Assembly (NCBI GenBank): GCA_003724185.1
Contig: RHGM01000001.1
Location: 973,343-1,037,342, forward strand
Direction of reading: 5' to 3'
Source of the DNA: Porphyrobacter sp. IPPAS B-1204
GTDB taxonomy: Bacteria; Pseudomonadota; Alphaproteobacteria; Sphingomonadales; Sphingomonadaceae
Length of the DNA stretch: 64,000 bases
A program made the position numbers and the translations under genes. Below the pieces are notes generated by a model. It ran no database searches and had not been told where the DNA came from. It was given only the letters and a program-made list of their open reading frames with translations. Positions 1 through 64,000 of this stretch are shown here, one piece after another (positions within the stretch are counted from its first letter, which is position 1; each line of letters starts with the position of its first letter).

Positions 1-1359
1 CCGGCCGGCGCCGTGCTCAAGTGGCACGAAGTCATGCTGGATACCCACGCTCGTTCGGCGACCCCGGGTGCCGCTCCGGCCCAGAACGGCGGTCCGCTGC
101 GCACCACCCGCGGCTTTGCCATGACCCAGATCGCGGTGTTCGACGCGATGATGGCCTTTGATGGCAAGTACACCCCGTACAATTCCATCTCCCCCGCCCA
201 GCGCGGTGCCTCGGTCGAAGTGGCGATCGCCTATGCCGCGCATGATGTGCTGGCTGCGGTGTGGAGCGGCCAGAGCGCCCGCTTGGCTCAGGTGCTTGCC
301 GATGATCTCGCCGCGATCGGCGCAAGCCCCGATGCGCTCGCCAAGGGCCGCACTGTCGGCCAGGCCGCTGCGGCTGCAATCATCGCCCGCCGCACCAACG
401 ACGGCTCGCAGATCCCGGAAGTCAACTTTGGCGGCGGCGGTCGTACCGCGACCGGCACCACCGATGCCAACGGCGATCCAGTGAACGTCGGGGCCATCGG
501 CCAGCTGAAGTGGCGTCCCGATCCGGAGACCGCCGGCAACCAGATCGCGCTCGGCGCAAACTGGGGCGCGGTGACCCCCTTCGCTCTTCAGAACGGTGCA
601 CAGTTCCGCGCACCGCCGTTCCCGGCTCCGGGCACGGCCGCCTATCGCAGCGAATACAACGACGTGAAGGCCGTCGGCGCTTCGCTGGATACCGCTGGCA
701 GCACCAGCACCGCCCGCACCCGCTTCATCGGCAACTATTGGGGCTATGAAGGTACCCCGCTGCTGGGTGTGCCGCCGCGGCTCTATGCCAAGATCGCGAT
801 TGTGCTGGCCGACCGGGGCAAGCTCAACAACCCGAGCGAACTCGCCCGCTTCCTGGCGCTGGCGCACATCGGCATGGCCGACGCCGGCATCGCAGCGTGG
901 GATTCCAAGTATCACTACAACATCGCTCGCCCCGTCACCGCCATTCGCACGGAAGATGGTGATCCGATGACCACCACTGATCCGAACTGGAAGCCCTTCG
1001 GCATCTCGCGCGCGAACCTTGCCACCTACGTGCACCAGACCCCGCCGTTCCCGGCCTACACCTCGGGTCACGCATCATTCGGTTCGGCCGTCTTCGAAGC
1101 GGCACGCGCTTTCATGCCCGATCGCACCTCCTTCACCTACGTCTCGCAGGAATATGACGGCGTGTCGGTCGACCCGCTCGATGGGTCGGTGCGTCCGCTG
1201 GTGCCGGTCCGCTATCGCAGCCTGAGCGAAGCCGAAATCGAAAACGGACGCAGCCGCGTGTTCAACGGTGTTCACTGGCAGGCGGACAGCACGATCGGGG
1301 AAATGCAAGGGCGGCAGACCGTGCGCTACGCCAACGCGACCTTGTTCCAGCGTCGCTAG
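1..1359 (+). CDS. Vanadium-dependent haloperoxidase / PAP2-type phosphatase, 5' end cut by window
   Basis: This is a secreted-type enzyme of the vanadium haloperoxidase / PAP2 acid phosphatase superfamily, which binds vanadate or phosphate in one shared pocket. The open frame runs through the left window edge, so the true start and any signal peptide are outside; a GTG at 13 is only an internal candidate. The three pocket motifs are visible: Lys and Arg in 'KYHYNIARP' (about residues 299-307 counted from that GTG), 'YTSGHASF' with the Ser-Gly-His, and 'NGVHW' with a preceding Arg. All three are near the C-terminus, as in bacterial family members. Haloperoxidase and phosphatase activity cannot be told apart from sequence alone. 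A strong terminator follows the stop. Confidence 0.82.
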   Translation, partial: PAGAVLKWHEVMLDTHARSATPGAAPAQNGGPLRTTRGFAMTQIAVFDAMMAFDGKYTPYNSISPAQRGASVEVAIAYAAHDVLAAVWSGQSARLAQVLADDLAAIGASPDALAKGRTVGQAAAAAIIARRTNDGSQIPEVNFGGGGRTATGTTDANGDPVNVGAIGQLKWRPDPETAGNQIALGANWGAVTPFALQNGAQFRAPPFPAPGTAAYRSEYNDVKAVGASLDTAGSTSTARTRFIGNYWGYEGTPLLGVPPRLYAKIAIVLADRGKLNNPSELARFLALAHIGMADAGIAAWDSKYHYNIARPVTAIRTEDGDPMTTTDPNWKPFGISRANLATYVHQTPPFPAYTSGHASFGSAVFEAARAFMPDRTSFTYVSQEYDGVSVDPLDGSVRPLVPVRYRSLSEAEIENGRSRVFNGVHWQADSTIGEMQGRQTVRYANATLFQRR

Positions 1360-1403
1360 GGATTTGGGGGAAGGCGGAAGGTGCCTTCCCCTGCCCACAC
1401 ATG

Positions 1404-1435
1404 AGGCTGCCCGGTCTGCGCCGGGCAGCCTTTTT
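1404..1435 (+). terminator. Rho-independent terminator after the haloperoxidase gene
   Basis: A perfect 11-bp inverted repeat (AGGCTGCCCGG / CCGGGCAGCCT, 6-nt loop) is followed directly by a T run, 45 bases after the upstream stop codon. It also argues against a start at the ATG at 1401 for the next gene. Confidence 0.85.
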
Positions 1436-1457
1436 CGTCAGCACTCAGGACACTCCC

Positions 1458-1952
1458 ATGAAGCTCACCTTCCCTTTCCGCGCCGCCCTCGCCGGGCTCG
1501 CTCTGGCAGCGAGCGCGGCCTGTTCCGAGACTGCGGCACAAACGCAGCCCGCCGCACAGCCGACCAGCGAAGTCGACGCCAAGATCGCCGAGTTGTTCGC
1601 TGAAGGGCCCACGCAGCCCCGCGAGCGCCCTGACTTCAGCAATGAAACCGTGCTGAAGCTCAACCCGATCGTCGGCCGCGCCAAGGCCGCGCTTGACCGG
1701 TATGATGAGCTGACCCCGCAGCTCGCTGCCGCCCGTGAAGGTGGGGACAAGACTCGGATTTCGGAAATCACGGCGGAATTCGCCCGGCTTAAAGCTGAAA
1801 CCGATGCGGCGAACACCGCATTTCAGGCCGAAAAGAAGGCGCTGCTGGGCCGGGGCGAGTATTACAACGAGGTGGTGCTGGCCGCGATGGAGCAGTTCGT
1901 GGCCGAAGCCCCTGCGGAAATCGCCGAGGCGCTGACACAGTCAGGACAATAG
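1458..1952 (+). CDS. Small predicted lipoprotein, function unknown
   Basis: A 164-residue protein. It begins with a short basic n-region and hydrophobic core, then 'ALAASAACSE', a good lipobox with the lipidated Cys near residue 21. The mature part is Ala/Glu-rich and mostly predicted helical, with heptad-like stretches around residues 70-130. I do not recognise a family. The ATG at 1458 is chosen because it gives the signal peptide directly; the upstream in-frame ATG at 1401 sits inside a terminator hairpin. It is followed by a TonB-receptor gene on the same strand after about 90 bp. Confidence 0.7.
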   Translation: MKLTFPFRAALAGLALAASAACSETAAQTQPAAQPTSEVDAKIAELFAEGPTQPRERPDFSNETVLKLNPIVGRAKAALDRYDELTPQLAAAREGGDKTRISEITAEFARLKAETDAANTAFQAEKKALLGRGEYYNEVVLAAMEQFVAEAPAEIAEALTQSGQ

Positions 1953-2043
1953 GCAGCTCGTAACCTTTCGTCGCGCCCACACGAATCCTCGCGCAGATGC
2001 GCAGGCACGCTATGGCCTGCGAAGATTTGAACAGGGGAATTTG

Positions 2044-5000
2044 ATGATCGCGACCATCCTTCGGGTAACCGTCGGGGCAATGGCCCTCGGCGCGGGGTCG
2101 CTGCTGCTGGCGCCGCCGGTGCTGGCGCAGCAGGCGGGGATCGAGATTGCGGTGGTCGCGCCCGATGGCGGCCCTGTGGCCGATGCCGAAGTGGTGATCG
2201 AAAACCGCGCAATCGGCCTTGTCCGGACACTGCGCACCGATGCGCGCGGGCGGGTGACAGTGGACGGGCTGACCACTGCGGGCGAATATCTGGTCTCCGT
2301 GCCCGCCTCTGACCAATATGCCGGGCTGGCCGCGCAGCCGGTGGAACTGCGCGCCAACTTTGCGCGCAGCATCATTCTGCAACTCGCCGCGCCGCCCAGC
2401 GAAGGCATCACCGTGACCGCTGCGCGCGCGATCACCGGGCTCAACACCGCCAACGCCGAGATTTCCGCCTCGCTGGGGCGCGAACAGCTGGTTACCCTGC
2501 CGATCGAGGGGCGTGACGTGCTGGGCGCGCTCATCCGCCTGCCCAATGTGGTGCCGTCGACCGGGTTCTTCCCCGAAGCGCCTTCGATATCGATCAACGG
2601 ATCGAACGGGCTTGACACCAATTACCTGATCGACGGGCTCGACAATAACGAGAACTTCCTCGGCGGGATCAGGTTTCCGGTGCCGCTGGGCTTCACCCGC
2701 GAGGTGACCGTGCTGGCGAACTCTTACTCCGCCGCTTACGGGCGCACCGCCAATGGCATCGTCAATTACACCACGCCTTCGGGCAGCAATGACGTGACCG
2801 GCGAAGCCTATGCATTGGTGCGCCCCGGCCGCCCGCTCGATGCGCGCTCGCCCTTTCCGCGCCGCGACCTGACCGGCAATCCGGTGGGCGAGAGTTTTGA
2901 ACGCTATCAGGCAGGCTTTGCCGTAGGCGGCCCGCTGCAACGTGACCGCACCTTCCTTTACGCCAATTATGAATACACCCGTGACCGCAACACGCAGGTG
3001 GTGGACGCGCCCGCACTGGGGATCGTCGACACCGTCACCGGCAACAATGCATTCCATCTCGGCTCGCTGCGGCTCGATCACCGGCTGACCGATGATTGGA
3101 CGCTGGGCGCACGGGTGAATGTGGGGCGCGTCACGGTGGACCGGCCCGGCGGCGGGCTTGGCGGGGGCAACAACACCTTCCCCTCGGCCGGATCGCGGCA
3201 GGATCGCGCTTCGACGCTGGTGGCCGCGACTGCCAGCTATGCGGGGGCGGAATGGAGCTATGACGGCGCGGTGCAGTTCAGCCGCTTCCGCTGGGATTAC
3301 GGCGAGGCGATTGGCGCGCCGGGGCCGCAGGTGGTGCTGCGCGATCCTTCGGGTCTGGTGGCGGGCGTGGTCGGCAATCCCGGCTTCGTGTTCGACAGTC
3401 TGGAGGAGACCTGGCAGACCACCCACCGCGTCGGACGCGAAGTCGGCGCGCACAGCCTGCGGTTTGGCGCGGATATCATCCGGTCGGAATTCGCACTGCT
3501 GGGCGGGGGCAATCCGGATGGCAATTTCACCGTCGATCTGACCGCAGGGCAGCTTGCCAGCCTCTCCGCGCGCGGGCTGGCGCTTTCGGCGCAGGATGTG
3601 CTGGCGCTTAACCCGGTGGTCGCCAATTACGCGGTCGAACTGCGCCCGCAGAGCTTTGGCGCCAGCCAGACGCTGATCGCATTCTACCTCGAAGATGCAT
3701 GGCAACTCGCGCCCGATCTCACCGCCACGCTGGGGCTGCGGTGGGACTACGACACCCTGACCGAGCAAGGCGGCGGGGACGGCGATGCCGACAACATCGC
3801 CCCGCGCCTTGCGCTGAACTGGCAGCCCGACGCCCGATCTTCGGTGCGGTTCGGGGCGGGGATTTTCACGGGCAAGCTGTCCTATGCGGTGGTGTCCGAT
3901 GCCTTGCAGCGCAACACCACAGCGCCCGGGTTCCTGAACCAGCTTGCCCAATTGCAGGCGGCAGGGCTGATCCCGCCCGGAACCGATCTGGATGCAATCA
4001 CCTTTGAAGGCAATCTCACCGTCTCGCCCCCCTGCACCACCGTGGCCGCCTGCCCCGCGCCCGAGGCTGTGCAGGCCTTCCGCGATACGGCAACCTTGAA
4101 CGAGGCGCGGATTCTCAGCCCCACGGGCTATGACAATCCGTGGAGCTTGCAGGTCAGCGGCGGGTATCAATATCAGGCGACCGATACACTGACCCTGTCA
4201 GTCGATGCGCTCTACAGCCGCTCGCACAATCTGGTGCGGCTGCGCGACCTGAATGCGCCCGCCCCCTTCACCCCCAACCTCGCCAACCTGACCGAGGCAA
4301 ACATCGCCCTGTTGCGCGGCCAGCCGGACAACGCGGCGCGCTTCGCGCTGGCACAAAGCCTTGGTCTGATACGCAGCCAGGCCGATGCCGATGCCTCGCG
4401 CCCGGTGGCGCTGGTGCCGGGCGGCGCGCGGCAGATCACAGTGTCGGAAACCGCAGGCGAGGCAGAATATCTCGCGCTGATCCTGCAAGCGATCAAGGCA
4501 CGCGGGGATGACGGTTACGCCTTCCGGTTGAGCTACACCCTGTCCCGCCTCACCAACGACACCGACGACATCAACTTCCGCAGCCCCAACGCCAACGACT
4601 TCAGCACCGAATGGGGCCCATCGGCCAATGACCGGCGGCACGTGATTTCAGCCGTCGGCTACCTCTATCCGGCGGACGGGTTGACGGTGACGCTGGCGGG
4701 GCTGTTCCAATCGGGTCAGCCGGTCAATCTGGTGCCCGATGCGCGCATCTTCGGCACGCAGGATCTGAACGGCGACGGCGCGAGTTTCGGCGAGAACTTT
4801 GTCGGCAATTCCGATCGCTTTCCGGGTGAGGCACGCAATTCTGCCCGTCTGCCGTGGACGGCCACCATCGACATGGGGGTGCGCTATGCCCTGCCGGTTC
4901 TGGGCGGACGGATCGAGGCCAGCGCGGATGTGTTCAACCTGCTGAACGCCAACAACCAGAGCGGGTTCGCCAACGCGGCAACCACATCGAACCAGATCCA

Positions 5001-5082
5001 GTTCGGCGGCGGTGCGCCCTTCGTCCAGCGCAACGCCGCCCCGCCCCGGCAATTCCAGTTCGGACTGGCGTACAGGTTCTAG
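2044..5082 (+). CDS. TonB-dependent outer-membrane receptor with N-terminal carboxypeptidase-regulatory-like domain (Oar type)
   Basis: A 1012-residue outer-membrane protein. It has a signal peptide ending in 'APPVLAQ', then an immunoglobulin-like carboxypeptidase-regulatory domain (about residues 30-110, 'VVAPDGGPVADAEVVIE'), a plug domain ('YLIDGLDNNENFLGG', near residue 200) and a long beta-barrel ending in aromatic 'FGLAYRF', the usual C-terminal barrel signal. This domain order is the Oar-like subgroup, whose substrates are mostly unknown. The ATG at 2044 follows a purine-rich site (CAGGGGA); a TTG directly before it is less likely. The substrate cannot be inferred from the neighbours. 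Confidence 0.85.
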   Translation: MIATILRVTVGAMALGAGSLLLAPPVLAQQAGIEIAVVAPDGGPVADAEVVIENRAIGLVRTLRTDARGRVTVDGLTTAGEYLVSVPASDQYAGLAAQPVELRANFARSIILQLAAPPSEGITVTAARAITGLNTANAEISASLGREQLVTLPIEGRDVLGALIRLPNVVPSTGFFPEAPSISINGSNGLDTNYLIDGLDNNENFLGGIRFPVPLGFTREVTVLANSYSAAYGRTANGIVNYTTPSGSNDVTGEAYALVRPGRPLDARSPFPRRDLTGNPVGESFERYQAGFAVGGPLQRDRTFLYANYEYTRDRNTQVVDAPALGIVDTVTGNNAFHLGSLRLDHRLTDDWTLGARVNVGRVTVDRPGGGLGGGNNTFPSAGSRQDRASTLVAATASYAGAEWSYDGAVQFSRFRWDYGEAIGAPGPQVVLRDPSGLVAGVVGNPGFVFDSLEETWQTTHRVGREVGAHSLRFGADIIRSEFALLGGGNPDGNFTVDLTAGQLASLSARGLALSAQDVLALNPVVANYAVELRPQSFGASQTLIAFYLEDAWQLAPDLTATLGLRWDYDTLTEQGGGDGDADNIAPRLALNWQPDARSSVRFGAGIFTGKLSYAVVSDALQRNTTAPGFLNQLAQLQAAGLIPPGTDLDAITFEGNLTVSPPCTTVAACPAPEAVQAFRDTATLNEARILSPTGYDNPWSLQVSGGYQYQATDTLTLSVDALYSRSHNLVRLRDLNAPAPFTPNLANLTEANIALLRGQPDNAARFALAQSLGLIRSQADADASRPVALVPGGARQITVSETAGEAEYLALILQAIKARGDDGYAFRLSYTLSRLTNDTDDINFRSPNANDFSTEWGPSANDRRHVISAVGYLYPADGLTVTLAGLFQSGQPVNLVPDARIFGTQDLNGDGASFGENFVGNSDRFPGEARNSARLPWTATIDMGVRYALPVLGGRIEASADVFNLLNANNQSGFANAATTSNQIQFGGGAPFVQRNAAPPRQFQFGLAYRF

Positions 5083-5104
5083 GGGAATGCGTTGGCGCGC
5101 CTGG

Positions 5105-5130
5105 GAGGAGAAGGTTCGAAACTCCTCTTT
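5105..5130 (+). terminator. Possible weak terminator after the Oar-type receptor
   Basis: A GAGGAG / CTCCTC hairpin with an 11-nt loop, followed by only three T, 23 bases after the receptor stop codon. The short stem and T run make it a weak candidate. Confidence 0.4.
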
Positions 5131-5266
5131 GATACGCCGGCCCGGTGGAACCACGCTTTAGGCCCGACATCACTCGCCGGAATCCTCACAGCCGCCCGTG
5201 CTGAGCGAACAGCTCGTCACGACGGGTGGGAGCAACTGAAATGCGCGACGTTTTGACCGTAACGGC

Positions 5267-5295
5267 AAAAAGGCCCCGGTTTCCCGGAGCCTTTT
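5267..5295 (-). terminator. Rho-independent terminator for the minus-strand receptor (possibly bidirectional)
   Basis: A 12-bp stem (AAAAGGCTCCGG on the minus strand with one G-U pair, 5-nt loop GAAA-type) is flanked by A and T runs, just beyond the stop codon of the minus-strand TonB receptor. The A/T symmetry lets it serve both convergent genes. Confidence 0.75.
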
Positions 5296-5323
5296 CGTCG
5301 CGCCAAACGCTGTGTCGCTTTCG

Positions 5324-8300
5324 TCAGAAGCCGAAGCGGACGCCAGCGTAGAAGAAGCGGCCGATATTGTCGTAGATGCCGCTGCCGGCGGTATTGCCGA
5401 TCTCGCCGAGCGGCGGAATCGTGTCGAGCAGATTGTCCACGCCGACATAGAAGGCATGGCCCTCGTCGCTTTCAAGATCGAGCCGGAAGTTGTGGTAGAA
5501 GGTTTCCGGATAGATGCTGGGGAAGGAGTAGTCCGGGTTCTCCGGCGGACGTCCCTGCAGCGGGTTGAAGGTCTCGAAGGTGTTGACGAACTGCTCGCCG
5601 ATGTAGCGCATGTTGTAGGTCAGGCGCGGCACACCAAAATCCAGACCGACGATAATGCTGCCCGAAAATTCCGGATCGCCCAGTTCGAGCAGCTGCTGGT
5701 TGATGAAATTCGGATCATTGATGTCGGTGAAGTTGTCCCGCTCAATCACGTAGGACAGCAGCCCACGGAAGCTGAGTTCCACCCCGCCCAGATCGCGCTG
5801 GAAATTGAGATCGAAATCGATGCCGGAGGTCTTCTGGCGCGCGAAGTTGAACGGTCCGGAGATGAACGAACGATCGGTCGGTGCCAGCGGGATGCTGATC
5901 GTCGAGCCGCCCAGCAACCGGTCTGATTGCCCTTGGAAGGTGCCATCGGGGCGCCGGAAGATTGACGCGCAGAACGGGTTGTCGATACCCGATGGGTTAT
6001 CGTAGCACTGGTTGATGATCGTCTGCGCACCGAGCGAGAAGATCACGTTATCGATCTCGATGTTGTAGTAATCGACCGATAGCGAAAGGCCGCGCACAAA
6101 TTCCGGCTGGAAGATCACGCCCGCGGTGAAGCTGTTCGAGACTTCCGCATCAAGGTTGGGGTTGCTGCCGTTAAGGCCGCGGATCCCCGATGCCGGGATA
6201 TTGGTGAAAGGCTGGGACGCTCCGTCAACCACAACCGTCGTCGGCACCCCGGCGGCGGCGCAGTTGGCGACGCGGTTGGGGTTGTCATTGATGAAGCGCG
6301 AATCGCACGGATCGACCAGGCCGTTGAGGAAGGTCTGGCTCGGTTCGGCAAACAGGTCTGACTGGGTCGGGATACGCACCGAGCGGGCATAGCTGCCGCG
6401 CAAGCGGAGGCTGTCGATCGGCTGCCAGATGATCCCGGCATTGTAAGCCTCAGTCGTGCCGACATTCCCGATGTTGTAATCGGCGATGCGGAACGCGCCT
6501 TCGATGCTCAGCTCTTCGAAAAACGGCGTGTCCGAAATGATCGGAATGCGGATTTCGGCGTAGGCTTCCTTGGCTTCGAGATCTGGCGGATCGAAGACGG
6601 GGATCGCATTGAGGAAGGTCGCACCCGAACGGGTCACTTCGTCAAAGGCCGAGAACGCGGTTTCCTTGCGGTATTCGCCGCCGATGGCGAACTGGATCGG
6701 GCCGCCCGGCAGCTCGAAGAAGTCGGCGGTATCGCCTGAGATGAAGGCAGTGGCCTGATACTGTTCGGCCTTCTGTTCACGGCTTGAAGCGACCACGAAG
6801 TAATCGAGTGCCTCCCGCGATGGTGCGCCGAAACCGAACAGATTGACGGGCACGCAGGCCGCATCGTCATTGTCCGGGTTGGTATCGGCATTGATGCCGC
6901 AGACGATCTGGCCTGCCCCGTTGCGCACGGCATTGATCGAATTCGCGTAACGCGACAGCAGGACGTTGCCCTGTGTCTCGTAAGCGGTTTCGAGCCGGCC
7001 GTAATTGAACGCGACCTCGTAGTTCCAGCCATTGTCGAAAGTTCCGTCGACCCCGACCACCGCACGGTAGGTTTCGCGCCGGTGATCCTCACCGCGGCCG
7101 CCGAAATCGACATTGAAGCGGAATGCCGAGAAGCTGTCGGTCACGCCGGCCTGAGTCAGCGTATCCCTGGCCTGATCGGTCAGGAACGGATTGTTGATCG
7201 AGAAGGTGTTGTTGAAGAAAGTCGGCTGGCCTTCCTGGATCGCGTCGATGCGGACGTACTTTGCTTCGATGAAGGGGCGGAAGGCCGGCGACACCTCGAA
7301 ACTTGCCAGCACGTTCAAGGCCTTGCGGTCGAGCTCGGGAGCAAGCTGGCCGGTCAGGCCCAGCGTCGAGCCGAGGCCGCCGACCGAAGCGGCCGAGCCG
7401 ACGGTGCGGAAGTCCCTCAACGGGGTGTTGCGCAGCAGATCGCCATTGGCGCCGAAGACGAAGGTCTGTCCCAGCGGGTTGCCGGCCTGATTGCGCTCGC
7501 CAGTGCAGCCGAAGGGGGTCGGCTGGCCGGCAGTGAGGCCCGGGCAGGCAGCGGTGAACAGGCCGCCTTCGGCGATGTTGATGTTGCGCACACCCTCGAT
7601 GAATACCCGGTCCGGCACGCCATTGCCGCCGGCCGGTTCGCCGATGGTGTTTTCGACAAGCTGCAGCTGGCGGCGACCACTGAAGGCGCCAGTGATCTCG
7701 TCACGATCGGTGAAATACACCGCTTCCTGCCGGCTGTATTCGCCCGACACGGCGATGTTGCCGCGTCCATCGGCAAAGTTCTTGCCCGCAGTGAGCGAGG
7801 CGTAGAGCGTGCCGCGATGGCCGCCCTCGGCGACCCCGCCCTGGAACTGGCCTTCGATCCCTTCAAAATCGCGCTTGAGGATGAAGTTCACCACGCCTGC
7901 CACGGCGTCTGCACCATAGACCGCGCTGTTGCCGCCGGTGGTGATGTCGATGCGCTCGACAAGCGCGTTGGGGATGGTGTTGACGTCGACGCTGGTCGGA
8001 ACACCGGGCTGCGACGTGATGTGACGCCGACCGTTGACCAGCACCAGCGTGCGGTTGGTGCCCAGGCCGCGCAGGTCGAGCAGGTTGAGCCCGGCCGTTC
8101 CGATAAAGCGGGTCGAGTTGGACTGGCTGAAGGTCGAACGCAGCGAAGGCAGATCGTTCAGCGCGTCACCCAGATTGATCTCGCCGGTCGATTGAATTTC
8201 TTCCAGCGACAACGAAACGATCGGCGAAGTGCTCCGGTCATTGGGCCGCTGGATGCGCGTGCCCGTCACAGTGATCACGTTCACCGGCGCGGCTTCCTCA

Positions 8301-8437
8301 GCCTCCATAGGGGGCGTGACGGTGGTATCGTCAGCAACCTCATCCTGCGCGAACGCCGGAGCGGCGATCGAAAGCGCGGCAAGGCCCACGCCCGCGATAA
8401 GTCCAGTCCGCAAGGAAGCGGGGGAAATCGTCTTCAT
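5324..8437 (-). CDS. TonB-dependent outer-membrane receptor
   Basis: A 1037-residue receptor. The signal peptide ends 'AAPAFAQ'. A TonB-box-like stretch 'NVITVTGTRI' lies near residue 55, followed by a plug with 'TLVLVNGRRH' and 'SAVYGADAVAGVVNFILK', then a large barrel ending 'FFYAGVRFGF'. The long plug signature is typical of the sphingomonad/Caulobacter receptor expansion, often used for saccharides, siderophores or other large nutrients; the substrate is unknown. I chose the ATG at 8437, preceded by GAGAGG at good spacing. An in-frame upstream codon at 8491 would only add 18 residues in front of the signal peptide. Confidence 0.85.
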   Translation of the reverse strand: MKTISPASLRTGLIAGVGLAALSIAAPAFAQDEVADDTTVTPPMEAEEAAPVNVITVTGTRIQRPNDRSTSPIVSLSLEEIQSTGEINLGDALNDLPSLRSTFSQSNSTRFIGTAGLNLLDLRGLGTNRTLVLVNGRRHITSQPGVPTSVDVNTIPNALVERIDITTGGNSAVYGADAVAGVVNFILKRDFEGIEGQFQGGVAEGGHRGTLYASLTAGKNFADGRGNIAVSGEYSRQEAVYFTDRDEITGAFSGRRQLQLVENTIGEPAGGNGVPDRVFIEGVRNINIAEGGLFTAACPGLTAGQPTPFGCTGERNQAGNPLGQTFVFGANGDLLRNTPLRDFRTVGSAASVGGLGSTLGLTGQLAPELDRKALNVLASFEVSPAFRPFIEAKYVRIDAIQEGQPTFFNNTFSINNPFLTDQARDTLTQAGVTDSFSAFRFNVDFGGRGEDHRRETYRAVVGVDGTFDNGWNYEVAFNYGRLETAYETQGNVLLSRYANSINAVRNGAGQIVCGINADTNPDNDDAACVPVNLFGFGAPSREALDYFVVASSREQKAEQYQATAFISGDTADFFELPGGPIQFAIGGEYRKETAFSAFDEVTRSGATFLNAIPVFDPPDLEAKEAYAEIRIPIISDTPFFEELSIEGAFRIADYNIGNVGTTEAYNAGIIWQPIDSLRLRGSYARSVRIPTQSDLFAEPSQTFLNGLVDPCDSRFINDNPNRVANCAAAGVPTTVVVDGASQPFTNIPASGIRGLNGSNPNLDAEVSNSFTAGVIFQPEFVRGLSLSVDYYNIEIDNVIFSLGAQTIINQCYDNPSGIDNPFCASIFRRPDGTFQGQSDRLLGGSTISIPLAPTDRSFISGPFNFARQKTSGIDFDLNFQRDLGGVELSFRGLLSYVIERDNFTDINDPNFINQQLLELGDPEFSGSIIVGLDFGVPRLTYNMRYIGEQFVNTFETFNPLQGRPPENPDYSFPSIYPETFYHNFRLDLESDEGHAFYVGVDNLLDTIPPLGEIGNTAGSGIYDNIGRFFYAGVRFGF

Positions 8438-9042
8438 GTTTGCTATGCCTCTCATTGTCATTTCATGCGGAAGGCTCCGCAGCGGACACACAAGGTGTCT
8501 GACCGAAAGACTAATGGGGCGGGCCGAATGGCGCTTGTGGAATGGCGATCAATTCATCGCAGGATTGTCAGATGTTGTAAGATTGCAACAAAATAATGCA
8601 ATTATCCATCGTAGAGAACGGTCTGTCGAAAAGTTAAATCGACTATAGATGTTATAAACCCAGTTTATTGTTTCACGAGGCGCCTGTGGACGCCACCATC
8701 CCGATCCTCGCAACAGCCGTTCTGCCAGTCCATCGATCAGGCCGCCCGCTGCAGCGAAACCCGGCGATCGGCCCTGCGCTTCGACTCACAAACCTTCCGC
8801 AGAACCGCTGTGTGTTGGGAGCCGAGACACCAGGAAGAGCCTTGATGACCGCCCCCCCATCGACCGCGGGTTTTCGAGGACACAAACGAATTCGGGAGGG
8901 AAAGTGTGGCGCGCCCGGCAGGACTGTCCGCGTCGCTGACGCGCCGCGTTCATCTCCGCAGCCTGCGGCTGCTCCGATTCCGAACGAGGTTCGCTCCTTG
9001 AGGGCTCGCCGCCTCACCCTGCCCCGTTGGGGCCGGATGAGT
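8438..9042. other. 605-bp intergenic region
   Basis: No convincing gene is seen. Bases about 8560-8670 are markedly AT-rich compared with the surroundings and probably hold the promoter of the minus-strand TonB receptor. The right part contains a stray 19-bp copy of the 3' end of the neighbouring tRNA-Arg. An open frame across 8668-9084 on the plus strand runs into the tRNA and looks non-coding. Confidence 0.6.
8907..8925 (-). repeat. 19-bp direct repeat of the tRNA-Arg 3' end
   Basis: TGGCGCGCCCGGCAGGACT is identical to bases 9043-9061, the CCA end, acceptor stem and start of the T-arm of the tRNA-Arg gene, 136 bp away in the same orientation. Such tRNA-3' duplicates are usual scars or attachment sites of integrative elements, but no integrase is seen here. 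Confidence 0.7.
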
Positions 9043-9119
9043 TGGCGCGCCCGGCAGGACTCGAACCTGCTGCCTCAAGATTAGAAGTCTCGCGCTCTAT
9101 CCAGATGAGCTACGGGCGC
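9043..9119 (-). tRNA. tRNA-Arg (anticodon TCT)
   Basis: A complete 77-nt cloverleaf on the minus strand including an encoded CCA. The acceptor stem is GCGCCCG / CGGGCGC with G discriminator, the D-arm contains 'AGCTCATCTGGATAGAGC', the anticodon loop is CTTCTAA with TCT, and the T-arm holds GGTTCGAGTCC. It reads AGA codons, which are rare in this GC-rich genome. Confidence 0.95.
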
Positions 9120-9194
9120 GCGCCCCGATTGCAGGGAGCGTCCGCCCAATAGCGCGCTTTGCTGCTCGCGCAAATCGCGCTAACCGGACTGGCG

Positions 9195-10091
9195 ATGGAA
9201 AACACCGCTTCGGCTGACGCAGCCCCCGATCCCGCCGCCATTTTCGACCGCGATCCGACCGACGGCATCGTGGCGACCTCGCGCCCGCCGCTGACATTCC
9301 GTTATTATGATCTGGTGATGGCGGCCTTCGTCGCGATCCTGCTGCTGTCGAACATCATCGGTGCGGCCAAGCTGACCTTTGTCGATGTGCCGTTCTGGCC
9401 GCAGGGCTGGTGGCCCGCGCCCGATGGCGTCTTCATCTATGGCGCGGGCATCCTGTTCTTCCCGCTGGGATATGTGATCGGGGATGTGCTGACCGAAATC
9501 TACGGCTTCGCCAAGGCGCGCCGGGTGATCTGGGTGGGGACGGCAGCGATGCTGTTCCTCGCCTTCATGTCCTATGTCGTCGTCAGCCTGCCCGCCTTCG
9601 ATGGCTGGTCATGCAGCGCCAGCGGCTTTGGCGGACCGCGACCTGTCACCACCTCCGGCAACCCGGCGATCCCCGATGGAGCGATCTGTCAGGAAACCTA
9701 TGTCAGCGTGTTCGGCAGCACGTGGCGGATCGTTGTCGCGTCGATCACCGCATTCTGGGCGGGCGAGTTCGTCAATTCCTTCGTCATGGCCAAGATGAAG
9801 GTCTGGACCAAGGGCCGCGCCCTTTGGACGCGCACCATCGGTTCGACATTTGTCGGGCAGGGCGTGGACAGCCTGATCTTCTACCCCATCGCCTTCTACG
9901 GCATCTGGACGACCGAGGCGGTGCTCACCGTGATGGTCACCAACTGGGCGCTGAAGGTGGTGTGGGAAGCGGTGCTGACGCCGGTGACCTATGTCGTGGT
10001 GGGCAAGCTCAAGGCGGCGGAGGGCGTCGATCTGTTCGATCTCGACACCGATTTCTCGCCCTTTGCCAGCAGCGCGGGCAAGGCCGCTTAA
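9195..10091 (+). CDS. Queuosine-precursor transporter, VUT/YhhQ family
   Basis: A 298-residue inner-membrane protein with about six to seven hydrophobic segments. The VUT-family core is clear: 'LLLSNIIGAAK' in the first helix and 'PLGYVIGDVLTEIYGF' in the second, with the conserved Asp and Glu. Family members take up queuosine precursors such as preQ0 or preQ1 for tRNA modification. I chose the ATG at 9195; an upstream GTG/TTG at 9159 would overlap the tRNA-proximal region without adding conserved residues. Its stop overlaps the stop of the convergent ppx by three bases. A loop near residues 135-170 with two Cys is an insertion compared with E. coli YhhQ. Confidence 0.82.
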   Translation: MENTASADAAPDPAAIFDRDPTDGIVATSRPPLTFRYYDLVMAAFVAILLLSNIIGAAKLTFVDVPFWPQGWWPAPDGVFIYGAGILFFPLGYVIGDVLTEIYGFAKARRVIWVGTAAMLFLAFMSYVVVSLPAFDGWSCSASGFGGPRPVTTSGNPAIPDGAICQETYVSVFGSTWRIVVASITAFWAGEFVNSFVMAKMKVWTKGRALWTRTIGSTFVGQGVDSLIFYPIAFYGIWTTEAVLTVMVTNWALKVVWEAVLTPVTYVVVGKLKAAEGVDLFDLDTDFSPFASSAGKAA

Positions 10092-11635
10092 AGCTCGCTC
10101 TCGGGCACCACGTCCACCCGCCAGCCGATCCCCAGGCGGCCAGCCAGCAGCTTCATGTCCTTTTCGGTCGGCTGGCCGAACAGCGCCTCGTGGCTTTGCG
10201 CCAGACGCAGCACCAGCGATCCCTCTTCGATCACCAAGCGGCTGACCTCCAGCGAGCGGGCCGATTGCCCGCCCAGCCGCCGCGCCAGCCTCAGCGCGAG
10301 GCCCCAGCGCACCGCTTCCTCGATGGCTTCGGGACAGGCGAGCGTGCGCACCTCGGAAGACAGGCTCAAATGGTTGCCATTGGCCGCAATCGCCGCCGCC
10401 AGCATCGCCCGTCCCTTGCCATCGATCCCCACCCAGCGCTTGTGAAGCGCCCAGTTGATCGCTTGCGGCAGGCGGATGTTCGGCTCGATTTGCATCGCGG
10501 CGAGCGCCAGCATGGTGGCCGCCAGCCGCAGCCGCTCGCTGCCATGTTCGCGCGCGGGCGCGGCATCCAGTGTCCAGGCCGCCATCCGCGTCGCCAGTGT
10601 CGGCGATGAACCGCGCTGGCTGGAAAACACTGTCACCCCCGCCAGCAGCGGATCCTGCGTCCGGGTGTGCGCTGGCAGGCGGTCATAGAGCAGCCCTTCG
10701 CGCAGGCCCCATGACGAAAACACCACCTGATCGGGCGCCAGCCGCGCCAGCAATGCCTGCAACAGCACAGCGGCATCGGGCAGCTTTTCGGCGCGCATCG
10801 CGGAAATCCGGTCGCGGCCCTTCAGCACTTCGGTCTCGCTGGCGGCAAGACCGTTGGCGAGTTCCAGCGCGGCGGCGGCGTCGATGGCAAAGCCGTGCGG
10901 ATCGCTCAGCGGGTAGCCGCGCGCCGCCATGGCATAGACCGCCATCGCCCGCCACGTGCCGCCCACCAGATAGAGCGCGCCATTGGCCCCCTCGGGCGCA
11001 GCCGCCAGATCCCACCCTGCCTTGCGGATCACCTTGTCGAGATTCTTGCGCATCTCGGCCCGCGCAGCCTCGCTCTTGCGGCCTTGCGGGCGGTGTTCGG
11101 GCAGGCGCAGCGTCCCCAGCGGCAGGGTGCTGGCGCTATCGGTCTGGCCATCGGCGACCCGCACCAGTTCAAGGCTCCCCCCGCCAAGATCGGCGACGAT
11201 CCCGCGTGCATCGGGGAAGGCGCCGATCACGCCGTGGGCGCTCAGCAGCGCTTCCTCTTCACCCGAAATCACCCGCGGATTGAGGCCGATGGCGCGCAGG
11301 CTCTCCACGAATTCCGGCCCGTTGGCCGCATCGCGCACCGCCGCTGTCGCCACGGTCTCGATATCCTTGATGCCAAGATCGGCGAGCAACAGCGCGAACC
11401 GCTTCAGCCCCCGCAATGCCAGCGCCATGGCATCGTCCGCCAACTGGCCCGTGCGCGCGATTTCCCGCCCCAGCTTGGCCGTGACCTTCTCGTTCAGCAG
11501 CACCGTGGGCGCACGCATCGTGCCGCCATAGACGACCAGCCGCACCGTGTTCGATCCGATGTCGATGATCGCACGTTCCGCCGCCGCGCCGCCCAGCGCG
11601 CTATCCCGGCTTTCACGCCGCCATTTCCAGATCAT
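10088..11635 (-). CDS. ppx: Exopolyphosphatase / guanosine pentaphosphate phosphatase
   Basis: A 515-residue Ppx/GppA-family enzyme that removes terminal phosphate from polyphosphate (and in some members from pppGpp). It shows the ASKHA phosphate-1 motif 'IDIGSNTVRLVVYGG' near residue 24 and phosphate-2 'ADLGGGSLEL', followed by the C-terminal helical HD-like region. The ATG at 11635 overlaps the ppk1 stop as ATGA, so the two are translationally coupled. Longer upstream starts would lie inside ppk1 coding sequence and lack similarity. Pairing with Ppk1 makes polyphosphate turnover the likely main job. Confidence 0.9.
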   Translation of the reverse strand: MIWKWRRESRDSALGGAAAERAIIDIGSNTVRLVVYGGTMRAPTVLLNEKVTAKLGREIARTGQLADDAMALALRGLKRFALLLADLGIKDIETVATAAVRDAANGPEFVESLRAIGLNPRVISGEEEALLSAHGVIGAFPDARGIVADLGGGSLELVRVADGQTDSASTLPLGTLRLPEHRPQGRKSEAARAEMRKNLDKVIRKAGWDLAAAPEGANGALYLVGGTWRAMAVYAMAARGYPLSDPHGFAIDAAAALELANGLAASETEVLKGRDRISAMRAEKLPDAAVLLQALLARLAPDQVVFSSWGLREGLLYDRLPAHTRTQDPLLAGVTVFSSQRGSSPTLATRMAAWTLDAAPAREHGSERLRLAATMLALAAMQIEPNIRLPQAINWALHKRWVGIDGKGRAMLAAAIAANGNHLSLSSEVRTLACPEAIEEAVRWGLALRLARRLGGQSARSLEVSRLVIEEGSLVLRLAQSHEALFGQPTEKDMKLLAGRLGIGWRVDVVPESEL

Positions 11636-13833
11636 GTTGCCGCCCCCCGGCGCAAGCTGAGCTTGGGCACGGCCCCCGCCTCCAACGCCCCGCCGCGTCC
11701 TGACAGCGATGGGTTGGTCATGAAATAGCGGTGGCAGTTGAAGGGCTTGGCCCCCGCCTCGGTTGCAACCCGGGCATAGTTGCCATCGGGGTGCAGCCAC
11801 CAACTTTGTTCGGTATCGAGCATATTCGCCAGCAGCACCTGTTGCAGCACCTGATCGTGCACCGTGCGGTTGAGGATCGGGATCAGCGCCTCGACCCGGC
11901 GATCGAGGTTGCGGGTCATCATGTCAGCCGAAGCGATGAACACCGCCGCATGGGCGCTGGGCATGTTGTAGCCGTTGGCAAAGGCATAGATGCGGCTGTG
12001 TTCGAGGAACCGCCCGATGATCGACTTGACCCGGATATTCTCGGACATGCCCGCGATGCCGGGACGCAGGCAGCAGATGCCACGCACCACCAGTTCGATC
12101 TGCACGCCCGCGCTGCTCGCCGCATAAAGCCGGTCGATCACGCCTTCATCGGTCAGCTGGTTGCACTTGAACCAGATTGCCGCCGGTTTGCCGGCCTGGG
12201 CGTGGGCGATTTCGGCATCGATGCGGGCGTAGATTTCGCTGCGCAGGTCGATCGGCGCGATGTGGATGCGCTCCAGCTCGTGCGGTTCGACATAGCCGGT
12301 GACGAAATTGAACATCTTGGCCGCATCACGCGCCAGCTTGGGATCGGCGGTGAAGAAGCTGAGGTCGGTGTAAACCCGTGCGGTGACGGGGTGATAATTG
12401 CCGGTGCCGAAGTGGCAGTAAGACCGGAACCCGTCGCCCTCGCGGCGAACCACCATCGCCACCTTGGCGTGGGTCTTCCAGTCGGTGAAGCCATAGATCA
12501 CCTGCACGCCGGCGCGTTCCAGCTTGCTGGCCCATTTGAGGTTCTGTTCCTCGTCAAAGCGGGCCTTCAATTCCACCACGGCGGTGACGGACTTGCCCGC
12601 CTCGGCCGCCTCGATCAGCGCGTTGATCACCGCTGATTGCGAGCCTGCGCGGTACAGCGTCTGCTTGATCGCCACCACATCGGGATCGGCTGCGGCCTGA
12701 CGGATGAAATCGACCACCACCTCGAAACTTTCGTAGGGGTGGTGGATGACGATGTCCTTTTCGCGGATCGCGGAGAAAGCATCGCCGTCATGTTCGCGGA
12801 TGCGTTCGGGAAAGCGCGGGGAATAGGCGTCAAACTTCAGGTCGGGCCGGTCTTCGCGGACGATTTCGGCAAGGCCGTCGATCCCGATCATGCCATCGGT
12901 CTTGATCAGGGCGGCTTCGTTGATGCCCAGCTGATCCAGCAACAGGGCTTCGGCAGCGGGATCGAAATCCTCCTCGATCTCCAGCTGGATCACCTGCCCC
13001 CGGCGGCGGCGCTGGATCGCGCTGCGGAAGGTGCGCACCAGATCTTCGGCCTCTTCCTCGATTTCGATATCGCTGTCGCGCAGCACCCGGAACAAGCCGT
13101 CGCCCTGAATGGTGAAGCCGGGAAACAGCGCCGCCGCGTAACGCTGGATCAGGCGCGCAATGGAGATATAGAGCGCGCCGCTATCGCCCGTCACATCGTC
13201 CGGCACCCGCACGAAGCGGGGGAGCGCGCTGGGGATCAGCACCATTTCGATGATCTGTTCGCGGGTGGCATCGCGGGTCAGGGTGAACAGCAGGCCCATG
13301 CCTTCGTTCTGGACGAAGGGGAACGGGTGCGCCGGATCGAGCGCCTGCGGCGTGATGATCGGCAAAATCTCGTTGAGGAAGAACGCCTTCAGCCACTTGT
13401 GCGCGGCCGGGCTGACCCTCTGTTCATCGGCAATGTGGATCCCTGCGCCCGCCAGCCCTTCCTGCACCGAACGCCAGATGGTCTGCTGGATGGTGCTGAG
13501 CTCCACAAGCTTTTCGCGGATCGCCGCCAATTGCTGCGAAGGGCTGCGCCCGTCGATCGAAGGCGTGTCGAGCCCGCGCTGCACCTGCCCCACCAGACCC
13601 GCCACGCGGATCATCATGAATTCATCGAGATTGCTGCCCGAGATCGACAGGAACCGCAGTCGTTCGAGCAGCGGATAGGCCGGATTGTCAGCCTCGGCCA
13701 ACACGCGCTGGTTGAACTGGAGCCATGAAAGCTCGCGGTTGAAATAGGGGGATTCATCAGGCCCGAGCTCGGCCATTTGCACAGCGCCCGCGCCTGCGGG
13801 AACATCCTCGCTGCCTGTCGGTGACGTCCTCAT
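11632..13833 (-). CDS. ppk1: Polyphosphate kinase 1
   Basis: A 733-residue cytoplasmic or membrane-associated enzyme that reversibly transfers the gamma-phosphate of ATP to polyphosphate. The four-domain family pattern is present: N-terminal 'FNRELSWLQFN', 'SGSNLDEFMMIRVAGL', and the two phospholipase-D-like C-terminal domains. Both catalytic histidines corresponding to E. coli H435 and H454 are seen in 'THAK' and 'CHFGTGNYHP', exactly 19 residues apart. The ATG at 13833 has AGGA five bases upstream; a TTG at 13860 is less likely. It is the first gene of the ppk1-ppx operon. A Pho-box-like sequence lies about 95 bp upstream. Confidence 0.93.
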   Translation of the reverse strand: MRTSPTGSEDVPAGAGAVQMAELGPDESPYFNRELSWLQFNQRVLAEADNPAYPLLERLRFLSISGSNLDEFMMIRVAGLVGQVQRGLDTPSIDGRSPSQQLAAIREKLVELSTIQQTIWRSVQEGLAGAGIHIADEQRVSPAAHKWLKAFFLNEILPIITPQALDPAHPFPFVQNEGMGLLFTLTRDATREQIIEMVLIPSALPRFVRVPDDVTGDSGALYISIARLIQRYAAALFPGFTIQGDGLFRVLRDSDIEIEEEAEDLVRTFRSAIQRRRRGQVIQLEIEEDFDPAAEALLLDQLGINEAALIKTDGMIGIDGLAEIVREDRPDLKFDAYSPRFPERIREHDGDAFSAIREKDIVIHHPYESFEVVVDFIRQAAADPDVVAIKQTLYRAGSQSAVINALIEAAEAGKSVTAVVELKARFDEEQNLKWASKLERAGVQVIYGFTDWKTHAKVAMVVRREGDGFRSYCHFGTGNYHPVTARVYTDLSFFTADPKLARDAAKMFNFVTGYVEPHELERIHIAPIDLRSEIYARIDAEIAHAQAGKPAAIWFKCNQLTDEGVIDRLYAASSAGVQIELVVRGICCLRPGIAGMSENIRVKSIIGRFLEHSRIYAFANGYNMPSAHAAVFIASADMMTRNLDRRVEALIPILNRTVHDQVLQQVLLANMLDTEQSWWLHPDGNYARVATEAGAKPFNCHRYFMTNPSLSGRGGALEAGAVPKLSLRRGAAT

Positions 13834-13926
13834 TGTTTTCCTGCTTCCGCCTCGCGCCAATCGGGCGCGTTGCCCCGGGCACGCATGTGTTCGCTTGGCC
13901 GCGAGGTGTAAATCACCTTGATGGGT

Positions 13927-13944
13927 CTGTCATACAAATGTCAA
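13927..13944. promoter_or_regulatory. Pho-box-like repeat upstream of ppk1-ppx
   Basis: CTGTCAT-ACAA-ATGTCAA, two 7-base repeats at 11-base spacing. The first matches the CTGTCAT/C Pho repeat fully, the second at 5 of 7. It reads on the plus strand, opposite to ppk1, which weakens the case. The minus strand also shows a TTGACA -35-like hexamer here. Confidence 0.4.
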
Positions 13945-13991
13945 TCTGACGAGCCGCCAGCCGAGGCAGAGCGGGCCAGCGCGCCTGCAGG

Positions 13992-15005
13992 CTACAGCAG
14001 ATCGCGGCTTTCAGCGATGCTGGTGATGCCGCGCTTGCCATTCGCGTCGCGGCCCAGCTGCACGATCACATCGATCACGCTGGCCGCATAGGCGATGGTG
14101 TCACTGCGTGTCAGGCCGATCCCGGTCTGCATCACCATCAGCGAAAGCTGCTCCAGCGCGCCGCGCAGGGAATTGGCGTGGATGGTGGAAAAGCTTCCCG
14201 GATGCCCGGTGTTGATCGCACGCAGGAAGCTGACGCTTTCCGCGCCGCGCAACTCGCCCAGCACAATCCGGTCAGGCCGCAGACGCAGCGCGGCTTGCAA
14301 CAGTTCGTTGGAGGTGACCTTGGCTTCCCCCAGTTCACCCTTGACCGCGACGAGGCCGACAGCGTTGGCACCCGGAAACTTCAGTTCGGGCGTATCCTCG
14401 ACCAGAACCACGCGCTGGCCTTCGGGGATTTCGCCCAGCATGGCATTGAGGAAGGTGGTCTTGCCGGTGCTGGTCCCGCCCGAAATCAGGATGGTGCGCC
14501 GCGCCCGGATCGCGGCGCGCAGGTATGCGATGGGCTGCGCCTGCGGATCGGGCAGATCAATTTGCAGTTCGCCCGCCAAGGGACCGCTGTCATAGGCGTC
14601 CAGTGGCAGGTCAAGGCGGCGGTGGCGGCGGATCGCCATCACCCAATGCTTGCGCGCAGCGGGCGGCCCGCAGAACTGCACGCGTGCGCCGTCCGGCAGG
14701 GTTGCGCCCAGCAAAGGGTGTTCGCGATTGATCCCCTGATGGCTGACCCGCGCCACCTGTTCGGCGAGGCGCTGCACCAGCCGGTCATCAATCTCAGGCG
14801 TGTCGATGCGCTGCATCCCGGGATTGGAGGCGTCCTCAATCCACACCTCGCCGGGGCGGTTGACCATGATTTCGGTCACGGTGTCGCGCTCCAGCCAGCG
14901 GCGGAAGGGCGCGAGATAGGCGTCAAGATAGACGCTGCGCTCTGCCGAAAGCGGCACTGCCGCCGCCTCCTCGCCCCCGCCAAGCCGGTGGATATCCGCG
15001 CTCAT
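13992..15005 (-). CDS. virB11: VirB11-type secretion ATPase
   Basis: A 337-residue hexameric traffic ATPase of the VirB11/GspE family, expected at the inner-membrane base of a type IV secretion system. It has the N-terminal domain ('VTEIMVNRPGEVW', near residue 43), Walker A 'GGTSTGKTT' (176-184), an Asp box 'VVLVEDTPEL', Walker B 'RIVLGELRG', and a His box 'NTGHPGSFSTIHANS'. It is the last gene of the virB operon, four bases after the virB10 stop. A 158-bp gap separates it from ppk1. Confidence 0.93.
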   Translation of the reverse strand: MSADIHRLGGGEEAAAVPLSAERSVYLDAYLAPFRRWLERDTVTEIMVNRPGEVWIEDASNPGMQRIDTPEIDDRLVQRLAEQVARVSHQGINREHPLLGATLPDGARVQFCGPPAARKHWVMAIRRHRRLDLPLDAYDSGPLAGELQIDLPDPQAQPIAYLRAAIRARRTILISGGTSTGKTTFLNAMLGEIPEGQRVVLVEDTPELKFPGANAVGLVAVKGELGEAKVTSNELLQAALRLRPDRIVLGELRGAESVSFLRAINTGHPGSFSTIHANSLRGALEQLSLMVMQTGIGLTRSDTIAYAASVIDVIVQLGRDANGKRGITSIAESRDLL

Positions 15006-15009
15006 CAGC

Positions 15010-16146
15010 TCAGTTGACCGTGCTGAAATCGAGATCGCGGGCGGTGAAGATCTTGATCGGCTCGCCTGCGCGCACGCGGATCGTGGGGCTGATCTGGCCT
15101 TGGGACTGCACCGAGGAATTGGCCGCGCTCTGCGCCCCGCCCGCCACGATCACGCCGCCGACACCGCCGGTCGCGATCGCGCCAAGGCCGCCGATCACCG
15201 AAAACAGCAGGCCCGATCCGAAACGCTTGAGGAAGTGGCTGTTGACGTCACCCTCAAGCCCGGTGGTGCCATCGAACCCGACCGCGGGCGAGGCGATGTT
15301 GATCGACGCGCCATCGGGCCGGATCAGCCGCGTCCACACTACATAGGCGCGGCGCTGGCCCTGTTCGACACCCGCCTGATACTGCCCGATCAGGCGTGAG
15401 GAACGCGGTACCAGCACGCGCTTGCCATCAAAGCTGCGCACGTCCTGGCTCACCACGGCGCGCACGTAACCCGGCACATCGGTGTTGATCGCGGTTTCCA
15501 GCACGGCGGGGATCAGCGTGCCTTCGGTCACGGTGGTCGAAGGGTTGGTCATCGCCCGCGCCTGTGCAGGCGCGCCGCCCACCCCGCCGACACGGCTGGC
15601 AAATTCTGCCGCCCCGCCGGTGCCTGTCACCGTGCCAGCAGCGTTCGCCGCCGGAACGCCCAGCGGCGCCTCTGCCTGACGGATGCTGCGCGCGCTTGTC
15701 GCATCGAACACCAGCTGCGGGCTGGCATAGGGGTTGGCCGAAGGCACGGTCATCAGGTTCGGATTGTTCGCCAGCACCGCCATCGGCGCCGGATCGGTCT
15801 GCGGCACCACCGGCACCGCGCCCGGCTGCTGCGCGGGATCGCCGACCGGCTGCACCGGCGCGGGCGCAGCGGCCTGCGGCGGAGCGACGTTGGGATTGCC
15901 GATGCCCTGCGGTTCGGGCGTGCGCGCAGAGTTCATCGCCCAGAAGGTCACCGCCCCCAGCAGGCCCACGACAGCCACCCCGGCAGCGAGCCCCAACCCG
16001 TCACCCTTCGCCTTGCGGTCAGTGACGGCGGGGAAGGCCGCCCGGCTGGCAAGATCAATGATCTCGGCGCTTTCCCGCTCCCGCGGATCACCCTCGGTGG
16101 AAGCGGCGTCACCCTTCTTGGGCGGCAAACGCATGGCCAGACGCAT
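15010..16146 (-). CDS. virB10: VirB10/TrbI-type envelope-spanning channel protein
   Basis: A 378-residue protein. A cytoplasmic tail (1-45) precedes one membrane helix (about 48-68, 'GLAAGVAVVGLLGAVTF') and a Pro/Ala-rich periplasmic linker (about 75-125). The C-terminal TrbI domain, which forms the outer-membrane pore with VirB9, covers about 190-375 with 'LIPAVLETAINTDVPGY' and 'DGKRVLVPRSSRLIGQY'. It would link inner-membrane energy to the outer pore. The ATG overlaps the virB9 stop (ATGA). An in-frame ATG four codons further on is an alternative start. Confidence 0.9.
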   Translation of the reverse strand: MRLAMRLPPKKGDAASTEGDPRERESAEIIDLASRAAFPAVTDRKAKGDGLGLAAGVAVVGLLGAVTFWAMNSARTPEPQGIGNPNVAPPQAAAPAPVQPVGDPAQQPGAVPVVPQTDPAPMAVLANNPNLMTVPSANPYASPQLVFDATSARSIRQAEAPLGVPAANAAGTVTGTGGAAEFASRVGGVGGAPAQARAMTNPSTTVTEGTLIPAVLETAINTDVPGYVRAVVSQDVRSFDGKRVLVPRSSRLIGQYQAGVEQGQRRAYVVWTRLIRPDGASINIASPAVGFDGTTGLEGDVNSHFLKRFGSGLLFSVIGGLGAIATGGVGGVIVAGGAQSAANSSVQSQGQISPTIRVRAGEPIKIFTARDLDFSTVN

Positions 16147-16958
16147 CAGTTGGTCTCCCTTGAAGGCATGGATCGGTCAAGCGCGGCGCTGCGAGCGGCA
16201 GGCCGCGCCGGGCCGGTGTTGGTGAGCGTTGCGGTGTCGCGGCCCGATCGCAGGATGATGCGCTGCGGCACCCCTTCGACCACCACCGTCTCCCCGCGCA
16301 CGATGAAGTTCACCGGGCCTTCATCACCATCGTCATTGGTGATGAGAATGGCCGGGATTGCCGTGCCTTGCGGCCAGGTCAGGAACACCGCATCGCCATT
16401 GTCATAGGCCCGCGTGGGCAGCAATCCGGGCGCCCCGGCGCTGGCCCATTCGAAATTCAGCTGCGATGGATCGGTGACGGCAAAAGGGTCTGCGGCGGCC
16501 ACCACTTCGACCGGATCATCAAGTGCCCGCGCTGCCTGCGCCTCGGCCTCGGCGATGGCGGCAAGGCGGGCTTCCTCGGCGGCTTTCTCAAGCTCGGGAT
16601 AGCGGAATTGCAGGACGTAAAGCGCGGCATTTCGCGGACTTGCGACAAGATCGAACAGATAGGTGCGCTTGTCCGTCACCACCGTCATATTGGTGCGCGC
16701 GTCAACTTCGAGCGGCTTCACGAACAGGATCGTCTGCGCCTTGTTGGGCTGCACCTGCCACGCCAGCGAATCCCCGATCGCGACGTTCTCGATCACCTCG
16801 TCGGGCGCGAACTTGATCGTGGTCTGGACCTTCACCTTGCCATCGATCCGCACCACGGCATTTTCATTGAACACCAGCGTTTGCAGGCGGTTATCCTGAG
16901 CGGCAAGGGGCGCGGCAAGGCCGAGGGCGAGGCTCACGAGGAGCGCGGCGCGGGTCAT
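16146..16958 (-). CDS. virB9: VirB9-type outer-membrane-complex protein
   Basis: A 270-residue periplasmic protein with signal peptide 'LALGLAAPLAAQ'. The N-terminal VirB9 domain shows 'ENVAIGDSLAWQVQPN' and 'KRTYLFDLVA'. The C-terminal domain 'FVRGETVVVEGVPQRIILRSG' is the part that contacts VirB10 and VirB7. No VirB7 lipoprotein is seen next to it. It is coupled on both sides by ATGA overlaps (virB6 upstream, virB10 downstream). Confidence 0.88.
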   Translation of the reverse strand: MTRAALLVSLALGLAAPLAAQDNRLQTLVFNENAVVRIDGKVKVQTTIKFAPDEVIENVAIGDSLAWQVQPNKAQTILFVKPLEVDARTNMTVVTDKRTYLFDLVASPRNAALYVLQFRYPELEKAAEEARLAAIAEAEAQAARALDDPVEVVAAADPFAVTDPSQLNFEWASAGAPGLLPTRAYDNGDAVFLTWPQGTAIPAILITNDDGDEGPVNFIVRGETVVVEGVPQRIILRSGRDTATLTNTGPARPAARSAALDRSMPSRETN

Positions 16959-18157
16959 TGGTAGGTCTCCGATGGAGGTGTCGCTTTGGGTGCAGGGGCA
17001 GGCTTGCCCGATCCGGCCGAGCGGAAGCGGTTGCCGATCCCGCGGGTGCGCGATGCGGCGGGGTTGAGGGGGGTCACCTGCCCGCCCCCGCTGCTGGTCG
17101 CCAGCACCCGGGTTTCACGTGAAACACTGCCTGCCGGCCCTGAATCATTGGCGGCAACCACAGGCTGGAGCCCGCCAAGCTCGGTCCTGCGCGGGGCAAG
17201 GCCGGGGCTGGACGCGGCAATGTTCGTGCTGCGCGGCGCTGTGCCGACCGGCTGCGGCACCGGCACGGGCCGCGGGCCATCATCGCTGCGGCTGCGATCC
17301 TTCGAAGGCACCAGACCGAACACCTGCCAGCCCGCCACCATGGTCGAGGCGACCTTCAGCGAGAGCAGCATCAGCGCCATGTGCACCGCGCCGATCAGGA
17401 AGAACGCCATCGCCGCCTGCTGGTCGATCTGGCCCGGCACCGCCACCAGCGCGGCCAGCACCGGCACGGCCATCTCCAGCATGATCGACCCGCCCAGCAC
17501 TGCGAACAGCGGCGCCAATGCCATCATCGTCAGCCCCTTGAGCCAGCCGGTGAACAGCCCGCGTGTGCCTTCGAACAGCGCCAGCACCACGAAAATCGGC
17601 CCCAGCGCCAGCAGCAATGCCAGCGCGATCCGTGCTGTCACCAGAAGGCCGACCGTGCCGAGCAACAGCAGCATCGCCCCGATCCACATCATGCCCGGCG
17701 GCGAGAAGGCGCTGATATCCTTGGTATCCCCGCTCGCCTGCTGGATCGCGAGGAACACCACATCAAGCTTCTGCGCGAACACCGCCGTGGCGCTTTCGCC
17801 CTGTGTGCCTGTCAGAATGCCCGCGATCTGGTCCGGCCCGCCGATGAAGATGTTGTAGAAGATCGTCGAGAAGGCGACAAAACTGGTCGCAAAGGTCAGG
17901 ATCAGCCCCAGCGTCATCATCTTGGGCAGCAAGGCGCGCACGCCAAGGTTGGCGCGGCCCAGCATCAACGAGATGCCGAAGAACGCGACATACAGCCCCA
18001 GCAGGATCGTCAGCGCGAAAGCGAGCTGTCCCTCTGTGCCGAACAGCCGGTTGAAGGCCTGTTCGCTGACCCCGCTGGCGATGCAATCGACCGCGCTCAG
18101 CGCTGCCGAAACACCGGTGCCCATGGCCTGGGCCGCCATGTCGCAGGTGGTGGTCAT
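16955..18157 (-). CDS. virB6: VirB6/TrbL-type polytopic inner-membrane protein
   Basis: A 400-residue protein with five to six strong hydrophobic segments between about 45 and 290, a periplasmic loop between the early helices, and a long hydrophilic, Pro/Ser/Arg-rich C-terminal tail (about 295-400). This matches VirB6, the inner-membrane channel component of type IV secretion. The assignment rests on topology, 'FALTILLGLYVAFFGISLML', and operon position between virB4 and virB9. Starts with ATGA overlap on virB4. Confidence 0.85.
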   Translation of the reverse strand: MTTTCDMAAQAMGTGVSAALSAVDCIASGVSEQAFNRLFGTEGQLAFALTILLGLYVAFFGISLMLGRANLGVRALLPKMMTLGLILTFATSFVAFSTIFYNIFIGGPDQIAGILTGTQGESATAVFAQKLDVVFLAIQQASGDTKDISAFSPPGMMWIGAMLLLLGTVGLLVTARIALALLLALGPIFVVLALFEGTRGLFTGWLKGLTMMALAPLFAVLGGSIMLEMAVPVLAALVAVPGQIDQQAAMAFFLIGAVHMALMLLSLKVASTMVAGWQVFGLVPSKDRSRSDDGPRPVPVPQPVGTAPRSTNIAASSPGLAPRRTELGGLQPVVAANDSGPAGSVSRETRVLATSSGGGQVTPLNPAASRTRGIGNRFRSAGSGKPAPAPKATPPSETYQ

Positions 18158-20595
18158 TCCGCCGCCTGCCAGATGGTCTGGCCGTCTTCGTCAACTTCGC
18201 CATCGGGCCAGGCGCGGCCAGTCAGTGCCGGGAACCATGCCGCAGGCTGATCGCCCACCGCCTCGCGCAGCAGATCGAGCCTGCGCACCGCGCTTTCGCG
18301 GCCCGAAAGGATCGTCAGCACCTCAGGCGCGCCTGACAGGTCCAATCGCACCACCACGCTCGCATCGGGCTGGCGCACAAGGAAGCAGCGCGAGTGCGCG
18401 GGCAAGGACCGGATCAGCGCGAATTCGTGATCGGTCAGGCCGAACCCGTCGCAGTAATCTTCCGGCCGGGCGCGGCTGTTGGGCATGAACACCATCGTCG
18501 CGGTCTGTTCGACCAGCGCGGTGGAAATCCGGCTGTCGAGCGCATCGCGCGCCGACTGCGTGGCAAAGCCCACCAGCGCATTGCGCTTGCGCAGCGTCTT
18601 GAGCCAGTCGCGGATGCGCGCGGCGAAAACCTCGTCATCCAGCGCCTTCCAGCCTTCATCGATCAGGATCATAGTCGGCTGACCGTCCAGCCGCTCGTCG
18701 ATGCGGTGGAACAGGTACATCATGGTCGGCGTGCGCAGCCGCGGATTTTCGAGCAGCGCGGTCATGTCGAAGCCCAGCACCCGCTCGGCCAGATCGAGCC
18801 GGTCGCGTTCATTATCGAACAACCACGCGTGCTCGCCGCCGTCGCCGGAGGGGCTTCCGATCCAGGCGCCCAGCCGATCGGCCAGATCGCCGGGTTCAGG
18901 GCGGCGGGCACCTGCCAGCAATTCCTTGAAATGCCGCAGGCGGCGCAGCGAGGGGTCATTGCCATAGGTTGCATCAACCGCGGCGCTGATCGTGGAGAAT
19001 TCCTCCGGCCCCTCGGCCTTGAGCAGCACGGCGAGCCAATCGCGCAGGAAAGCGCGGTTGGCAGGCGTATCGGGCAGGCTCAGCGGGTTGAACCCGGTCG
19101 GTTCGCCCGGCGAGATACGGTCATAGCGCCCGCCGATCCCGCGAATGAACAGCTCCGCCCCGCGATCCTTGTCAAACAGGATGGTGCGGGGTTTGAACTT
19201 CTGCGCCTGCGCGGCAAGGAAATTCATCACCACGGTCTTGCCCGAACCCGACGGGCCGATGACGCTGAAATTGCCCAGATCGCCGTGGTGGAAATTGAAG
19301 AAGAACGGCGTGGCGCTGGTCGTTTCCAGCAGCGTCACCGCATCGCCCCAGTGGTTGCCGCTCGCCTGCCCCAGCGCAAAACCGTGGAAGCTGCCGAAAC
19401 CCGCCATATTGGCCGAGGAAATCAGCGCACGGCGGACGATATATTCCTCGTTGCCGGGGAATTGCGCCCAGAACGCGGGTTCAAGGTTGGTGTCCTCACG
19501 CACCGCGATCGCGCCGGTATCGGCCAGCGCTGCGGTGCAGGACGCCATGGCGTCATCCAGTGCAGGCAGCGTCTTTTCACGCACCAGCACGGTGAGGTGA
19601 TGATCGCCAAAGCCCACCGCCCCGTTGCCCAGCGCATCGCGCGCGGCCATCATCTCACCGCGCTCGGCAGCAGCTTCCTCGTCCACCGAACGCGAGCGGC
19701 GCAGCGCGAGATCGATCCGCTCCTTCGCGGTCGTGCGTTCGTTCGGGGCGTAGCTTTCCGTGACCACCATCTCGAACGGCAGGCGCAGCAGGTTGTCGAG
19801 CAGGCCGGGCGAGGTCGCCTCGGGGTAATCCTTCAGCCCGAGAATGGCGGCAAAATCGGGCGCAGCCGACCCGCGCAGCTCCATCGCGTCCAGCCCGAAA
19901 CTGGCGCGGCGATAGGGCAGCATGTGGCCGATATCGGTTTCAGGCGCAGGGCGGCGCACCGGGCGCATCTCGCCATTGTAGAGCGCGCTCAGCAGCTCCA
20001 GCATCTCCGAATTGGTGCCCTCGTCGCTGACCGGCGACTGGTAATCGCCCAGCACCGCTGCGCCGTAGTTCTGAAGCGAGGCGACGAGGCCTGTGATCGC
20101 GGCTTTCAGGCTGCGGATGTCCTTGGGATCGGCCTCAAGCTCGTCCTGCCCTGCGCGGGAAAAGAACTTCGAAAACCGCTCCGGCAGACCCGTCTTGCCG
20201 CGTGCAGGACGGCGGATCAGGGTGACGAACTGATCGTTGATGAACAGCGATCCGCCCGCCAGCCGCTGCTTCCAGCGCGCATCGATATGGCGCGACAGGG
20301 CGTCAGGAAATTCCGCCTCCAGCTCCACTTCCACCCGGCGGCGGATGACGTGGTGATACATGACAAACCGCGCATCGAGCGTCGAGCGCAGCATCACCTC
20401 ACGCGTGGCGGCGTGGGCGTTGAGAGCGTCTGAATCCTCGGTCTCGAACAACAGGCCCGGCACCTGAATGGCGCTCATCACGCTGCCATCGCGCAGCAGC
20501 ACGGTGTTTTCGTCCACCAGCCGCGCATAGGGCAGGCGGTCGCCGACGCGGGCTTCCTTCGCGCTCCAGGCGGCGGGTCCGATCCATTTCACCAT
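18154..20595 (-). CDS. virB4: VirB4-type secretion ATPase
   Basis: An 813-residue AAA+ ATPase, the universal type IV secretion motor. The N-terminal CagE/TrbE-like domain covers roughly residues 1-400. The C-terminal ATPase has Walker A 'GPSGSGKTVVMN' near residue 445, Walker B 'MILIDEGWKAL' near 645 and the downstream 'FATQSARDALDS' helix. Length fits the family. The ATG is 12 bases after the virB3 stop, and its own stop overlaps the virB6 start. With VirB11 it would energise pilus assembly or transport. Confidence 0.93.
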   Translation of the reverse strand: MVKWIGPAAWSAKEARVGDRLPYARLVDENTVLLRDGSVMSAIQVPGLLFETEDSDALNAHAATREVMLRSTLDARFVMYHHVIRRRVEVELEAEFPDALSRHIDARWKQRLAGGSLFINDQFVTLIRRPARGKTGLPERFSKFFSRAGQDELEADPKDIRSLKAAITGLVASLQNYGAAVLGDYQSPVSDEGTNSEMLELLSALYNGEMRPVRRPAPETDIGHMLPYRRASFGLDAMELRGSAAPDFAAILGLKDYPEATSPGLLDNLLRLPFEMVVTESYAPNERTTAKERIDLALRRSRSVDEEAAAERGEMMAARDALGNGAVGFGDHHLTVLVREKTLPALDDAMASCTAALADTGAIAVREDTNLEPAFWAQFPGNEEYIVRRALISSANMAGFGSFHGFALGQASGNHWGDAVTLLETTSATPFFFNFHHGDLGNFSVIGPSGSGKTVVMNFLAAQAQKFKPRTILFDKDRGAELFIRGIGGRYDRISPGEPTGFNPLSLPDTPANRAFLRDWLAVLLKAEGPEEFSTISAAVDATYGNDPSLRRLRHFKELLAGARRPEPGDLADRLGAWIGSPSGDGGEHAWLFDNERDRLDLAERVLGFDMTALLENPRLRTPTMMYLFHRIDERLDGQPTMILIDEGWKALDDEVFAARIRDWLKTLRKRNALVGFATQSARDALDSRISTALVEQTATMVFMPNSRARPEDYCDGFGLTDHEFALIRSLPAHSRCFLVRQPDASVVVRLDLSGAPEVLTILSGRESAVRRLDLLREAVGDQPAAWFPALTGRAWPDGEVDEDGQTIWQAAE

Positions 20596-20607
20596 GAGGC
20601 GGCGTCC

Positions 20608-20892
20608 TTAAGGCGCATAGGAATTGCATCCCCAGCGCTTGTAATTGGGCACGCGCGGGCATTTCGAAACCTTGGTGATCCACAGGTCGAAAATGCGCGG
20701 TTCGCGCAGCGAAGCGAAGTAGCCGATCACGTGCATCACCACCGGCACCGGCAGGATCCACCAGCTCTTCAGGATCAGGAAAGCGATCGTCGTCACCATC
20801 AGGTTGATGATGAAGAAGTTCATCGTCACGCCCGCGAACATCTGCGGGCGGGTGAGCGCGCGGTGCACGGGGTTGCGGACGAGATCGCTCAC
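20608..20892 (-). CDS. virB3: VirB3-type inner-membrane protein
   Basis: A 94-residue protein with one hydrophobic hairpin (about 25-60, 'MNFFIINLMVTTIAFLIL' then 'WWILPVPVVMHVIGYFASL'), preceded by the VirB3 signature 'VHRALTRPQMFAGV'. VirB3 works with VirB4 and the pilin. I chose the GTG at 20892, four bases after the virB2 stop and with AGG upstream. A TTG at 20925 would overlap virB2 by about 30 bases. In this operon virB3 and virB4 are separate, not fused. Confidence 0.85.
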   Translation of the reverse strand: MSDLVRNPVHRALTRPQMFAGVTMNFFIINLMVTTIAFLILKSWWILPVPVVMHVIGYFASLREPRIFDLWITKVSKCPRVPNYKRWGCNSYAP

Positions 20893-20896
20893 GGGC

Positions 20897-21208
20897 CTAA
20901 CCTGCCGCCGACTGGATGCCGGCAACGATGGTGGTCGCGCCGAACAGGATGAAGACGCCGATGATCACTGTCGCGCCGAAGCGCCAGTTCATCCGGCCGG
21001 TCAGCATCATGAAGCCGATGGCCGCCACCGCCATCACCGCAACGGTGGTCGCCACCGTGCCCAGCAGCGTCCCCTGCAACCACAGCAGCGCATTGTTGAT
21101 CGGGCCGGAGCCTGCGGGGTCCGCGCCTTGCGCAAAAGCGGCAGCCGGGGTGAGCGCAAAGGCCAGCATTGCAGCAAGGCGGGCAGGAAGGCGGAAAAGC
21201 GACGTCAT
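20897..21208 (-). CDS. virB2: VirB2-type pilin subunit
   Basis: A 103-residue small protein. The signal peptide ends 'TPAAAFAQG'. The mature part has two hydrophobic helices joined by a short basic turn: 'TVATTVAVMAVAAIGFMMLT', 'GRMNWR', 'FGATVIIGVFILFGA'. This is the classic VirB2/TrbC pilin layout, packed in membrane before extrusion as a pilus. It starts 48 bases downstream of the lytic transglycosylase gene and is followed by virB3 four bases later. Confidence 0.9.
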   Translation of the reverse strand: MTSLFRLPARLAAMLAFALTPAAAFAQGADPAGSGPINNALLWLQGTLLGTVATTVAVMAVAAIGFMMLTGRMNWRFGATVIIGVFILFGATTIVAGIQSAAG

Positions 21209-21256
21209 GGTGATACTCGTGTTCCTTGGGTTCCGGGCGAAATCGCGCCGATGGTC

Positions 21257-21916
21257 CTATTTGTCATACGCTGGCGGACGGGAATGGTTTGCAAGACGCC
21301 CCATGATCGCAGCGACATATTGTTTTGTCTCCCGGATATTGGGAATGCCCCCGGCCCGTTCGACCCGTCCGGGGCCGGCATTATAGGCAGCGAGCGCCTT
21401 TTCAATATCGCCATCGAACCGATCAAGCTGTTCGCGCAGGTAACGCGCGCCGCCTTCGAGGTTCTGGAACGGATCGCGCGAGTCAACGCCGAGGTAACGC
21501 GCCGTGCCCGGCATCAGCTGCGCCAGACCCTGCGCACCGACTGGCGAGACAGCGTTTTCGTTCCAGCGGCTTTCCTGCCACACCACCGCTTCGAGCAGGC
21601 TTGGGGAGAGGTCGAACCTTGCTGCCAGTTCGAGGATCTTGGCGTGGTAGCGCGGCGGAATGCCCGCAGCGTTGCGCGCGGGATCGGCAATGGCGTGTTC
21701 CGGCAGCACGGGCGCATCGGCCCATTCTTCACCGGATGCGGAGAGGGGCAGCGAAGGCGCGGCGGCAGGGTCGGTGCCAACCGGCGCAGCGGCCAACGGC
21801 CCTGCGACCCAGCGCGCACCATCGGCCCCCAGTTCCAGCACATCGGCCTGGGCCTGGGCCGCACACCCGGCCGCAACAGCAACAATCATGACGCGGCAAG
21901 CCGCGGCGAGAATCAT
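21257..21916 (-). CDS. Lytic transglycosylase (VirB1-like), first gene of the secretion operon
   Basis: A 219-residue exported SLT-family muramidase. It has a signal sequence (1-24) and a low-complexity Ala/Pro region (about 40-85). The catalytic domain shows 'LLEAVVWQESRWNENAVSP' with the catalytic Glu at residue 115, then 'GAQGLAQLMPGTA', 'NLEGGARYL' and 'ALAAYNAGPGRV'. In type IV secretion operons this protein opens the peptidoglycan for the apparatus (VirB1 role). The ATG at 21916 has GGAGGG upstream and is 39 bases from a perfect Pho box, so it probably leads a phosphate-controlled operon. Confidence 0.9.
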   Translation of the reverse strand: MILAAACRVMIVAVAAGCAAQAQADVLELGADGARWVAGPLAAAPVGTDPAAAPSLPLSASGEEWADAPVLPEHAIADPARNAAGIPPRYHAKILELAARFDLSPSLLEAVVWQESRWNENAVSPVGAQGLAQLMPGTARYLGVDSRDPFQNLEGGARYLREQLDRFDGDIEKALAAYNAGPGRVERAGGIPNIRETKQYVAAIMGRLANHSRPPAYDK

Positions 21917-21955
21917 GTCTCGGCCCTCCAGAATGTCCCCCTTTGTCTATCCTAA

Positions 21956-21973
21956 ATGACAGGCGGGTGACAG
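21956..21973 (-). promoter_or_regulatory. Perfect PhoB (Pho) box in front of the type IV secretion operon
   Basis: On the minus strand: CTGTCAC-CCGC-CTGTCAT. Both 7-mers match the Pho repeat exactly, at the standard 11-base spacing and in the orientation of the lytic transglycosylase gene. A TAGGAT/TAGACA -10-like stretch follows within about 10 bases. The PhoB assignment comes from the known family consensus. Confidence 0.75.
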
Positions 21974-22037
21974 CCCGGTGAACGCCCGCCGAAAGCCCGG
22001 CCAAGCGGCGGCCGCGCAGCACGCCGCCCGGACAGCA

Positions 22038-22074
22038 GAACGGGCGGGCCGCACCTGTGGCTGCCCGCCCGTTC
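22038..22074. repeat. 12-bp inverted repeat, possible terminator of the TPR gene
   Basis: GAACGGGCGGGC and GCCCGCCCGTTC pair perfectly around a 13-nt loop, about 50 bases past the stop codon of the minus-strand TPR gene. There is no T run, so it may be a transcript-stabilising hairpin. Confidence 0.5.
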
Positions 22075-22125
22075 GCCTTGGCTCGGGCGCGACCCGCGGG
22101 CCGCATCACTATTGGTCATGCGCGC

Positions 22126-22524
22126 TCAGTCGCGCAGGGTCAGCTGCTCGCTGCGGGCTGGCGCGGCGCGGAATTCTCCGCGTTCGAGCATCTTGATCGC
22201 CTTGCGTGCGAGGCGGCGCGAATCGGTGCTGTTGCCATCGGCGGTGTCGAGCTCGATCACCTCGTGACAGGCGAGCGCCTGTTCAAAGGCAGCCCGCGCC
22301 TTCATGTCATCGCCTGCCTGCGCGTAGGCAATGCCGAGATTGATCAGCACAGCGGGATCATGCGGATCGGCCGCGCTGGCCTTTTCAAGCGTCGCGAGCG
22401 CCTGTTCGGCGTTACCGGTGGCAAGCGGTTGCACGGCGAGTTCCGGCGCGGCGGCCAGAGCGGCCACCGGTGCCTGCGGCAGCGGTGCAGCGAACAGCGC
22501 AAGGGCGAAGGCGGTAACGGACAT
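22126..22524 (-). CDS. Small exported TPR-repeat protein
   Basis: A 132-residue protein with an N-terminal signal sequence ('MSVTAFALALFAAP') and about two TPR units ('AEQALATLEKASAADPHDPA', then 'LINLGIAYAQAGDDMKARAA', residues ~37-85), followed by a basic tail. TPR proteins of this size are usually scaffolds; no enzyme activity is implied. I chose ATG 22524, which has GGGAG nearby and gives the signal peptide directly; ATG 22554 is a longer alternative. It is divergent from the lipoprotein/TonB-receptor pair and shares their AT-rich regulatory region. Confidence 0.72.
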   Translation of the reverse strand: MSVTAFALALFAAPLPQAPVAALAAAPELAVQPLATGNAEQALATLEKASAADPHDPAVLINLGIAYAQAGDDMKARAAFEQALACHEVIELDTADGNSTDSRRLARKAIKMLERGEFRAAPARSEQLTLRD

Positions 22525-22835
22525 TGGCAAGGCTCCCTCTTGATCGAAGGGCATAATGACTCGCCTTCGCCCCGGATGCAACAAAACCGTAACATTGTAA
22601 TTTTTCTGTAATGCAAAGAGCCAAATTTCTGTTTTTACGTCTTTTCTTTGTTACAGCCAGCTCGCATCACGCCTGCGGCTGATTGTCATATTTGTCTTTC
22701 TTCAGTCATAATTCGCAGACTGACACATCACTGTAACGCTGAAAGAATTCTGACACGCCCGGACCCTAGCGCCCCCTCAGCGCATCAAATCCAAGCGCCT
22801 AACTCGATTCTCGGCTCAAGAGGGGACCGCTCGCT
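22525..22835. other. 311-bp AT-rich divergent promoter region with Pho-like repeats
   Basis: This stretch between the TPR gene and the lipoprotein gene has no plausible gene. It is much more AT-rich than its flanks (about 22580-22760) and contains several CTGACAC/CTGTAAC-type heptamers, annotated separately at 22720-22756. A weaker pair, TTGTAAT-TTTT-CTGTAAT, is at 22595-22612. Confidence 0.6.
22720..22756 (+). promoter_or_regulatory. Tandem Pho-box-like sites upstream of the lipoprotein/TonB-receptor pair
   Basis: Two repeat pairs at the Pho spacing: CTGACAC-ATCA-CTGTAAC (22720-22737) and CTGAAAG-AATT-CTGACAC (22739-22756). They match CTGTCAC/T at 5-6 of 7 bases per heptamer and lie about 80 bp before the GTG start, in the correct orientation. 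A CCTAGC -10-like element follows at about 22765. Confidence 0.5.
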
Positions 22836-24401
22836 GTGAAAAATTTCCAACGCACTCTGATCATGGGTTGCAGCCTGGTCGCTCTGGCAGGTTGTGGCGC
22901 TGATGAAATCGTCTCGCCCGGCACCAGCGGCGACATCATCATCAACAACCCGCCGCCCTCGCCCACGCCCACTCCGACGCCGACGCCGACCCAGTCGCTC
23001 GTCACTCCGGCAGGCGGCTGCCCGACCATCGCCACCGCAGGCGGCCTGATTGACCGTCAGACCCTTTCCGGCCCGACCGGCACCTACCGCGTGTGCGAAC
23101 TTCCGGCCCGCTTCACCGCCAGCGACACGCTGCCCTTCGTGCGGGGTCTGGTTTACCAGATCAACGGCCGCGTCGAAGTGGGCGCAGATCGCGGCTTTTC
23201 GAGCACTGGCACGACTGTCACGCTGACGGTTGAGCCGGGCGTGATCTTCTTCGCGCAGCAGGATTCGTACCTCGTCGTCAACCGCGGCAACGCGATCCAG
23301 TCGAACGGCACCGCCGATCGCCCGATCATCTGGACCAGCCGCGACAACATCGTCGGCGTGGCCAATGACAACAGCCAGCAGCAGTGGGGCGGCGTCGTGC
23401 TGCTCGGCCGCGCGCCGCACTCGGATTGTTCGACCGGTGTGTTCAACACCACTGCCAACCCGAACGCCAACCCGACCTGCGAAGGCCGGTTGGAAGGCGC
23501 GGCAATCGCCACGCCCTACGGCGGCGCAAACCCGGCGGACAGCTCGGGCTCGTTCCGTTTCAACCAGATCCGCTTCTCGGGCTTCGAACTGGCGCCGAAC
23601 AACGAACTCCAGGCGCTGACCACTGGCGGCGCGGGTTCGGGCACCACCATCGAGAACCTCGTCTCGTTCAACAGCTCGGATGACGGCGTCGAATTCTTCG
23701 GCGGCGTGCTCAACATGCGCAACCTCGCGATCATCGGCGCATCGGACGATTCGCTCGACGTCGACACCGGCGCGGACGTGAACATCGACACCGTGATCGC
23801 GGTGCAGCGCTCGACCACGGGCGACCGCCTGATCGAACTCGATTCGCCCAACGTGGCTGATCGCACCCCGTCGAATGCCATCCCGCAGACGCGCTTCCGC
23901 GTGAACAACTTCACCTTCGTCGCCCGCGATGGCGCGCCGCAGGTGGTTCAGGCCCGCGGCGGTGCAGCACTCAGCCTCACCAACGGCGTGATCAATGCCG
24001 GCACCAACCACTGCTTCCAGATCGACGAGCCCGCCACGCTGGCCGCGCTCATCGGGGTGGATTCGGTGGTGGGCGATTGCCCGACCGGCAACATCGCTCG
24101 CGGCGGCGCAGGCGTCACCAACGACCAGGCGCTGGCTGCGGTCAATGGCGGCACCAACAACAACTTCGCCTTCGCCATCACCCTGACCAACAATGTGGTC
24201 AACGGCGCGGGCGAAACGGCGCGCACCGCCTTCAACGCCAACACCCGGTCGACCTTCTTCCCGACCCGCACCTTCATCGGTGCAGTCCAGAACGCGGCGG
24301 CGCTGAGCACCACCTTCGGCAACTGGACCTGCAACTCGTCGATCCAGAACTTCAACAGTTCGACCGGCGCCTGCACCTCGCTTCCGGTCTATCCGGCCTA
24401 A
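22836..24401 (+). CDS. Large surface or secreted lipoprotein, probable beta-helix, function unknown
   Basis: A 521-residue lipoprotein. The lipobox 'LVALAGCG' places the lipidated Cys at residue 20, followed by a Pro-Thr spacer (about 40-53, 'PSPTPTPTPTPTQ'). The rest is Asn/Gly/Thr-rich with repeated short strands ('GTTIENLVSFNSSDDGVEFF', 'GVLNMRNLAIIGASDDSLDV'), typical of a right-handed parallel beta-helix. Cysteines occur as a few pairs ('HSDCSTG', 'NPTCEG'), suggesting disulfides. The GTG start has AGGGGA upstream. It precedes a TonB-dependent receptor by 98 bp, so the two probably form a capture/uptake pair. Pho-box-like sites upstream suggest phosphate starvation control. No enzyme motif is seen. 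Confidence 0.75.
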   Translation: MKNFQRTLIMGCSLVALAGCGADEIVSPGTSGDIIINNPPPSPTPTPTPTPTQSLVTPAGGCPTIATAGGLIDRQTLSGPTGTYRVCELPARFTASDTLPFVRGLVYQINGRVEVGADRGFSSTGTTVTLTVEPGVIFFAQQDSYLVVNRGNAIQSNGTADRPIIWTSRDNIVGVANDNSQQQWGGVVLLGRAPHSDCSTGVFNTTANPNANPTCEGRLEGAAIATPYGGANPADSSGSFRFNQIRFSGFELAPNNELQALTTGGAGSGTTIENLVSFNSSDDGVEFFGGVLNMRNLAIIGASDDSLDVDTGADVNIDTVIAVQRSTTGDRLIELDSPNVADRTPSNAIPQTRFRVNNFTFVARDGAPQVVQARGGAALSLTNGVINAGTNHCFQIDEPATLAALIGVDSVVGDCPTGNIARGGAGVTNDQALAAVNGGTNNNFAFAITLTNNVVNGAGETARTAFNANTRSTFFPTRTFIGAVQNAAALSTTFGNWTCNSSIQNFNSSTGACTSLPVYPA

Positions 24402-24421
24402 GCGGCGCATCTGCCACTTCG

Positions 24422-24457
24422 AGGGGGAGACGCCGCTTCATCGCAGCGCCTCCCCCT
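24422..24457 (+). other. Intercistronic hairpin between lipoprotein and receptor genes
   Basis: A 12-bp stem with one mismatch (AGGGGGAGACGC / GCGCCTCCCCCT) and a 12-nt loop between the two genes, without a T run. It could reduce read-through or protect the upstream mRNA, giving more lipoprotein than receptor. Confidence 0.5.
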
Positions 24458-24499
24458 GTTCGCTTCCAGACTGACCATTTCTTGAGGGGGTCCTCACCT

Positions 24500-27211
24500 A
24501 TGTCGACCGGCACGCGCCTGGCAGGGCTGCTGCTTCTCACCACATCGCTCACCTTGCCGTCGGTCCTGCATGCGCAGGAAGCGCCGCAGGACGAGGACGC
24601 GCTGACCGAGGAGGTAGAGGGTGAGGAACCGCCCGAAGAAGAGCTGCAGGATACCGATATCTCGGTCCCCGGCGGCGGGATCATCGTCACCGGCCGTCGC
24701 AACCGCGATCCGGCGCGCAATTCGGGCCAGGTGCTGACTGTCCTTTCCGAAGCCGACATCGCCCGCACCGGCGAAGGCGATATTGCAGGTGCGCTGGCGC
24801 GCGTCAGCGGTCTATCGCTGGTCGGCAACGGCCGCGTCTTCGTGCGCGGTCTGGGTGACCGCTATTCGCTCGCCCTGCTCAACGGCCTGCCGCTGCCCAG
24901 CCCCGAACCGCTCAGCCGCGTGGTCCCGCTCGATATCTTCCCGACCAGCGTGATCGCATCGTCGCTGGTGCAGAAGACCTATTCGGCCAACTTCCCGGGC
25001 GAATTCGGCGGCGGGGTGATCAACCTCACCACCAAGGCGATCCCGACCGACGACTTCCTCACGGTTGGCTTTTCCGGCAGCGGCGATACCGAAACGACGT
25101 TCCAGAACGGCCTGACCTATTTCGGCAGCCGTTGGGACACTTTCGGCTTCGACAACGGCAACCGCGATTTCCCCACTGCACTGCAAGGCCTGATCGCCAG
25201 CGGTACGCGCGTCAATGATGCGCCTGCTGACGTGCAGCGCCAGCTGGCCGGGCAGATCATGCCGCTCAATCTGGTGACGCTCCAGAAGAACGATAACCTG
25301 CCGATGAACTTCAGCGCCAACATCACCGGCGGCGCTTCGTTCGAAGTGGGTGACGGCGATTACATCGGCCTGATCGCGACCGCCGGGATTACCAACACCT
25401 GGCGCAACCGCAATGTCACCAGCCAGCAGTTCGGCGATGCCGAAGCGGGCCAGCTTCTTTTGGACTCGCAGAACTTCATCACCGACAACAAGGTGCTGGT
25501 GAACGGCCTGATCGGCTTGGGTTTCGACATTGGCGAACACACGATCCGCTGGACCAACCTCTACATCCGCGACACCCTCAAGACCGCGCGTCTGGCGACC
25601 GGTACTGACAGCTTCACCGATGTCGCACGGCCGTTCGAATTCCAGACCCAGCAGACCGGTTGGTTCGAACGCCAGCTGATGGATTCGCAGATCGTCGCGG
25701 AATTCGAATTCGACAAGTTCGAGGTCGACCTGCGCGGCGGCTATGCCCGCACCGATCGCGAAGCACCCTACAACGCCATCGTCCCCTATATCCGCACCAA
25801 CATCCCCGGCGATCCCTTCGGCGACAAGTTCGTGGTCGATGTCGGCGCGCAGATCGGTGGCACGGAGCGTATCCAGATCGGTTTCGAAGACCTCACCGAA
25901 GAGCTGTGGTTCGGCAGCGCGGACGTAAGCTTCGAAGTGACGGACACGCTGTCGCTCACGGCTGGCTATGCCTATTCGGACACTACCCGCCGATCGATTT
26001 CGTTCATCATCCGTCCGCTGATCGACTCCACGGCGGAGTTCAACACCGCACTGCGCGCTTTGGGTCTGCGCCGTCCGGGGGACATCATCAATGGCGCCAC
26101 GCTGGCGACAGATGCCAACGGGGTCGGCTTCTTCAACGTCACCGTCTCTGACCCCACCCCCTTCCCGGTGTTCGATGCCGCGCTGACCACGCATGCAGGC
26201 TACGGCCTTGTGCGTTATCGTCCGACCGATCGTCTGAACATCGAAGCGGGCCTGCGTTACGAAGACGGGCTTCAGGTTGCGGCACCCGATCTGACCTTCG
26301 GCGGCGGCAATCTTGCCAACCCGACGCGAATCGCCAACGATTACTTCCTGCCGTCTGCCACCGTGACGTGGGAGGTGATCGACGATCTCCAGCTGCGCTT
26401 CTCGGCCTCGCAGACCATCGCCCGCCCGCAATTCCGCGAGTTGGTCGAACAGACCTATTTCGATCCCGAATCAAACCGCCGTTTCCGCGGGAACCCGTTC
26501 CTGCAGGACAGCGAGCTGATCAACGCCGAAGCGCGCGCCGAATATTACCTTGGCGGGCCGAGCAAGATCAGCCTTGCGGGCTTCTACAAGGAAATCGACA
26601 ACCCGATCGAAAACTTCCTGATCACCGCGCCCGGCATCATCGAAACGAGCTATGCCAACGCACCCTCGGCCCAGCTTTACGGTGCCGAGCTTGATCTGGC
26701 CTATGGCATCGATCTGGCCGATTGGGGCGGGTTCTTTGAAACCAAGCAGTTCCTGATCATCGCCAACTACACCTACACCCAGTCGGAAATTCAGGTTGGC
26801 GCTGATGATCTGGCACCCATCCCCGGCGCGACCGGGCAGCTGGCCAGCCAGCTGTTCGATGACGGTTCGCCGCTGGTCGGCCAGTCCGATCACGTCGCCA
26901 ACCTGTCGCTCGGCATCGAGGATCTCGACAAGGTCCAGCAGTTCACCGTGCTGTTCAACTACGCCAGCGAGCGTGTGACCCTGCGCGGCGGGGCGCTGCC
27001 CGATGTGGTGGAAGATCCGGGCCTGACGGTCGATCTGGTGGCACGTTCGGCGATCAAGCTGGGCGGCCTGCCGCTCGAACTGTCGCTGGAAGCCCGCAAC
27101 ATCTTCGGGCGCGACAATTTCGAGTTCCAGGAAGTGAACGGCAACCGCGCCGAGATCAACACCTTCGATGTCGGGACGAGTTTCGCCATCGGATTGAAGG
27201 CGGAATTTTAA
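24500..27211 (+). CDS. TonB-dependent outer-membrane receptor paired with the lipoprotein
   Basis: A 903-residue receptor. The signal peptide ends 'SVLHAQE', an acidic stretch follows (about 30-50), then a plug with 'GGGIIVTGRR', 'VFVRGLGDRYSLALLNGLPL' and 'FPGEFGGGVINLTTKAIP', and a barrel ending 'VGTSFAIGLKAEF'. The 'VRGLGDRY' plug pattern marks a proteobacterial receptor subgroup often found beside a large lipoprotein. I chose ATG 24500 because it has GAGGGGG upstream; the frame stays open back into the lipoprotein gene, but that part is a shadow of it. The substrate is unknown, possibly a phosphorus-containing compound given the upstream boxes (inference). Confidence 0.87.
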   Translation: MSTGTRLAGLLLLTTSLTLPSVLHAQEAPQDEDALTEEVEGEEPPEEELQDTDISVPGGGIIVTGRRNRDPARNSGQVLTVLSEADIARTGEGDIAGALARVSGLSLVGNGRVFVRGLGDRYSLALLNGLPLPSPEPLSRVVPLDIFPTSVIASSLVQKTYSANFPGEFGGGVINLTTKAIPTDDFLTVGFSGSGDTETTFQNGLTYFGSRWDTFGFDNGNRDFPTALQGLIASGTRVNDAPADVQRQLAGQIMPLNLVTLQKNDNLPMNFSANITGGASFEVGDGDYIGLIATAGITNTWRNRNVTSQQFGDAEAGQLLLDSQNFITDNKVLVNGLIGLGFDIGEHTIRWTNLYIRDTLKTARLATGTDSFTDVARPFEFQTQQTGWFERQLMDSQIVAEFEFDKFEVDLRGGYARTDREAPYNAIVPYIRTNIPGDPFGDKFVVDVGAQIGGTERIQIGFEDLTEELWFGSADVSFEVTDTLSLTAGYAYSDTTRRSISFIIRPLIDSTAEFNTALRALGLRRPGDIINGATLATDANGVGFFNVTVSDPTPFPVFDAALTTHAGYGLVRYRPTDRLNIEAGLRYEDGLQVAAPDLTFGGGNLANPTRIANDYFLPSATVTWEVIDDLQLRFSASQTIARPQFRELVEQTYFDPESNRRFRGNPFLQDSELINAEARAEYYLGGPSKISLAGFYKEIDNPIENFLITAPGIIETSYANAPSAQLYGAELDLAYGIDLADWGGFFETKQFLIIANYTYTQSEIQVGADDLAPIPGATGQLASQLFDDGSPLVGQSDHVANLSLGIEDLDKVQQFTVLFNYASERVTLRGGALPDVVEDPGLTVDLVARSAIKLGGLPLELSLEARNIFGRDNFEFQEVNGNRAEINTFDVGTSFAIGLKAEF

Positions 27212-27217
27212 GCGAAT

Positions 27218-27245
27218 GGGGGAGGAGGAACACCCCTCCCCCTTC
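27218..27245 (+). terminator. Terminator after the TonB receptor
   Basis: GGGGGAGG / CCTCCCCC, an 8-bp GC-rich stem with a 9-nt loop followed by TTCAT, 7 bases after the stop. The T run is short. Confidence 0.6.
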
Positions 27246-27249
27246 ATCA

Positions 27250-27366
27250 CCCCGTGCCTGACACGGGATTTGGCTTTCTTTGCGAAGGCCTATCTGAACG
27301 CGTAACCGCTCGCGCGCTTTTCGGAGCTCATCCAAAGGCAGCCATGCCCCGTGTCAAGCACGGGGC
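27250..27366. repeat. Pair of REP-like palindromic units in inverted orientation
   Basis: CCCCGTGCCTGACACGGG (27250-27267) and GCCCCGTGTCAAGCACGGGGC (27346-27366) are near-identical reverse complements of each other, and each is itself palindromic. They flank about 80 bp of non-coding DNA. This is the layout of a REP/BIME element between convergent genes. Confidence 0.65.
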
Positions 27367-27387
27367 GACGGGCTCCTTGGTACGCGA

Positions 27388-28062
27388 TCACCCCAGATCG
27401 AACACATACCCCAGGGACCGCACGGTGCGCAGCGGATTGCCGCCACCCGCTGCCTTGATCGAGCGGCGCAGGCGGCCGATCCAGACATCCACCGTGCGCT
27501 CGTCAATCGGCGGTTCGCGCTTGCCCAGCCCGCTGATCAGATCCTCGCGGGTCAGCACCCGGTTGGGGTTTTCAGCAAGGAAACGCAGCAGCCGGAATTC
27601 GTTGGGGCGCAGGATGATCGGCTCGCCCGCCCAGCGCGCCTGAAGCGCGGCCATGTCGATCACCAGCGCGCCCAGTTCGAATTTCTGGGTCGCATGGCGC
27701 TCAACCCCCCGCGATTGCAGGGCGAGAACGCGGTCAAGCACGGCAGTGCGAGTCAGCGGGCCGACCACGTAATCATCCGCCCCGGCCCGCAGCGCCCGGC
27801 GGCGGTCCTCGGGGTCGTTCTCTTCCAGCACCATCGTCACGTGCGCTTCGGCGGTGCGCGGATCGGCGCGCAGGCGGCGGCACATCTCGAGGCCTGCAAG
27901 ATCGGGCATCACCCAGTCGACAAAGGCCCACATCGGCCCTTCGACCAGCCTTCGCGGGCCTTCAGGGCCAAGCTTGTCGAAGGTAAAGCGACGCTGATCG
28001 TGCACGAAATCATCCAGGCTTTCGCCCAACTCGCCCGTCAGGAAGATATTGACGACATCCAT
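27388..28062 (-). CDS. Winged-helix (OmpR/PhoB-type) response regulator with a degenerate receiver
   Basis: A 224-residue DNA-binding regulator. The C-terminal half (about 125-224) is a clear PhoB/OmpR winged helix: 'LRPNEFRLLRFLAENPNRVL', 'DERTVDVWIGRLRRSI', 'RTVRSLGYVFDLG'. The N-terminal receiver keeps the fold and an Asp at 49 ('VDWVMPDLAG') but lacks the acidic pair after the first strand ('NIFLTGELGES'). The Thr/Ser after strand 4 is replaced ('TMVLEEN'), and the invariant Lys is Gly101 ('YVVGPL'). It may therefore work without classic phosphorylation. No sensor kinase lies nearby, and a Pho-box-like site lies 43 bp upstream. Confidence 0.85.
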   Translation of the reverse strand: MDVVNIFLTGELGESLDDFVHDQRRFTFDKLGPEGPRRLVEGPMWAFVDWVMPDLAGLEMCRRLRADPRTAEAHVTMVLEENDPEDRRRALRAGADDYVVGPLTRTAVLDRVLALQSRGVERHATQKFELGALVIDMAALQARWAGEPIILRPNEFRLLRFLAENPNRVLTREDLISGLGKREPPIDERTVDVWIGRLRRSIKAAGGGNPLRTVRSLGYVFDLG

Positions 28063-28104
28063 GCACTGCTTGCCCCGGTTTCCCGAGGGGAGTGGCGCAG
28101 GCGT

Positions 28105-28122
28105 GTGACGCGTTTATGACGG
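28105..28122 (-). promoter_or_regulatory. Pho-box-like site upstream of the response-regulator gene
   Basis: On the minus strand: CCGTCAT-AAAC-GCGTCAC, matching the Pho heptamers at 6/7 and 5/7 with correct 11-base spacing and orientation. The match is imperfect and chance cannot be excluded. Confidence 0.4.
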
Positions 28123-28154
28123 GATTGCAGTGTCATGTCACACAGGCAAAGGAT

Positions 28155-28895
28155 TCAGGACAGGGTCAGCCCCCCGTCCACCACCAGCGTCTGTCCGGTG
28201 ATGTAAGAGGAGAGCGGCGAGGCGAGGAACAGCGCTGCGCCGGCCATGTCTTCAGGCGTGCCCATGCGGCGCAGGGGGATGGATTTGAGGCTGGCTTCGA
28301 GGCGTTCGGGGTGATCGGTGGTGACGCTGGTCAGCTTGGTCGGCACCAGCCCAGGGGCGATCCCATTGACCCGGATCCCGTCCCGCGCCCAGGCCTCTCC
28401 CAGCGTCTTGGTAAGGCTCGCCGCGCCTGCCTTGGAGGCGGCGTAGGCGGGCGTGCCGATGGTCGATTTGAACGCGGCGACGCTGGAGACGATGATGATC
28501 GTGCCCTTGGTGGCGGCCAGCGCGGGGTGGAAGGCGCGGGCGGCATCCATCACCGAATTGAGATTGACGTCGACCACCGCATCCCAGCCTTCGCGGGCGA
28601 ACTCCTGCCGCCCGTATCGGACCGTGCCTTGGGAGAGGACGAGCACATCGAGCGGGCCAAAATCCGCCGCCAGCCGGTCAGCCGCATCGCGGTCGGTCAG
28701 GTTCAACTGGCGGTAATCCAGCCCGGTGAAATCGGCGTCCTCCGCCTCCAGATAATCGCCGAAATCGGGCCGGGTGCCGGTGACGGTGACGCTCGCTCCG
28801 CGCCCCCGGAACCCATGCGCGATGCCGTTACCGATCCCGCTCGACCCGCCAATGACGAGGATGCGCTTGCCGGTGAAGTTCAGGGCGTCTGCCAC
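28155..28895 (-). CDS. Short-chain dehydrogenase/reductase (SDR)
   Basis: A 246-residue classical SDR. The cofactor motif is 'GGSSGIGNGIA' near residue 16, the 'LSQG' strand-4 motif replaces the usual NNAG, and catalytic Ser and Tyr-x-x-x-Lys are in 'IIVSSVAAF' and 'YAASKAG'. It ends with 'SYITGQTLVVDGG'. The GTG start lies two bases past the stop of the acyl-CoA dehydrogenase gene, so the two are co-translated. Beta-oxidation or another acyl-CoA/alcohol oxidation is plausible; the substrate is not shown by the sequence. Confidence 0.85.
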   Translation of the reverse strand: MADALNFTGKRILVIGGSSGIGNGIAHGFRGRGASVTVTGTRPDFGDYLEAEDADFTGLDYRQLNLTDRDAADRLAADFGPLDVLVLSQGTVRYGRQEFAREGWDAVVDVNLNSVMDAARAFHPALAATKGTIIIVSSVAAFKSTIGTPAYAASKAGAASLTKTLGEAWARDGIRVNGIAPGLVPTKLTSVTTDHPERLEASLKSIPLRRMGTPEDMAGAALFLASPLSSYITGQTLVVDGGLTLS

Positions 28896-28896
28896 C

Positions 28897-30039
28897 TCAA
28901 ATGCTCCGCGAGATCACTTCCTTCATGATCTCGTTCGTGCCCCCGAAAATCCGCGTCACCCGCGCATCGCGCCACAGCCGGGCGATGGCGTATTCGTTCA
29001 TGTAGCCCGCCCCGCCGTGGAGCTGCAGCGCGGTGTCGCAGCATTCCCACTGGAGGTCGGTATGCCACAGCTTGGCGGCGCTCGCTTCGTCGGTGGTGAG
29101 TTCGCCCGCCAAGTGCTTGCGGATCGCCCAGTCGAGGTGCGCCCAGCCGACCTGCAGCTTGGCCTTCAGGTCAGCCAGCGTGAACTTGGTGTTCTGGAAC
29201 TCGAACACGGTCTTGCCAAACGCCTTGCGGTCCTTGGTGAATTTGACCGCTTCATCAAACGCCCGCTGCGCTGCGGCTTGCGCGCCGACTGCGATGCCGA
29301 GGCGTTCCTGCGGCAGTTCCTCCATCAGGTGCACGAAGCCCATGCCTTCTGCGCCAAGGATGTTGGTCATCGGCACGCGGCAATCGTTGAAGAACAATTC
29401 GGACGTGTCGGCGGCGTGCTGGCCGATCTTGTCGAGATTGCGCCCTCGCTCGAAACCGGGGGTGTCTGCGTCGACCAGAACGAGGCTGATGCCCTTCGAT
29501 CCCAGCGAAGGATCGGTCTTGGCGACGACGATCACGCAATCGGCGTTCTGGCCGTTGGTGATGTAGGTTTTCGACCCGTTGATGACGAGGTGGTTGCCAT
29601 CCTTCTTCGCCGTGGTGCGGATGCCCTGAAGGTCGCTCCCTGCGCCCGGTTCGGTCATGGCGATGGCGGTGATGATGTCGCCGCTGACCATGCCGGGGAG
29701 GTACTTGGCGCGCTGTTCATCGTTGCCGAGACGCTCGAAATAATTGGCGGTGATGTCGTTCTGGAGCGTGAAGCCCGCCGACGATCCGAGATAGGACAGC
29801 TCCTCGGTCAGCACGCAGTTGAAGCCGAAATCGAGGCCGAGGCCGCCGTTTTCCTCCTTCACCGTCATGCACAGCATGCCCGCATCGCCCATCTTCTTCC
29901 ACACATCGCGGGGCACGATGCCGTTGGCCTCGTGCTCGTCCATATGGGGGGTCAAGGATTCTGCGAAGACCTTGCGGACAGTGTCGCGGAAGGCCTCGTG
30001 GTCTTCGTTATAGGCGGTGCGGTAGGAGGTTGCGAGCAT
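28897..30039 (-). CDS. Acyl-CoA dehydrogenase
   Basis: A 380-residue FAD enzyme that introduces the alpha,beta double bond into acyl-CoA. The family signatures are complete: 'MTEPGAGSDLQGIRTTA' (flavin/substrate loop), 'GSKTYITNG', 'QERLGIAVGAQ', and the C-terminal 'RIFGGTNEIMKEVI' with the region of the catalytic Glu. The ATG at 30039 has GGAGAG nearby and fits the family N-terminus ('YNEDHEAFRDTVRKVFAE'); a start six codons earlier is possible. It is upstream of, and coupled to, the SDR gene. Confidence 0.9.
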   Translation of the reverse strand: MLATSYRTAYNEDHEAFRDTVRKVFAESLTPHMDEHEANGIVPRDVWKKMGDAGMLCMTVKEENGGLGLDFGFNCVLTEELSYLGSSAGFTLQNDITANYFERLGNDEQRAKYLPGMVSGDIITAIAMTEPGAGSDLQGIRTTAKKDGNHLVINGSKTYITNGQNADCVIVVAKTDPSLGSKGISLVLVDADTPGFERGRNLDKIGQHAADTSELFFNDCRVPMTNILGAEGMGFVHLMEELPQERLGIAVGAQAAAQRAFDEAVKFTKDRKAFGKTVFEFQNTKFTLADLKAKLQVGWAHLDWAIRKHLAGELTTDEASAAKLWHTDLQWECCDTALQLHGGAGYMNEYAIARLWRDARVTRIFGGTNEIMKEVISRSI

Positions 30040-30125
30040 GGGGGTTCTCTCCGGCAAAACGGTTTTGATTTGCCACGATAGAACCGCGCCTGCGGGCGGG
30101 GGTCAAGCGCGAAAGTGGGGAGATG

Positions 30126-30494
30126 TCAGGCCCGGCTGCACACCACCAGCACGTGAAGCGTCGCCCCGTCTTCGCTCAACACAGGGCTCGCCATGCCATT
30201 GGGCAGATCTTTGAGTACCGGGCGCAGTTGCGGGGGCAGTTCGGTCGCATGGACGAAGCGCTTGCGCTCAACCTTTGCATCCATGGCCTTGCCGAGCTTC
30301 ACCGCGTCCCCGCAGGTGTTGATCTCCATGGTGCGTGCCTGGAATTCCTCGATAGGAACCGCGCTGGCGGCGACCGACAGCTGAACAAGGTTGTAGTTCG
30401 GGAGCGACGAGGTGCTTTCCTGCTCGGCGAGAGCAGCGACAGGCGCAAACGCAGCTGCAAGCATGGCGGCGGTGGGAATCAAACGGTGCAGCAT
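30126..30494 (-). CDS. Small exported protein, C-terminus resembling the end of a SurA parvulin domain
   Basis: A 122-residue protein with signal peptide 'FAPVAALAEQ'. The C-terminal third ('ELPPQLRPVLKDLPNGMASP', then 'DGATLHVLVVCSRA') resembles the last strand-helix-strand of SurA/PpiC parvulin domains. The full peptidyl-prolyl isomerase domain is not present, so activity is doubtful. Two Cys (near 60 and the end) could pair. It could be a domain remnant or an unrelated periplasmic protein; I cannot name a function. Confidence 0.6.
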   Translation of the reverse strand: MLHRLIPTAAMLAAAFAPVAALAEQESTSSLPNYNLVQLSVAASAVPIEEFQARTMEINTCGDAVKLGKAMDAKVERKRFVHATELPPQLRPVLKDLPNGMASPVLSEDGATLHVLVVCSRA

Positions 30495-30572
30495 GGCAGT
30501 CTCCCTGATAAAGGAAAACTGACCTGACGATACTGAACCGTTTGTGAATGCTGCGGAATAGACCGCCGCGTC

Positions 30573-31388
30573 TTACCCCACGAACGCCCGCTCGATCACG
30601 AACTGCCCGGGCTTGTTGTTGGCGCCTTCCTCGAACCCGCGGCGTTCCAGGTCAGCGGCGTGATCCTTGATCATCGCCATTGATCCGCACAGCATCACGC
30701 GGTCCTCGTCCGGCACGAAGCGCTGCGGGCCCTTGCTCTGCTCGAACAACCGGCCATCGTCGATCAGCGCCTGAATGCGGCCCTGCGTGCGGAACGGTTC
30801 GCGGGTCACGGTCGGCACATAGATCATCTTGGCGCGGTCTTCGTCTTCGAGCAGCGGGTCGCCTTCGAGCTTGGATTCCAGCAGCTCGCGGTAGGCCAGC
30901 TCGTTCACATTGCGCACCGAATGGACGACGATCACTTCCTCGAACATCCCGTAAACCTCGGGATCGCGCACGAGGCTCATGAACGGCGCAAGGCCAGTGC
31001 CGGTCGAGAGCATGAACAGCCGCTTGCCCGGCAGCAGCGCGTCGGTCACCAGCGTGCCGGTCGGCTTCTTGCCGAGGTAGATCGGATCGCCCACCTTGAT
31101 GTGCTGGAGCCGCGAGGTCAGCGGGCCGTCCTGCACCTTGATCGAGAGGAATTCCAATTCCTCGTCATAGCTGGGCGAAGCCACCGAATAGGCGCGCAGC
31201 AGCGGCTTGCCGTTGTCACCGGGCAGGCCGATCATCACGAACTCGCCCGAACGGAAGCGGAAGCTTGCCGGACGAGTGATCTTGAAACTGAACAGCCCCT
31301 CGCACCAGTGGTGGACATAGGTGATCGTCTCGACGGAGAGCGCCGCGCTTTCGGTGAACTGGTCGCGGTCGATGATGGGCTGGTTCAA
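30573..31388 (-). CDS. fpr: Ferredoxin/flavodoxin-NADP+ reductase
   Basis: A 271-residue FAD enzyme that moves electrons between NADPH and ferredoxin or flavodoxin. It shows the FAD motif 'LLRAYSVASP', the NADP-pocket 'LSTGTGLAPFMSL', 'VMLCGSMAMIKD', and the bacterial-subclass C-terminus 'VIERAFVG'. Length fits the bacterial FPR class. It is monocistronic by position, between a small exported gene and the iron transporter gene. It is often linked to oxidative stress and iron metabolism. Confidence 0.92.
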   Translation of the reverse strand: MNQPIIDRDQFTESAALSVETITYVHHWCEGLFSFKITRPASFRFRSGEFVMIGLPGDNGKPLLRAYSVASPSYDEELEFLSIKVQDGPLTSRLQHIKVGDPIYLGKKPTGTLVTDALLPGKRLFMLSTGTGLAPFMSLVRDPEVYGMFEEVIVVHSVRNVNELAYRELLESKLEGDPLLEDEDRAKMIYVPTVTREPFRTQGRIQALIDDGRLFEQSKGPQRFVPDEDRVMLCGSMAMIKDHAADLERRGFEEGANNKPGQFVIERAFVG

Positions 31389-31532
31389 AACGGGCCTCGG
31401 ATAAAGGTCTGCGCCGCCCGGAGGGGCAGCAGGAAATGGGGGCGCAAATGGACTAGACCTGCGCGCCCTTCAAGACAGTTTAGTGTTAAGGGGTGAAAGC
31501 GGGCCTTGATGTGGCGCAAATCTAGGCTGGGA

Positions 31533-32576
31533 TCAGTTCCATCCCGCCCGGTCGAAGATTGTCACCGCCTGTGCCTGACCCTTGCCGATCTCGGCCACGC
31601 TAAGCGTGTCGAACTTGAACGGCCCCAGCGCCTCTACCGCCGAATTGGCTTTCAGGCCGACGCTGGCCGGATACTCGTTGTTGCCATCGGCAAAGTAACG
31701 CTGGGCGCTTTCCGACGTCAGATATTCGAGGAACTTCACCGCATTGTCGCGGTTGGGCGAGGTCTTGACGAGGCCTGCGCCGCTGACGTTGACGTGGGTG
31801 CCGACCCCGCCCTGATCGGGGAAGATCACCCCGACCTTGTCAAACATCGCCTTTTCCTTGGCATCTCCGCCGGCATAGCGCGCAAGGTAATAGGTGTTGA
31901 CCACGGAGACGCGGCACTGGCCTGCGGCGACAGCTTCGATCATCGCGGTGTCATTGCCTTGCGGCGCCTGCTTGAAATTGGCGACCACGCCCTTGGTCCA
32001 CGCCTCCGCCTCGGCCGCGCCCTTGTGGGCGATGATGCTGGAGAGGAGCGAGATGTTGTAGATGTTCGATGACGACCGCATGCAGATTGCGCCCTTCAGC
32101 GCCGGGTTCGCCAGGTCGGCATAGTTCGCCAGCCCCTCGGGCGCGCCCTGGGCCTTGTCGTAAATGATGATCCGCGCGCGGGTCGAGAGGCCGAACCACA
32201 GGCCGTCAGGGTGACGCAGGTGGGCGGGCAGGCGTTCTTTCAGCACCGGCGAATCGACCGGGGCGAGGATTCCCGCCTGCTCGGCGCGCCACAGCCGCCC
32301 GGCGTCCACCGTGATGAGCAGATCGGCAGGGCTGAATTCGCCCTCGGACTGGATGCGTTCAATCAGCGCGTCGGCATCGGCTTCGATGCGGTTGACCTTG
32401 ATGCCGGTCTGCTTGGTGAAATCCTCGTACAGCGCCAGATCGGTGTCATAGTGGCGCGAGGAATAGATGTTGACCTCACCCGTGATGGGCGCCGCCTCGC
32501 CAGCGGGTTCCTCCGCGCAGGCTGACAGCGCGGCAATGCCGACACAGGCGAAGGCGGTGAGGAGGAGATTCTTCAT
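31533..32576 (-). CDS. fbpA: Iron(III) ABC transporter substrate-binding lipoprotein
   Basis: A 347-residue periplasmic ferric-binding protein of the FbpA/FutA type. The lipobox 'IAALSAC' (Cys near 20) makes it a lipoprotein anchored to a membrane, unlike soluble Neisseria FbpA. The mature start 'VNIYSSRHYDTDLALYEDF' and the paired iron-ligand tyrosines in 'VNTYYLARY' are typical. It lies downstream of the ATPase gene on the same strand. The Fur-like palindrome at 32600-32616 upstream of its start suggests iron control. Confidence 0.9.
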   Translation of the reverse strand: MKNLLLTAFACVGIAALSACAEEPAGEAAPITGEVNIYSSRHYDTDLALYEDFTKQTGIKVNRIEADADALIERIQSEGEFSPADLLITVDAGRLWRAEQAGILAPVDSPVLKERLPAHLRHPDGLWFGLSTRARIIIYDKAQGAPEGLANYADLANPALKGAICMRSSSNIYNISLLSSIIAHKGAAEAEAWTKGVVANFKQAPQGNDTAMIEAVAAGQCRVSVVNTYYLARYAGGDAKEKAMFDKVGVIFPDQGGVGTHVNVSGAGLVKTSPNRDNAVKFLEYLTSESAQRYFADGNNEYPASVGLKANSAVEALGPFKFDTLSVAEIGKGQAQAVTIFDRAGWN

Positions 32577-32599
32577 CGGGGAGGGCTTTCTGTGGCTAT

Positions 32600-32616
32600 T
32601 TGCGAATGACTTGCAA
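32600..32616 (-). promoter_or_regulatory. Fur-box-like palindrome upstream of fbpA
   Basis: TTGCGAATGACTTGCAA, a 17-bp imperfect palindrome resembling the TTGCAAAT-ATTTGCAA form of Fur boxes, 24 bases before the fbpA start. Iron regulation of fbpA fits. The match is not perfect. Confidence 0.4.
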
Positions 32617-32653
32617 TATTATCGCGCTCCACGCAAGGCCTAATGGCGCGCGC

Positions 32654-33685
32654 CTAATCGCGCTTAAACGCCCGGACGCTTTCGGGATCGGGCTGGACGC
32701 TGTAGGTCTTGTGCGGATCAACCGGCAGCACGGTTTCAACGGTGATCGCCGCCCCGTCTCCCCCTTCGAGCAACACCCGGTTTCTTGCCCCCAATGGGTG
32801 CACATCACGCACCCGGCAACCGCGCACGTCCGCCACCGGCACCAGCCGGTCAGCCTGCACCAGCAGATCGAGGACGGGCGCATCGGGTAGCGGCCCGGCC
32901 AGGCTCGCCAGCGGCCACAGCCCGAACGGCGTGTCCAGCCCGCCATCGACCTGCGTGCCCGCGATCACCTGAGCCCCGCTGAAAATCGCGCCGACGGCGG
33001 CGGTGGCGGGCGCTTCGTGCAATTCGGGCGGCGTGCCAAACTGGACGATGCGCCCGCCCTCCATCACGGCAATCCGGTCTGCAATATCGAGCGCCTCGGC
33101 CGGATCATGCGTCACCAGCACCACGGTCGAACCGGCCTCGCGCAGCAGGATGCGGCATTCGCGGCGCAGGGCACGGCGCAGCACGATGTCGACGCTGGCG
33201 AAAGGTTCATCCATCAGCAGCACCCGCGGCCCCGGCGCCATGGCGCGGGCGAGCGCCGCGCGCTGCTGCTGCCCGCCGGACAATTCATGCGGATAGCGCG
33301 CGCCCATGCCTGCCAGACCAACCTTGGCAAGCCATGCGTCCGCCTCGGCCTGAAGCACCTTGGGCCGCGCCTTGGGCAGGCCGAAGGCGACATTGGCGGC
33401 CAGCGTCATGTGCGGGAACAGCGCGCCGTCCTGAAACACCAGCCCCACCGGGCGGGCCTCTGGCGGAGGGCTGGCGCGATCATCCGCCAGCACGTCATCG
33501 CCCAGCATGATGGCACCCTGCTGCACCCGCAACAGCCCCGCCGCGAGGCCCAGCAGTGTTGACTTCCCGCAACCCGACGCGCCAAGCAGGCAGGTGATCT
33601 CGCCGTTCGGCGCGCTGAAAGAAATGTCCTCCAGCGCCCGCACCTCACCATAAGCATGGGCAATATGACGAAATTCGAGGCTCAA
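32654..33685 (-). CDS. fbpC: Iron(III) ABC transporter ATP-binding protein
   Basis: A 343-residue ABC ATPase. Walker A is 'GASGCGKST' (about residues 33-41), signature 'LSGGQQQR', Walker B 'VLLMDEPFASVD', H-loop 'VTHDPAEALD', then a C-terminal regulatory domain (about 240-343). The predicted start is a TTG at 33685; no ATG or GTG fits the conserved N-terminus ('EFRHIAHAYGEV'). This TTG overlaps the ATG of the divergent permease gene by one base. fbpC and fbpA lie in order on the minus strand. Confidence 0.88.
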   Translation of the reverse strand: MSLEFRHIAHAYGEVRALEDISFSAPNGEITCLLGASGCGKSTLLGLAAGLLRVQQGAIMLGDDVLADDRASPPPEARPVGLVFQDGALFPHMTLAANVAFGLPKARPKVLQAEADAWLAKVGLAGMGARYPHELSGGQQQRAALARAMAPGPRVLLMDEPFASVDIVLRRALRRECRILLREAGSTVVLVTHDPAEALDIADRIAVMEGGRIVQFGTPPELHEAPATAAVGAIFSGAQVIAGTQVDGGLDTPFGLWPLASLAGPLPDAPVLDLLVQADRLVPVADVRGCRVRDVHPLGARNRVLLEGGDGAAITVETVLPVDPHKTYSVQPDPESVRAFKRD

Positions 33686-35400
33686 TGACCGATCCAGCCC
33701 AGTCCGTTCAGGGGTTGCAGGTGAGCCGCCTTAGGCAAATTGCGCGGCCCAAAGCAAGCAAACCCGCCGCAGCCAGCGGCTGGACCATCGGCGCGCTGGC
33801 GGTTGCCGCACTGGCTGGGCTGCCGATTGCAGCGATCATCTGGGCTGCGCTGGCAGGCGCCGGCCCGGGATCGGGGGAGACACTGGGCAATCTCGCCGCC
33901 ACCGTGCTGCCGACCTACATTGCCAACACGGCCCTGCTGATGCTGCTGGCGGGCGGCATCGCGGCGAGCGTTGGCACGGGCTGCGCGTGGCTGATTACCG
34001 CGACCCGGTTTCCCGGACGCCGCGTGCTGGGCTGGGCGCTGGTGCTGCCGCTGGCGCTCCCCGCCTATCTCGCCGCCTATATCTATGCCGATATCCTCGA
34101 TTTTGCCGGGCCGGTGCAGAGCGCGATCCGGCAGGTGACCGGCTGGGGGGCGGCAGATTATGCCTTTCCCGACATCCGGTCGCTCGGCGGGGGCGCGTTG
34201 GTGCTGGGCTTTGTCCTTTACCCCTACGTGTACCTTCTGGCGCGGACAGCCTTTGCCACGCAGAGCCTGACGCAGTTTCGCGCGGCGCGCAGCCTTGGAG
34301 CCTCGCCTTCGCGGGCGTTCTGGCGGGTTGCCCTGCCCGGCGCCCGCCCCGCCATCGCTGGGGGCCTTGCGCTGGTGCTGATGGAGGTGCTGGCGGATTT
34401 TGGCGTGGCCGAATATTTTGCCATTCCCACCTTTTCGACCGGCATCTTCCGCAGCTGGCTGGCGATGGGCGACAAGGCGGCCGCGCTGACACTGGCGGCG
34501 GTGATGCTGGTGTTCGTGATCGCGCTGGTCGCATGGGAGGCGCAAACGCGCAGCGGCCGCAGCGACAGCCGTGATGGCCTTGCCGGGCGGGGCACGCATG
34601 ATGAGCCGCTGGTCGCCCTGTCACCGCTGGGCAAAGGGCTGGCCTTCGCCGCCTGCCTCACACCGGTGCTGATCGGCTTCATTCTGCCCGCGGGATACCT
34701 CGCCAGCCTTGCGCTGACCGACACGGCGCAGGCGGCTGCGGGAGAGCTTGCCACCTATATGCAAGGCAGCCTGTGGCTGGGGCTGGCGACCGCCGCACTG
34801 TGCCTTGCCGCCGCGCTGCTGCTCGCTTTCGCCCGTGCGCGGTCAGCCTCCCGCGTTACCGCCAGCGCGATCCGGCTGGCGACGCTGGGCTATGCCTTGC
34901 CCGGCGCGCTGCTGGCGGTGGGCCTTCTCGCTCCGCTGGGCCTGCTCGATCAAGGCATCACGCGGTTCGCCCGCGACAATCTGGGCTGGAGCGGCGGGCT
35001 GCTGCTGACGGGGACGAGCGCGGTGCTGGTCTATGCCCTATCGGTGCGGTTCCTGACGGTGGCCTATAACAGTGTCAGCGGAGGCCTTGCGCGCATTCCC
35101 CCCGGCCTCGATGCCGCCGCGCGCAGCCTTGGCGCTGGCCCGGCGCAGGTGCTGGCGCGGATCTATGCGCCCTTGCTCGCGCCCAGCCTCGCCGGAGCCG
35201 CCGCGCTGGTGTTCATCGACACCTTGCGCGAATTGCCCGCCACGCTGATCCTGCGGCCCTTCAACCTCGAAACCCTTGCCACCCGCACCTACCGCCTCGC
35301 CAGTGACGAACGGCTGGTGGAGGCGGCAATCCCCGCGCTGATCCTGCTGGCGGCGGGGCTGCTGCCGGTGCTGGTGCTGAACCGGCTGGGGAAAAGGTAG
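33685..35400 (+). CDS. fbpB: Iron(III) ABC transporter permease
   Basis: A 571-residue two-domain permease of the FbpB type, with about 12 membrane helices. Each half has an ABC EAA loop: 'AARSLGASPSRAFWRVALPG' and 'AARSLGAGPAQVLARIYAPL'. It transports ferric iron with FbpA and FbpC encoded divergently. The ATG at 33685 has GAGG six bases upstream; a GTG at 33721 with AGGGG upstream is an equally good start giving a 559-residue protein. Splitting the permease from its ATPase on opposite strands is unusual for this family. Confidence 0.88.
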   Translation: MTDPAQSVQGLQVSRLRQIARPKASKPAAASGWTIGALAVAALAGLPIAAIIWAALAGAGPGSGETLGNLAATVLPTYIANTALLMLLAGGIAASVGTGCAWLITATRFPGRRVLGWALVLPLALPAYLAAYIYADILDFAGPVQSAIRQVTGWGAADYAFPDIRSLGGGALVLGFVLYPYVYLLARTAFATQSLTQFRAARSLGASPSRAFWRVALPGARPAIAGGLALVLMEVLADFGVAEYFAIPTFSTGIFRSWLAMGDKAAALTLAAVMLVFVIALVAWEAQTRSGRSDSRDGLAGRGTHDEPLVALSPLGKGLAFAACLTPVLIGFILPAGYLASLALTDTAQAAAGELATYMQGSLWLGLATAALCLAAALLLAFARARSASRVTASAIRLATLGYALPGALLAVGLLAPLGLLDQGITRFARDNLGWSGGLLLTGTSAVLVYALSVRFLTVAYNSVSGGLARIPPGLDAAARSLGAGPAQVLARIYAPLLAPSLAGAAALVFIDTLRELPATLILRPFNLETLATRTYRLASDERLVEAAIPALILLAAGLLPVLVLNRLGKR

Positions 35401-35471
35401 ACTGAAAGTGTAACGCCAGCCTGTCAGTCGGGCTTGTCCGACGCGCTTCAACCGTTCACAAGGCGCACGAC

Positions 35472-36473
35472 ATGGCACGCTTCCCCTTCTCCGCAATCGT
35501 CGGCCAAGACGAGATGAAACAGGCGCTGCTGATTGCCGCCGTCGATCCCAGCATTGGCGGGGTGATGGTGTTCGGCGATCGCGGCACCGGCAAGAGCACC
35601 GCCGCGCGCGCTCTCGCCAGTCTGCTGCCGCCGATAATGGCTGCGGATGGCTGCCCCTATGGTGCCTCGAAAGAGGATCAGGCCCGCTATCCCGGCGTAT
35701 GCGGCACCGGCAAGATGGTGAAGCGCGCCGTGCCCTTCATCGACATGCCGCTGGGCGCGACCGAGGACCGGGTGATCGGCAGCCTCGATCTGGAACGCGC
35801 GCTCAGGTCGGGCGAGAAAGCGTTTGAACCCGGCCTGCTGGCCAAGGCGCATCGCGGGTTCCTGTATATCGACGAGATCAACCTGCTCGAAGATCATCTC
35901 GTCGATCTGCTGCTTGATGTCGCCGCATCGGGCGAGAACGTGGTCGAGCGTGAGGGCCTTTCCATCCGCCACCCGGCCAAGTTCGTCCTGATCGGCAGCG
36001 GCAACCCGGAAGAGGGCGAATTGCGCCCGCAATTGCTCGACCGTTTCGGCCTGTCGGTCGAAGTGCGCAGCCCCAAGGACATCGAAGTGCGCATCGCGAT
36101 CATGCGCCTCGTCGCCGAGAACGAGCGTGATCCCGAAGGCTTCGCTGCGCGCTGGGCCGGCGAGGACGAGGCGATCCTCAAGCGTGTTGCCAAGGGCAAG
36201 GCCCGCCTGCCCAAGCTGGAAGCGGGCGAGGATGTGCTGCGCGATGCCGCCGAACTGTGCCTTGCGGTGGGCGCCGATGGCCTGCGCGGCGAACTCACCC
36301 TGATGCGCGCTGCCCGCGCACTGGCGGCGCTGGAGGGGGCGAAGAAAGTCACCCGCAAGCACCTGATCGCTATCGCGCCGTCTGCGCTGCGGCACCGGCT
36401 GCGGCGCGATGTGCTGGACGAAACCGGCTCCACCGTGCGCATCACCCGGGCGATTGCCGAGCTGTTCAGATGA
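35472..36473 (+). CDS. bchI: Magnesium chelatase subunit I
   Basis: A 333-residue AAA+ ATPase of the Mg-chelatase that inserts Mg2+ into protoporphyrin IX, the committed step to bacteriochlorophyll. Walker A is 'GDRGTGKS' (35-42), Walker B 'LYIDE' (131-135), and sensor-1/arginine-finger regions follow ('LIGSGNPEEGELRPQLLDRF'). It forms the hexameric motor with BchD. First gene of the bchIDO operon and the left border of the photosynthesis cluster. Its stop overlaps the bchD start (ATGA). Confidence 0.96.
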   Translation: MARFPFSAIVGQDEMKQALLIAAVDPSIGGVMVFGDRGTGKSTAARALASLLPPIMAADGCPYGASKEDQARYPGVCGTGKMVKRAVPFIDMPLGATEDRVIGSLDLERALRSGEKAFEPGLLAKAHRGFLYIDEINLLEDHLVDLLLDVAASGENVVEREGLSIRHPAKFVLIGSGNPEEGELRPQLLDRFGLSVEVRSPKDIEVRIAIMRLVAENERDPEGFAARWAGEDEAILKRVAKGKARLPKLEAGEDVLRDAAELCLAVGADGLRGELTLMRAARALAALEGAKKVTRKHLIAIAPSALRHRLRRDVLDETGSTVRITRAIAELFR

Positions 36474-38164
36474 CACCCGACACCGCCGCTGATCCGCTGG
36501 AAGATGCGGTGCTGGCGGCGCGGCTGTTCACCCTCGCTCCGCAAGTGTTCAAGGGCATGGTCCTGCGCGGCGGCAGTCCGGCGCGCGAGGCTCTTGTTGC
36601 GGGTTTGGGAGAGGCGGTGACGCTCAGGCGGATACCCGGCCATGTCGATGACGAACGCCTGCTCGGCGGGATCGACCTTGCCGCGAGCCTCTCTGCAGGA
36701 AGGCCGATCCGCCAGACCGGACTGATCGAGGAGGCATTCGGCGGCGCGCTGATTGCGGGCATGGCCGAACGGATGGATGGCAGCATCGCCGGGCGGCTGG
36801 CGCAAGCTCTCGACTATGCACAGGCCGCTTTGGTGCTGCTCGACGATGCGAGTGATCCTGACGAAGCCCCGCCCGCCAGCCTGACCGAACGGCTCGCCTT
36901 CATCTGCGACCTTTCGGCATCGCGGCGCTGGCAAGGAGTGGAGCTTGCCCCGGCGGCGGGCACGCTGGCTGCGGTTGCCCCCCTTGGTGACGACGCCCTG
37001 CGCGCCCTCGCCGCCACGGCCGAGGCGCTGGGTGTGGACTCTGTGCGGGCGCTGATCTTTGCTGGCGAGACCGCACGGGGTCTGGCAGCGCTGGACGGGC
37101 GCTCCTCAGCCGAAAGCACCGATCTGGCGGCTGCGGTTCGCCTTGTGCTCGCCCCGCGTGCCACCCGCCTGCCCTCGCCGGAACAGGAGGCTCCGCCAGA
37201 GGAACCCGAACAGCCCCCGCCCCCCGATGGCGAGCGGGACGATCAATCGGACAGCGAGCAGCAGCAGCAAGATCTCGACCTGTCGGACATTCTGGTTGAA
37301 GCGGCCAAGGCGGCGATCCCGGCGGGCCTGCTGGAACAACTCGCCCAAGGGAAAGCCCCGCGCCGTTCGTCCAGCAGCGGCACAGGCCAGAAGCGCAAGG
37401 CCGCCACCCGCGGCAAACCGCTGGGCGCCCGCCCCGGAATGCCGCGCGGCGGGGCGAAGCTGGCGCTGATCGACAGCCTGCGCGCTGCCGTGCCGTGGCA
37501 GGCAGTGAGGCGGCGCGAGAACGGCGTCGACCCCGCTGCCCCGATCATCATGCGCAAGGAAGACCTGCGCATCCGCCGCTTTGAAGAACGCGCCGCCCGC
37601 GTGACGATCTTCGCGGTGGACGCGTCAGGCTCCGCTGCCGCCGCTCGGTTGGCCGAGGCCAAGGGCGCGGTCGAACTGATGCTGGGGCAGGCCTATGTCA
37701 CCCGCTCGGAGGTCGCGCTGGTCGCCTTCCGGGGGACGAGTGCCGAGTTGATCCTGCCCCCTACCCGCAGCCTCACCCGTGCGCGGCGCACATTGGCGGA
37801 ACTGCCCGGCGGCGGAGGCACGCCGCTCGCCATGGGCCTCAACGCCGCGCGCGAAGTGGCCGAGGCCGTGATCGCCCGCGGGCGCAGCGCGGCGCTGGTG
37901 ATCCTGACCGACGGGCGCGCCAATATCGCCGCCGACGGCGCGCCCGGCCGCCCGCAGGCCGCCGCCGATGCCGAGGCCGCTGCCAAGGCGATCTACGCCC
38001 GCGGGATCGATGCGCTCGTGGTCGATATCTCCGCCCGCCCCGGCCCGGAAGGCGCAGCGCTGGCGCAGGCTTTGGGGGGCCGCTTCCTCGCCCTGCCCCG
38101 CGCTGACGCTCGCATGATCCAGGCCGCGATCAACGCCGTGCAGCCGGTGGGCAAGGCGGCATGA
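36470..38164 (+). CDS. bchD: Magnesium chelatase subunit D
   Basis: A 564-residue partner of BchI. The N-terminal half is a degenerate AAA+ domain without a usable Walker A. Next come an acidic/Pro-rich linker (about 235-270) and a C-terminal von Willebrand-A domain. The MIDAS motif is seen as 'DASGS' (384-388), the Thr in 'GGGGTPL', and the Asp in 'ILTDGRANI'. The ATG at 36470 shares ATGA with the bchI stop; an open frame continues upstream only as a shadow of bchI. It is followed by bchO, again with a four-base overlap. Confidence 0.95.
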   Translation: MTPDTAADPLEDAVLAARLFTLAPQVFKGMVLRGGSPAREALVAGLGEAVTLRRIPGHVDDERLLGGIDLAASLSAGRPIRQTGLIEEAFGGALIAGMAERMDGSIAGRLAQALDYAQAALVLLDDASDPDEAPPASLTERLAFICDLSASRRWQGVELAPAAGTLAAVAPLGDDALRALAATAEALGVDSVRALIFAGETARGLAALDGRSSAESTDLAAAVRLVLAPRATRLPSPEQEAPPEEPEQPPPPDGERDDQSDSEQQQQDLDLSDILVEAAKAAIPAGLLEQLAQGKAPRRSSSSGTGQKRKAATRGKPLGARPGMPRGGAKLALIDSLRAAVPWQAVRRRENGVDPAAPIIMRKEDLRIRRFEERAARVTIFAVDASGSAAAARLAEAKGAVELMLGQAYVTRSEVALVAFRGTSAELILPPTRSLTRARRTLAELPGGGGTPLAMGLNAAREVAEAVIARGRSAALVILTDGRANIAADGAPGRPQAAADAEAAAKAIYARGIDALVVDISARPGPEGAALAQALGGRFLALPRADARMIQAAINAVQPVGKAA

Positions 38165-39033
38165 GCGCGCTCGACTGGAACCGCGAAGGGCTGATCTGGC
38201 CGCACCGCGAGACCAGCGACTTCGTGCAGACCGGCGCCTCGCGCTGGCATGTGCAACGCATGGGTTCCGGCCCGCCGCTGTTGCTGCTCCACGGGACCGG
38301 TGCCTCGGTCCATTCGTGGCGCGGGCTGATGCCCTTGCTGGCCCAGACGCACACCGTGATCGCCCCCGATCTGCCGCGCCACGCCTTCACCACCGGGCAC
38401 GATGCCTACGCGATGAGCCTGCCCGCAATGGCGCGTGAGATCGCAGGGCTGATGCAGACGCTGGAGGTGCAGCCCACCGCCATCATCGGCCATTCGGCCG
38501 GCGCAGCGATTGCGATGCAATTGGCGCTGGATCACCGCTACACCGGCCCGATTGTGGGCCTGAATTCCGCGCTGCGGCCCTTCCCCGGCGCGCTGGCGCA
38601 GATCTTCCCGGCGGTGGCCAAGGCGCTGTTCGTCAACCCGCTGGTGCCGCGGTTCTTTGCCGGCAGCATCGATCTTGTCGGCGGGGCCAAGAAGTTCCTG
38701 TGGCGATCAACCCATTCGCATATCGATGCCGAAGGGCTGGCCTGTTACCGCACCCTGCTGAAGCACCCCGGCCACGCGGGCGGCGCGCTTGCCATGATGG
38801 CGAACTGGGACTTGCCCGGCCTGCGGTTGCGGATGGGCGATGTGCGCAATCCGGTGCTGCTGGTGCACGGCGCGAATGACCCGGCGATCCCGCTCGACTG
38901 GGCGCGTGATGCGCATGGCTGGCTGGCGAACGCGCGGCTTGAAGTGCTCCCCGGTCTCGGCCATCTTGCCCACGAGGAAGCGCCCGATAAGGCCGCCGCG
39001 CAGATCATCGCTTTCCTCGCCGAGCACAAATAG
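38161..39033 (+). CDS. bchO: BchO, alpha/beta hydrolase of the Mg-chelatase operon
   Basis: A 290-residue alpha/beta-hydrolase. The nucleophile elbow is 'GHSAGA', oxyanion region 'LLHGTGAS', acid loop 'VLLVHGANDPAIPL' and a C-terminal His in 'GLGHLAHEEAP'. bchO always follows bchID in purple bacteria and is needed for normal bacteriochlorophyll amounts; its exact reaction is not settled. The start overlaps the bchD stop. Confidence 0.92.
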   Translation: MSALDWNREGLIWPHRETSDFVQTGASRWHVQRMGSGPPLLLLHGTGASVHSWRGLMPLLAQTHTVIAPDLPRHAFTTGHDAYAMSLPAMAREIAGLMQTLEVQPTAIIGHSAGAAIAMQLALDHRYTGPIVGLNSALRPFPGALAQIFPAVAKALFVNPLVPRFFAGSIDLVGGAKKFLWRSTHSHIDAEGLACYRTLLKHPGHAGGALAMMANWDLPGLRLRMGDVRNPVLLVHGANDPAIPLDWARDAHGWLANARLEVLPGLGHLAHEEAPDKAAAQIIAFLAEHK

Positions 39034-39043
39034 GAGCCGCGCC

Positions 39044-39211
39044 ATGGATAGCACCTCATTCGGCTGGATCGAGCTGGTGCTGTTCTATGGTATCGCGGTC
39101 GGCTTTGGCGTGTGGCAATGGCTGAAGATGGACCGGATGCTGAAGAAGACCCGCGCAGAGAAAGCGGCAAAGGAAGCGGCAGAAACCGACCGCGATCCGC
39201 CCGCTCCTTAA
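39044..39211 (+). CDS. Small single-span membrane protein downstream of bchO
   Basis: A 55-residue protein with one hydrophobic helix ('WIELVLFYGIAVGFGVWQWL', about 8-27) followed by a charged Lys/Glu/Ala-rich cytoplasmic tail. GGAG lies 8 bases before the ATG and the gene starts 10 bases after the bchO stop, so it looks like the fourth gene of bchIDO. Candidate small pigment-pathway scaffold; function unknown. Confidence 0.65.
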   Translation: MDSTSFGWIELVLFYGIAVGFGVWQWLKMDRMLKKTRAEKAAKEAAETDRDPPAP

Positions 39212-39239
39212 TTCAGACAGAGACGCAGCGGCCCCGCGC

Positions 39240-40325
39240 TCAAGCGCTCAGGCGGCGGTGCGTCACGTTCGGCGCATCAGGCAGGGCCGCGCAATCCAGC
39301 AGGTCAGCAAGGCACATCGGATTGGCCGCCAATGTGGGGTGCGGCGAATAGCCGTCATGCCAGTATTTGGCCTCGATCATGTCACGCGCAATGCTCATCC
39401 CGAAAATCCGCCGGGGCTGCGGCGATCGGTTGTCTGGCCCTGCATGAAGCAGATCGCTGCGGTAGAGGATGACCGTGCCCTTGCGGGGCGCCATCTGCAC
39501 CATGCGAAACAGCTTATCCATGGCCTCGCGGTGGCGATACAGCTTCCACACAGTGCGCGGACCCAGCGTGCGAAGGCTGAACTGGGAATTCTTGCCGAGG
39601 AGGAAGCGCAACAGATTCGGTTGGTGCTGATCCCACTTGGTTGAAAACACCCGGTCCCAAAACTCGCCCGGCGCCAGCGCAGGCTCTTCGCCTTTGCGCA
39701 TGCGCCACAATTTCTTCAGATTGTGACGGAAGATGCGATAATTGCACCGTGTCCGGAACAGCTCCGTCAGCTCGCGGGCCATGCCGCCATGGTTGTTGTC
39801 GGAGCCGCCATAGAGGTGCGTGCCCGGCACAAACACCGTGCCCCCCTGCTGATCCGAGACATCTTCCACGGCAGCAAACAGGCTGATCACGCCTGCCGGG
39901 TCGCGGTGGATGTACTGGTGCGACGAGCCGCGATAGCTGGTGAAGGTGGCGATTTCGAGCACCGGGCGCGAGCGGCCGCAATACTCCGAATAGACGCCTT
40001 CAAGCCGCTGGCACAGCATGGCCGCAAAACCGGTGACAGGCGGGGTCGAAGGGAGCGAGCAGAAGTCGCGGCGCAGGTAGGCATTGTCCGTTTCGCTGGC
40101 GAAGGCGCTGCGGCTGCGGTCGGGATCCTCGATGGTCTCGCGGATCAGGGCAAGACCAAGCTCCGCTTCCTCGTCCGACAGAAGCTTGGTCAGGACAACC
40201 AGTCCGTGCGTGTCCATCATTGTCAGGGCCTGGCGGACGCAATGATCCGTCAGCTTGCCCTTTTCATCAAGGACAACAGGCACTTCAAACGCTGACGTAT
40301 CGTTGGAAACCTTGAGTTCTTGCAT
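39240..40325 (-). CDS. PhyH-type Fe(II)/2-oxoglutarate dioxygenase inside the photosynthesis cluster
   Basis: A 361-residue protein with a double-stranded beta-helix of the phytanoyl-CoA dioxygenase family. The iron ligands can be assigned as His140 and Asp142 ('YIHRD') and His294 ('LLHAGPDNR'), with Arg305/306 for 2-oxoglutarate; 'QQGGTVFVPGTHL' is the family core. Such enzymes hydroxylate or desaturate lipids and natural products. The typical PGC has nothing between bchO and crtC, so the neighbours suggest a carotenoid or phytol-related step, but this is inference. It is transcribed towards bchO and lies downstream of crtC/crtD on the same strand, separated by 84 bp. Confidence 0.72.
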   Translation of the reverse strand: MQELKVSNDTSAFEVPVVLDEKGKLTDHCVRQALTMMDTHGLVVLTKLLSDEEAELGLALIRETIEDPDRSRSAFASETDNAYLRRDFCSLPSTPPVTGFAAMLCQRLEGVYSEYCGRSRPVLEIATFTSYRGSSHQYIHRDPAGVISLFAAVEDVSDQQGGTVFVPGTHLYGGSDNNHGGMARELTELFRTRCNYRIFRHNLKKLWRMRKGEEPALAPGEFWDRVFSTKWDQHQPNLLRFLLGKNSQFSLRTLGPRTVWKLYRHREAMDKLFRMVQMAPRKGTVILYRSDLLHAGPDNRSPQPRRIFGMSIARDMIEAKYWHDGYSPHPTLAANPMCLADLLDCAALPDAPNVTHRRLSA

Positions 40326-40409
40326 GCCAAACTGCCCTGTCGCGGGCCGCCTTAATGGCGCAGAACATTCACCATCGGGTTAACCTTGCCTCGTCAGGCG
40401 ATCCGCGCA

Positions 40410-41420
40410 TCAATCCTTCCGGCGCGGCATCCGGTAGGGCAGCATGAACTGCACCAGCGGGGACGAAAAGCGCCGCATGTCGAGGCTTTCCTGCACCGCC
40501 ACCACCTCCTCGCCCAGAAAGCGCGAGGCGAGTTCGCTGCGGGCGTAGAAGGGCGTATCCTCCCATGTGCGGCGCACCTCGGCCACGCCGATGTCGGACC
40601 GGGTGCGGCGGTCCACGCGCCACTTGCTGCGCGGCAGGCGAGCGATCGGAGGCAGATCGACCGGTTCGGGCGTGCCGTCACGGTCGAACCGCAGCGCGCT
40701 GGCGAACAGCGAGCCATCGCCCCGCTCGCCCTCGTAACACACCAGCGCGCCTTCGTTCAGATGCGCGCGCGACCAGTGCCAGGTGTTGAAGCCCGCCTCC
40801 AACGGCTCGGCCCCGCGGTTGTGGTCGAGATAGGCCTTGCCGCTCCACCGGATCGCGGGCGAATCCATCTCCACCTCGATCCGGGCGCGGGGGGCAAGGC
40901 AATGCCAGATGTGGTTTTCCTGCCCGTCGAGCGCGAAGGCCACGCGGTTCAATGCTTCGGGATATACGCGCACCCGGCCCACCACCGGACGCTGCCACGG
41001 CACGAACAGGCGGGTGTCACCTTCGACGATATCGATGGTGAGCGCCCCGCCCTCCCAGCGCACCGCGCTCGGCCCGATCACCAGATTGCTCGCGTCCCGG
41101 TCCACCGCGCCGCTGCCGCGCTCGGTCATCGCCCAGCGCGCCTGCGGGCCGTAGAGAGCGACGTTGAGCGACGAATGGTTCAGCGGAGCGCTCCGCCCGC
41201 TGCGCTTGTAATAAGGCGAGAACACGCTGCCCAGAAAGGCGATGATCGTCAGCCCGTGCTGCCCGTCGTCGCTGATGGCATCGACATACCACCAGCTGTA
41301 GCCGCCGGCCGCGATGTCCTCATCGAAGCGAGGTCCTTCGCGATTACCCGCGCTGCCAGCTGCCCGGACAAGGCTGCCATTGGCACCCCAGCCGCCGGAT
41401 GGGTCGCCCCGCCCGTGCAA
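40410..41420 (-). CDS. crtC: Carotenoid 1,2-hydratase (hydroxyneurosporene synthase)
   Basis: A 336-residue enzyme that adds water to the psi-end 1,2 double bond of acyclic carotenoids. Strong family sequences: 'GGYSWWYVDAISDDGQHGL', 'IIAFLGSVFSPYY', 'YLDHNRGAEPLEAGFNTWHW'. The family N-terminus begins near 'GPRFDEDI', but no ATG or GTG is in frame there. The closest standard start is the TTG at 41420, with GGGG 8 bases upstream. This gives a 172-bp overlap with crtD; an ATG at 41618 would overlap even more. The start is therefore uncertain, the rest is not. It acts before CrtD and CrtF. Confidence 0.85.
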   Translation of the reverse strand: MHGRGDPSGGWGANGSLVRAAGSAGNREGPRFDEDIAAGGYSWWYVDAISDDGQHGLTIIAFLGSVFSPYYKRSGRSAPLNHSSLNVALYGPQARWAMTERGSGAVDRDASNLVIGPSAVRWEGGALTIDIVEGDTRLFVPWQRPVVGRVRVYPEALNRVAFALDGQENHIWHCLAPRARIEVEMDSPAIRWSGKAYLDHNRGAEPLEAGFNTWHWSRAHLNEGALVCYEGERGDGSLFASALRFDRDGTPEPVDLPPIARLPRSKWRVDRRTRSDIGVAEVRRTWEDTPFYARSELASRFLGEEVVAVQESLDMRRFSSPLVQFMLPYRMPRRKD

Positions 41421-42814
41421 TAGAGCCCCGCCAGCCGCGTCTTCGGCCCCTGCCGCTGGAAAGATGCCGCCCAGCCGTGCGACGCTCTGCCATAGAGGGC
41501 GCCGCCCGTGGACGGGAACAGGCCCTCCCAATCCTGAGGAGTCATGAGCTGATGCGGCAAGGGCTCCTCCAGCTGCAACCCGCAGCGTTTGAGCGTTGCC
41601 ATCATGGCGGTTGTGCATCGGGCTCTCTCCTCAGGCGTATAGTCGTGGACGTCTCCGTTGGCGGGGGCGTTGACGATGATCTGGATGCGTTCGCGCACGC
41701 CGCTTGCGGGGGCTGCGTGCTCGCCTGCGCCGCGATCAATGGCGCAGACATAGACGGTGGGATCGGAAGGGGTCTGGCCCGCCGCAATCTCGCGGAATTC
41801 GCGGGCGTAATCGGGCGAGAAGAAGACGTTGTGATGGGTCAGGTCAAAGCCGCTCGTCTTGGTGTGGGCATACCATACCAACGCGGAGAGTGATCGTTTG
41901 CCGGGCGGGATCGCAGGAACGGCGCGGGCGGCGTCTTGCCCGAACCGCCCGGTGGCAAGCGCGCCCGGATCGCCGTTGCAGACGACCACATCGGCGGGGA
42001 TCACCTCGCCGCTTGCCAGCCTGACGCCGCTGGTGCGTCCCTGCGCGGTGAGGATTTCTGCGACCGGCGCATTGGTTCGCACCTTTGCGCCCTGCTGCGT
42101 GGCAAGGCCCGCGATGGCCTTCGCCAGCGCATGAATGCCCCCCTCGATCAGCCACACCCCGCGCGCCTCGACATGGGCGATCAGCATCAGGGTGGCGGGC
42201 GCAGAGAACGGTGACGATCCGCAATAGGTGGCGTAGCGACCGAACAATTGCTGCAGGCGCGTGTCCTTGAAGTGACCGCCCAGCGCCTTCCACATCCCGT
42301 CGAAGGGGCGCATCGCCAGCATGTCCCTCATCCGCCACGGCCCGATCCGCCACATCATCGGCAGCGGGGTGCTGGCCTTGTCGCCGCGCAGAAACGGGTC
42401 TTCGAGCACCTCGAAGATGCGCTGCGCTTCGGCGGTGAAACTGCGGTAACCGCGTGCAGCATCGGCCCCGGCGAAAGCGCCCACCGCATCGACACTGCGT
42501 TCATGGTCGGCGAAAAGATCGAGATAGCCGCTGTCGTCCCACGCATGGCGGGCGATCACTTCGGCCTTGTTGACGGTGACGTGATCCTCAAGCGTGGTGC
42601 CGCAGGCCGCGAAGACCTCGTCGAACACGCCGCGATAGGTGAAGACAGTCGGCCCACCATCAATCTCGGCGCCATCGACCAGCACGCGCCGCGCCTTGCC
42701 GCCGACCCAGGCCTCCTTTTCGCAGACGGTCACATCCGCCCCGCGCGCGGCGAGCAGGGCGGCGCTGGTCAGCCCGCCTATTCCTGCTCCGATCACGACG
42801 ACTCGCGCCTGCAC
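41249..42814 (-). CDS. crtD: 1-hydroxycarotenoid 3,4-desaturase (methoxyneurosporene dehydrogenase)
   Basis: A 521-residue FAD-dependent desaturase. The Rossmann motif is 'VVIGAGIGGLTSAALLAARG' at the N-terminus; the C-terminal carotenoid-desaturase signature is 'GLYCTGGATHPAAGVPM'. It desaturates the 3,4 bond of the hydroxylated carotenoid from CrtC. The GTG at 42814 has GGAG..GGGA upstream. The last 25 or so residues after 'VIAKDLAS' read like an extension and overlap crtC in another frame. Upstream, the divergent crtF shares a promoter region with a PpsR box. Confidence 0.9.
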   Translation of the reverse strand: MQARVVVIGAGIGGLTSAALLAARGADVTVCEKEAWVGGKARRVLVDGAEIDGGPTVFTYRGVFDEVFAACGTTLEDHVTVNKAEVIARHAWDDSGYLDLFADHERSVDAVGAFAGADAARGYRSFTAEAQRIFEVLEDPFLRGDKASTPLPMMWRIGPWRMRDMLAMRPFDGMWKALGGHFKDTRLQQLFGRYATYCGSSPFSAPATLMLIAHVEARGVWLIEGGIHALAKAIAGLATQQGAKVRTNAPVAEILTAQGRTSGVRLASGEVIPADVVVCNGDPGALATGRFGQDAARAVPAIPPGKRSLSALVWYAHTKTSGFDLTHHNVFFSPDYAREFREIAAGQTPSDPTVYVCAIDRGAGEHAAPASGVRERIQIIVNAPANGDVHDYTPEERARCTTAMMATLKRCGLQLEEPLPHQLMTPQDWEGLFPSTGGALYGRASHGWAASFQRQGPKTRLAGLYCTGGATHPAAGVPMAALSGQLAARVIAKDLASMRTSRPAATAGGMSMPSATTGSTG

Positions 42815-42866
42815 CCGTCCCTGCTCCCGTCATTCAGCGAATATCATTGACCTTACGTGCGCATCT

Positions 42867-42884
42867 GTCCAATTAATTAGACAT
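42867..42884. promoter_or_regulatory. PpsR box between crtD and crtF
   Basis: TGTCCAATTAATTAGACA, a perfect TGT-N12-ACA palindrome in the 93-bp divergent region. In purple bacteria PpsR/CrtJ represses crt and bch genes from such sites under oxygen or light. It can control both crtDC and crtF. Confidence 0.85.
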
Positions 42885-42907
42885 ATGGCCTGTGAAGCAC
42901 TCTGACA

Positions 42908-44032
42908 ATGAGCCGGTGGGCCACTTTCAAGCTGGGCTACGTCGCGCGTCGCAACCGGGTGTTCGCCTCGCCAAAGTTCCAGCATTGGGCCGCGCGCCTG
43001 CCGATCATCAGGTGGATTGCCCGCTCGCGCGCCGATGCCGCGTTCGATCTGCTGGCGGGCTTTGCCTATTCGCAGGTGCTGCGCGCTTACGTGGAGAGCG
43101 GGCTGTTCGATGTGCTGCGCGGCGGCCCCCTTGCCGCTGCAGAAATCGCGCCCCGTATCGGCCTGTCGGAAAGTGCCGCGCTGACCCTGCTGCGCGCCGG
43201 CCGGCCCCTGATGCTGTCCGAGGAGCCTGTGGCCGATCACTGGATGCTGGGCGAACAAGGCGCTGTATTCGCGAGCAATCCGGGCGTGCAGGCGATGGTG
43301 CGGCATCACCGCTTGCTCTATGCCGATCTGGCAGATCCGCTCGCATTGCTGCGCGCTGACCGGGCCGATCCAACCGCGCTTTCGCGGTTCTGGACATATG
43401 CCGGGGCGCTCCAGGGCGCGACCGAGCGCGGGACGGATACGGCAGAATATTCGCAGCTCATGGCCGCATCGCAGCACTTTGTGGCTGACGAAGTGCTCGC
43501 CGCAGTCGGCTTTGCCGACGTTGACCGCTTGCTCGATGTCGGCGGCGGGCACGGCGCGTTCCTCAAGGCGATCGGCACCGCACACCCGCACCTGACACTC
43601 GGACTGTTCGATCTGCCCGAAGTGGTGGCGACGGGCGGGCAGGTGCTCGCCGATGCTGTCGGGCGCGCCCGAGTCGCGACTCACCCCGGCAATTTCTTCA
43701 AGGATTCCATTCCTCAAGGATACGACATGGTGTCGCTGGTCCGGATTCTCCACGATCACGATGACGCTCCGGCGCAAGCCTTGCTCGCCAATATCCGCGC
43801 CAGCCTGACCCCCGGCGCACGCCTGCTGATCGCCGAGCCGATGGCCCGGATTTCCGGCGCGGAACCGATGGGGGAGGCGTTTTTCGGGCTCTACCTATGG
43901 GCGATGGGATCGGGCCGTCCGCGTAGCCCTGCCGAAATCATCACGATGCTGAAAAACGCGGGATTCGCCTCGGCTCGGACTGTCGCAACAGCGCAACCGG
44001 TCAACGCAAGTGTGATCATTGCCCGCGCCTGA
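42908..44032 (+). CDS. crtF: 1-hydroxycarotenoid O-methyltransferase
   Basis: A 374-residue SAM-dependent methyltransferase that methylates the C1 hydroxyl made by CrtC, giving methoxy carotenoids of the spheroidene/spirilloxanthin type. The N-terminal dimerisation region is helical; the SAM motif is 'LLDVGGGHGAFLKAI' near residue 208, and the catalytic region has 'VRILHDHDD'. Its last residues lead into a second PpsR box before bchC, so it may form one run with bchCXYZ-puf. Confidence 0.92.
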   Translation: MSRWATFKLGYVARRNRVFASPKFQHWAARLPIIRWIARSRADAAFDLLAGFAYSQVLRAYVESGLFDVLRGGPLAAAEIAPRIGLSESAALTLLRAGRPLMLSEEPVADHWMLGEQGAVFASNPGVQAMVRHHRLLYADLADPLALLRADRADPTALSRFWTYAGALQGATERGTDTAEYSQLMAASQHFVADEVLAAVGFADVDRLLDVGGGHGAFLKAIGTAHPHLTLGLFDLPEVVATGGQVLADAVGRARVATHPGNFFKDSIPQGYDMVSLVRILHDHDDAPAQALLANIRASLTPGARLLIAEPMARISGAEPMGEAFFGLYLWAMGSGRPRSPAEIITMLKNAGFASARTVATAQPVNASVIIARA

Positions 44033-44040
44033 GGGAAACT

Positions 44041-44058
44041 TGTCCAAAAAATTTGACA
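44041..44058 (+). promoter_or_regulatory. PpsR box upstream of bchC
   Basis: TGTCCAAAAAATTTGACA, perfect TGT-N12-ACA, 8 bases after the crtF stop and about 98 bases before bchC. Expected to control the bchCXYZ-puf superoperon. Confidence 0.85.
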
Positions 44059-44155
44059 GTGTTGGACGTAAGGCGTAGCAAACACTCGGGAGAACGCAGC
44101 AGCTGAGTTTCCGACTCGGTATTCGCATCGCAAGACTCTCGGAGAGACCGACATA

Positions 44156-45103
44156 ATGAACACCCTGGCCGTCATCCTTGAAGCACCGGAGCGTTTGGCT
44201 CTCCGTGCGCTTGAGATGAAGCCGGTGGAGGCGTCGGATGTCCTCGTCGAAATCGCTTACAGCGGGATCAGCACCGGCACCGAAAAGCTGCTGTTTACAG
44301 GGCGGATGCCGCCCTTCCCCGGCCTCGGCTATCCGCTGGTTCCGGGCTACGAATCGGTTGGCCGCATCATCGATGCCGGGCTGGACGCACGTGGCCGGAT
44401 CGGTGACTGGGTGTTTGTCCCCGGGGCCAATTGTTACACCGACGCGCGCGGCCTGTTTGGCGGCACGGCGCGGCGGGTCATCGTACCGTCGGCGCGGGCG
44501 CTGCCGATCCCTGAGCACCTCGGCGAATCCGGGGTGCTATGCGCGCTCGCGGCGACGGCACTCCATGCAATCAAGGGCGGCTTTGCCCGGCGCGAATCGC
44601 TGCCTGACCTCATCATCGGCCACGGCGTGCTGGGCCGCCTGCTTGCCCGCCTGACGCTGGCCTTGGGCGGCACGGCGCCGACCGTGTGGGAAACCAATCC
44701 CGCCCGCCGCCTCGGTGCAGAAGGCTACAACGTGATCGACCCGGCTGCCGACGAGCGCCGCGATTACCACGCCATCTATGACGCCAGCGGCGATGCCGGC
44801 CTGATCGATGATCTGATCATGCGTCTCGCCAAGGGCGGCGAGATCGTTCTGGCGGGCTTCTATTCCGAACGCGTCAGCTTTGCCTTCCCCGCTGCCTTCA
44901 TGCGCGAGGCGCATTTCCGCGTCGCCGCCGAATGGCAGCCCGGCGACCTCGCGGAAACGCGGGCGCTGATCGAATGCGGGCGATTGGACCTCAAAGGTCT
45001 GATCACCAACCGCCGCCCCGCCGGCGAAGCGTTGGAGGCCTACCCCCAGGCCTTCACTGACCCTGACTGTCTCAAGATGGTTCTCGATTGGAGCGAATGC
45101 TGA
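44156..45103 (+). CDS. bchC: 3-hydroxyethyl-bacteriochlorophyllide a dehydrogenase
   Basis: A 315-residue zinc-less/medium-chain-type dehydrogenase that oxidises the C3 hydroxyethyl group to acetyl in bacteriochlorophyllide a. The GroES-like N-terminal domain shows '[20 protein letters not shown]' and '[11 protein letters not shown]'; the nucleotide-binding half has '[15 protein letters not shown]'. Start ATG at 44156, about 120 bases after crtF. The stop overlaps the bchX start as TGATG. First gene of the bchCXYZ set feeding directly into puf. Confidence 0.94.
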
Positions 45104-46107
45104 TGTCTGTCCTCGATACCCGAACCCTGGAAGACCAAGCCGCCGCCCTGCGCGAAGAAGCAGGCCACGAGCCTGATCCGGTGCACACCGGCGAAGTGAA
45201 ATCCGAAACGCAGGTCATCGCGATCTACGGCAAGGGCGGCAGCGGCAAGAGCTTCGCGCTGTCCAACCTCAGCTACATGATGGCCCAGCAGGGCAAGCGC
45301 GTGCTGCTGATCGGCTGCGATCCCAAGTCTGACACCACCAGCCTGCTGTTCGGCGGCAAGTCCTGCCCGACGATCATCGAAACCTCGTCGCGCAAGAAGC
45401 TCGCCGGCGAAGAAGTCCGCATCGAAGACGTATGCTTCCAGCGTGACGGTGTCTTCGCGATGGAACTGGGCGGCCCCGAAGTCGGGCGCGGCTGCGGTGG
45501 TCGCGGGATCATCCACGGGTTCGAACTGCTCGAAAAGCTCGGCTTCCACGATTGGGGCTTTGACTACGTGCTGCTCGATTTCCTCGGCGACGTGGTGTGC
45601 GGCGGCTTCGGCCTGCCGATTGCCCGCGACATGTGCCAGAAGGTGATCGTGGTCGGATCGAACGACCTGCAATCGCTCTACGTGGCGAACAACGTCTGCC
45701 AGGCGGTCGAATACTTCCGCAAGATGGGCGGCAATGTCGGCGTGGCCGGCATGATCATCAACAAGGATGACGGCACGGGCGAAGCCCATGCCTTCGCCGA
45801 AGCGGTCGGCATTCCGGTGCTCACCGCGATCCCCGCGAACGAAGACATCCGCCGCAAGAGCGCCAATTACCAGATCATCGGCATCCCCGGCGGCGAATGG
45901 GCGAGCCTGTTCGAAGACCTCGCGATCAACGTCGCCGAAGCGCCCCCGGTGCGCCCGGCACCGCTTTCGCAGGACGGTTTGCTCGGGCTGTTCAGCGCCG
46001 ATGTGACCGGCGGCAATGTCGAACTCGTCCCCGCCACACAGGCCGACATGCGCGGCGGCGTTTACGAAACCCGCCCCACCCTCGAAGTGATCTACGACGA
46101 GGCCTGA
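45103..46107 (+). CDS. bchX: Chlorophyllide reductase subunit X (iron protein)
   Basis: A 334-residue NifH-like ATPase that delivers electrons to BchYZ for reduction of ring B. P-loop 'GKGGSGKS' (43-50) and 'IGCDPKSDTT' follow the Fe-protein pattern. The two [4Fe-4S] Cys ligands are in 'GRGCGGRG' and 'VVCGGFG'. The ATG at 45103 overlaps the bchC stop and has GGAGCG at proper distance; ATG 45097 and TTG 45088 are alternative starts further upstream. Confidence 0.95.
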   Translation: MSVLDTRTLEDQAAALREEAGHEPDPVHTGEVKSETQVIAIYGKGGSGKSFALSNLSYMMAQQGKRVLLIGCDPKSDTTSLLFGGKSCPTIIETSSRKKLAGEEVRIEDVCFQRDGVFAMELGGPEVGRGCGGRGIIHGFELLEKLGFHDWGFDYVLLDFLGDVVCGGFGLPIARDMCQKVIVVGSNDLQSLYVANNVCQAVEYFRKMGGNVGVAGMIINKDDGTGEAHAFAEAVGIPVLTAIPANEDIRRKSANYQIIGIPGGEWASLFEDLAINVAEAPPVRPAPLSQDGLLGLFSADVTGGNVELVPATQADMRGGVYETRPTLEVIYDEA

Positions 46108-46111
46108 TGCG

Positions 46112-47647
46112 ATGAGCGATGCCTTCCCCACCAGCGGCAACCGCGCCCCAGACCGGATCGAGCTTGGCTCGGCCCCGGCTGAAGGTGGTGCCTGCGCGTC
46201 GAAGGGCACCATGTCCGAAGCCGCCCGTGCTGCGGGCAAGAGTGACATCCTCGATCAATATGCCGCCGACTATCCGGTGGGTCCGCATGACCAGCCGCAA
46301 TCGATGTGTCCGGCTTTCGGTTCGCTTCGGGTGGGCCTGAGAATGCGGCGCACCGCGACCGTACTCTCGGGCTCGGCCTGCTGCGTTTATGGCCTCACCT
46401 TCACCTCGCACTTCTACGGCGCGCGGCGGACAGTGGGCTATGTGCCCTTTTCCAGCGAAACGCTGGTCACCGGCAAGCTGTTCGAAGACATCAAGGAAGC
46501 GGTCGAAGGCCTCGCCGATCCTGAGAATTACGACGCGATCGTGGTCACCAACCTGTGCGTCCCCACGGCCAGCGGCGTGCCGCTGCGGCTGCTGGGCAAA
46601 CAGATCAACGGTGTGCGGATCATCGGCATCGACGTTCCGGGCTTCGGCATCCCGACCCACGCCGAAGCCAAGGACGTGCTGGCCGGTGCCATGCTCGCCT
46701 ATGCCCGCGAAGAAGTGATGGCAGGCCCGGTTGCCGCCCCGCGCGAACGTTCCGACCTGCCCAGCGTCGCCTTGCTGGGCGAAATGTTCCCGGCCGATCC
46801 CGTGGTCATCGGCCAGATGCTCGCGCCCCTCGGCCTTGCCGCTGGCCCGGTCGTCCCGACCCGCGAATGGCGCGAGCTTTATGCCGCGCTCGATTGCTCG
46901 GTCGTTGCCGCGATCCACCCCTTCTACACCGCCAGCATCCGCGAATTCGAAGCCGCGGGCCGCCCGGTCATCGGCTCGGCGCCGGTCGGCGCGGATGGCA
47001 CGGCCGCCTGGCTGCAAGCCATCGGTGACACGATGGGCCTGCCGCAAGCCAAGGTCGACGCGGTCAAGGACGCGATGATCGCAGCCTGCCGCGGCGCGAT
47101 TGCCAAGATGCCGATCAAGGGCCGCATCACGGTTTCGGGCTATGAAGGCTCGGAATTGCTGGTCGCCCGCCTGCTGATCGAAAGCGGCGCCGAAGTGCCC
47201 TATGTCGGCTCGGCCTGCCCGCGCACCAAATGGTCGGACCCCGACCGCGAATGGCTCGAAGCACGCGGCGTCCATGTGCAGTTCCGCGCCAGCCTCGAAC
47301 AGGACATTGCCGCGGTTGACGAATACCGCCCCGATCTCGCCATCGGCACCACGCCGGTGGTGCAGCACGCGAAATCGCGCGCGATCCCGTCGCTGTACTT
47401 CACCAACCTCATCTCGGCCCGCCCGCTGATGGGCCCGGCAGGGGCAGGCAGCCTCGCCACGGTGATCAACGCCGCGATGGGCAACAAGGCGCGCTTCGAT
47501 GCGATGCGCGATTTCTTCGAAGGCGTCGGCACCGAACACGCCGCTGGCGTGTGGGAAGAGCTCCCCATCGACCGGCCCAAGTTCCGCAAGAAATACGCTG
47601 CCCTCAACGAAGCGGCGCGCAAGGCAGCGGAGGCGATCGGATCATGA
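46112..47647 (+). CDS. bchY: Chlorophyllide reductase subunit Y
   Basis: A 511-residue catalytic subunit, homologous to NifD/BchN. It shows the N-terminal Cys sites '[10 protein letters not shown]' and '[12 protein letters not shown]', and the later '[12 protein letters not shown]' that supplies a cluster ligand. With BchZ it forms the heterotetramer reducing the C7=C8 bond of chlorophyllide a. It starts 4 bases after bchX and its stop overlaps the bchZ start (ATGA). Confidence 0.95.
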
Positions 47648-49251
47648 CCCTCGTCCTCGACCACGATCGGGCAGGCGGCTACTGGGGCGCCACTTACGTC
47701 TTCACTGCGGTGAAGGGGTTGCAGGTCATCATCGATGGCCCGGTGGGCTGCGAGAACCTGCCTGTCACCAGCGTCCTGCATTACACCGACGCCCTGCCCC
47801 CGCATGAACTCCCCATCGTCGTCACCGGCCTGGGTGAGGAAGAGCTGGGCAAAACCGGCACCGAAGGCGCGATGAAGCGCGCATGGAAGACGCTCGATCC
47901 CGAACTGCCGGCTGTGGTTGTCACCGGCTCCATCGCCGAGATGATCGGCGGCGGCGTGACGCCCGAAGGCACCAACATCAAGCGCTTCCTGCCGCGCACC
48001 ATCGATGAAGATCAATGGCAATCGGCCGACCGCGCGCTGACCTGGCTGTGGACCGAATTCGGCCCCAAGAAGATGCCCGCCCCGCGCGAGCGCCGCGAAG
48101 GCGAAAAGCCGCGCGTCAACATCATCGGCCCCTCCTACGGCATGTTCAACATGCCTTCGGACCTTGCCGAGATCCGCCGCCTGATCGAAGGCATCGGCGC
48201 GGAAGTGGGCGTGGTCTTCCCGCTCGGCACGCACCTTGCAGACATTTCCAAACTCGCCACCGCAGACGCCAACGTGTGCATGTACCGCGAGTTCGGCCGC
48301 AACCTGTGCGAAACGCTGGAACGGCCCTATTTTCAGGCCCCGATCGGTCTCACCCAGACCACCAAGTTCCTGCGCGCTCTGGCCGCGGAGCTGGGCCTTG
48401 ATCCCGAACCCTTCATCGAGCGGGAAAAGCACACCACCATCAAGCCCCTGTGGGACTTGTGGCGTTCGGTGACGCAGGATTTCTTCGGCACGGCCAGCTT
48501 CGGCATCGTCGCCAATGAAACCTATGCCCGCGGCATCCGCCAGTTCCTCGAAGGTGACATGGGCCTGCCCTGCGCGCTGGCGTTCTCGCGCTGCGCCGGG
48601 GTCAAGCCGGTCAACGAAGAGGTGCGCGCCGCGATCAAGGCGAACCCGCCGCTGGTGATGTTCGGCAGCTACAACGAACGCATGTACATGGCCGAATGCG
48701 GCGCGCGCGGGATGTACATTCCCGCCAGCTTCCCCGGCGCGGCGATCCGCCGTCACACCGGTACACCCTTCATGGGCTATTCGGGCGCGACCTATCTGGT
48801 GCAGGAAGTGTGCAATGCGCTGTTCGACGCGCTGTTCCACATCCTGCCGCTGGCGACCGACATGGACAAGGTCGAGGCGACGCCTGCGCGCAATGAAGCG
48901 CAATTGATGTGGGACAATGACGCCAAGTCCAAGCTTGACGATCTTGTCGAGGCCCAGCCGGTGCTGATCCGCATTTCCGCCGCCAAGCGCTTGCGCGACG
49001 CGGCCGAGCGGACCGCGCGCAGCCGCGCGCGACCGAAACAGTTACAGCAGACTGCCTCCAAGAGGCGCTGCTTGAAGGTGCGGGAGCATGATGATGATGC
49101 TCGCCCGCCCCAACCCTTTGACGCTGCTGCGGAATGCTTCCGCGATGGCGCCATCCCATGCCCCCATCCAAAAGGGGGCTCTCCAATCCACGTGGGGGAT
49201 CACGCGGGGATGCCGACGGGGGCTTTCGGGCTCTCAATCACACCCAACTGA
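47644..49251 (+). CDS. bchZ: Chlorophyllide reductase subunit Z, C-terminus probably frameshifted
   Basis: A NifK/BchB-like subunit. Conserved: '[20 protein letters not shown]' and '[19 protein letters not shown]'. As read here it is 535 residues, about 45 longer than the Rhodobacter protein (near 490), ending in an odd Cys/His/Pro-rich tail after '[10 protein letters not shown]'. Reading the -1 frame from about 49029 gives an acidic helical ending ('[20 protein letters not shown]') and a stop at 49089-49091, which would make it about 482 residues. A one-base indel in the CGCGCG run near 49015-49031 is therefore likely, real or an assembly error. No pufQ is seen between it and pufB. Confidence 0.88.
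49084..49179 (+). other. Two hairpins in the bchZ-pufB junction
   Basis: GAGCAT/ATGCTC with a 7-nt loop (49084-49102) covers the restored bchZ stop. GCCCCC/GGGGGC with an 8-nt loop lies at 49160-49179. Both fit a non-coding leader of pufB and could block decay of the highly translated puf mRNA. Confidence 0.5.
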
Positions 49252-49265
49252 ACGGAGAAAACCCG

Positions 49266-49406
49266 ATGAACGAACGTATCGGAACTCACCTGACGCCTGA
49301 AGAGGCACAGGAAATCCACAAGGGCTTCATGGGCACCTTCACCCTTTATGTGGTGATCGCTCTCGTGGCGCACTTCCTGATGTGGTCATACAAGCCCTGG
49401 CTCTAA
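49266..49406 (+). CDS. pufB: Light-harvesting 1 beta subunit
   Basis: A 46-residue LH1 beta polypeptide. It has an N-terminal hydrophilic segment, one membrane helix ('TLYVVIALVAHFLMW') with the BChl-ligand His in 'ALVAH', and the C-terminal 'SYKPWL' typical of beta chains. GGAG lies about 9 bases before the ATG. It starts the pufBALM run and forms the ring around the reaction centre with PufA. Confidence 0.95.
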   Translation: MNERIGTHLTPEEAQEIHKGFMGTFTLYVVIALVAHFLMWSYKPWL

Positions 49407-49421
49407 TTCCGTCATGATTGC

Positions 49422-49448
49422 GCATGGCCTGCAATCGGCAGGTCGTGC
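49422..49448 (+). other. Hairpin between pufB and pufA
   Basis: An 11-bp stem with two G-U pairs (GCATGGCCTGC / GCAGGTCGTGC) and a 5-nt loop. Intercistronic hairpins that stabilise pufBA are known in purple bacteria. Confidence 0.45.
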
Positions 49449-49482
49449 GGACATCTGACTGGTACAAGAAAGGAATTTTCCC

Positions 49483-49677
49483 ATGTGGAGAGTTTGGTTT
49501 TACTTTGACATCCGCCGCGCCCTGGTTGCGCTGCACGTTGGTCTCGCCGTCTTGGCGTTCACCATCCACTTCATCCTGCTCAGCACGGATCGTTACAACT
49601 GGCTCGAAAACGCTCCTGGAGCGGCCGCGCCGGCACAGGCTGCTATTGAGTCGTCGGAAGCCCCGGCGGCCGGATAG
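49483..49677 (+). CDS. pufA: Light-harvesting 1 alpha subunit
   Basis: A 64-residue LH1 alpha polypeptide. It has the N-terminal 'MWRVWFYFDIRRALVALHVG', a single membrane helix with the BChl-ligand His in 'AFTIH', the Trp-containing 'STDRYNWL' region and an Ala/Pro-rich C-terminal tail of about 20 residues. It lies 76 bases downstream of pufB with its own ribosome site (AAGGAA). Confidence 0.95.
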   Translation: MWRVWFYFDIRRALVALHVGLAVLAFTIHFILLSTDRYNWLENAPGAAAPAQAAIESSEAPAAG

Positions 49678-49692
49678 TACCTGGTCGAATGT

Positions 49693-49731
49693 GAGGGGGC
49701 AGGTTCGCCTGCCTGCCTCCTAACACTTTTT
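49693..49731 (+). terminator. Intercistronic hairpin with T run between pufA and pufL
   Basis: GGCAGG-TTCG-CCTGCC with a tetraloop and an outer GAGG/CCTC extension, followed by TTTTT at 49727-49731. This type of element in puf operons limits read-through and keeps LH1 mRNA in excess over reaction-centre mRNA. Confidence 0.7.
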
Positions 49732-49775
49732 CGATCAATTCAAGCACCCGCCGCTCAGGCGGGAAGGATGGACCT

Positions 49776-50600
49776 ATGGCGCTCCTTAGTTTCGAGCGGA
49801 AATACCGCACACGCGGTGGCACATTAATCGGCGGCGACCTTTTCGACTTCTGGGTCGGGCCGTTTTATGTCGGATTCTTTGGAGTGACGACGGCAATCAG
49901 CGCCTTGCTTGGCACCGCGCTGATCTTCGCCGCTGCGACGCAGGGTCCGACACTCAACCCCTGGCTCATCTCGATCAATCCGCCACCGATCGAGTACGGC
50001 CTGTCACTCGCCCCGATGTCTCAGGGCGGATATTGGCAAATCATCACCTGCTGCGCCGTTGTTGCCTTCGGCTCGTGGGTGCTGCGACAAGCGGAAATCG
50101 CGCGCAAGCTGGGCATGGGTTACCATGTTCCCATCGCTTTCAGCGTCGCGGTCTTTGCCTATGTTTCGCTCAACGTCATCCGTCCCCTGTGGATGGGCGC
50201 GTGGGGCAACGGCTTCCCCTACGGTATCTGGACGCACCTCGAGTGGGTCTCGAACGTCGGCTACGCCTTCGGCAACTTCCACTACAACCCTGTGCACATG
50301 CTCGCGATCACGTTCTTCTTCACGAACTGTCTCGCGCTCGCGCTGCACGGCGGTCTGGTGCTGTCGGCGGTCAATCCGAGCGGGGGTACCGACGTGAAGT
50401 CGCCCGAATACGAAGACACCTACTTCCGTGACTTCATCGGCTATTCGGTCGGCACGCTCGGCATTCACCGGGTGGGACTCTTCCTGGCGCTCAACGCCGG
50501 GTTCTGGAGCGCCATCTGCATCGTCATTTCCGGCACTCTGTATGTCGGCAGCTGGATCGAATTCTGGGATTTCTGGAAGAAGATCCCGATCTGGTCGTAA
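49776..50600 (+). CDS. pufL: Photosynthetic reaction centre L subunit
   Basis: A 274-residue five-helix membrane protein. The N-terminus is '[11 protein letters not shown]'. BChl-ligand His residues are in '[11 protein letters not shown]', and the non-heme iron His in '[10 protein letters not shown]' and 'GIHRVGLF'. The reaction-centre loop '[19 protein letters not shown]' is present. Together with PufM it binds the special pair, accessory BChls, bacteriopheophytins and quinones. Confidence 0.97.
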
Positions 50601-50614
50601 GGAGCACCTGAACC

Positions 50615-51586
50615 ATGGCGACTTATCAGAACATCTTCACGCAGGTGCAGGTTCAGGGGCCCCCGGAAATGGGCATCCCGCTGTCACCCGAAGAAGACGT
50701 CCGCATTCCCCTCACCGGGCACAACTACTGGATGGGCAAGCTTGGTCAGGCCCAGTTCGGCCCGATCTATCTGGGCACCACCGGGGTGATCAGCCTCGCC
50801 TTCGGAACGTTGGCGATCATGATCATCGGGCTCAACTTCTGGGCCCAGGCCGGATGGAGCCCGCAAACCTTCATGCGCGAATTCTTCTGGCTGTACCTTG
50901 CTCCTCCGGGGCCGGAATATGGCTTCAGCCCGTTCGTTCCCCTGAACGAAGGCGGCTGGTGGATTCTCGCAGGCTTCAGCCTGACGGTTTCGATCCTGAT
51001 GTGGTGGGTGCGCACCTACAACCGTGCCAAGGCGCTGGGCATGGGGATGCATATTCCCTGGGCCTTTGCCTCGGCCATCTGGCTCTATCTGGTGCTGGGC
51101 TTCATTCGCCCGATGCTGATGGGCAGCTGGTCGGAAGCAGTGCCTTTCGGCATCTTCGAGCACCTCAACTGGACCAACAACTTCTCGCTGGTCTACGGGA
51201 ACCTGTTCTACAATCCGTTCCACGCGCTCTCGATCGTCTTCCTTTACGGGTCGGCCGTCTTGTTCGCGATGCACGGGGCGACGATCCTGGCGCTCGGCCG
51301 TTACGGCGGGGAACGCGAGATCGAACAGATCACCGATCGCGGCACCGCTGCCGAACGCGGCGCGCTGTACTGGCGCTGGGTGATGGGCTTCAATGCAAGC
51401 TTTGAATCCATCCACCGCTGGGCCTGGTGGTTCGCAGTGCTGACCACGCTCACGGGCGGCATCGGCATCCTGCTGACCGGCACCGTGGTCGATAACTGGT
51501 ACCTGTGGGCGCAAGAACACTACTACGCTCCGGACACGATCAATTACGATCCGTCGGGCGCGGCGCAGGCCTCGCAGGGCGGATAA
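50615..51586 (+). CDS. pufM: Photosynthetic reaction centre M subunit
   Basis: A 323-residue five-helix reaction-centre subunit. Conserved '[20 protein letters not shown]' carries a special-pair His; non-heme iron ligands lie in '[10 protein letters not shown]', the Glu region '[10 protein letters not shown]' and 'ESIHRWAWW'. It starts 14 bases after pufL. No pufC cytochrome gene follows, so electron donation is by a soluble carrier or by a gene elsewhere, as in several Erythrobacter relatives. Confidence 0.97.
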
Positions 51587-51593
51587 CACGGGA

Positions 51594-51615
51594 ACCGGGC
51601 CGTCATCGGCCCGGT
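51594..51615 (+). other. First hairpin after pufM
   Basis: ACCGGGCCG-TCAT-CGGCCCGGT, a 9-bp perfect stem with a tetraloop and no T run, 7 bases after the pufM stop. Likely protects the 3' end of the puf mRNA. Confidence 0.6.
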
Positions 51616-51642
51616 CACCCCTGCCCCCAAGGGCGTCACAGA

Positions 51643-51686
51643 AAACCCGGTCAAGCCTGTGTGGCTTGGCCGGGTTTCTGGTTTTT
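51643..51686 (+). terminator. Rho-independent terminator of the puf operon
   Basis: An AAACCCGG... stem of about 15 bp with one G-U pair and a 5-nt loop, followed a few bases later by TTTTT. It ends the bchCXYZ-puf run. Confidence 0.75.
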
Positions 51687-51700
51687 GGGGGATGCGGAGA

Positions 51701-51982
51701 TTAGGGTTGGCGGGGCGCGGCCAGCCGGGTTCGCAGGTCCATCAGGTGCAGTGGCAGCGAAGCAGCGAGCGGCAGCGCGATCCACCACCAGTCCGCCCCC
51801 ACCATCGCTGCGCGCAGGCCCAGCACGATCAGCGCCGCCGGGCCGAGCAGGCCGAGGATCGCGCGCGCATTCCAACGCCTTGCAGCGCGCAGCCACACAG
51901 CCTCGATCGCCAGCACGCCAAGGATCAGATCGGCCGCGTGGCCACTGTCGAACAGGATTTCGATGAGGCCTCCGCCAGCCAT
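51701..51982 (-). CDS. Small membrane protein downstream of tspO, function unknown
   Basis: A 93-residue protein with two to three hydrophobic helices ('ILGVLAIEAVWLRAARRW', 'AILGLLGPAALIVLGLRAAM', 'WWWIALPLAASLPLHLM'). It starts 27 bases after the tspO stop on the same strand and lies against the puf terminator. Its place in the cluster suggests a photosynthesis-related accessory, but I do not recognise a family. Confidence 0.6.
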   Translation of the reverse strand: MAGGGLIEILFDSGHAADLILGVLAIEAVWLRAARRWNARAILGLLGPAALIVLGLRAAMVGADWWWIALPLAASLPLHLMDLRTRLAAPRQP

Positions 51983-52009
51983 GTCGTGGCCCTCCGCTTG
52001 CGCCCGGTG

Positions 52010-52492
52010 TCAACCAAACGGCGCGTTAAGCTGGACCACCGCCCAGTTCAGCGCGCCGGCAAAGCTCACCCAGCCAAGATAGGGCACCAGCAGCAGCGCG
52101 GCGCTCCTGGAGAACCGCCCGCAAAAGATGATCATCGCCAGGATCGAGAGCCACAGCAGGATGAGCTCGTAAAAGGCCCAATCGGGGCGCTGGAGGCGGA
52201 AGAAGATCAGGCTCCAGCTGATGTTGAGAAAGCCGTTCAAGGCAAACAACCCAAGCACCCATTCCGCCGCCGCAGATGTCGGCGCAGCGCGCCACGCGGT
52301 GATCCCGGCAACCGTGATCAGCGCATAGATCACCGTCCAGCCCATCGGGAACACCACATCGGGCGGGTTCCAATCGGGCTTTGCCAGCGCCTGATACCAG
52401 GGGCCAAGGTCCGTCACGGTCGCGCCAAGCGCGGCGACACACAGCGCCGCACCCGTCGCAACGGTCACGGGAATGATCATCATCCGGTTCAT
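52010..52492 (-). CDS. tspO: TspO/MBR tryptophan-rich sensory protein
   Basis: A 160-residue five-helix membrane protein. Family features are present: 'PWYQALAKPDWNPPDVVFP' and 'WTVIYALITVAGITAW', plus 'LNISWSLIFF' in the third helix and 'FAGALNWAVVQLN' at the end. In Rhodobacter TspO sits in the outer membrane and tunes pigment-gene expression with oxygen via tetrapyrroles. Located in the PGC at the usual place between puf and bchP. Confidence 0.93.
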   Translation of the reverse strand: MNRMMIIPVTVATGAALCVAALGATVTDLGPWYQALAKPDWNPPDVVFPMGWTVIYALITVAGITAWRAAPTSAAAEWVLGLFALNGFLNISWSLIFFRLQRPDWAFYELILLWLSILAMIIFCGRFSRSAALLLVPYLGWVSFAGALNWAVVQLNAPFG

Positions 52493-52592
52493 CGGCTGCA
52501 GCCTAGATCAGTTTGCCGCCATTGGGGATTGGAAACTGTGCACAGGCCCGTGCGCAGCCTTCCCGGCTTGCAATGTCCCGCACCGGCAAGCC

Positions 52593-53786
52593 TCAGGTCG
52601 CGGGTCTCAGGCCCAGCAGGTGCGCGGTGTCCTTGAGGAAGATCTTGATGTGCGCCAGCGGTTTGGCGCGCACCAGCTTCTTGTGCATGTAGGCCTGCCA
52701 GGTCAGTTCCTGCACATCCTTGTCATCGCACATGGTCACGAACCGTTCGCGGCGCTTGTCGGACGAATACCAGAAATACTGCATCATCCCGAGCACCCAG
52801 AACACCTTGCCGTGTTCCTTCATGAAGGCCTTGCGTGCGCTGCGCAGATGCTTGGCCTCGCCGGTCTTGAGAAAAGCCGCGGCAGCTTCGCCCACCAGGC
52901 GCCCGCCGACCATCGCGTAATAGATCCCCTCGCCCGAAGCAGGCGCGACCACGCCCGCGGCATCGCCGGCCACGATCACATCCGCGCCGTTGTCCCAGCG
53001 CTTCAATGGCTTCAGCGGGATCGGCGCGCCTTCGCGGCGCAGCGTCTCGCAGCGTTCCAGCCCGAGATCGTCGCGCATCGTGGCGATCGCGCCCCGCAGG
53101 CTGAAACCCTTGTTGGCGCTGCCCACCCCGATGCTCGCGGTGTCTCCGTGGGGGAAGACCCAGGCGTAGAAATCGGGCGAAAGGCGGCCCTGATAGAACA
53201 CGTCGCAGCGCGAGGCATCGAACTGTTCGGAATTGCGCTGCGGGGCCTTGATGATCTCGTGATAGGCGAAGACGCAAGGGATGCGCTCGGCCCCTGGAAG
53301 GCATTGCTTGGCCACGGCAGAGCGCGCGCCGTCAGCGCCGATCACCACGCGCGCGCGGACGCTTTCGATCGGCCCGCCCCGCGTGCGGCGGAAGGTGACA
53401 AGCGGGTGGGCATTGTCGTCGCGTTCGATCTTCTCGAAGGTGGCGGTCAGGCGTTCCGCGCCGGAGTGACGGGCGCGTTCGCGCAGCCACTCGTCAAACT
53501 CCTCGCGGTCAACCATCCCGACATAGCCGATCTCGCCCACCGGCATATCGACCGCGCGGCCAGATGGCGCAATCATCCGGGCGGAACGCGCCTTGGCGAC
53601 CAGCAGGCTTTGCGGGATGTCGAAATCGGCGAGCAGCCGCGGCGGGATCGCCCCGCCGCAGGGCTTGATCCGCCCGCCACGCTCGATCAGCAGCACCGAA
53701 TGGCCCGCCAGCGCAAGGTCGGTCGCCGCGGTGGAACCGGACGGCCCGCCGCCGATGATGACCGCGTCATAGATTGTCTGGTTCAT
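52593..53786 (-). CDS. bchP: Geranylgeranyl-bacteriochlorophyll reductase
   Basis: A 397-residue FAD-dependent reductase that saturates the geranylgeranyl tail to phytyl. The FAD motif is 'VIIGGGPSGSTAATDLALAG', followed by 'GGRIKPCGGAIPP' and 'VIGADGARSAVA', and the downstream 'DAAGVVAPASGEGIYYAM'. The ATG at 53786 shares ATGA with the pucC stop; a longer frame upstream is a shadow of pucC. Last gene of the ppaA-ppsR-bchG-pucC-bchP run before tspO. Confidence 0.94.
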   Translation of the reverse strand: MNQTIYDAVIIGGGPSGSTAATDLALAGHSVLLIERGGRIKPCGGAIPPRLLADFDIPQSLLVAKARSARMIAPSGRAVDMPVGEIGYVGMVDREEFDEWLRERARHSGAERLTATFEKIERDDNAHPLVTFRRTRGGPIESVRARVVIGADGARSAVAKQCLPGAERIPCVFAYHEIIKAPQRNSEQFDASRCDVFYQGRLSPDFYAWVFPHGDTASIGVGSANKGFSLRGAIATMRDDLGLERCETLRREGAPIPLKPLKRWDNGADVIVAGDAAGVVAPASGEGIYYAMVGGRLVGEAAAAFLKTGEAKHLRSARKAFMKEHGKVFWVLGMMQYFWYSSDKRRERFVTMCDDKDVQELTWQAYMHKKLVRAKPLAHIKIFLKDTAHLLGLRPAT

Positions 53787-55138
53787 GCGTAGACCTCCCT
53801 CTTTTGGTGTGCGGCGCCTGCGTTGATCGCCGCACCGCCCGTCGCCTTGACCGCCAGAATGGCGGCGAGCACGAAGGCCGCGGCCTCGATGCTGAAAATC
53901 ATCTGGAACGCCTGGCCCTGATCGCCGAGCACGCGGAGAGCGGTGTCCCGCCCCGCTGCTCCGGCCAGCCCGCCAAACCCGAAGGCGATCGCCTGAGATG
54001 CACCCCACACGCCCATGCGCACGCCTTCGCGGGTGTTCTCCCCCGCGCCGGCAAGCCGCATCATCGCGCCAATGGCGGCCACTGCGAACACACCATTGCC
54101 GAAGCCGAGCACGAACACATTGGCCCCCAGCGGCCAGGGCGGGCCGCTGACCGCAGCCATAGCCAGCGCGCCCAATCCGACGGCCGAAAGCAGGCAGCCG
54201 CACACCACCCAGACACGCAGCCCATCGGGCCGCTTGCCGGAGAAGGCGCTGCCGCCGATGCCGGTGACAATCATGCCGAGCAGAATGCCGCCCTGATGCT
54301 GCCCGCCAAGCTGGGTCGATTCGCCCGGAGACAGGCCGAAGATCAGCCCAGCAAAGGGTTCAAGGATCAGATCCTGCATGGAAAAGGCGATCATCGACAC
54401 GAAGATGAACACTGTGAAGCGCCGTGCGGCAGGCTCGTTCCAGATCTCGGCCAGCGCGGCGCGGAAATCGGGGGCCGCGCCGCCCTCTGCGGCATGGCCA
54501 AACAACCCTGCCTGCCGTTCCAGCCGGAAGGTGGCGAGCGCCGTCAGCGACACCGTTGCCAGAGCCAGTCCGCTGGCCACCCACATCAGCCGCTCGGGCG
54601 AGTAGGGCTTGAGCAATTCGCCCACCGTGATCGCGGACACCACAATCCCGGCAACCATCATGATCCACGTCACCGCTGCGGCAGCCGCACGGCGGTCCGG
54701 CGCAACGCCCGACGCCAGCAGCGCGAGCGCCGAAGTGCCGCCCGCGCCGACGCCTGCACCGATCAGCGCATAGGCAAGCACGGCCAGCGCGAAGGCCGGC
54801 GCATAAGACGTCTCCAACATCAAGGTGGCCTGCGTGGCCAGCAAGCCTCCCGCCGCCAGCACCGCCACGCCGCCGATGATCCAGCGCGTGCGATTGTTGC
54901 CCTTGTCGGACGCATGGCCCCACAGCGGACGGCCGAGCTGCACGGCATAATGCCACGCCACCAGCCCTGCGGGGATAGCGGCGGCGAGTTCAAACTCGAC
55001 CACCATCACCCGGTTGAGCACTGTCGTCGCCAGCATCACCAGCGCGCCGATTGACGCCTGCACCAGCCCGATCCGCACAATCCCCAGCCAGCCGAACCCG
55101 GCTGCGGTGACTGCGGGCGAGGCGAGCGGGGCGTGCAT
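53783..55138 (-). CDS. pucC: PucC/LhaA-type light-harvesting assembly transporter
   Basis: A 451-residue major-facilitator protein with about 12 helices. The family N-terminus 'FGWLGIVRIGLVQASIGAL' and the motif 'GRPLWGHASDKGNNR' are conserved. PucC/LhaA proteins help assemble LH complexes, perhaps by delivering BChl. No LH2 (puc) antenna is in this window, so it probably serves LH1. Start overlaps the bchG stop (ATGA), and stop overlaps the bchP start. Confidence 0.92.
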   Translation of the reverse strand: MHAPLASPAVTAAGFGWLGIVRIGLVQASIGALVMLATTVLNRVMVVEFELAAAIPAGLVAWHYAVQLGRPLWGHASDKGNNRTRWIIGGVAVLAAGGLLATQATLMLETSYAPAFALAVLAYALIGAGVGAGGTSALALLASGVAPDRRAAAAAVTWIMMVAGIVVSAITVGELLKPYSPERLMWVASGLALATVSLTALATFRLERQAGLFGHAAEGGAAPDFRAALAEIWNEPAARRFTVFIFVSMIAFSMQDLILEPFAGLIFGLSPGESTQLGGQHQGGILLGMIVTGIGGSAFSGKRPDGLRVWVVCGCLLSAVGLGALAMAAVSGPPWPLGANVFVLGFGNGVFAVAAIGAMMRLAGAGENTREGVRMGVWGASQAIAFGFGGLAGAAGRDTALRVLGDQGQAFQMIFSIEAAAFVLAAILAVKATGGAAINAGAAHQKREVYA

Positions 55139-56076
55139 CAGATGTATCCCCCAAGGCCAAGCGCGGCCGCCAGCATGCCCAGAACATACAGCGTCACGCC
55201 GACACCATTATACCACGGGGCATATTTCGCCGGATCGCGCAGCAGCCTGGGCATCGCAGCGATCTGGGCGGCCAGTACGCAAGCGACGATCACCGCCGAC
55301 AGCGTGAAACCCCACACCGCCAGCAGCGCAACCACCACGACCTGCGCCGCCGCCATCGTGACGCAGGCGAACTTCGCGGCGTTGCTGACGCCCAGCACCA
55401 CCGGCAGCGAAGTGAGGCCGGTCTGGCGGTCACCCTCGACCGCCTTGAAATCGTTCAGCACCATGATCCCGTGCGCGCCGAGCGAATAGAGCACCAGCAC
55501 GGCGATCACCTCTACCGATGGCATGGCACCCAGCATCACGGCCGCGCCGGTGAACCACGAGAGGCCCTCATAGGTCAGCCCGCAAACCAGCGGCCCGAGC
55601 CAGCCATTGGCCTTGAAGCGCAGCGGCGGCGCGGAATAGGCCCAGGCAAAGGCGAGGCCGACGAGGCCCGCAATGAACACGATTGGGCCGAGCAACCATG
55701 CCACGGCAGCCGAAATCAGCGTCGCAACAAGGGCGACATACAGGCCCCAGCGGCCCGGCATACGGCCTGACGGGATCGGGCGGTGCGGTTCGTTGATGGC
55801 ATCGACATGGCGATCAAACCAGTCGTTGACCGCCTGCGAGGTGCCGCACACCAGCGGTCCGGCGAGCAATACGCCCCCCGCCACGAACCACCAGCGCCCG
55901 TCCAGCCCCGCGCCCGAAGACACAGCCCCGCACATGAAGGCCCACATCGGCGGGAACCAGGTGATGGGTTTGAGAAGTTCGAGCACCACCCGCGGTCGCG
56001 GGGCGCGGCCCGGGCGGGCGGCCGTGGCAGGTGCCGGATTGGGCACTGTGCGAGTCGAAGGTACCGAGTGCTCCAT
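55138..56076 (-). CDS. bchG: Bacteriochlorophyll synthase
   Basis: A 312-residue UbiA-family prenyltransferase that esterifies bacteriochlorophyllide a with geranylgeranyl diphosphate. The Asp-rich motif 'NDWFDRHVDAINEPHRPIPS' holds the Mg-diphosphate-binding Asp residues; the second region is 'LNDFKAVEGDRQ'. About eight membrane helices. The N-terminal 30 residues are Pro/Arg/Ala-rich. A PpsR-type site lies 30 bp upstream of the ATG. Confidence 0.94.
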   Translation of the reverse strand: MEHSVPSTRTVPNPAPATAARPGRAPRPRVVLELLKPITWFPPMWAFMCGAVSSGAGLDGRWWFVAGGVLLAGPLVCGTSQAVNDWFDRHVDAINEPHRPIPSGRMPGRWGLYVALVATLISAAVAWLLGPIVFIAGLVGLAFAWAYSAPPLRFKANGWLGPLVCGLTYEGLSWFTGAAVMLGAMPSVEVIAVLVLYSLGAHGIMVLNDFKAVEGDRQTGLTSLPVVLGVSNAAKFACVTMAAAQVVVVALLAVWGFTLSAVIVACVLAAQIAAMPRLLRDPAKYAPWYNGVGVTLYVLGMLAAALGLGGYI

Positions 56077-56376
56077 GAAGAAAGGCTATGCCTGACAGGG
56101 CAAAGCGTCAAATTCTTTTGACACTATATGTTGCCGAAACCCCGATTTTTGCGTTCAAAAATGGAAATCTGCGGATAACCATGTCCATTCGGGACATGTC
56201 CGTTTGCTTGACAGTTGGACGTTTGGACGGTTTCGGGCCGATTGATCCAGCCTGTGGCCAGGCCGGTCTTGACCCCGCTCAGGTGCCTTTAGCCCCGTGT
56301 CAGGGTGCGGTGACGCGCTGCTCGAAAGGGGGTGCGGCAGGCCCGGGCAGCGGAACACCCGATACCGCGTCCAATC
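56077..56376. other. 300-bp region between bchG and ppsR
   Basis: No gene is visible. It carries the PpsR-type box at 56106-56123 (upstream of bchG), an AT-rich stretch about 56105-56165, and a second looser site TGT-N11-ACA at 56197-56213 next to a GGACATGTCC palindrome. The part next to the ppsR stop shows no obvious terminator. Confidence 0.55.
56106..56123 (-). promoter_or_regulatory. PpsR-type box upstream of bchG
   Basis: CGTCAAATTCTTTTGACA, the TGT-N12-ACA palindrome with one mismatch in the left TGT. Expected to control the bchG-pucC-bchP run. Confidence 0.65.
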
Positions 56377-57798
56377 CTACTCGCCGTCGCCCGTCAGATT
56401 GCCGAGACCATAGCGGTGAAGCTTGGAATAGAGGCTCTGGCGCGACAGGCCGAGGATTTCCGCAGCCGATGCGCGGTTGTCCGAGGTGTAGGACAAAGCC
56501 GCCTCGATGCACAAACGCTCAATCAAATCAGTGCTTTCGTGCACGATATCTTTCAGGGACATACGCCCCACCAGATCGGTCAACTGCTCGACCGAACGGG
56601 GCAGATCCTGCGCGCCGGGCGGAAGATCGCGCAGGCGGCGACCGATGGGCCGGATGACGAAGGCATAGTACCCATCTTCGCCCGAGGTGCGAACGGCTGA
56701 CAATTCAACGGCTTCGCCTTCCATGTCATGCCCGACCCTGAGGATCGTCGTGACATTGCGGGCCGCGCCATGCTGGTCAATCTGGCCTTCGATAAGATCG
56801 AGGTCGATCCCCGGACGCCCGATCGATTCCGACAGGTGCCGCCCGCGCAGCTGATCGACACTAGCGGCTTGAAGAAGCTCGACAAATGCGGCGTTGGCGG
56901 TGACGATTTCGAGGTTGCTGTCCGCCACCACAAAGGCATCCGGCATCTGGTCGACCAGCGCCAGCACCGGCGAAGGATCGGACGCGGGCCGGTCTGTCGC
57001 CGGGACCAGCCGCACCAGCAGGAACTGGCCGCGATCCTGCGTAAAGCCGTTGACCGACGCCATGACCTCGCGCGCGCCCCGCGCAATGCGGATGCGGCCC
57101 GGGCTGACCGTGTCAGAAACCAGCGCCGCGCCGACCAGCGATTGCACCGCGTCGTGCGAGTTTTTATCAATGAAAGTCAGCAACTTCTTGCCGGGCAGCC
57201 CGCCGGGGCGTGCGCCCACCAGCATGTTCGCGGCAGGGTTCGCCTCGCGGATGCGGAGCGTGCCTGCCTCGACAATCATCACCGGCTCGGTCGACCGTTC
57301 GAACAGCATCCGATAGCGCGCTTCGAGCTGGCGCATCCTGAGATAATCGCGCTCCAGCGACTGCTGGACCTGCAACAGGCGCTGCTGGAGTTTGCCGGCC
57401 TCACGCAAGTCACGCCCGAAGGCGATGCGATGCTCGCCCCCGTTTACGCTGAGCACAGCGTAACGGATCGGCACATCGCCTTCACGCGAGGGGTGGTTGA
57501 CCTGCCGCCAGTGCTGCACTTCGCCGCGCCGGGCAGCGGCCAGCATCTCCATGATTTTCGGGCGACTTTCATCGGTCACCGTCTCGATCCAATTGGTCCC
57601 GACCCAGCTGGAAAAGGCCGGAAATTCGCGCGGATCGAAGGCCGCATCAAGGATCGTTCCGGTATCATCGAGCACCAGGGTCACGTCACCCGCGACCATC
57701 GCCAGCTTCATTGCCGCATCAGCATCGAGCGTGTTGAACAGCTCGGCAGCCTTCCCAAACGGGTGCTTGCCTTCGATGCTGTGTTTGCGGGTGAGCAT
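56377..57798 (-). CDS. ppsR: Transcriptional regulator PpsR (CrtJ)
   Basis: A 473-residue repressor of photosynthesis genes. Order: N-terminal domain (about 1-125), Q-linker helix (about 130-165, 'LQQRLLQVQQSLERDYLRM'), PAS1 ('MLFERSTEPVMIVE', about 165-270), PAS2 ('ALVDQMPDAFVVAD', about 285-395) and a C-terminal Fis-type helix-turn-helix ('SAAEILGLSRQSLYSKLHRY', about 445-466). It has only one cysteine, Cys430, just before the HTH, while Rhodobacter PpsR has a second Cys in PAS1 used for disulfide sensing. Follows ppaA by 12 bases. Confidence 0.95.
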   Translation of the reverse strand: MLTRKHSIEGKHPFGKAAELFNTLDADAAMKLAMVAGDVTLVLDDTGTILDAAFDPREFPAFSSWVGTNWIETVTDESRPKIMEMLAAARRGEVQHWRQVNHPSREGDVPIRYAVLSVNGGEHRIAFGRDLREAGKLQQRLLQVQQSLERDYLRMRQLEARYRMLFERSTEPVMIVEAGTLRIREANPAANMLVGARPGGLPGKKLLTFIDKNSHDAVQSLVGAALVSDTVSPGRIRIARGAREVMASVNGFTQDRGQFLLVRLVPATDRPASDPSPVLALVDQMPDAFVVADSNLEIVTANAAFVELLQAASVDQLRGRHLSESIGRPGIDLDLIEGQIDQHGAARNVTTILRVGHDMEGEAVELSAVRTSGEDGYYAFVIRPIGRRLRDLPPGAQDLPRSVEQLTDLVGRMSLKDIVHESTDLIERLCIEAALSYTSDNRASAAEILGLSRQSLYSKLHRYGLGNLTGDGE

Positions 57799-57810
57799 GG
57801 CTGGGCGAAC

Positions 57811-58704
57811 CTACGACAGGCTCATATCGCGGGCAGCAGCGGTCTTGACGAGGGCATTGGCCAGTTCCAGCGCGGCAAGCGCGTCTGCTCCTGTTCCGTC
57901 AGCGCCCACTTCGATCGCAACTCCGGGATTTTCGTTGATCATTCGTCCGCCGACCAGCACGACAATGTGAGGATTGGCCGACACATTGCGCACGGCCTTG
58001 ATCAGATTTCCGAGCGCGGCGCTAGGACAATCACGGGCGAGCGTCAATCCGATGAGGTCGAAGGGCTGCCGCGCCAGCCGGTCGAGCAGCTCGCGCCGCT
58101 CCGGCTTGACCAGCGCCTCGCTGCGCCAGCCACCGCGGGCAAAGACCTCCTCGATCATCAGCGTGCCGAAATTGTGGTGATCGCCCGGCATCGGTGAAAA
58201 CAGCGCGGTGTGCGGCAGGCTCATCTCGCCCAGCGTTGCCGGCGAGCGTGCCGCGACTTCGCGCATGACTTCCTGCAAACGCCACAAACCCATTGTTACA
58301 TCAAGGAAATCGCACTCGTCATTGTCCCACATCTCGCCCAGCTTGCGGGCTGCGGGCGCGAGCAGATCGAGGCAGATGGTTTCGACGCTGGCACCCTTGT
58401 TGATGAAGGCATCCACCTCTTCGAGCAGGCTGGCGGCTTCGAGCCGGAGCGGAAGCAGTGCAAAGCGCGAGGCTTCGTCCTGGGAGATGGTGCGCGACCG
58501 ACGGCCCGGGGCGCGGCTTTCGCTGCTGGCGTGGGCCATGAGCAGGCGGGGGATGATCTCGGTTTCGATGATGGCGTTGACGGAATCAGGCTGATCGGGA
58601 GTGGGTGCCGCGCGACGTCTGACTGCATCAAGAGGGGCGGAAATCACCCCCCGAAGCACCGCCGATCCTGCGCCGAACATGCCAGAAGCCTTGGACTCTC
58701 CCAT
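57811..58704 (-). CDS. ppaA: PpaA/AerR, cobalamin-binding antirepressor
   Basis: A 297-residue regulator with a helical MerR-like/B12 cap ('LGEMWDNDECDFLDVTMGL', near 122-140) and a B12-binding Rossmann domain. 'FSPMPGDHHNFGTLM' (about 169-183) contains the His pair expected to contact cobalamin, and 'LVGGRMINENPG' follows. In Rhodobacter the homologue (AerR/PpaA) binds B12 and light-regulates PpsR/CrtJ. GGGAGGG precedes the ATG. It leads the ppaA-ppsR pair. Confidence 0.92.
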   Translation of the reverse strand: MGESKASGMFGAGSAVLRGVISAPLDAVRRRAAPTPDQPDSVNAIIETEIIPRLLMAHASSESRAPGRRSRTISQDEASRFALLPLRLEAASLLEEVDAFINKGASVETICLDLLAPAARKLGEMWDNDECDFLDVTMGLWRLQEVMREVAARSPATLGEMSLPHTALFSPMPGDHHNFGTLMIEEVFARGGWRSEALVKPERRELLDRLARQPFDLIGLTLARDCPSAALGNLIKAVRNVSANPHIVVLVGGRMINENPGVAIEVGADGTGADALAALELANALVKTAAARDMSLS

Positions 58705-58875
58705 AGCGTGGACCCTCCCAGGTCATGCGGACGAACCTTCCGCCGGAGGTAGTGACCGCCCCATTGAACCGGCCGCGCCCCCGATCCCGAAGAGTCCGCG
58801 ACTCTTGAATACGCCTTTTTCGGTGGTGGCGCAAACGACCTTAGGGCGGAATCCATAATCGTCAACAAAACTAAA

Positions 58876-58893
58876 CGTCCAATCTAGTTGACA
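58876..58893 (+). promoter_or_regulatory. PpsR-type box upstream of bchF
   Basis: CGTCCAATCTAGTTGACA, TGT-N12-ACA with one mismatch in the left arm, 53 bases before bchF and in the region divergent to ppaA. It may control bchFNBH and also ppaA. Confidence 0.65.
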
Positions 58894-58946
58894 CTCAAGT
58901 TGGAAAGGGTAATCTTCGAGTCTGAGAGAAAAGGCTAACGCATCAA

Positions 58947-60805
<1,859 letters not shown>

Positions 60806-60808
60806 GCG

Positions 60809-62407
60809 ATGCAACTGGCTGTCTGGACATATGAAGGCCCCCCACACGTCGGCGCGATGCGCGTGGCGACCGCGATGGAGAAGCTCCACTACGTGCTCCA
60901 CGCACCGCAGGGCGATACCTATGCGGATCTGCTGTTCACGATGATCGAACGGCGCGGCAAACGTCCGCCGGTCACCTACACCACCTTTGAAGCACGCGAT
61001 CTGGGCAAGGACACTGCCCAGATCTTCCAGGACGCCGCACGCGAAGCTGTCGCCCGGTTCAAGCCGCAGGCGATCATCGTCGGCGCGTCCTGCACCGCAG
61101 AGCTTATCCAAGATGATCCGGCAGGGCTGTCCGAGGCGATGGGGCTGCCCTGCCCGGTCATACCGTTGGAACTGCCCAGCTATCAGCGGAAAGAAAACTG
61201 GGGCGCGGCGGAAACCTTCTACCAGATCGTCCGCACCCTTGCCGACAAGTCGGTGGTGCGCGCGCCGCGGGGAGGCCGCGCCGCCCGCGCCAATATCCTC
61301 GGCCCTACGGCCCTGGGCTTCCGCCACCGCGATGATCTCGTCGAGATCCGCAAGATTCTTGCCCTGCTCGGTGTCGAGGTCAATCTCGTCGCCCCGCTGG
61401 GTGCCACCCCGGAGGACATTACCCGGATCGGCAACGCCGATTTCAACATCGTCCTCTATCCCGAAATCGCAGATGAGGCCGCCCGCTGGCTCGAAAAGAC
61501 TTTCGATCAGCCCGCAGTGCGGACCATCCCTATCGGCGTGGGAGCTACACGCTCTTTCATTGCCGACGTCGCCGAGCTGGCAGGTGCAGATCCCACGCCT
61601 GCCCTCGGCGACACCTCTTCCCGCATGCCCTGGTGGTCGCGGTCGGTCGATTCGACCTACCTCACCTCCAAGCGCGTGTTCATCTTCGGCGATGCGACCC
61701 ACGCTGTTGCCGCCGCCCGCATCGCGCGTGAGGAACTTGGCTTCGAGGTCTGCGGCCTCGGCTGCTATTCGCGTGAATTCGCCCGCGAAGTCCGCGCCGA
61801 AGCCGCCCGCTGCGGGGTAGAGCCGCTGATCACCGATGATCACCTCGCGGTGGAAGACGCCATCGCCGCCGCCGCACCCGAACTGGTGCTGGGCACGCAG
61901 ATGGAACGCCACATTGCCAAGCGGCTGGGCATCCCCTGCGCCGTCATTTCGGCGCCGGTGCACGTGCAGGATTTCCCGGCGCGCCATTCGCCGCAGATGG
62001 GCTTTGAAGGCGCGAATGTGATCTTCGATACCTGGGTCCACCCGCTGGTGATGGGCCTCGAAGAACACCTGCTCACCATGTTCCGCGAGGATTTCGAATT
62101 CTCCGACGAAGCCGGCGCATCGCACCACGCGGCGCACAGCCCCCGCAAGGCCGCACCGGCACCCACGCCGCGCGAGCTGGAGACTGTCGGCGCTGTGCAG
62201 GCGGAGCCACTGGCCGAAGTCCCGGTGACTGACGCCGAACCGGTGCAGACGCTCTGGACCGAAGAGGCCGAGCGCGAGCTCAAGAAAATCCCGTTCTTCG
62301 TGCGCGGCAAGGCCCGCCGCAACACCGAAGCCTATGCGACCTCCGAGGGGCTTGCGCAGATCAGCCTCGAAACCCTCTATGACGCAAAGGCCCATTATGC
62401 ACGGTAA
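60809..62407 (+). CDS. bchB: Light-independent protochlorophyllide reductase subunit B
   Basis: A 532-residue NifK-like partner of BchN. The cluster-ligating Asp36 lies in '[11 protein letters not shown]', exactly as in Rhodobacter. '[14 protein letters not shown]' and the pigment-cavity region follow, and a C-terminal helical domain near 480-530 ('[20 protein letters not shown]') completes it. The Pro/Ala-rich hinge near 435-470 is variable in the family. Its last 11 bases overlap bchH. Confidence 0.95.
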
Positions 62408-64000
62408 TGTCGCCTCAGCTTCCACACTGGACCCCCGCGCCCCCGTCCGCGTGGTGATCGTCACGCTCGACAATCACCTCAAAGGCGCAGTTGACCGGGC
62501 AGAGGAAGCACTGGCGGCAGAAGGCATCGATCTCAGCCTGCACGCAGCATCCGAATGGGGCAGCGACGCCAAGGAGCTCGATCAGGTCAAGGCGGCCATC
62601 GCCGAAGCCGATATCGTCATCGCGACGATGCTTTTCCTCGACGATCACATCCGCGCAGTCCTTCCCAGCCTCGAAGCGCGGCGCGAGGGTTGCGATGCAA
62701 TGATCTGCCTGATGTCGGCAGGCGAAGTCGTCCGCCTGACCAAGATGGGCGCCTACCGGATGGACGCGCCGGCCAAGGGCCCGCTCGCGCTGCTGAAGAA
62801 GCTGCGCGGCAATGCGGGCAAACCCGGCGGCAATTCGGGCGCGGGGCAGATGAAGATGCTGCGCCGCCTGCCCAAGCTGCTGAGGTTCATCCCCGGCACC
62901 GCGCAGGACGTGCGCGCCTATTTTCTCACCCTGCAATATTGGCTGGCCGGTTCGGACGAGAACGTGGTCGCGATGGTGCGCTCGCTGATCGACCGTTATG
63001 CCGCGGGCGAACGGATGTATCGCCGCGGCAGCACCAAGGCTGACGCCCCGCTCGAATATCCCGAGACCGGCGTCTATCACCCGCGCACCCAGCAACGCAT
63101 ATCGGAAAGCCTGCGCCTGCTGCCCCCTGAAAAGGGCCCGCAAGGCACTGTCGGCCTGATCCTGCTGCGCTCTTACCTGCTGGGCCGGGACTGCGCGCAT
63201 TATGACGGCGCGATTGCCGCTTTCGAAGCCGCAGGCCTCAAGGTCGTGCCGGTGTTCGCCAGCGGGCTTGATGCGCGCCCTGCGATCGAAGCCTTCTTCA
63301 TCGGTCCGGACGGCAAGCCCACGGTGGATGCGGTGGTCAACCTCACCGGTTTCAGCCTCGTCGGCGGCCCGGCCTATTCCGATGCGCAGGCCGCGCGCGA
63401 TGTGCTGGGCAAGCTGGACCTGCCCTACCTCGCCGCGCACGCGATCGAATTCCAGACCATTGAGGATTGGGCGCACCGGCCCCAGGGACTGCTGCCGCTG
63501 GAATCGACCATGATGGTCGCCATGCCCGAACTCGACGGTTCGACCGTGCCGAGCGTTTTCGGCGGGCGTGCAGGCAACTCCGATGCAGGTTGCACCGGCT
63601 GTGATCGCAATTGCGCCCGCCCCGCCTCGCACAAGGCGCGGCCCATGCAGGCCTGCCCGGAACGGGCCGAGGCGCTGGCTGCCCGCACCGTCAAGCTGAT
63701 CCAGCTGCGCAAGAGCGAACGCGCGAGCCGCAAGCTTGCCATCGTGGTCTTCAACTTCCCGCCCAACGCCGGAGCCACCGGCACTGCCGCCTTCATGGCG
63801 GTGCACGAATCGCTTTATGCGACGCTCCAGCGCCTCAGCGCTGATGGCTATGCAGTCGATGTTCCCGACAGCGTCGATGCGATGCGGGACGCGCTGCTCA
63901 AGGGCAATACGGATCGGTATGGCACCGATGCCAATGTCGCACACCGCATCCCGGCCGATGACCACGTGCGGCGCGAAAAGCACCTCGCCGAAATCGAAGC
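62397..64000 (+). CDS. bchH: Magnesium chelatase subunit H, 3' end cut by window
   Basis: The first 534 codons of the porphyrin-binding chelatase subunit (normally about 1200 residues), open to the right edge. The N-terminal part has '[20 protein letters not shown]'. The conserved '[20 protein letters not shown]' and the Cys-rich '[11 protein letters not shown]' followed by '[16 protein letters not shown]' match BchH. '[19 protein letters not shown]' is present near the right end. The ATG at 62397 overlaps the bchB stop; no other start fits. Works with BchI and BchD encoded at the left of the cluster. Confidence 0.96.

Follow-up and report, generated by a model that had tools for sequence, protein, structure and literature searches.

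A conserved Pho box in front of a chromosomal virB operon of Porphyrobacter sp. IPPAS B-1204 and a possible link to type II secretion

In the 64,000-nucleotide stretch of Porphyrobacter sp. IPPAS B-1204 DNA analyzed here (the window), a compact virB operon is preceded by a Pho box that has been kept in front of most orthologous operons. Control of this operon by PhoB is strongly supported by comparison of sequences, namely by the footprint found across the family, the pst-like promoter layout, and the presence of a PhoB orthologue in all 49 genomes checked. The explanation that we favor, and to which we would give about an even chance, is that the operon is activated by PhoB and contributes the secretion machinery to a surface module under Pho control, where it stands in for a type II secretion system (T2SS). 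The box, the promoter layout, its conservation, PhoB, the operon content, the linkage to neighboring genes, and the relation to T2SS are well supported; the actual induction, the substrates, and the direction of transport are what we infer. Type IV secretion systems (T4SSs) are usually seen as machines that move DNA or as weapons aimed at a host, and we know of no agreed job for the virB operons on the chromosomes of free-living aquatic bacteria. If correct, the proposal would assign a Pho-controlled VirB machine a nutritional function open to testing in cultured strains, and would provide a natural case of one type of secretion system displaced by another and of a VirB machine retained in many species without a recognizable VirB8. 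In the open-license literature, no Pho-controlled VirB operon was found described for this group of bacteria (an earlier, sequence-only reading of this DNA had known of none in phototrophic sphingomonads), and no T4SS was found taking the place of a T2SS at such a lipoprotein/receptor pair.

The box, CTGTCAC-CCGC-CTGTCAT (minus strand, 21956-21973), consists of two direct CTGTCAY heptamers with a 4-base spacer in the correct orientation, 39 bases before the ATG (21916) of the transglycosylase gene virB1, so that its position, strand, orientation, and distance are all as the sequence-only reading had given them. It is flanked on the upstream side by a weaker third half-site, CGTTCAC (minus strand, 21978..21984), in an 11-base register, and is followed, 1 base past the second heptamer, by a predicted -10 hexamer, TAGGAT (minus strand, 21949..21954). 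A scan of the whole genome (3.55 Mb) found this box to be the sole exact match to the pattern. With up to 2 mismatches allowed, the pattern had 60 matches genome-wide, compared with 22 for a reversed control pattern, and 4 within the window, where 0.86 were expected from shuffles.

Absence of the box from close relatives that carry the operon would, by the criterion of the sequence-only reading, have refuted Pho control, and most relatives carry it. It was found with no more than 2 mismatches in 99 of the 112 distinct promoters of the orthologous virB operon, and likewise in 41 of the 48 relatives of a first set and 67 of the 75 scorable loci of a second set (80 loci, from which L181 and L201 were dropped because their coordinates had wrapped at a contig edge and 3 more could not be scored), and this conservation across the virB loci of relatives excludes a chance match. 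The distance from the box to virB1 in the relatives is mostly 48-61 bases. An alignment of 102 of the 112 distinct promoters (those with a box at 3 or fewer mismatches) limits conservation mainly to the two heptamers, with 1.5-2.3 bits per column except at their two first C positions (0.9 and 0.3 bits), and to a TAnnnT -10 element that starts 1 base past the box. Spacer columns hold 0.2-0.55 bits, columns -9 to -7 of the third half-site 0.33-0.48 bits, and the flank more than 10 bases upstream mostly less than 0.1 bits. The box is not a general trait of VirB systems of this kind, as related but distinct virB operons had at least 3 mismatches to it in 12 of 12 cases (3-6 mismatches). A scan of 99 genomes of the family with the exact pattern gave matches in 11, which is too few to define a regulon.

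The own pst locus provides a parallel. On one strand it carries a histidine kinase gene, the box CTGTCATAAACCTGTCTC (1 mismatch from the consensus), and then pstC, a permease gene, phoU, and phoB, and its promoter layout, like that of several relatives, matches the layout of the virB1 promoter; the pst promoters of several relatives share with the virB promoter the half-sites, the -10 spacing, and a CA further down. Before pstC itself, a match at 1-4 mismatches is present in 10 of 30 relatives (L210-L218 and L235). When the 20 others were traced further upstream, 6 had a match before a PstS-type gene (1-3 mismatches) and 12 had one before a porin-like gene (2-4 mismatches, in L249 and L258 as the second-best match only), and in 2 of these 20 regions (L244 and L255) the box was not found. 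The own PhoB scores above the TIGR02154 cut-off and PhoB is encoded in all 48 relatives; a missing PhoB is thereby rejected as the reason why some promoters lost the box. Of the phosphate-starvation reading proposed earlier for this operon, the part that predicts PhoB control is thus strongly supported by the conserved box, the layout at pst, and the distribution of PhoB.

A divergent gene pair lies on the upstream side of the virB operon. A small TPR protein (Pfam TPR_19; minus strand, 22126..22584) is encoded between it and the gene for a lipoprotein, designated up521 (plus strand, 22836..24401), which has a lipobox LAGC at residues 17-20 and is a candidate counterpart of Caulobacter ElpS (ElpS-like). 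The second gene of the pair encodes a TonB-dependent receptor (Pfam PF00593, 9.4e-33, and PF07715; plus strand, 24494..27211, start approximate). Tandem Pho-like heptamers, CTGACAC-ATCA-CTGTAAC, with 2 mismatches (plus strand, 22720..22737) precede the lipoprotein gene, and in lipoprotein promoters the sense strand outscores the antisense strand for the Pho pattern (n=94, Wilcoxon 3e-16, uncorrected for kinship). The lipoprotein matched no Pfam or NCBIfam family and, by sequence, no PDB entry. Its structural model (mean pLDDT 84.3, residues 1-42 poor) is strand-rich with a beta-helix-like fold, for which a fold search returned nothing significant (best E 0.017, mostly beta-helix enzymes). These lipoprotein and receptor neighbors suggest that the apparatus takes part in phosphate scavenging as a secretion machine.

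The lipoprotein gene and the TPR gene are each present at the virB locus in 40 of the 48 relatives, which makes the former a steadier neighbor of virB than ppk-ppx (21 of 48). Among the 104 distinct promoters for which 3 kb of preceding sequence was available, loci with the lipoprotein and TPR genes comprised 84 with the box and 2 without it, and loci lacking these genes 8 and 10, respectively (Fisher 9e-8); 10 of the 12 box-less promoters come from loci that also lack both genes. On the tree, 10 of 18 tips without these genes are box-less, compared with 1 of 18 among their closest kin that have retained the genes (some of which were reused). As the VirB apparatus is kept in box-less lineages, it is of use even where this box is missing. 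The TPR gene was also considered as the leader of the operon and rejected: the best oriented match upstream of it has 4-6 mismatches in all loci except L084 (3 mismatches). Between it and the virB operon lies an inverted repeat, at which a terminator scan found no T tract.

On the other side, ppk and ppx, which had been noted to follow on the same strand, do so after a 131-base gap and are confirmed by Pfam, but they are rejected as a constant partner of virB. ppk is the next same-strand gene in 21 of the 48 relatives, is otherwise placed in 6, and is absent from the stretch in 21. No Pho box precedes it in the window, where the best match has 5 mismatches; in the relatives the best match before ppk has at least 4 mismatches in 22 of 27 cases and 2-3 mismatches in 5 (L074, L081, L083, L085, and L086), that of L081 being a misplaced reading of the virB box.

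The lipoprotein/receptor pair links this locus to type II secretion. Of the 18 T4SS-less genomes whose gspD-E-F genes are contiguous, 10 have homologues of the pair upstream of gspC-D-E-F, whereas the remaining 8 gsp loci have no such pair nearby, and a homologous pair also precedes the gsp genes of L272 (the gsp families of L272 and L276 were assigned by Pfam). The pair-linked type II secretion operons of these sister lineages likewise have Pho-like boxes. GspD scored over its cut-off in 2 of the 49 genomes that have this T4SS, compared with 23 of 31 examined genomes without it (8 of these 31 likewise lack GspD over the cut-off), a contrast that partly reflects one split of the tree, so that Fisher values overstate its independence. 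The own genome and G030 additionally hold another type of T2SS. In the lipoprotein tree the T2SS-linked and T4SS-linked copies are interleaved, so that this tree does not establish that a single swap took place while the pair descended vertically. With this reservation, we tentatively suggest, at somewhat less than an even chance, that a conjugation-derived VirB apparatus without VirB8 and VirD4 replaced the T2SS in the phosphate starvation response of the Erythrobacter group, with the module of ElpS-like lipoprotein and TonB-dependent receptor and its regulon being kept.

A comparable module is found in Caulobacter crescentus, where elpS (cc0170), cc0171, and gspC-N form part of the phosphate-starvation response, so that a pair of surface lipoprotein and TonB-dependent receptor adjoins a secretion operon there as it does here (PMC2996285, PMC11208175). 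In those accounts the T2SS is in tandem with the pair, whereas in Porphyrobacter the VirB T4SS lies on the opposite strand with a Pho box of its own. In the explanation favored here, the virB operon encodes a chromosomally fixed type IVA apparatus lacking a recognizable VirB8, whose main promoter would be PhoB-activated and of the pst type, so that the apparatus would be made at phosphate shortage. The other arm of the module would be the divergent, also Pho-boxed, ElpS-like lipoprotein with its TonB-dependent receptor. The VirB apparatus would most likely substitute for the T2SS without a VirD4 coupling protein, because the same pair precedes the T2SS operon in sister lineages. Its cargo may be Sec-exported periplasmic proteins that are exported or placed on the surface, either phosphorus-releasing hydrolases or the lipoprotein itself.

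The operon itself, described earlier as a compact T4SS operon led by a transglycosylase, was verified by Pfam as encoding, on the minus strand, VirB1 (lytic transglycosylase, SLT; PF01464, 3.8e-27; 21257..21916), the VirB2 pilin (TrbC/VirB2, PF04956; 20897..21208), VirB3 (PF05101; 20608..20925, with the start taken from the longest open reading frame and the true start probably further in), the VirB4 ATPase (CagE_TrbE_VirB, PF03135; TIGR00929 at 720 bits, over the cut-off; 18154..20595), VirB6 (TrbL/VirB6, PF04610; 16955..18157), VirB9 (CagX, PF03524; 16146..16958), VirB10 (TrbI, PF03743; NF038091 at 191 bits, under the cut-off of 220; 15010..16146), and the VirB11 ATPase (T2SSE; TIGR02788 at 291 bits, over the cut-off; 13992..15005), with intergenic gaps of -29 to +48 bases. 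It thus holds the type IVA core, that is, the VirB4 and VirB11 ATPases, the VirB9/VirB10 core, and VirB2, VirB3, and VirB6, and shares with the VirB/VirD4 systems VirB1, 2, 3, 4, 6, 9, 10, and 11 in a VirB-like order; the nearest VirB4 of solved structure is R388 TrwK. It differs from them in the lack of a detected VirB8, of room for VirB5 or VirB7 open reading frames between the operon genes, of a VirD4 gene among the locus genes, and of an adjoining relaxase gene. PF04335 had no match at E <= 1 in the own genome, although a divergent VirB8 could escape this profile; in the relatives it matched over the cut-off in 14 of 48, with 1 more weak match, none of them at the virB locus. The missing VirB8 could signal a partly different function.

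The presence of the VirB2 pilin and of VirB1, VirB3, VirB4, VirB6, and VirB11 in the window, and the virB2-to-virB11 order kept in 48 of 48 relatives, would also suit a PhoB-controlled pilus or adhesin on the cell surface, or a weapon that acts on contact, with which the cell holds on to or attacks phosphorus-rich neighbors. We consider this unlikely: the locus shows no coupling-protein gene, the operon has no room for VirB5, the usual pilus-tip protein, and the relation to T2SS would be left unexplained.

A conjugative origin would fit the plasmid comparisons, in which the closest plasmid VirB4 among the matches listed is 54% identical (a Sphingomonas plasmid) and 4201 of the best 5000 matching plasmids are classed as conjugative. 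Moreover, VirD4-type proteins were found over the cut-off at three places elsewhere in the own genome (the third at C8:34 kb), and the two of these loci that were examined adjoin a relaxase as TrwC relaxase/TrwB coupling modules. Even so, it is decidedly improbable that the operon is a leftover or mobilizable conjugation machine that landed behind a Pho promoter by chance, as no relaxase or coupling gene is present among the identified flanking genes (ppk, ppx, and those for the TPR protein, the lipoprotein, and the receptor), the gene order is identical in all the relatives, VirB4 of these operons forms a single clade (109 of 109 copies, support 0.993), and the box is as widely kept as described above.

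The job that the sequence-only reading had suggested, uptake of DNA to supply phosphorus on the model of Helicobacter ComB, was supported by no finding of this analysis. ComB is a VirB-type system that has VirB8 and lacks VirB11 and VirD4. Pho control itself and the lack of VirD4 among the locus genes would fit such a role, but the Porphyrobacter locus shows the reverse of ComB in having VirB11 and no detected VirB8, and in 10 T4SS-less relatives the same pair adjoins an exporter, the T2SS; DNA uptake is accordingly a highly doubtful reading. Other ties between phosphate and secretion differ from the predicted activation of a secretion operon by PhoB. The VirB system of Agrobacterium is likewise tied to phosphate starvation: Winans is said to have reported in 1990 that virG is induced by it, the effect running via this regulator gene, whereas here the box lies on the apparatus operon itself. 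In Edwardsiella tarda, PhoB also acts on secretion apparatus, although there it represses systems of other types, T3SS and T6SS, whereas activation of a T4SS is predicted here (PMC4415409).

Finally, that the heptamer pair is read by a different OmpR-family regulator is very improbable: besides PhoB itself, 8 weaker matches to the PhoB profile occur in the own genome, including one in the window (27388-28062), but the pst promoters of the own genome and of several relatives have the same layout as the virB promoter, and the own PhoB carries the helix RTVDVHIRRLRKA, which we take to be that of E. coli PhoB.

The virB1-2-3-4-6-9-10-11 operon (window 13992-21916, minus strand; virB1 start at 21916) is preceded by CGTTCAC-CGGG-CTGTCAC-CCGC-CTGTCAT-T-TAGGAT (minus strand, 21984 to 21949). 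The Pho box that a sequence-only reading had reported is present at 21956-21973, where exact CTGTCAYNNNNCTGTCAY has its sole occurrence in the 3.55-Mb genome; allowing up to two mismatches, the whole genome yields 60 matches to the box pattern versus 22 to a reversed control. The tightly spaced, partly overlapping operon and the polyphosphate genes behind it were also described correctly in that reading: all eight vir genes are backed by Pfam, their spacing ranges from -29 to +48 bases, and ppk and ppx follow after a 131-base gap. A GC-rich inverted repeat (22038-22074, arms GAACGGGCGGGC/GCCCGCCCGTTC), at which a terminator scan found no T tract, lies between the box and the small TPR gene (22126..22584, minus strand).

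When 196 genomes of the order were searched with VirB4, 89 had a hit at 1e-50; the 48 with at least 74% identity, all from the same family, were treated as orthologues. In all 48 loci virB2 to virB11 keep the same order on a single strand, 46 have a virB1 match, both upstream genes (TPR and lipoprotein) are found in 40, and a box with at most two mismatches in 41. The exceptions are L043, L048, L058, L074, L081, L083, and L086, the last two being the loci without virB1, whose box has 3 mismatches with its distance taken from virB2. In a second set of 80 named loci (those ranked highest among 569 matches, including Erythrobacter, Porphyrobacter, Qipengyuania, Tsuneonella, Citromicrobium, and others, with species partly overlapping the first set), 67 of the 75 truly scorable ones have such a box. 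After pooling both sets, collapsing identical promoters, counting the window and excluding the two loci without virB1, conservation before orthologous operons, proposed earlier as a check, is found at no more than two mismatches in 99 of 112 distinct promoters. The mostly boxed orthologues form a single VirB4 clade (109/109, support 0.993), and 12 related but distinct virB operons, chosen from the more distant VirB4 matches, all show 3 to 6 mismatches within 400 bases before the first gene. The 102 promoters that were aligned carry much information in the two heptamers, little in the spacer and almost none further upstream; it rises again at TAnnnT and at CA, 28-29 bases from the box start. 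Judged from this alignment, the profile is what an activator bound over the -35 region of a promoter would leave.

A PhoB orthologue is found in all 48 relatives; that of this strain scores above the curated cut-off and carries the helix RTVDVHIRRLRKA, that of E. coli PhoB. The pst region of the strain comprises, in order, a histidine kinase gene (by its position, phoR), the box CTGTCAT-AAAC-CTGTCTC, pstC, a second permease gene, phoU, and phoB. In 10 of 30 relatives (L210-L218, L235) there is a match at 1-4 mismatches before pstC, which within the genus typically resembles YTGTCATNNNNYTGTCTT-A-TTTNTT-CAA-CA. As the other 20 have no clear box there, the search was extended further upstream, revealing a box before a PstS-type gene in 6 (1-3 mismatches) and before a porin-like gene in 12 (2-4 mismatches; "porin" is a candidate label), and none in L244 and L255. 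In L240, L245, L247, and L259, the porin-like gene encodes a signal peptide, lies near pstS, and has heptamers in an 11-base register ahead of it. The box at L246, TTGTCAT-GAGC-CTGTCAC-A-TAACTT-CAA-CA, precedes a PstS-type protein confirmed as PBP_like_2, and the virB promoter, CTGTCAC-CCGC-CTGTCAT-T-TAGGAT-AGA-CA, matches it in spacing and register. The virB operon is very probably under Pho control. An OmpR-type response regulator is encoded at 27388-28062; its receiver domain match begins only at profile position 47.

Divergently from the operon lie genes for a lipoprotein (22836..24401, plus strand) and, directly after it, a TonB-dependent receptor (24494..27211, plus strand). The lipoprotein (521 residues, with a lipobox and a threonine/proline linker) has a predicted beta-helix-like fold and matches no named family in Pfam or NCBIfam. 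Tandem Pho-like heptamers are present in its promoter; of 94 loci, with all kin counted, 85 have a best sense-strand score of 1-3 mismatches and 9 one of 4-5, versus 3 mismatches in 7 and 4-7 in 87 on the antisense strand (background: at most 3 mismatches in 3.6% of random 250-base windows from T2SS loci). In a profile search, 9 of 385 genomes of the class, this strain among them, had the lipoprotein. In another of the nine (G409), genes for the lipoprotein, receptor, gspC, gspD, gspE, and gspF, assigned by Pfam, are consecutive; in Caulobacter, elpS, cc0171, and the T2SS genes are described in this same order (PMC2996285). According to that paper, ElpS is produced under phosphate starvation, its overproduction accompanies more secreted phosphatase activity, and T2SS expression is constitutive, whereas PMC11208175 assigns the T2SS of Caulobacter to the PhoB regulon.

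Among the 104 distinct promoters for which the DNA upstream extends 3 kb or more, the box is present in 84 of 86 with a TPR or lipoprotein gene versus 8 of 18 without (Fisher 9e-8). Parsimony gives 11 box changes and 16 neighbour changes, with L083 and L086 scored as box-less. Of the 18 tips that lack neighbours, 10 are box-less, whereas the box is present in 17 of 18 closest relatives retaining them, some relatives serving more than once. In whole genomes, a lipoprotein homologue (1e-10) is missing in 5 of 48, 3 of which have more than two box mismatches; in G114 (L275) the pair adjoins the pst region instead of the T4SS, whose box has 3 mismatches. However, 8 of the 18 promoters without neighbours retain the box, and the operon persists where the box is gone. 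We consider it likely that the operon and the lipoprotein-receptor pair belong to one Pho-regulated surface module.

GspD (TIGR02517) scores above the cut-off in 2 of 49 genomes with the T4SS (this strain and G030) versus 23 of 31 without, the latter picked from 46 family members having no orthologue among the matches listed (Fisher 2.6e-11, inflated by shared ancestry). The gspD-E-F genes are contiguous on one strand in 18 of these 23 (with gspC in 14) and otherwise arranged in 5. Since this strain and G030 have the other arrangement, the contiguous type occurs in 0 of 49, provided that genomes scoring under the GspD cut-off lack it. The second-type T2SS of this strain (C6:963668-965479, GspD 401 bits) lies ~8 kb before the window start and ~22 kb from the T4SS; in G030 a similar T2SS is ~52 kb from the T4SS of that genome. 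The pair is upstream of gspC in 10 of the 18 contiguous-type genomes (with a 2.4-kb gap in G123) and was not found within the 20 kb read in the other 8. For Pho-like boxes in those 10, the sense strand outscores the antisense strand in 9 and equals it in 1, both before the lipoprotein gene and in the 200 bases past the receptor stop. Within genus g15, G110 has a T2SS (pair not alongside) and no T4SS; G136, G146, G150, and G186 have a T4SS and no T2SS; G117 has neither. T2SS-linked and T4SS-linked copies interleave in the lipoprotein tree, and L053 and L073, whose Pho box is perfect, carry a distant lipoprotein subfamily (34% identity) at the position next to the T4SS; the adjacency of pair and secretion system has therefore probably arisen anew or been swapped on more than one occasion. 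That the T4SS is a stand-in for a T2SS is a tentative suggestion; taken as a whole, with the transport step read broadly as export, the explanation that joins Pho control, the surface module and the stand-in role has about an even chance of being right.

The sequence-only reading had also offered DNA uptake as a source of phosphorus, which we regard as improbable. VirB8 (PF04335) was not detected in this genome or in 33 of 48 relatives, and its matches in the other 15 all lie away from the T4SS locus. The nearest plasmid VirB4 among the matches listed is 54% identical, and the closest solved VirB4 structure is R388 TrwK. VirD4-type proteins above the cut-off are encoded at three places in the genome, all outside the T4SS locus; at the two places that were read they are TrwB adjoining TrwC relaxases. 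These relaxase-coupling modules (C6 at 1.43 Mb, near an AbiEii-type gene, and C8 at 83 kb) probably belong to mobile elements.
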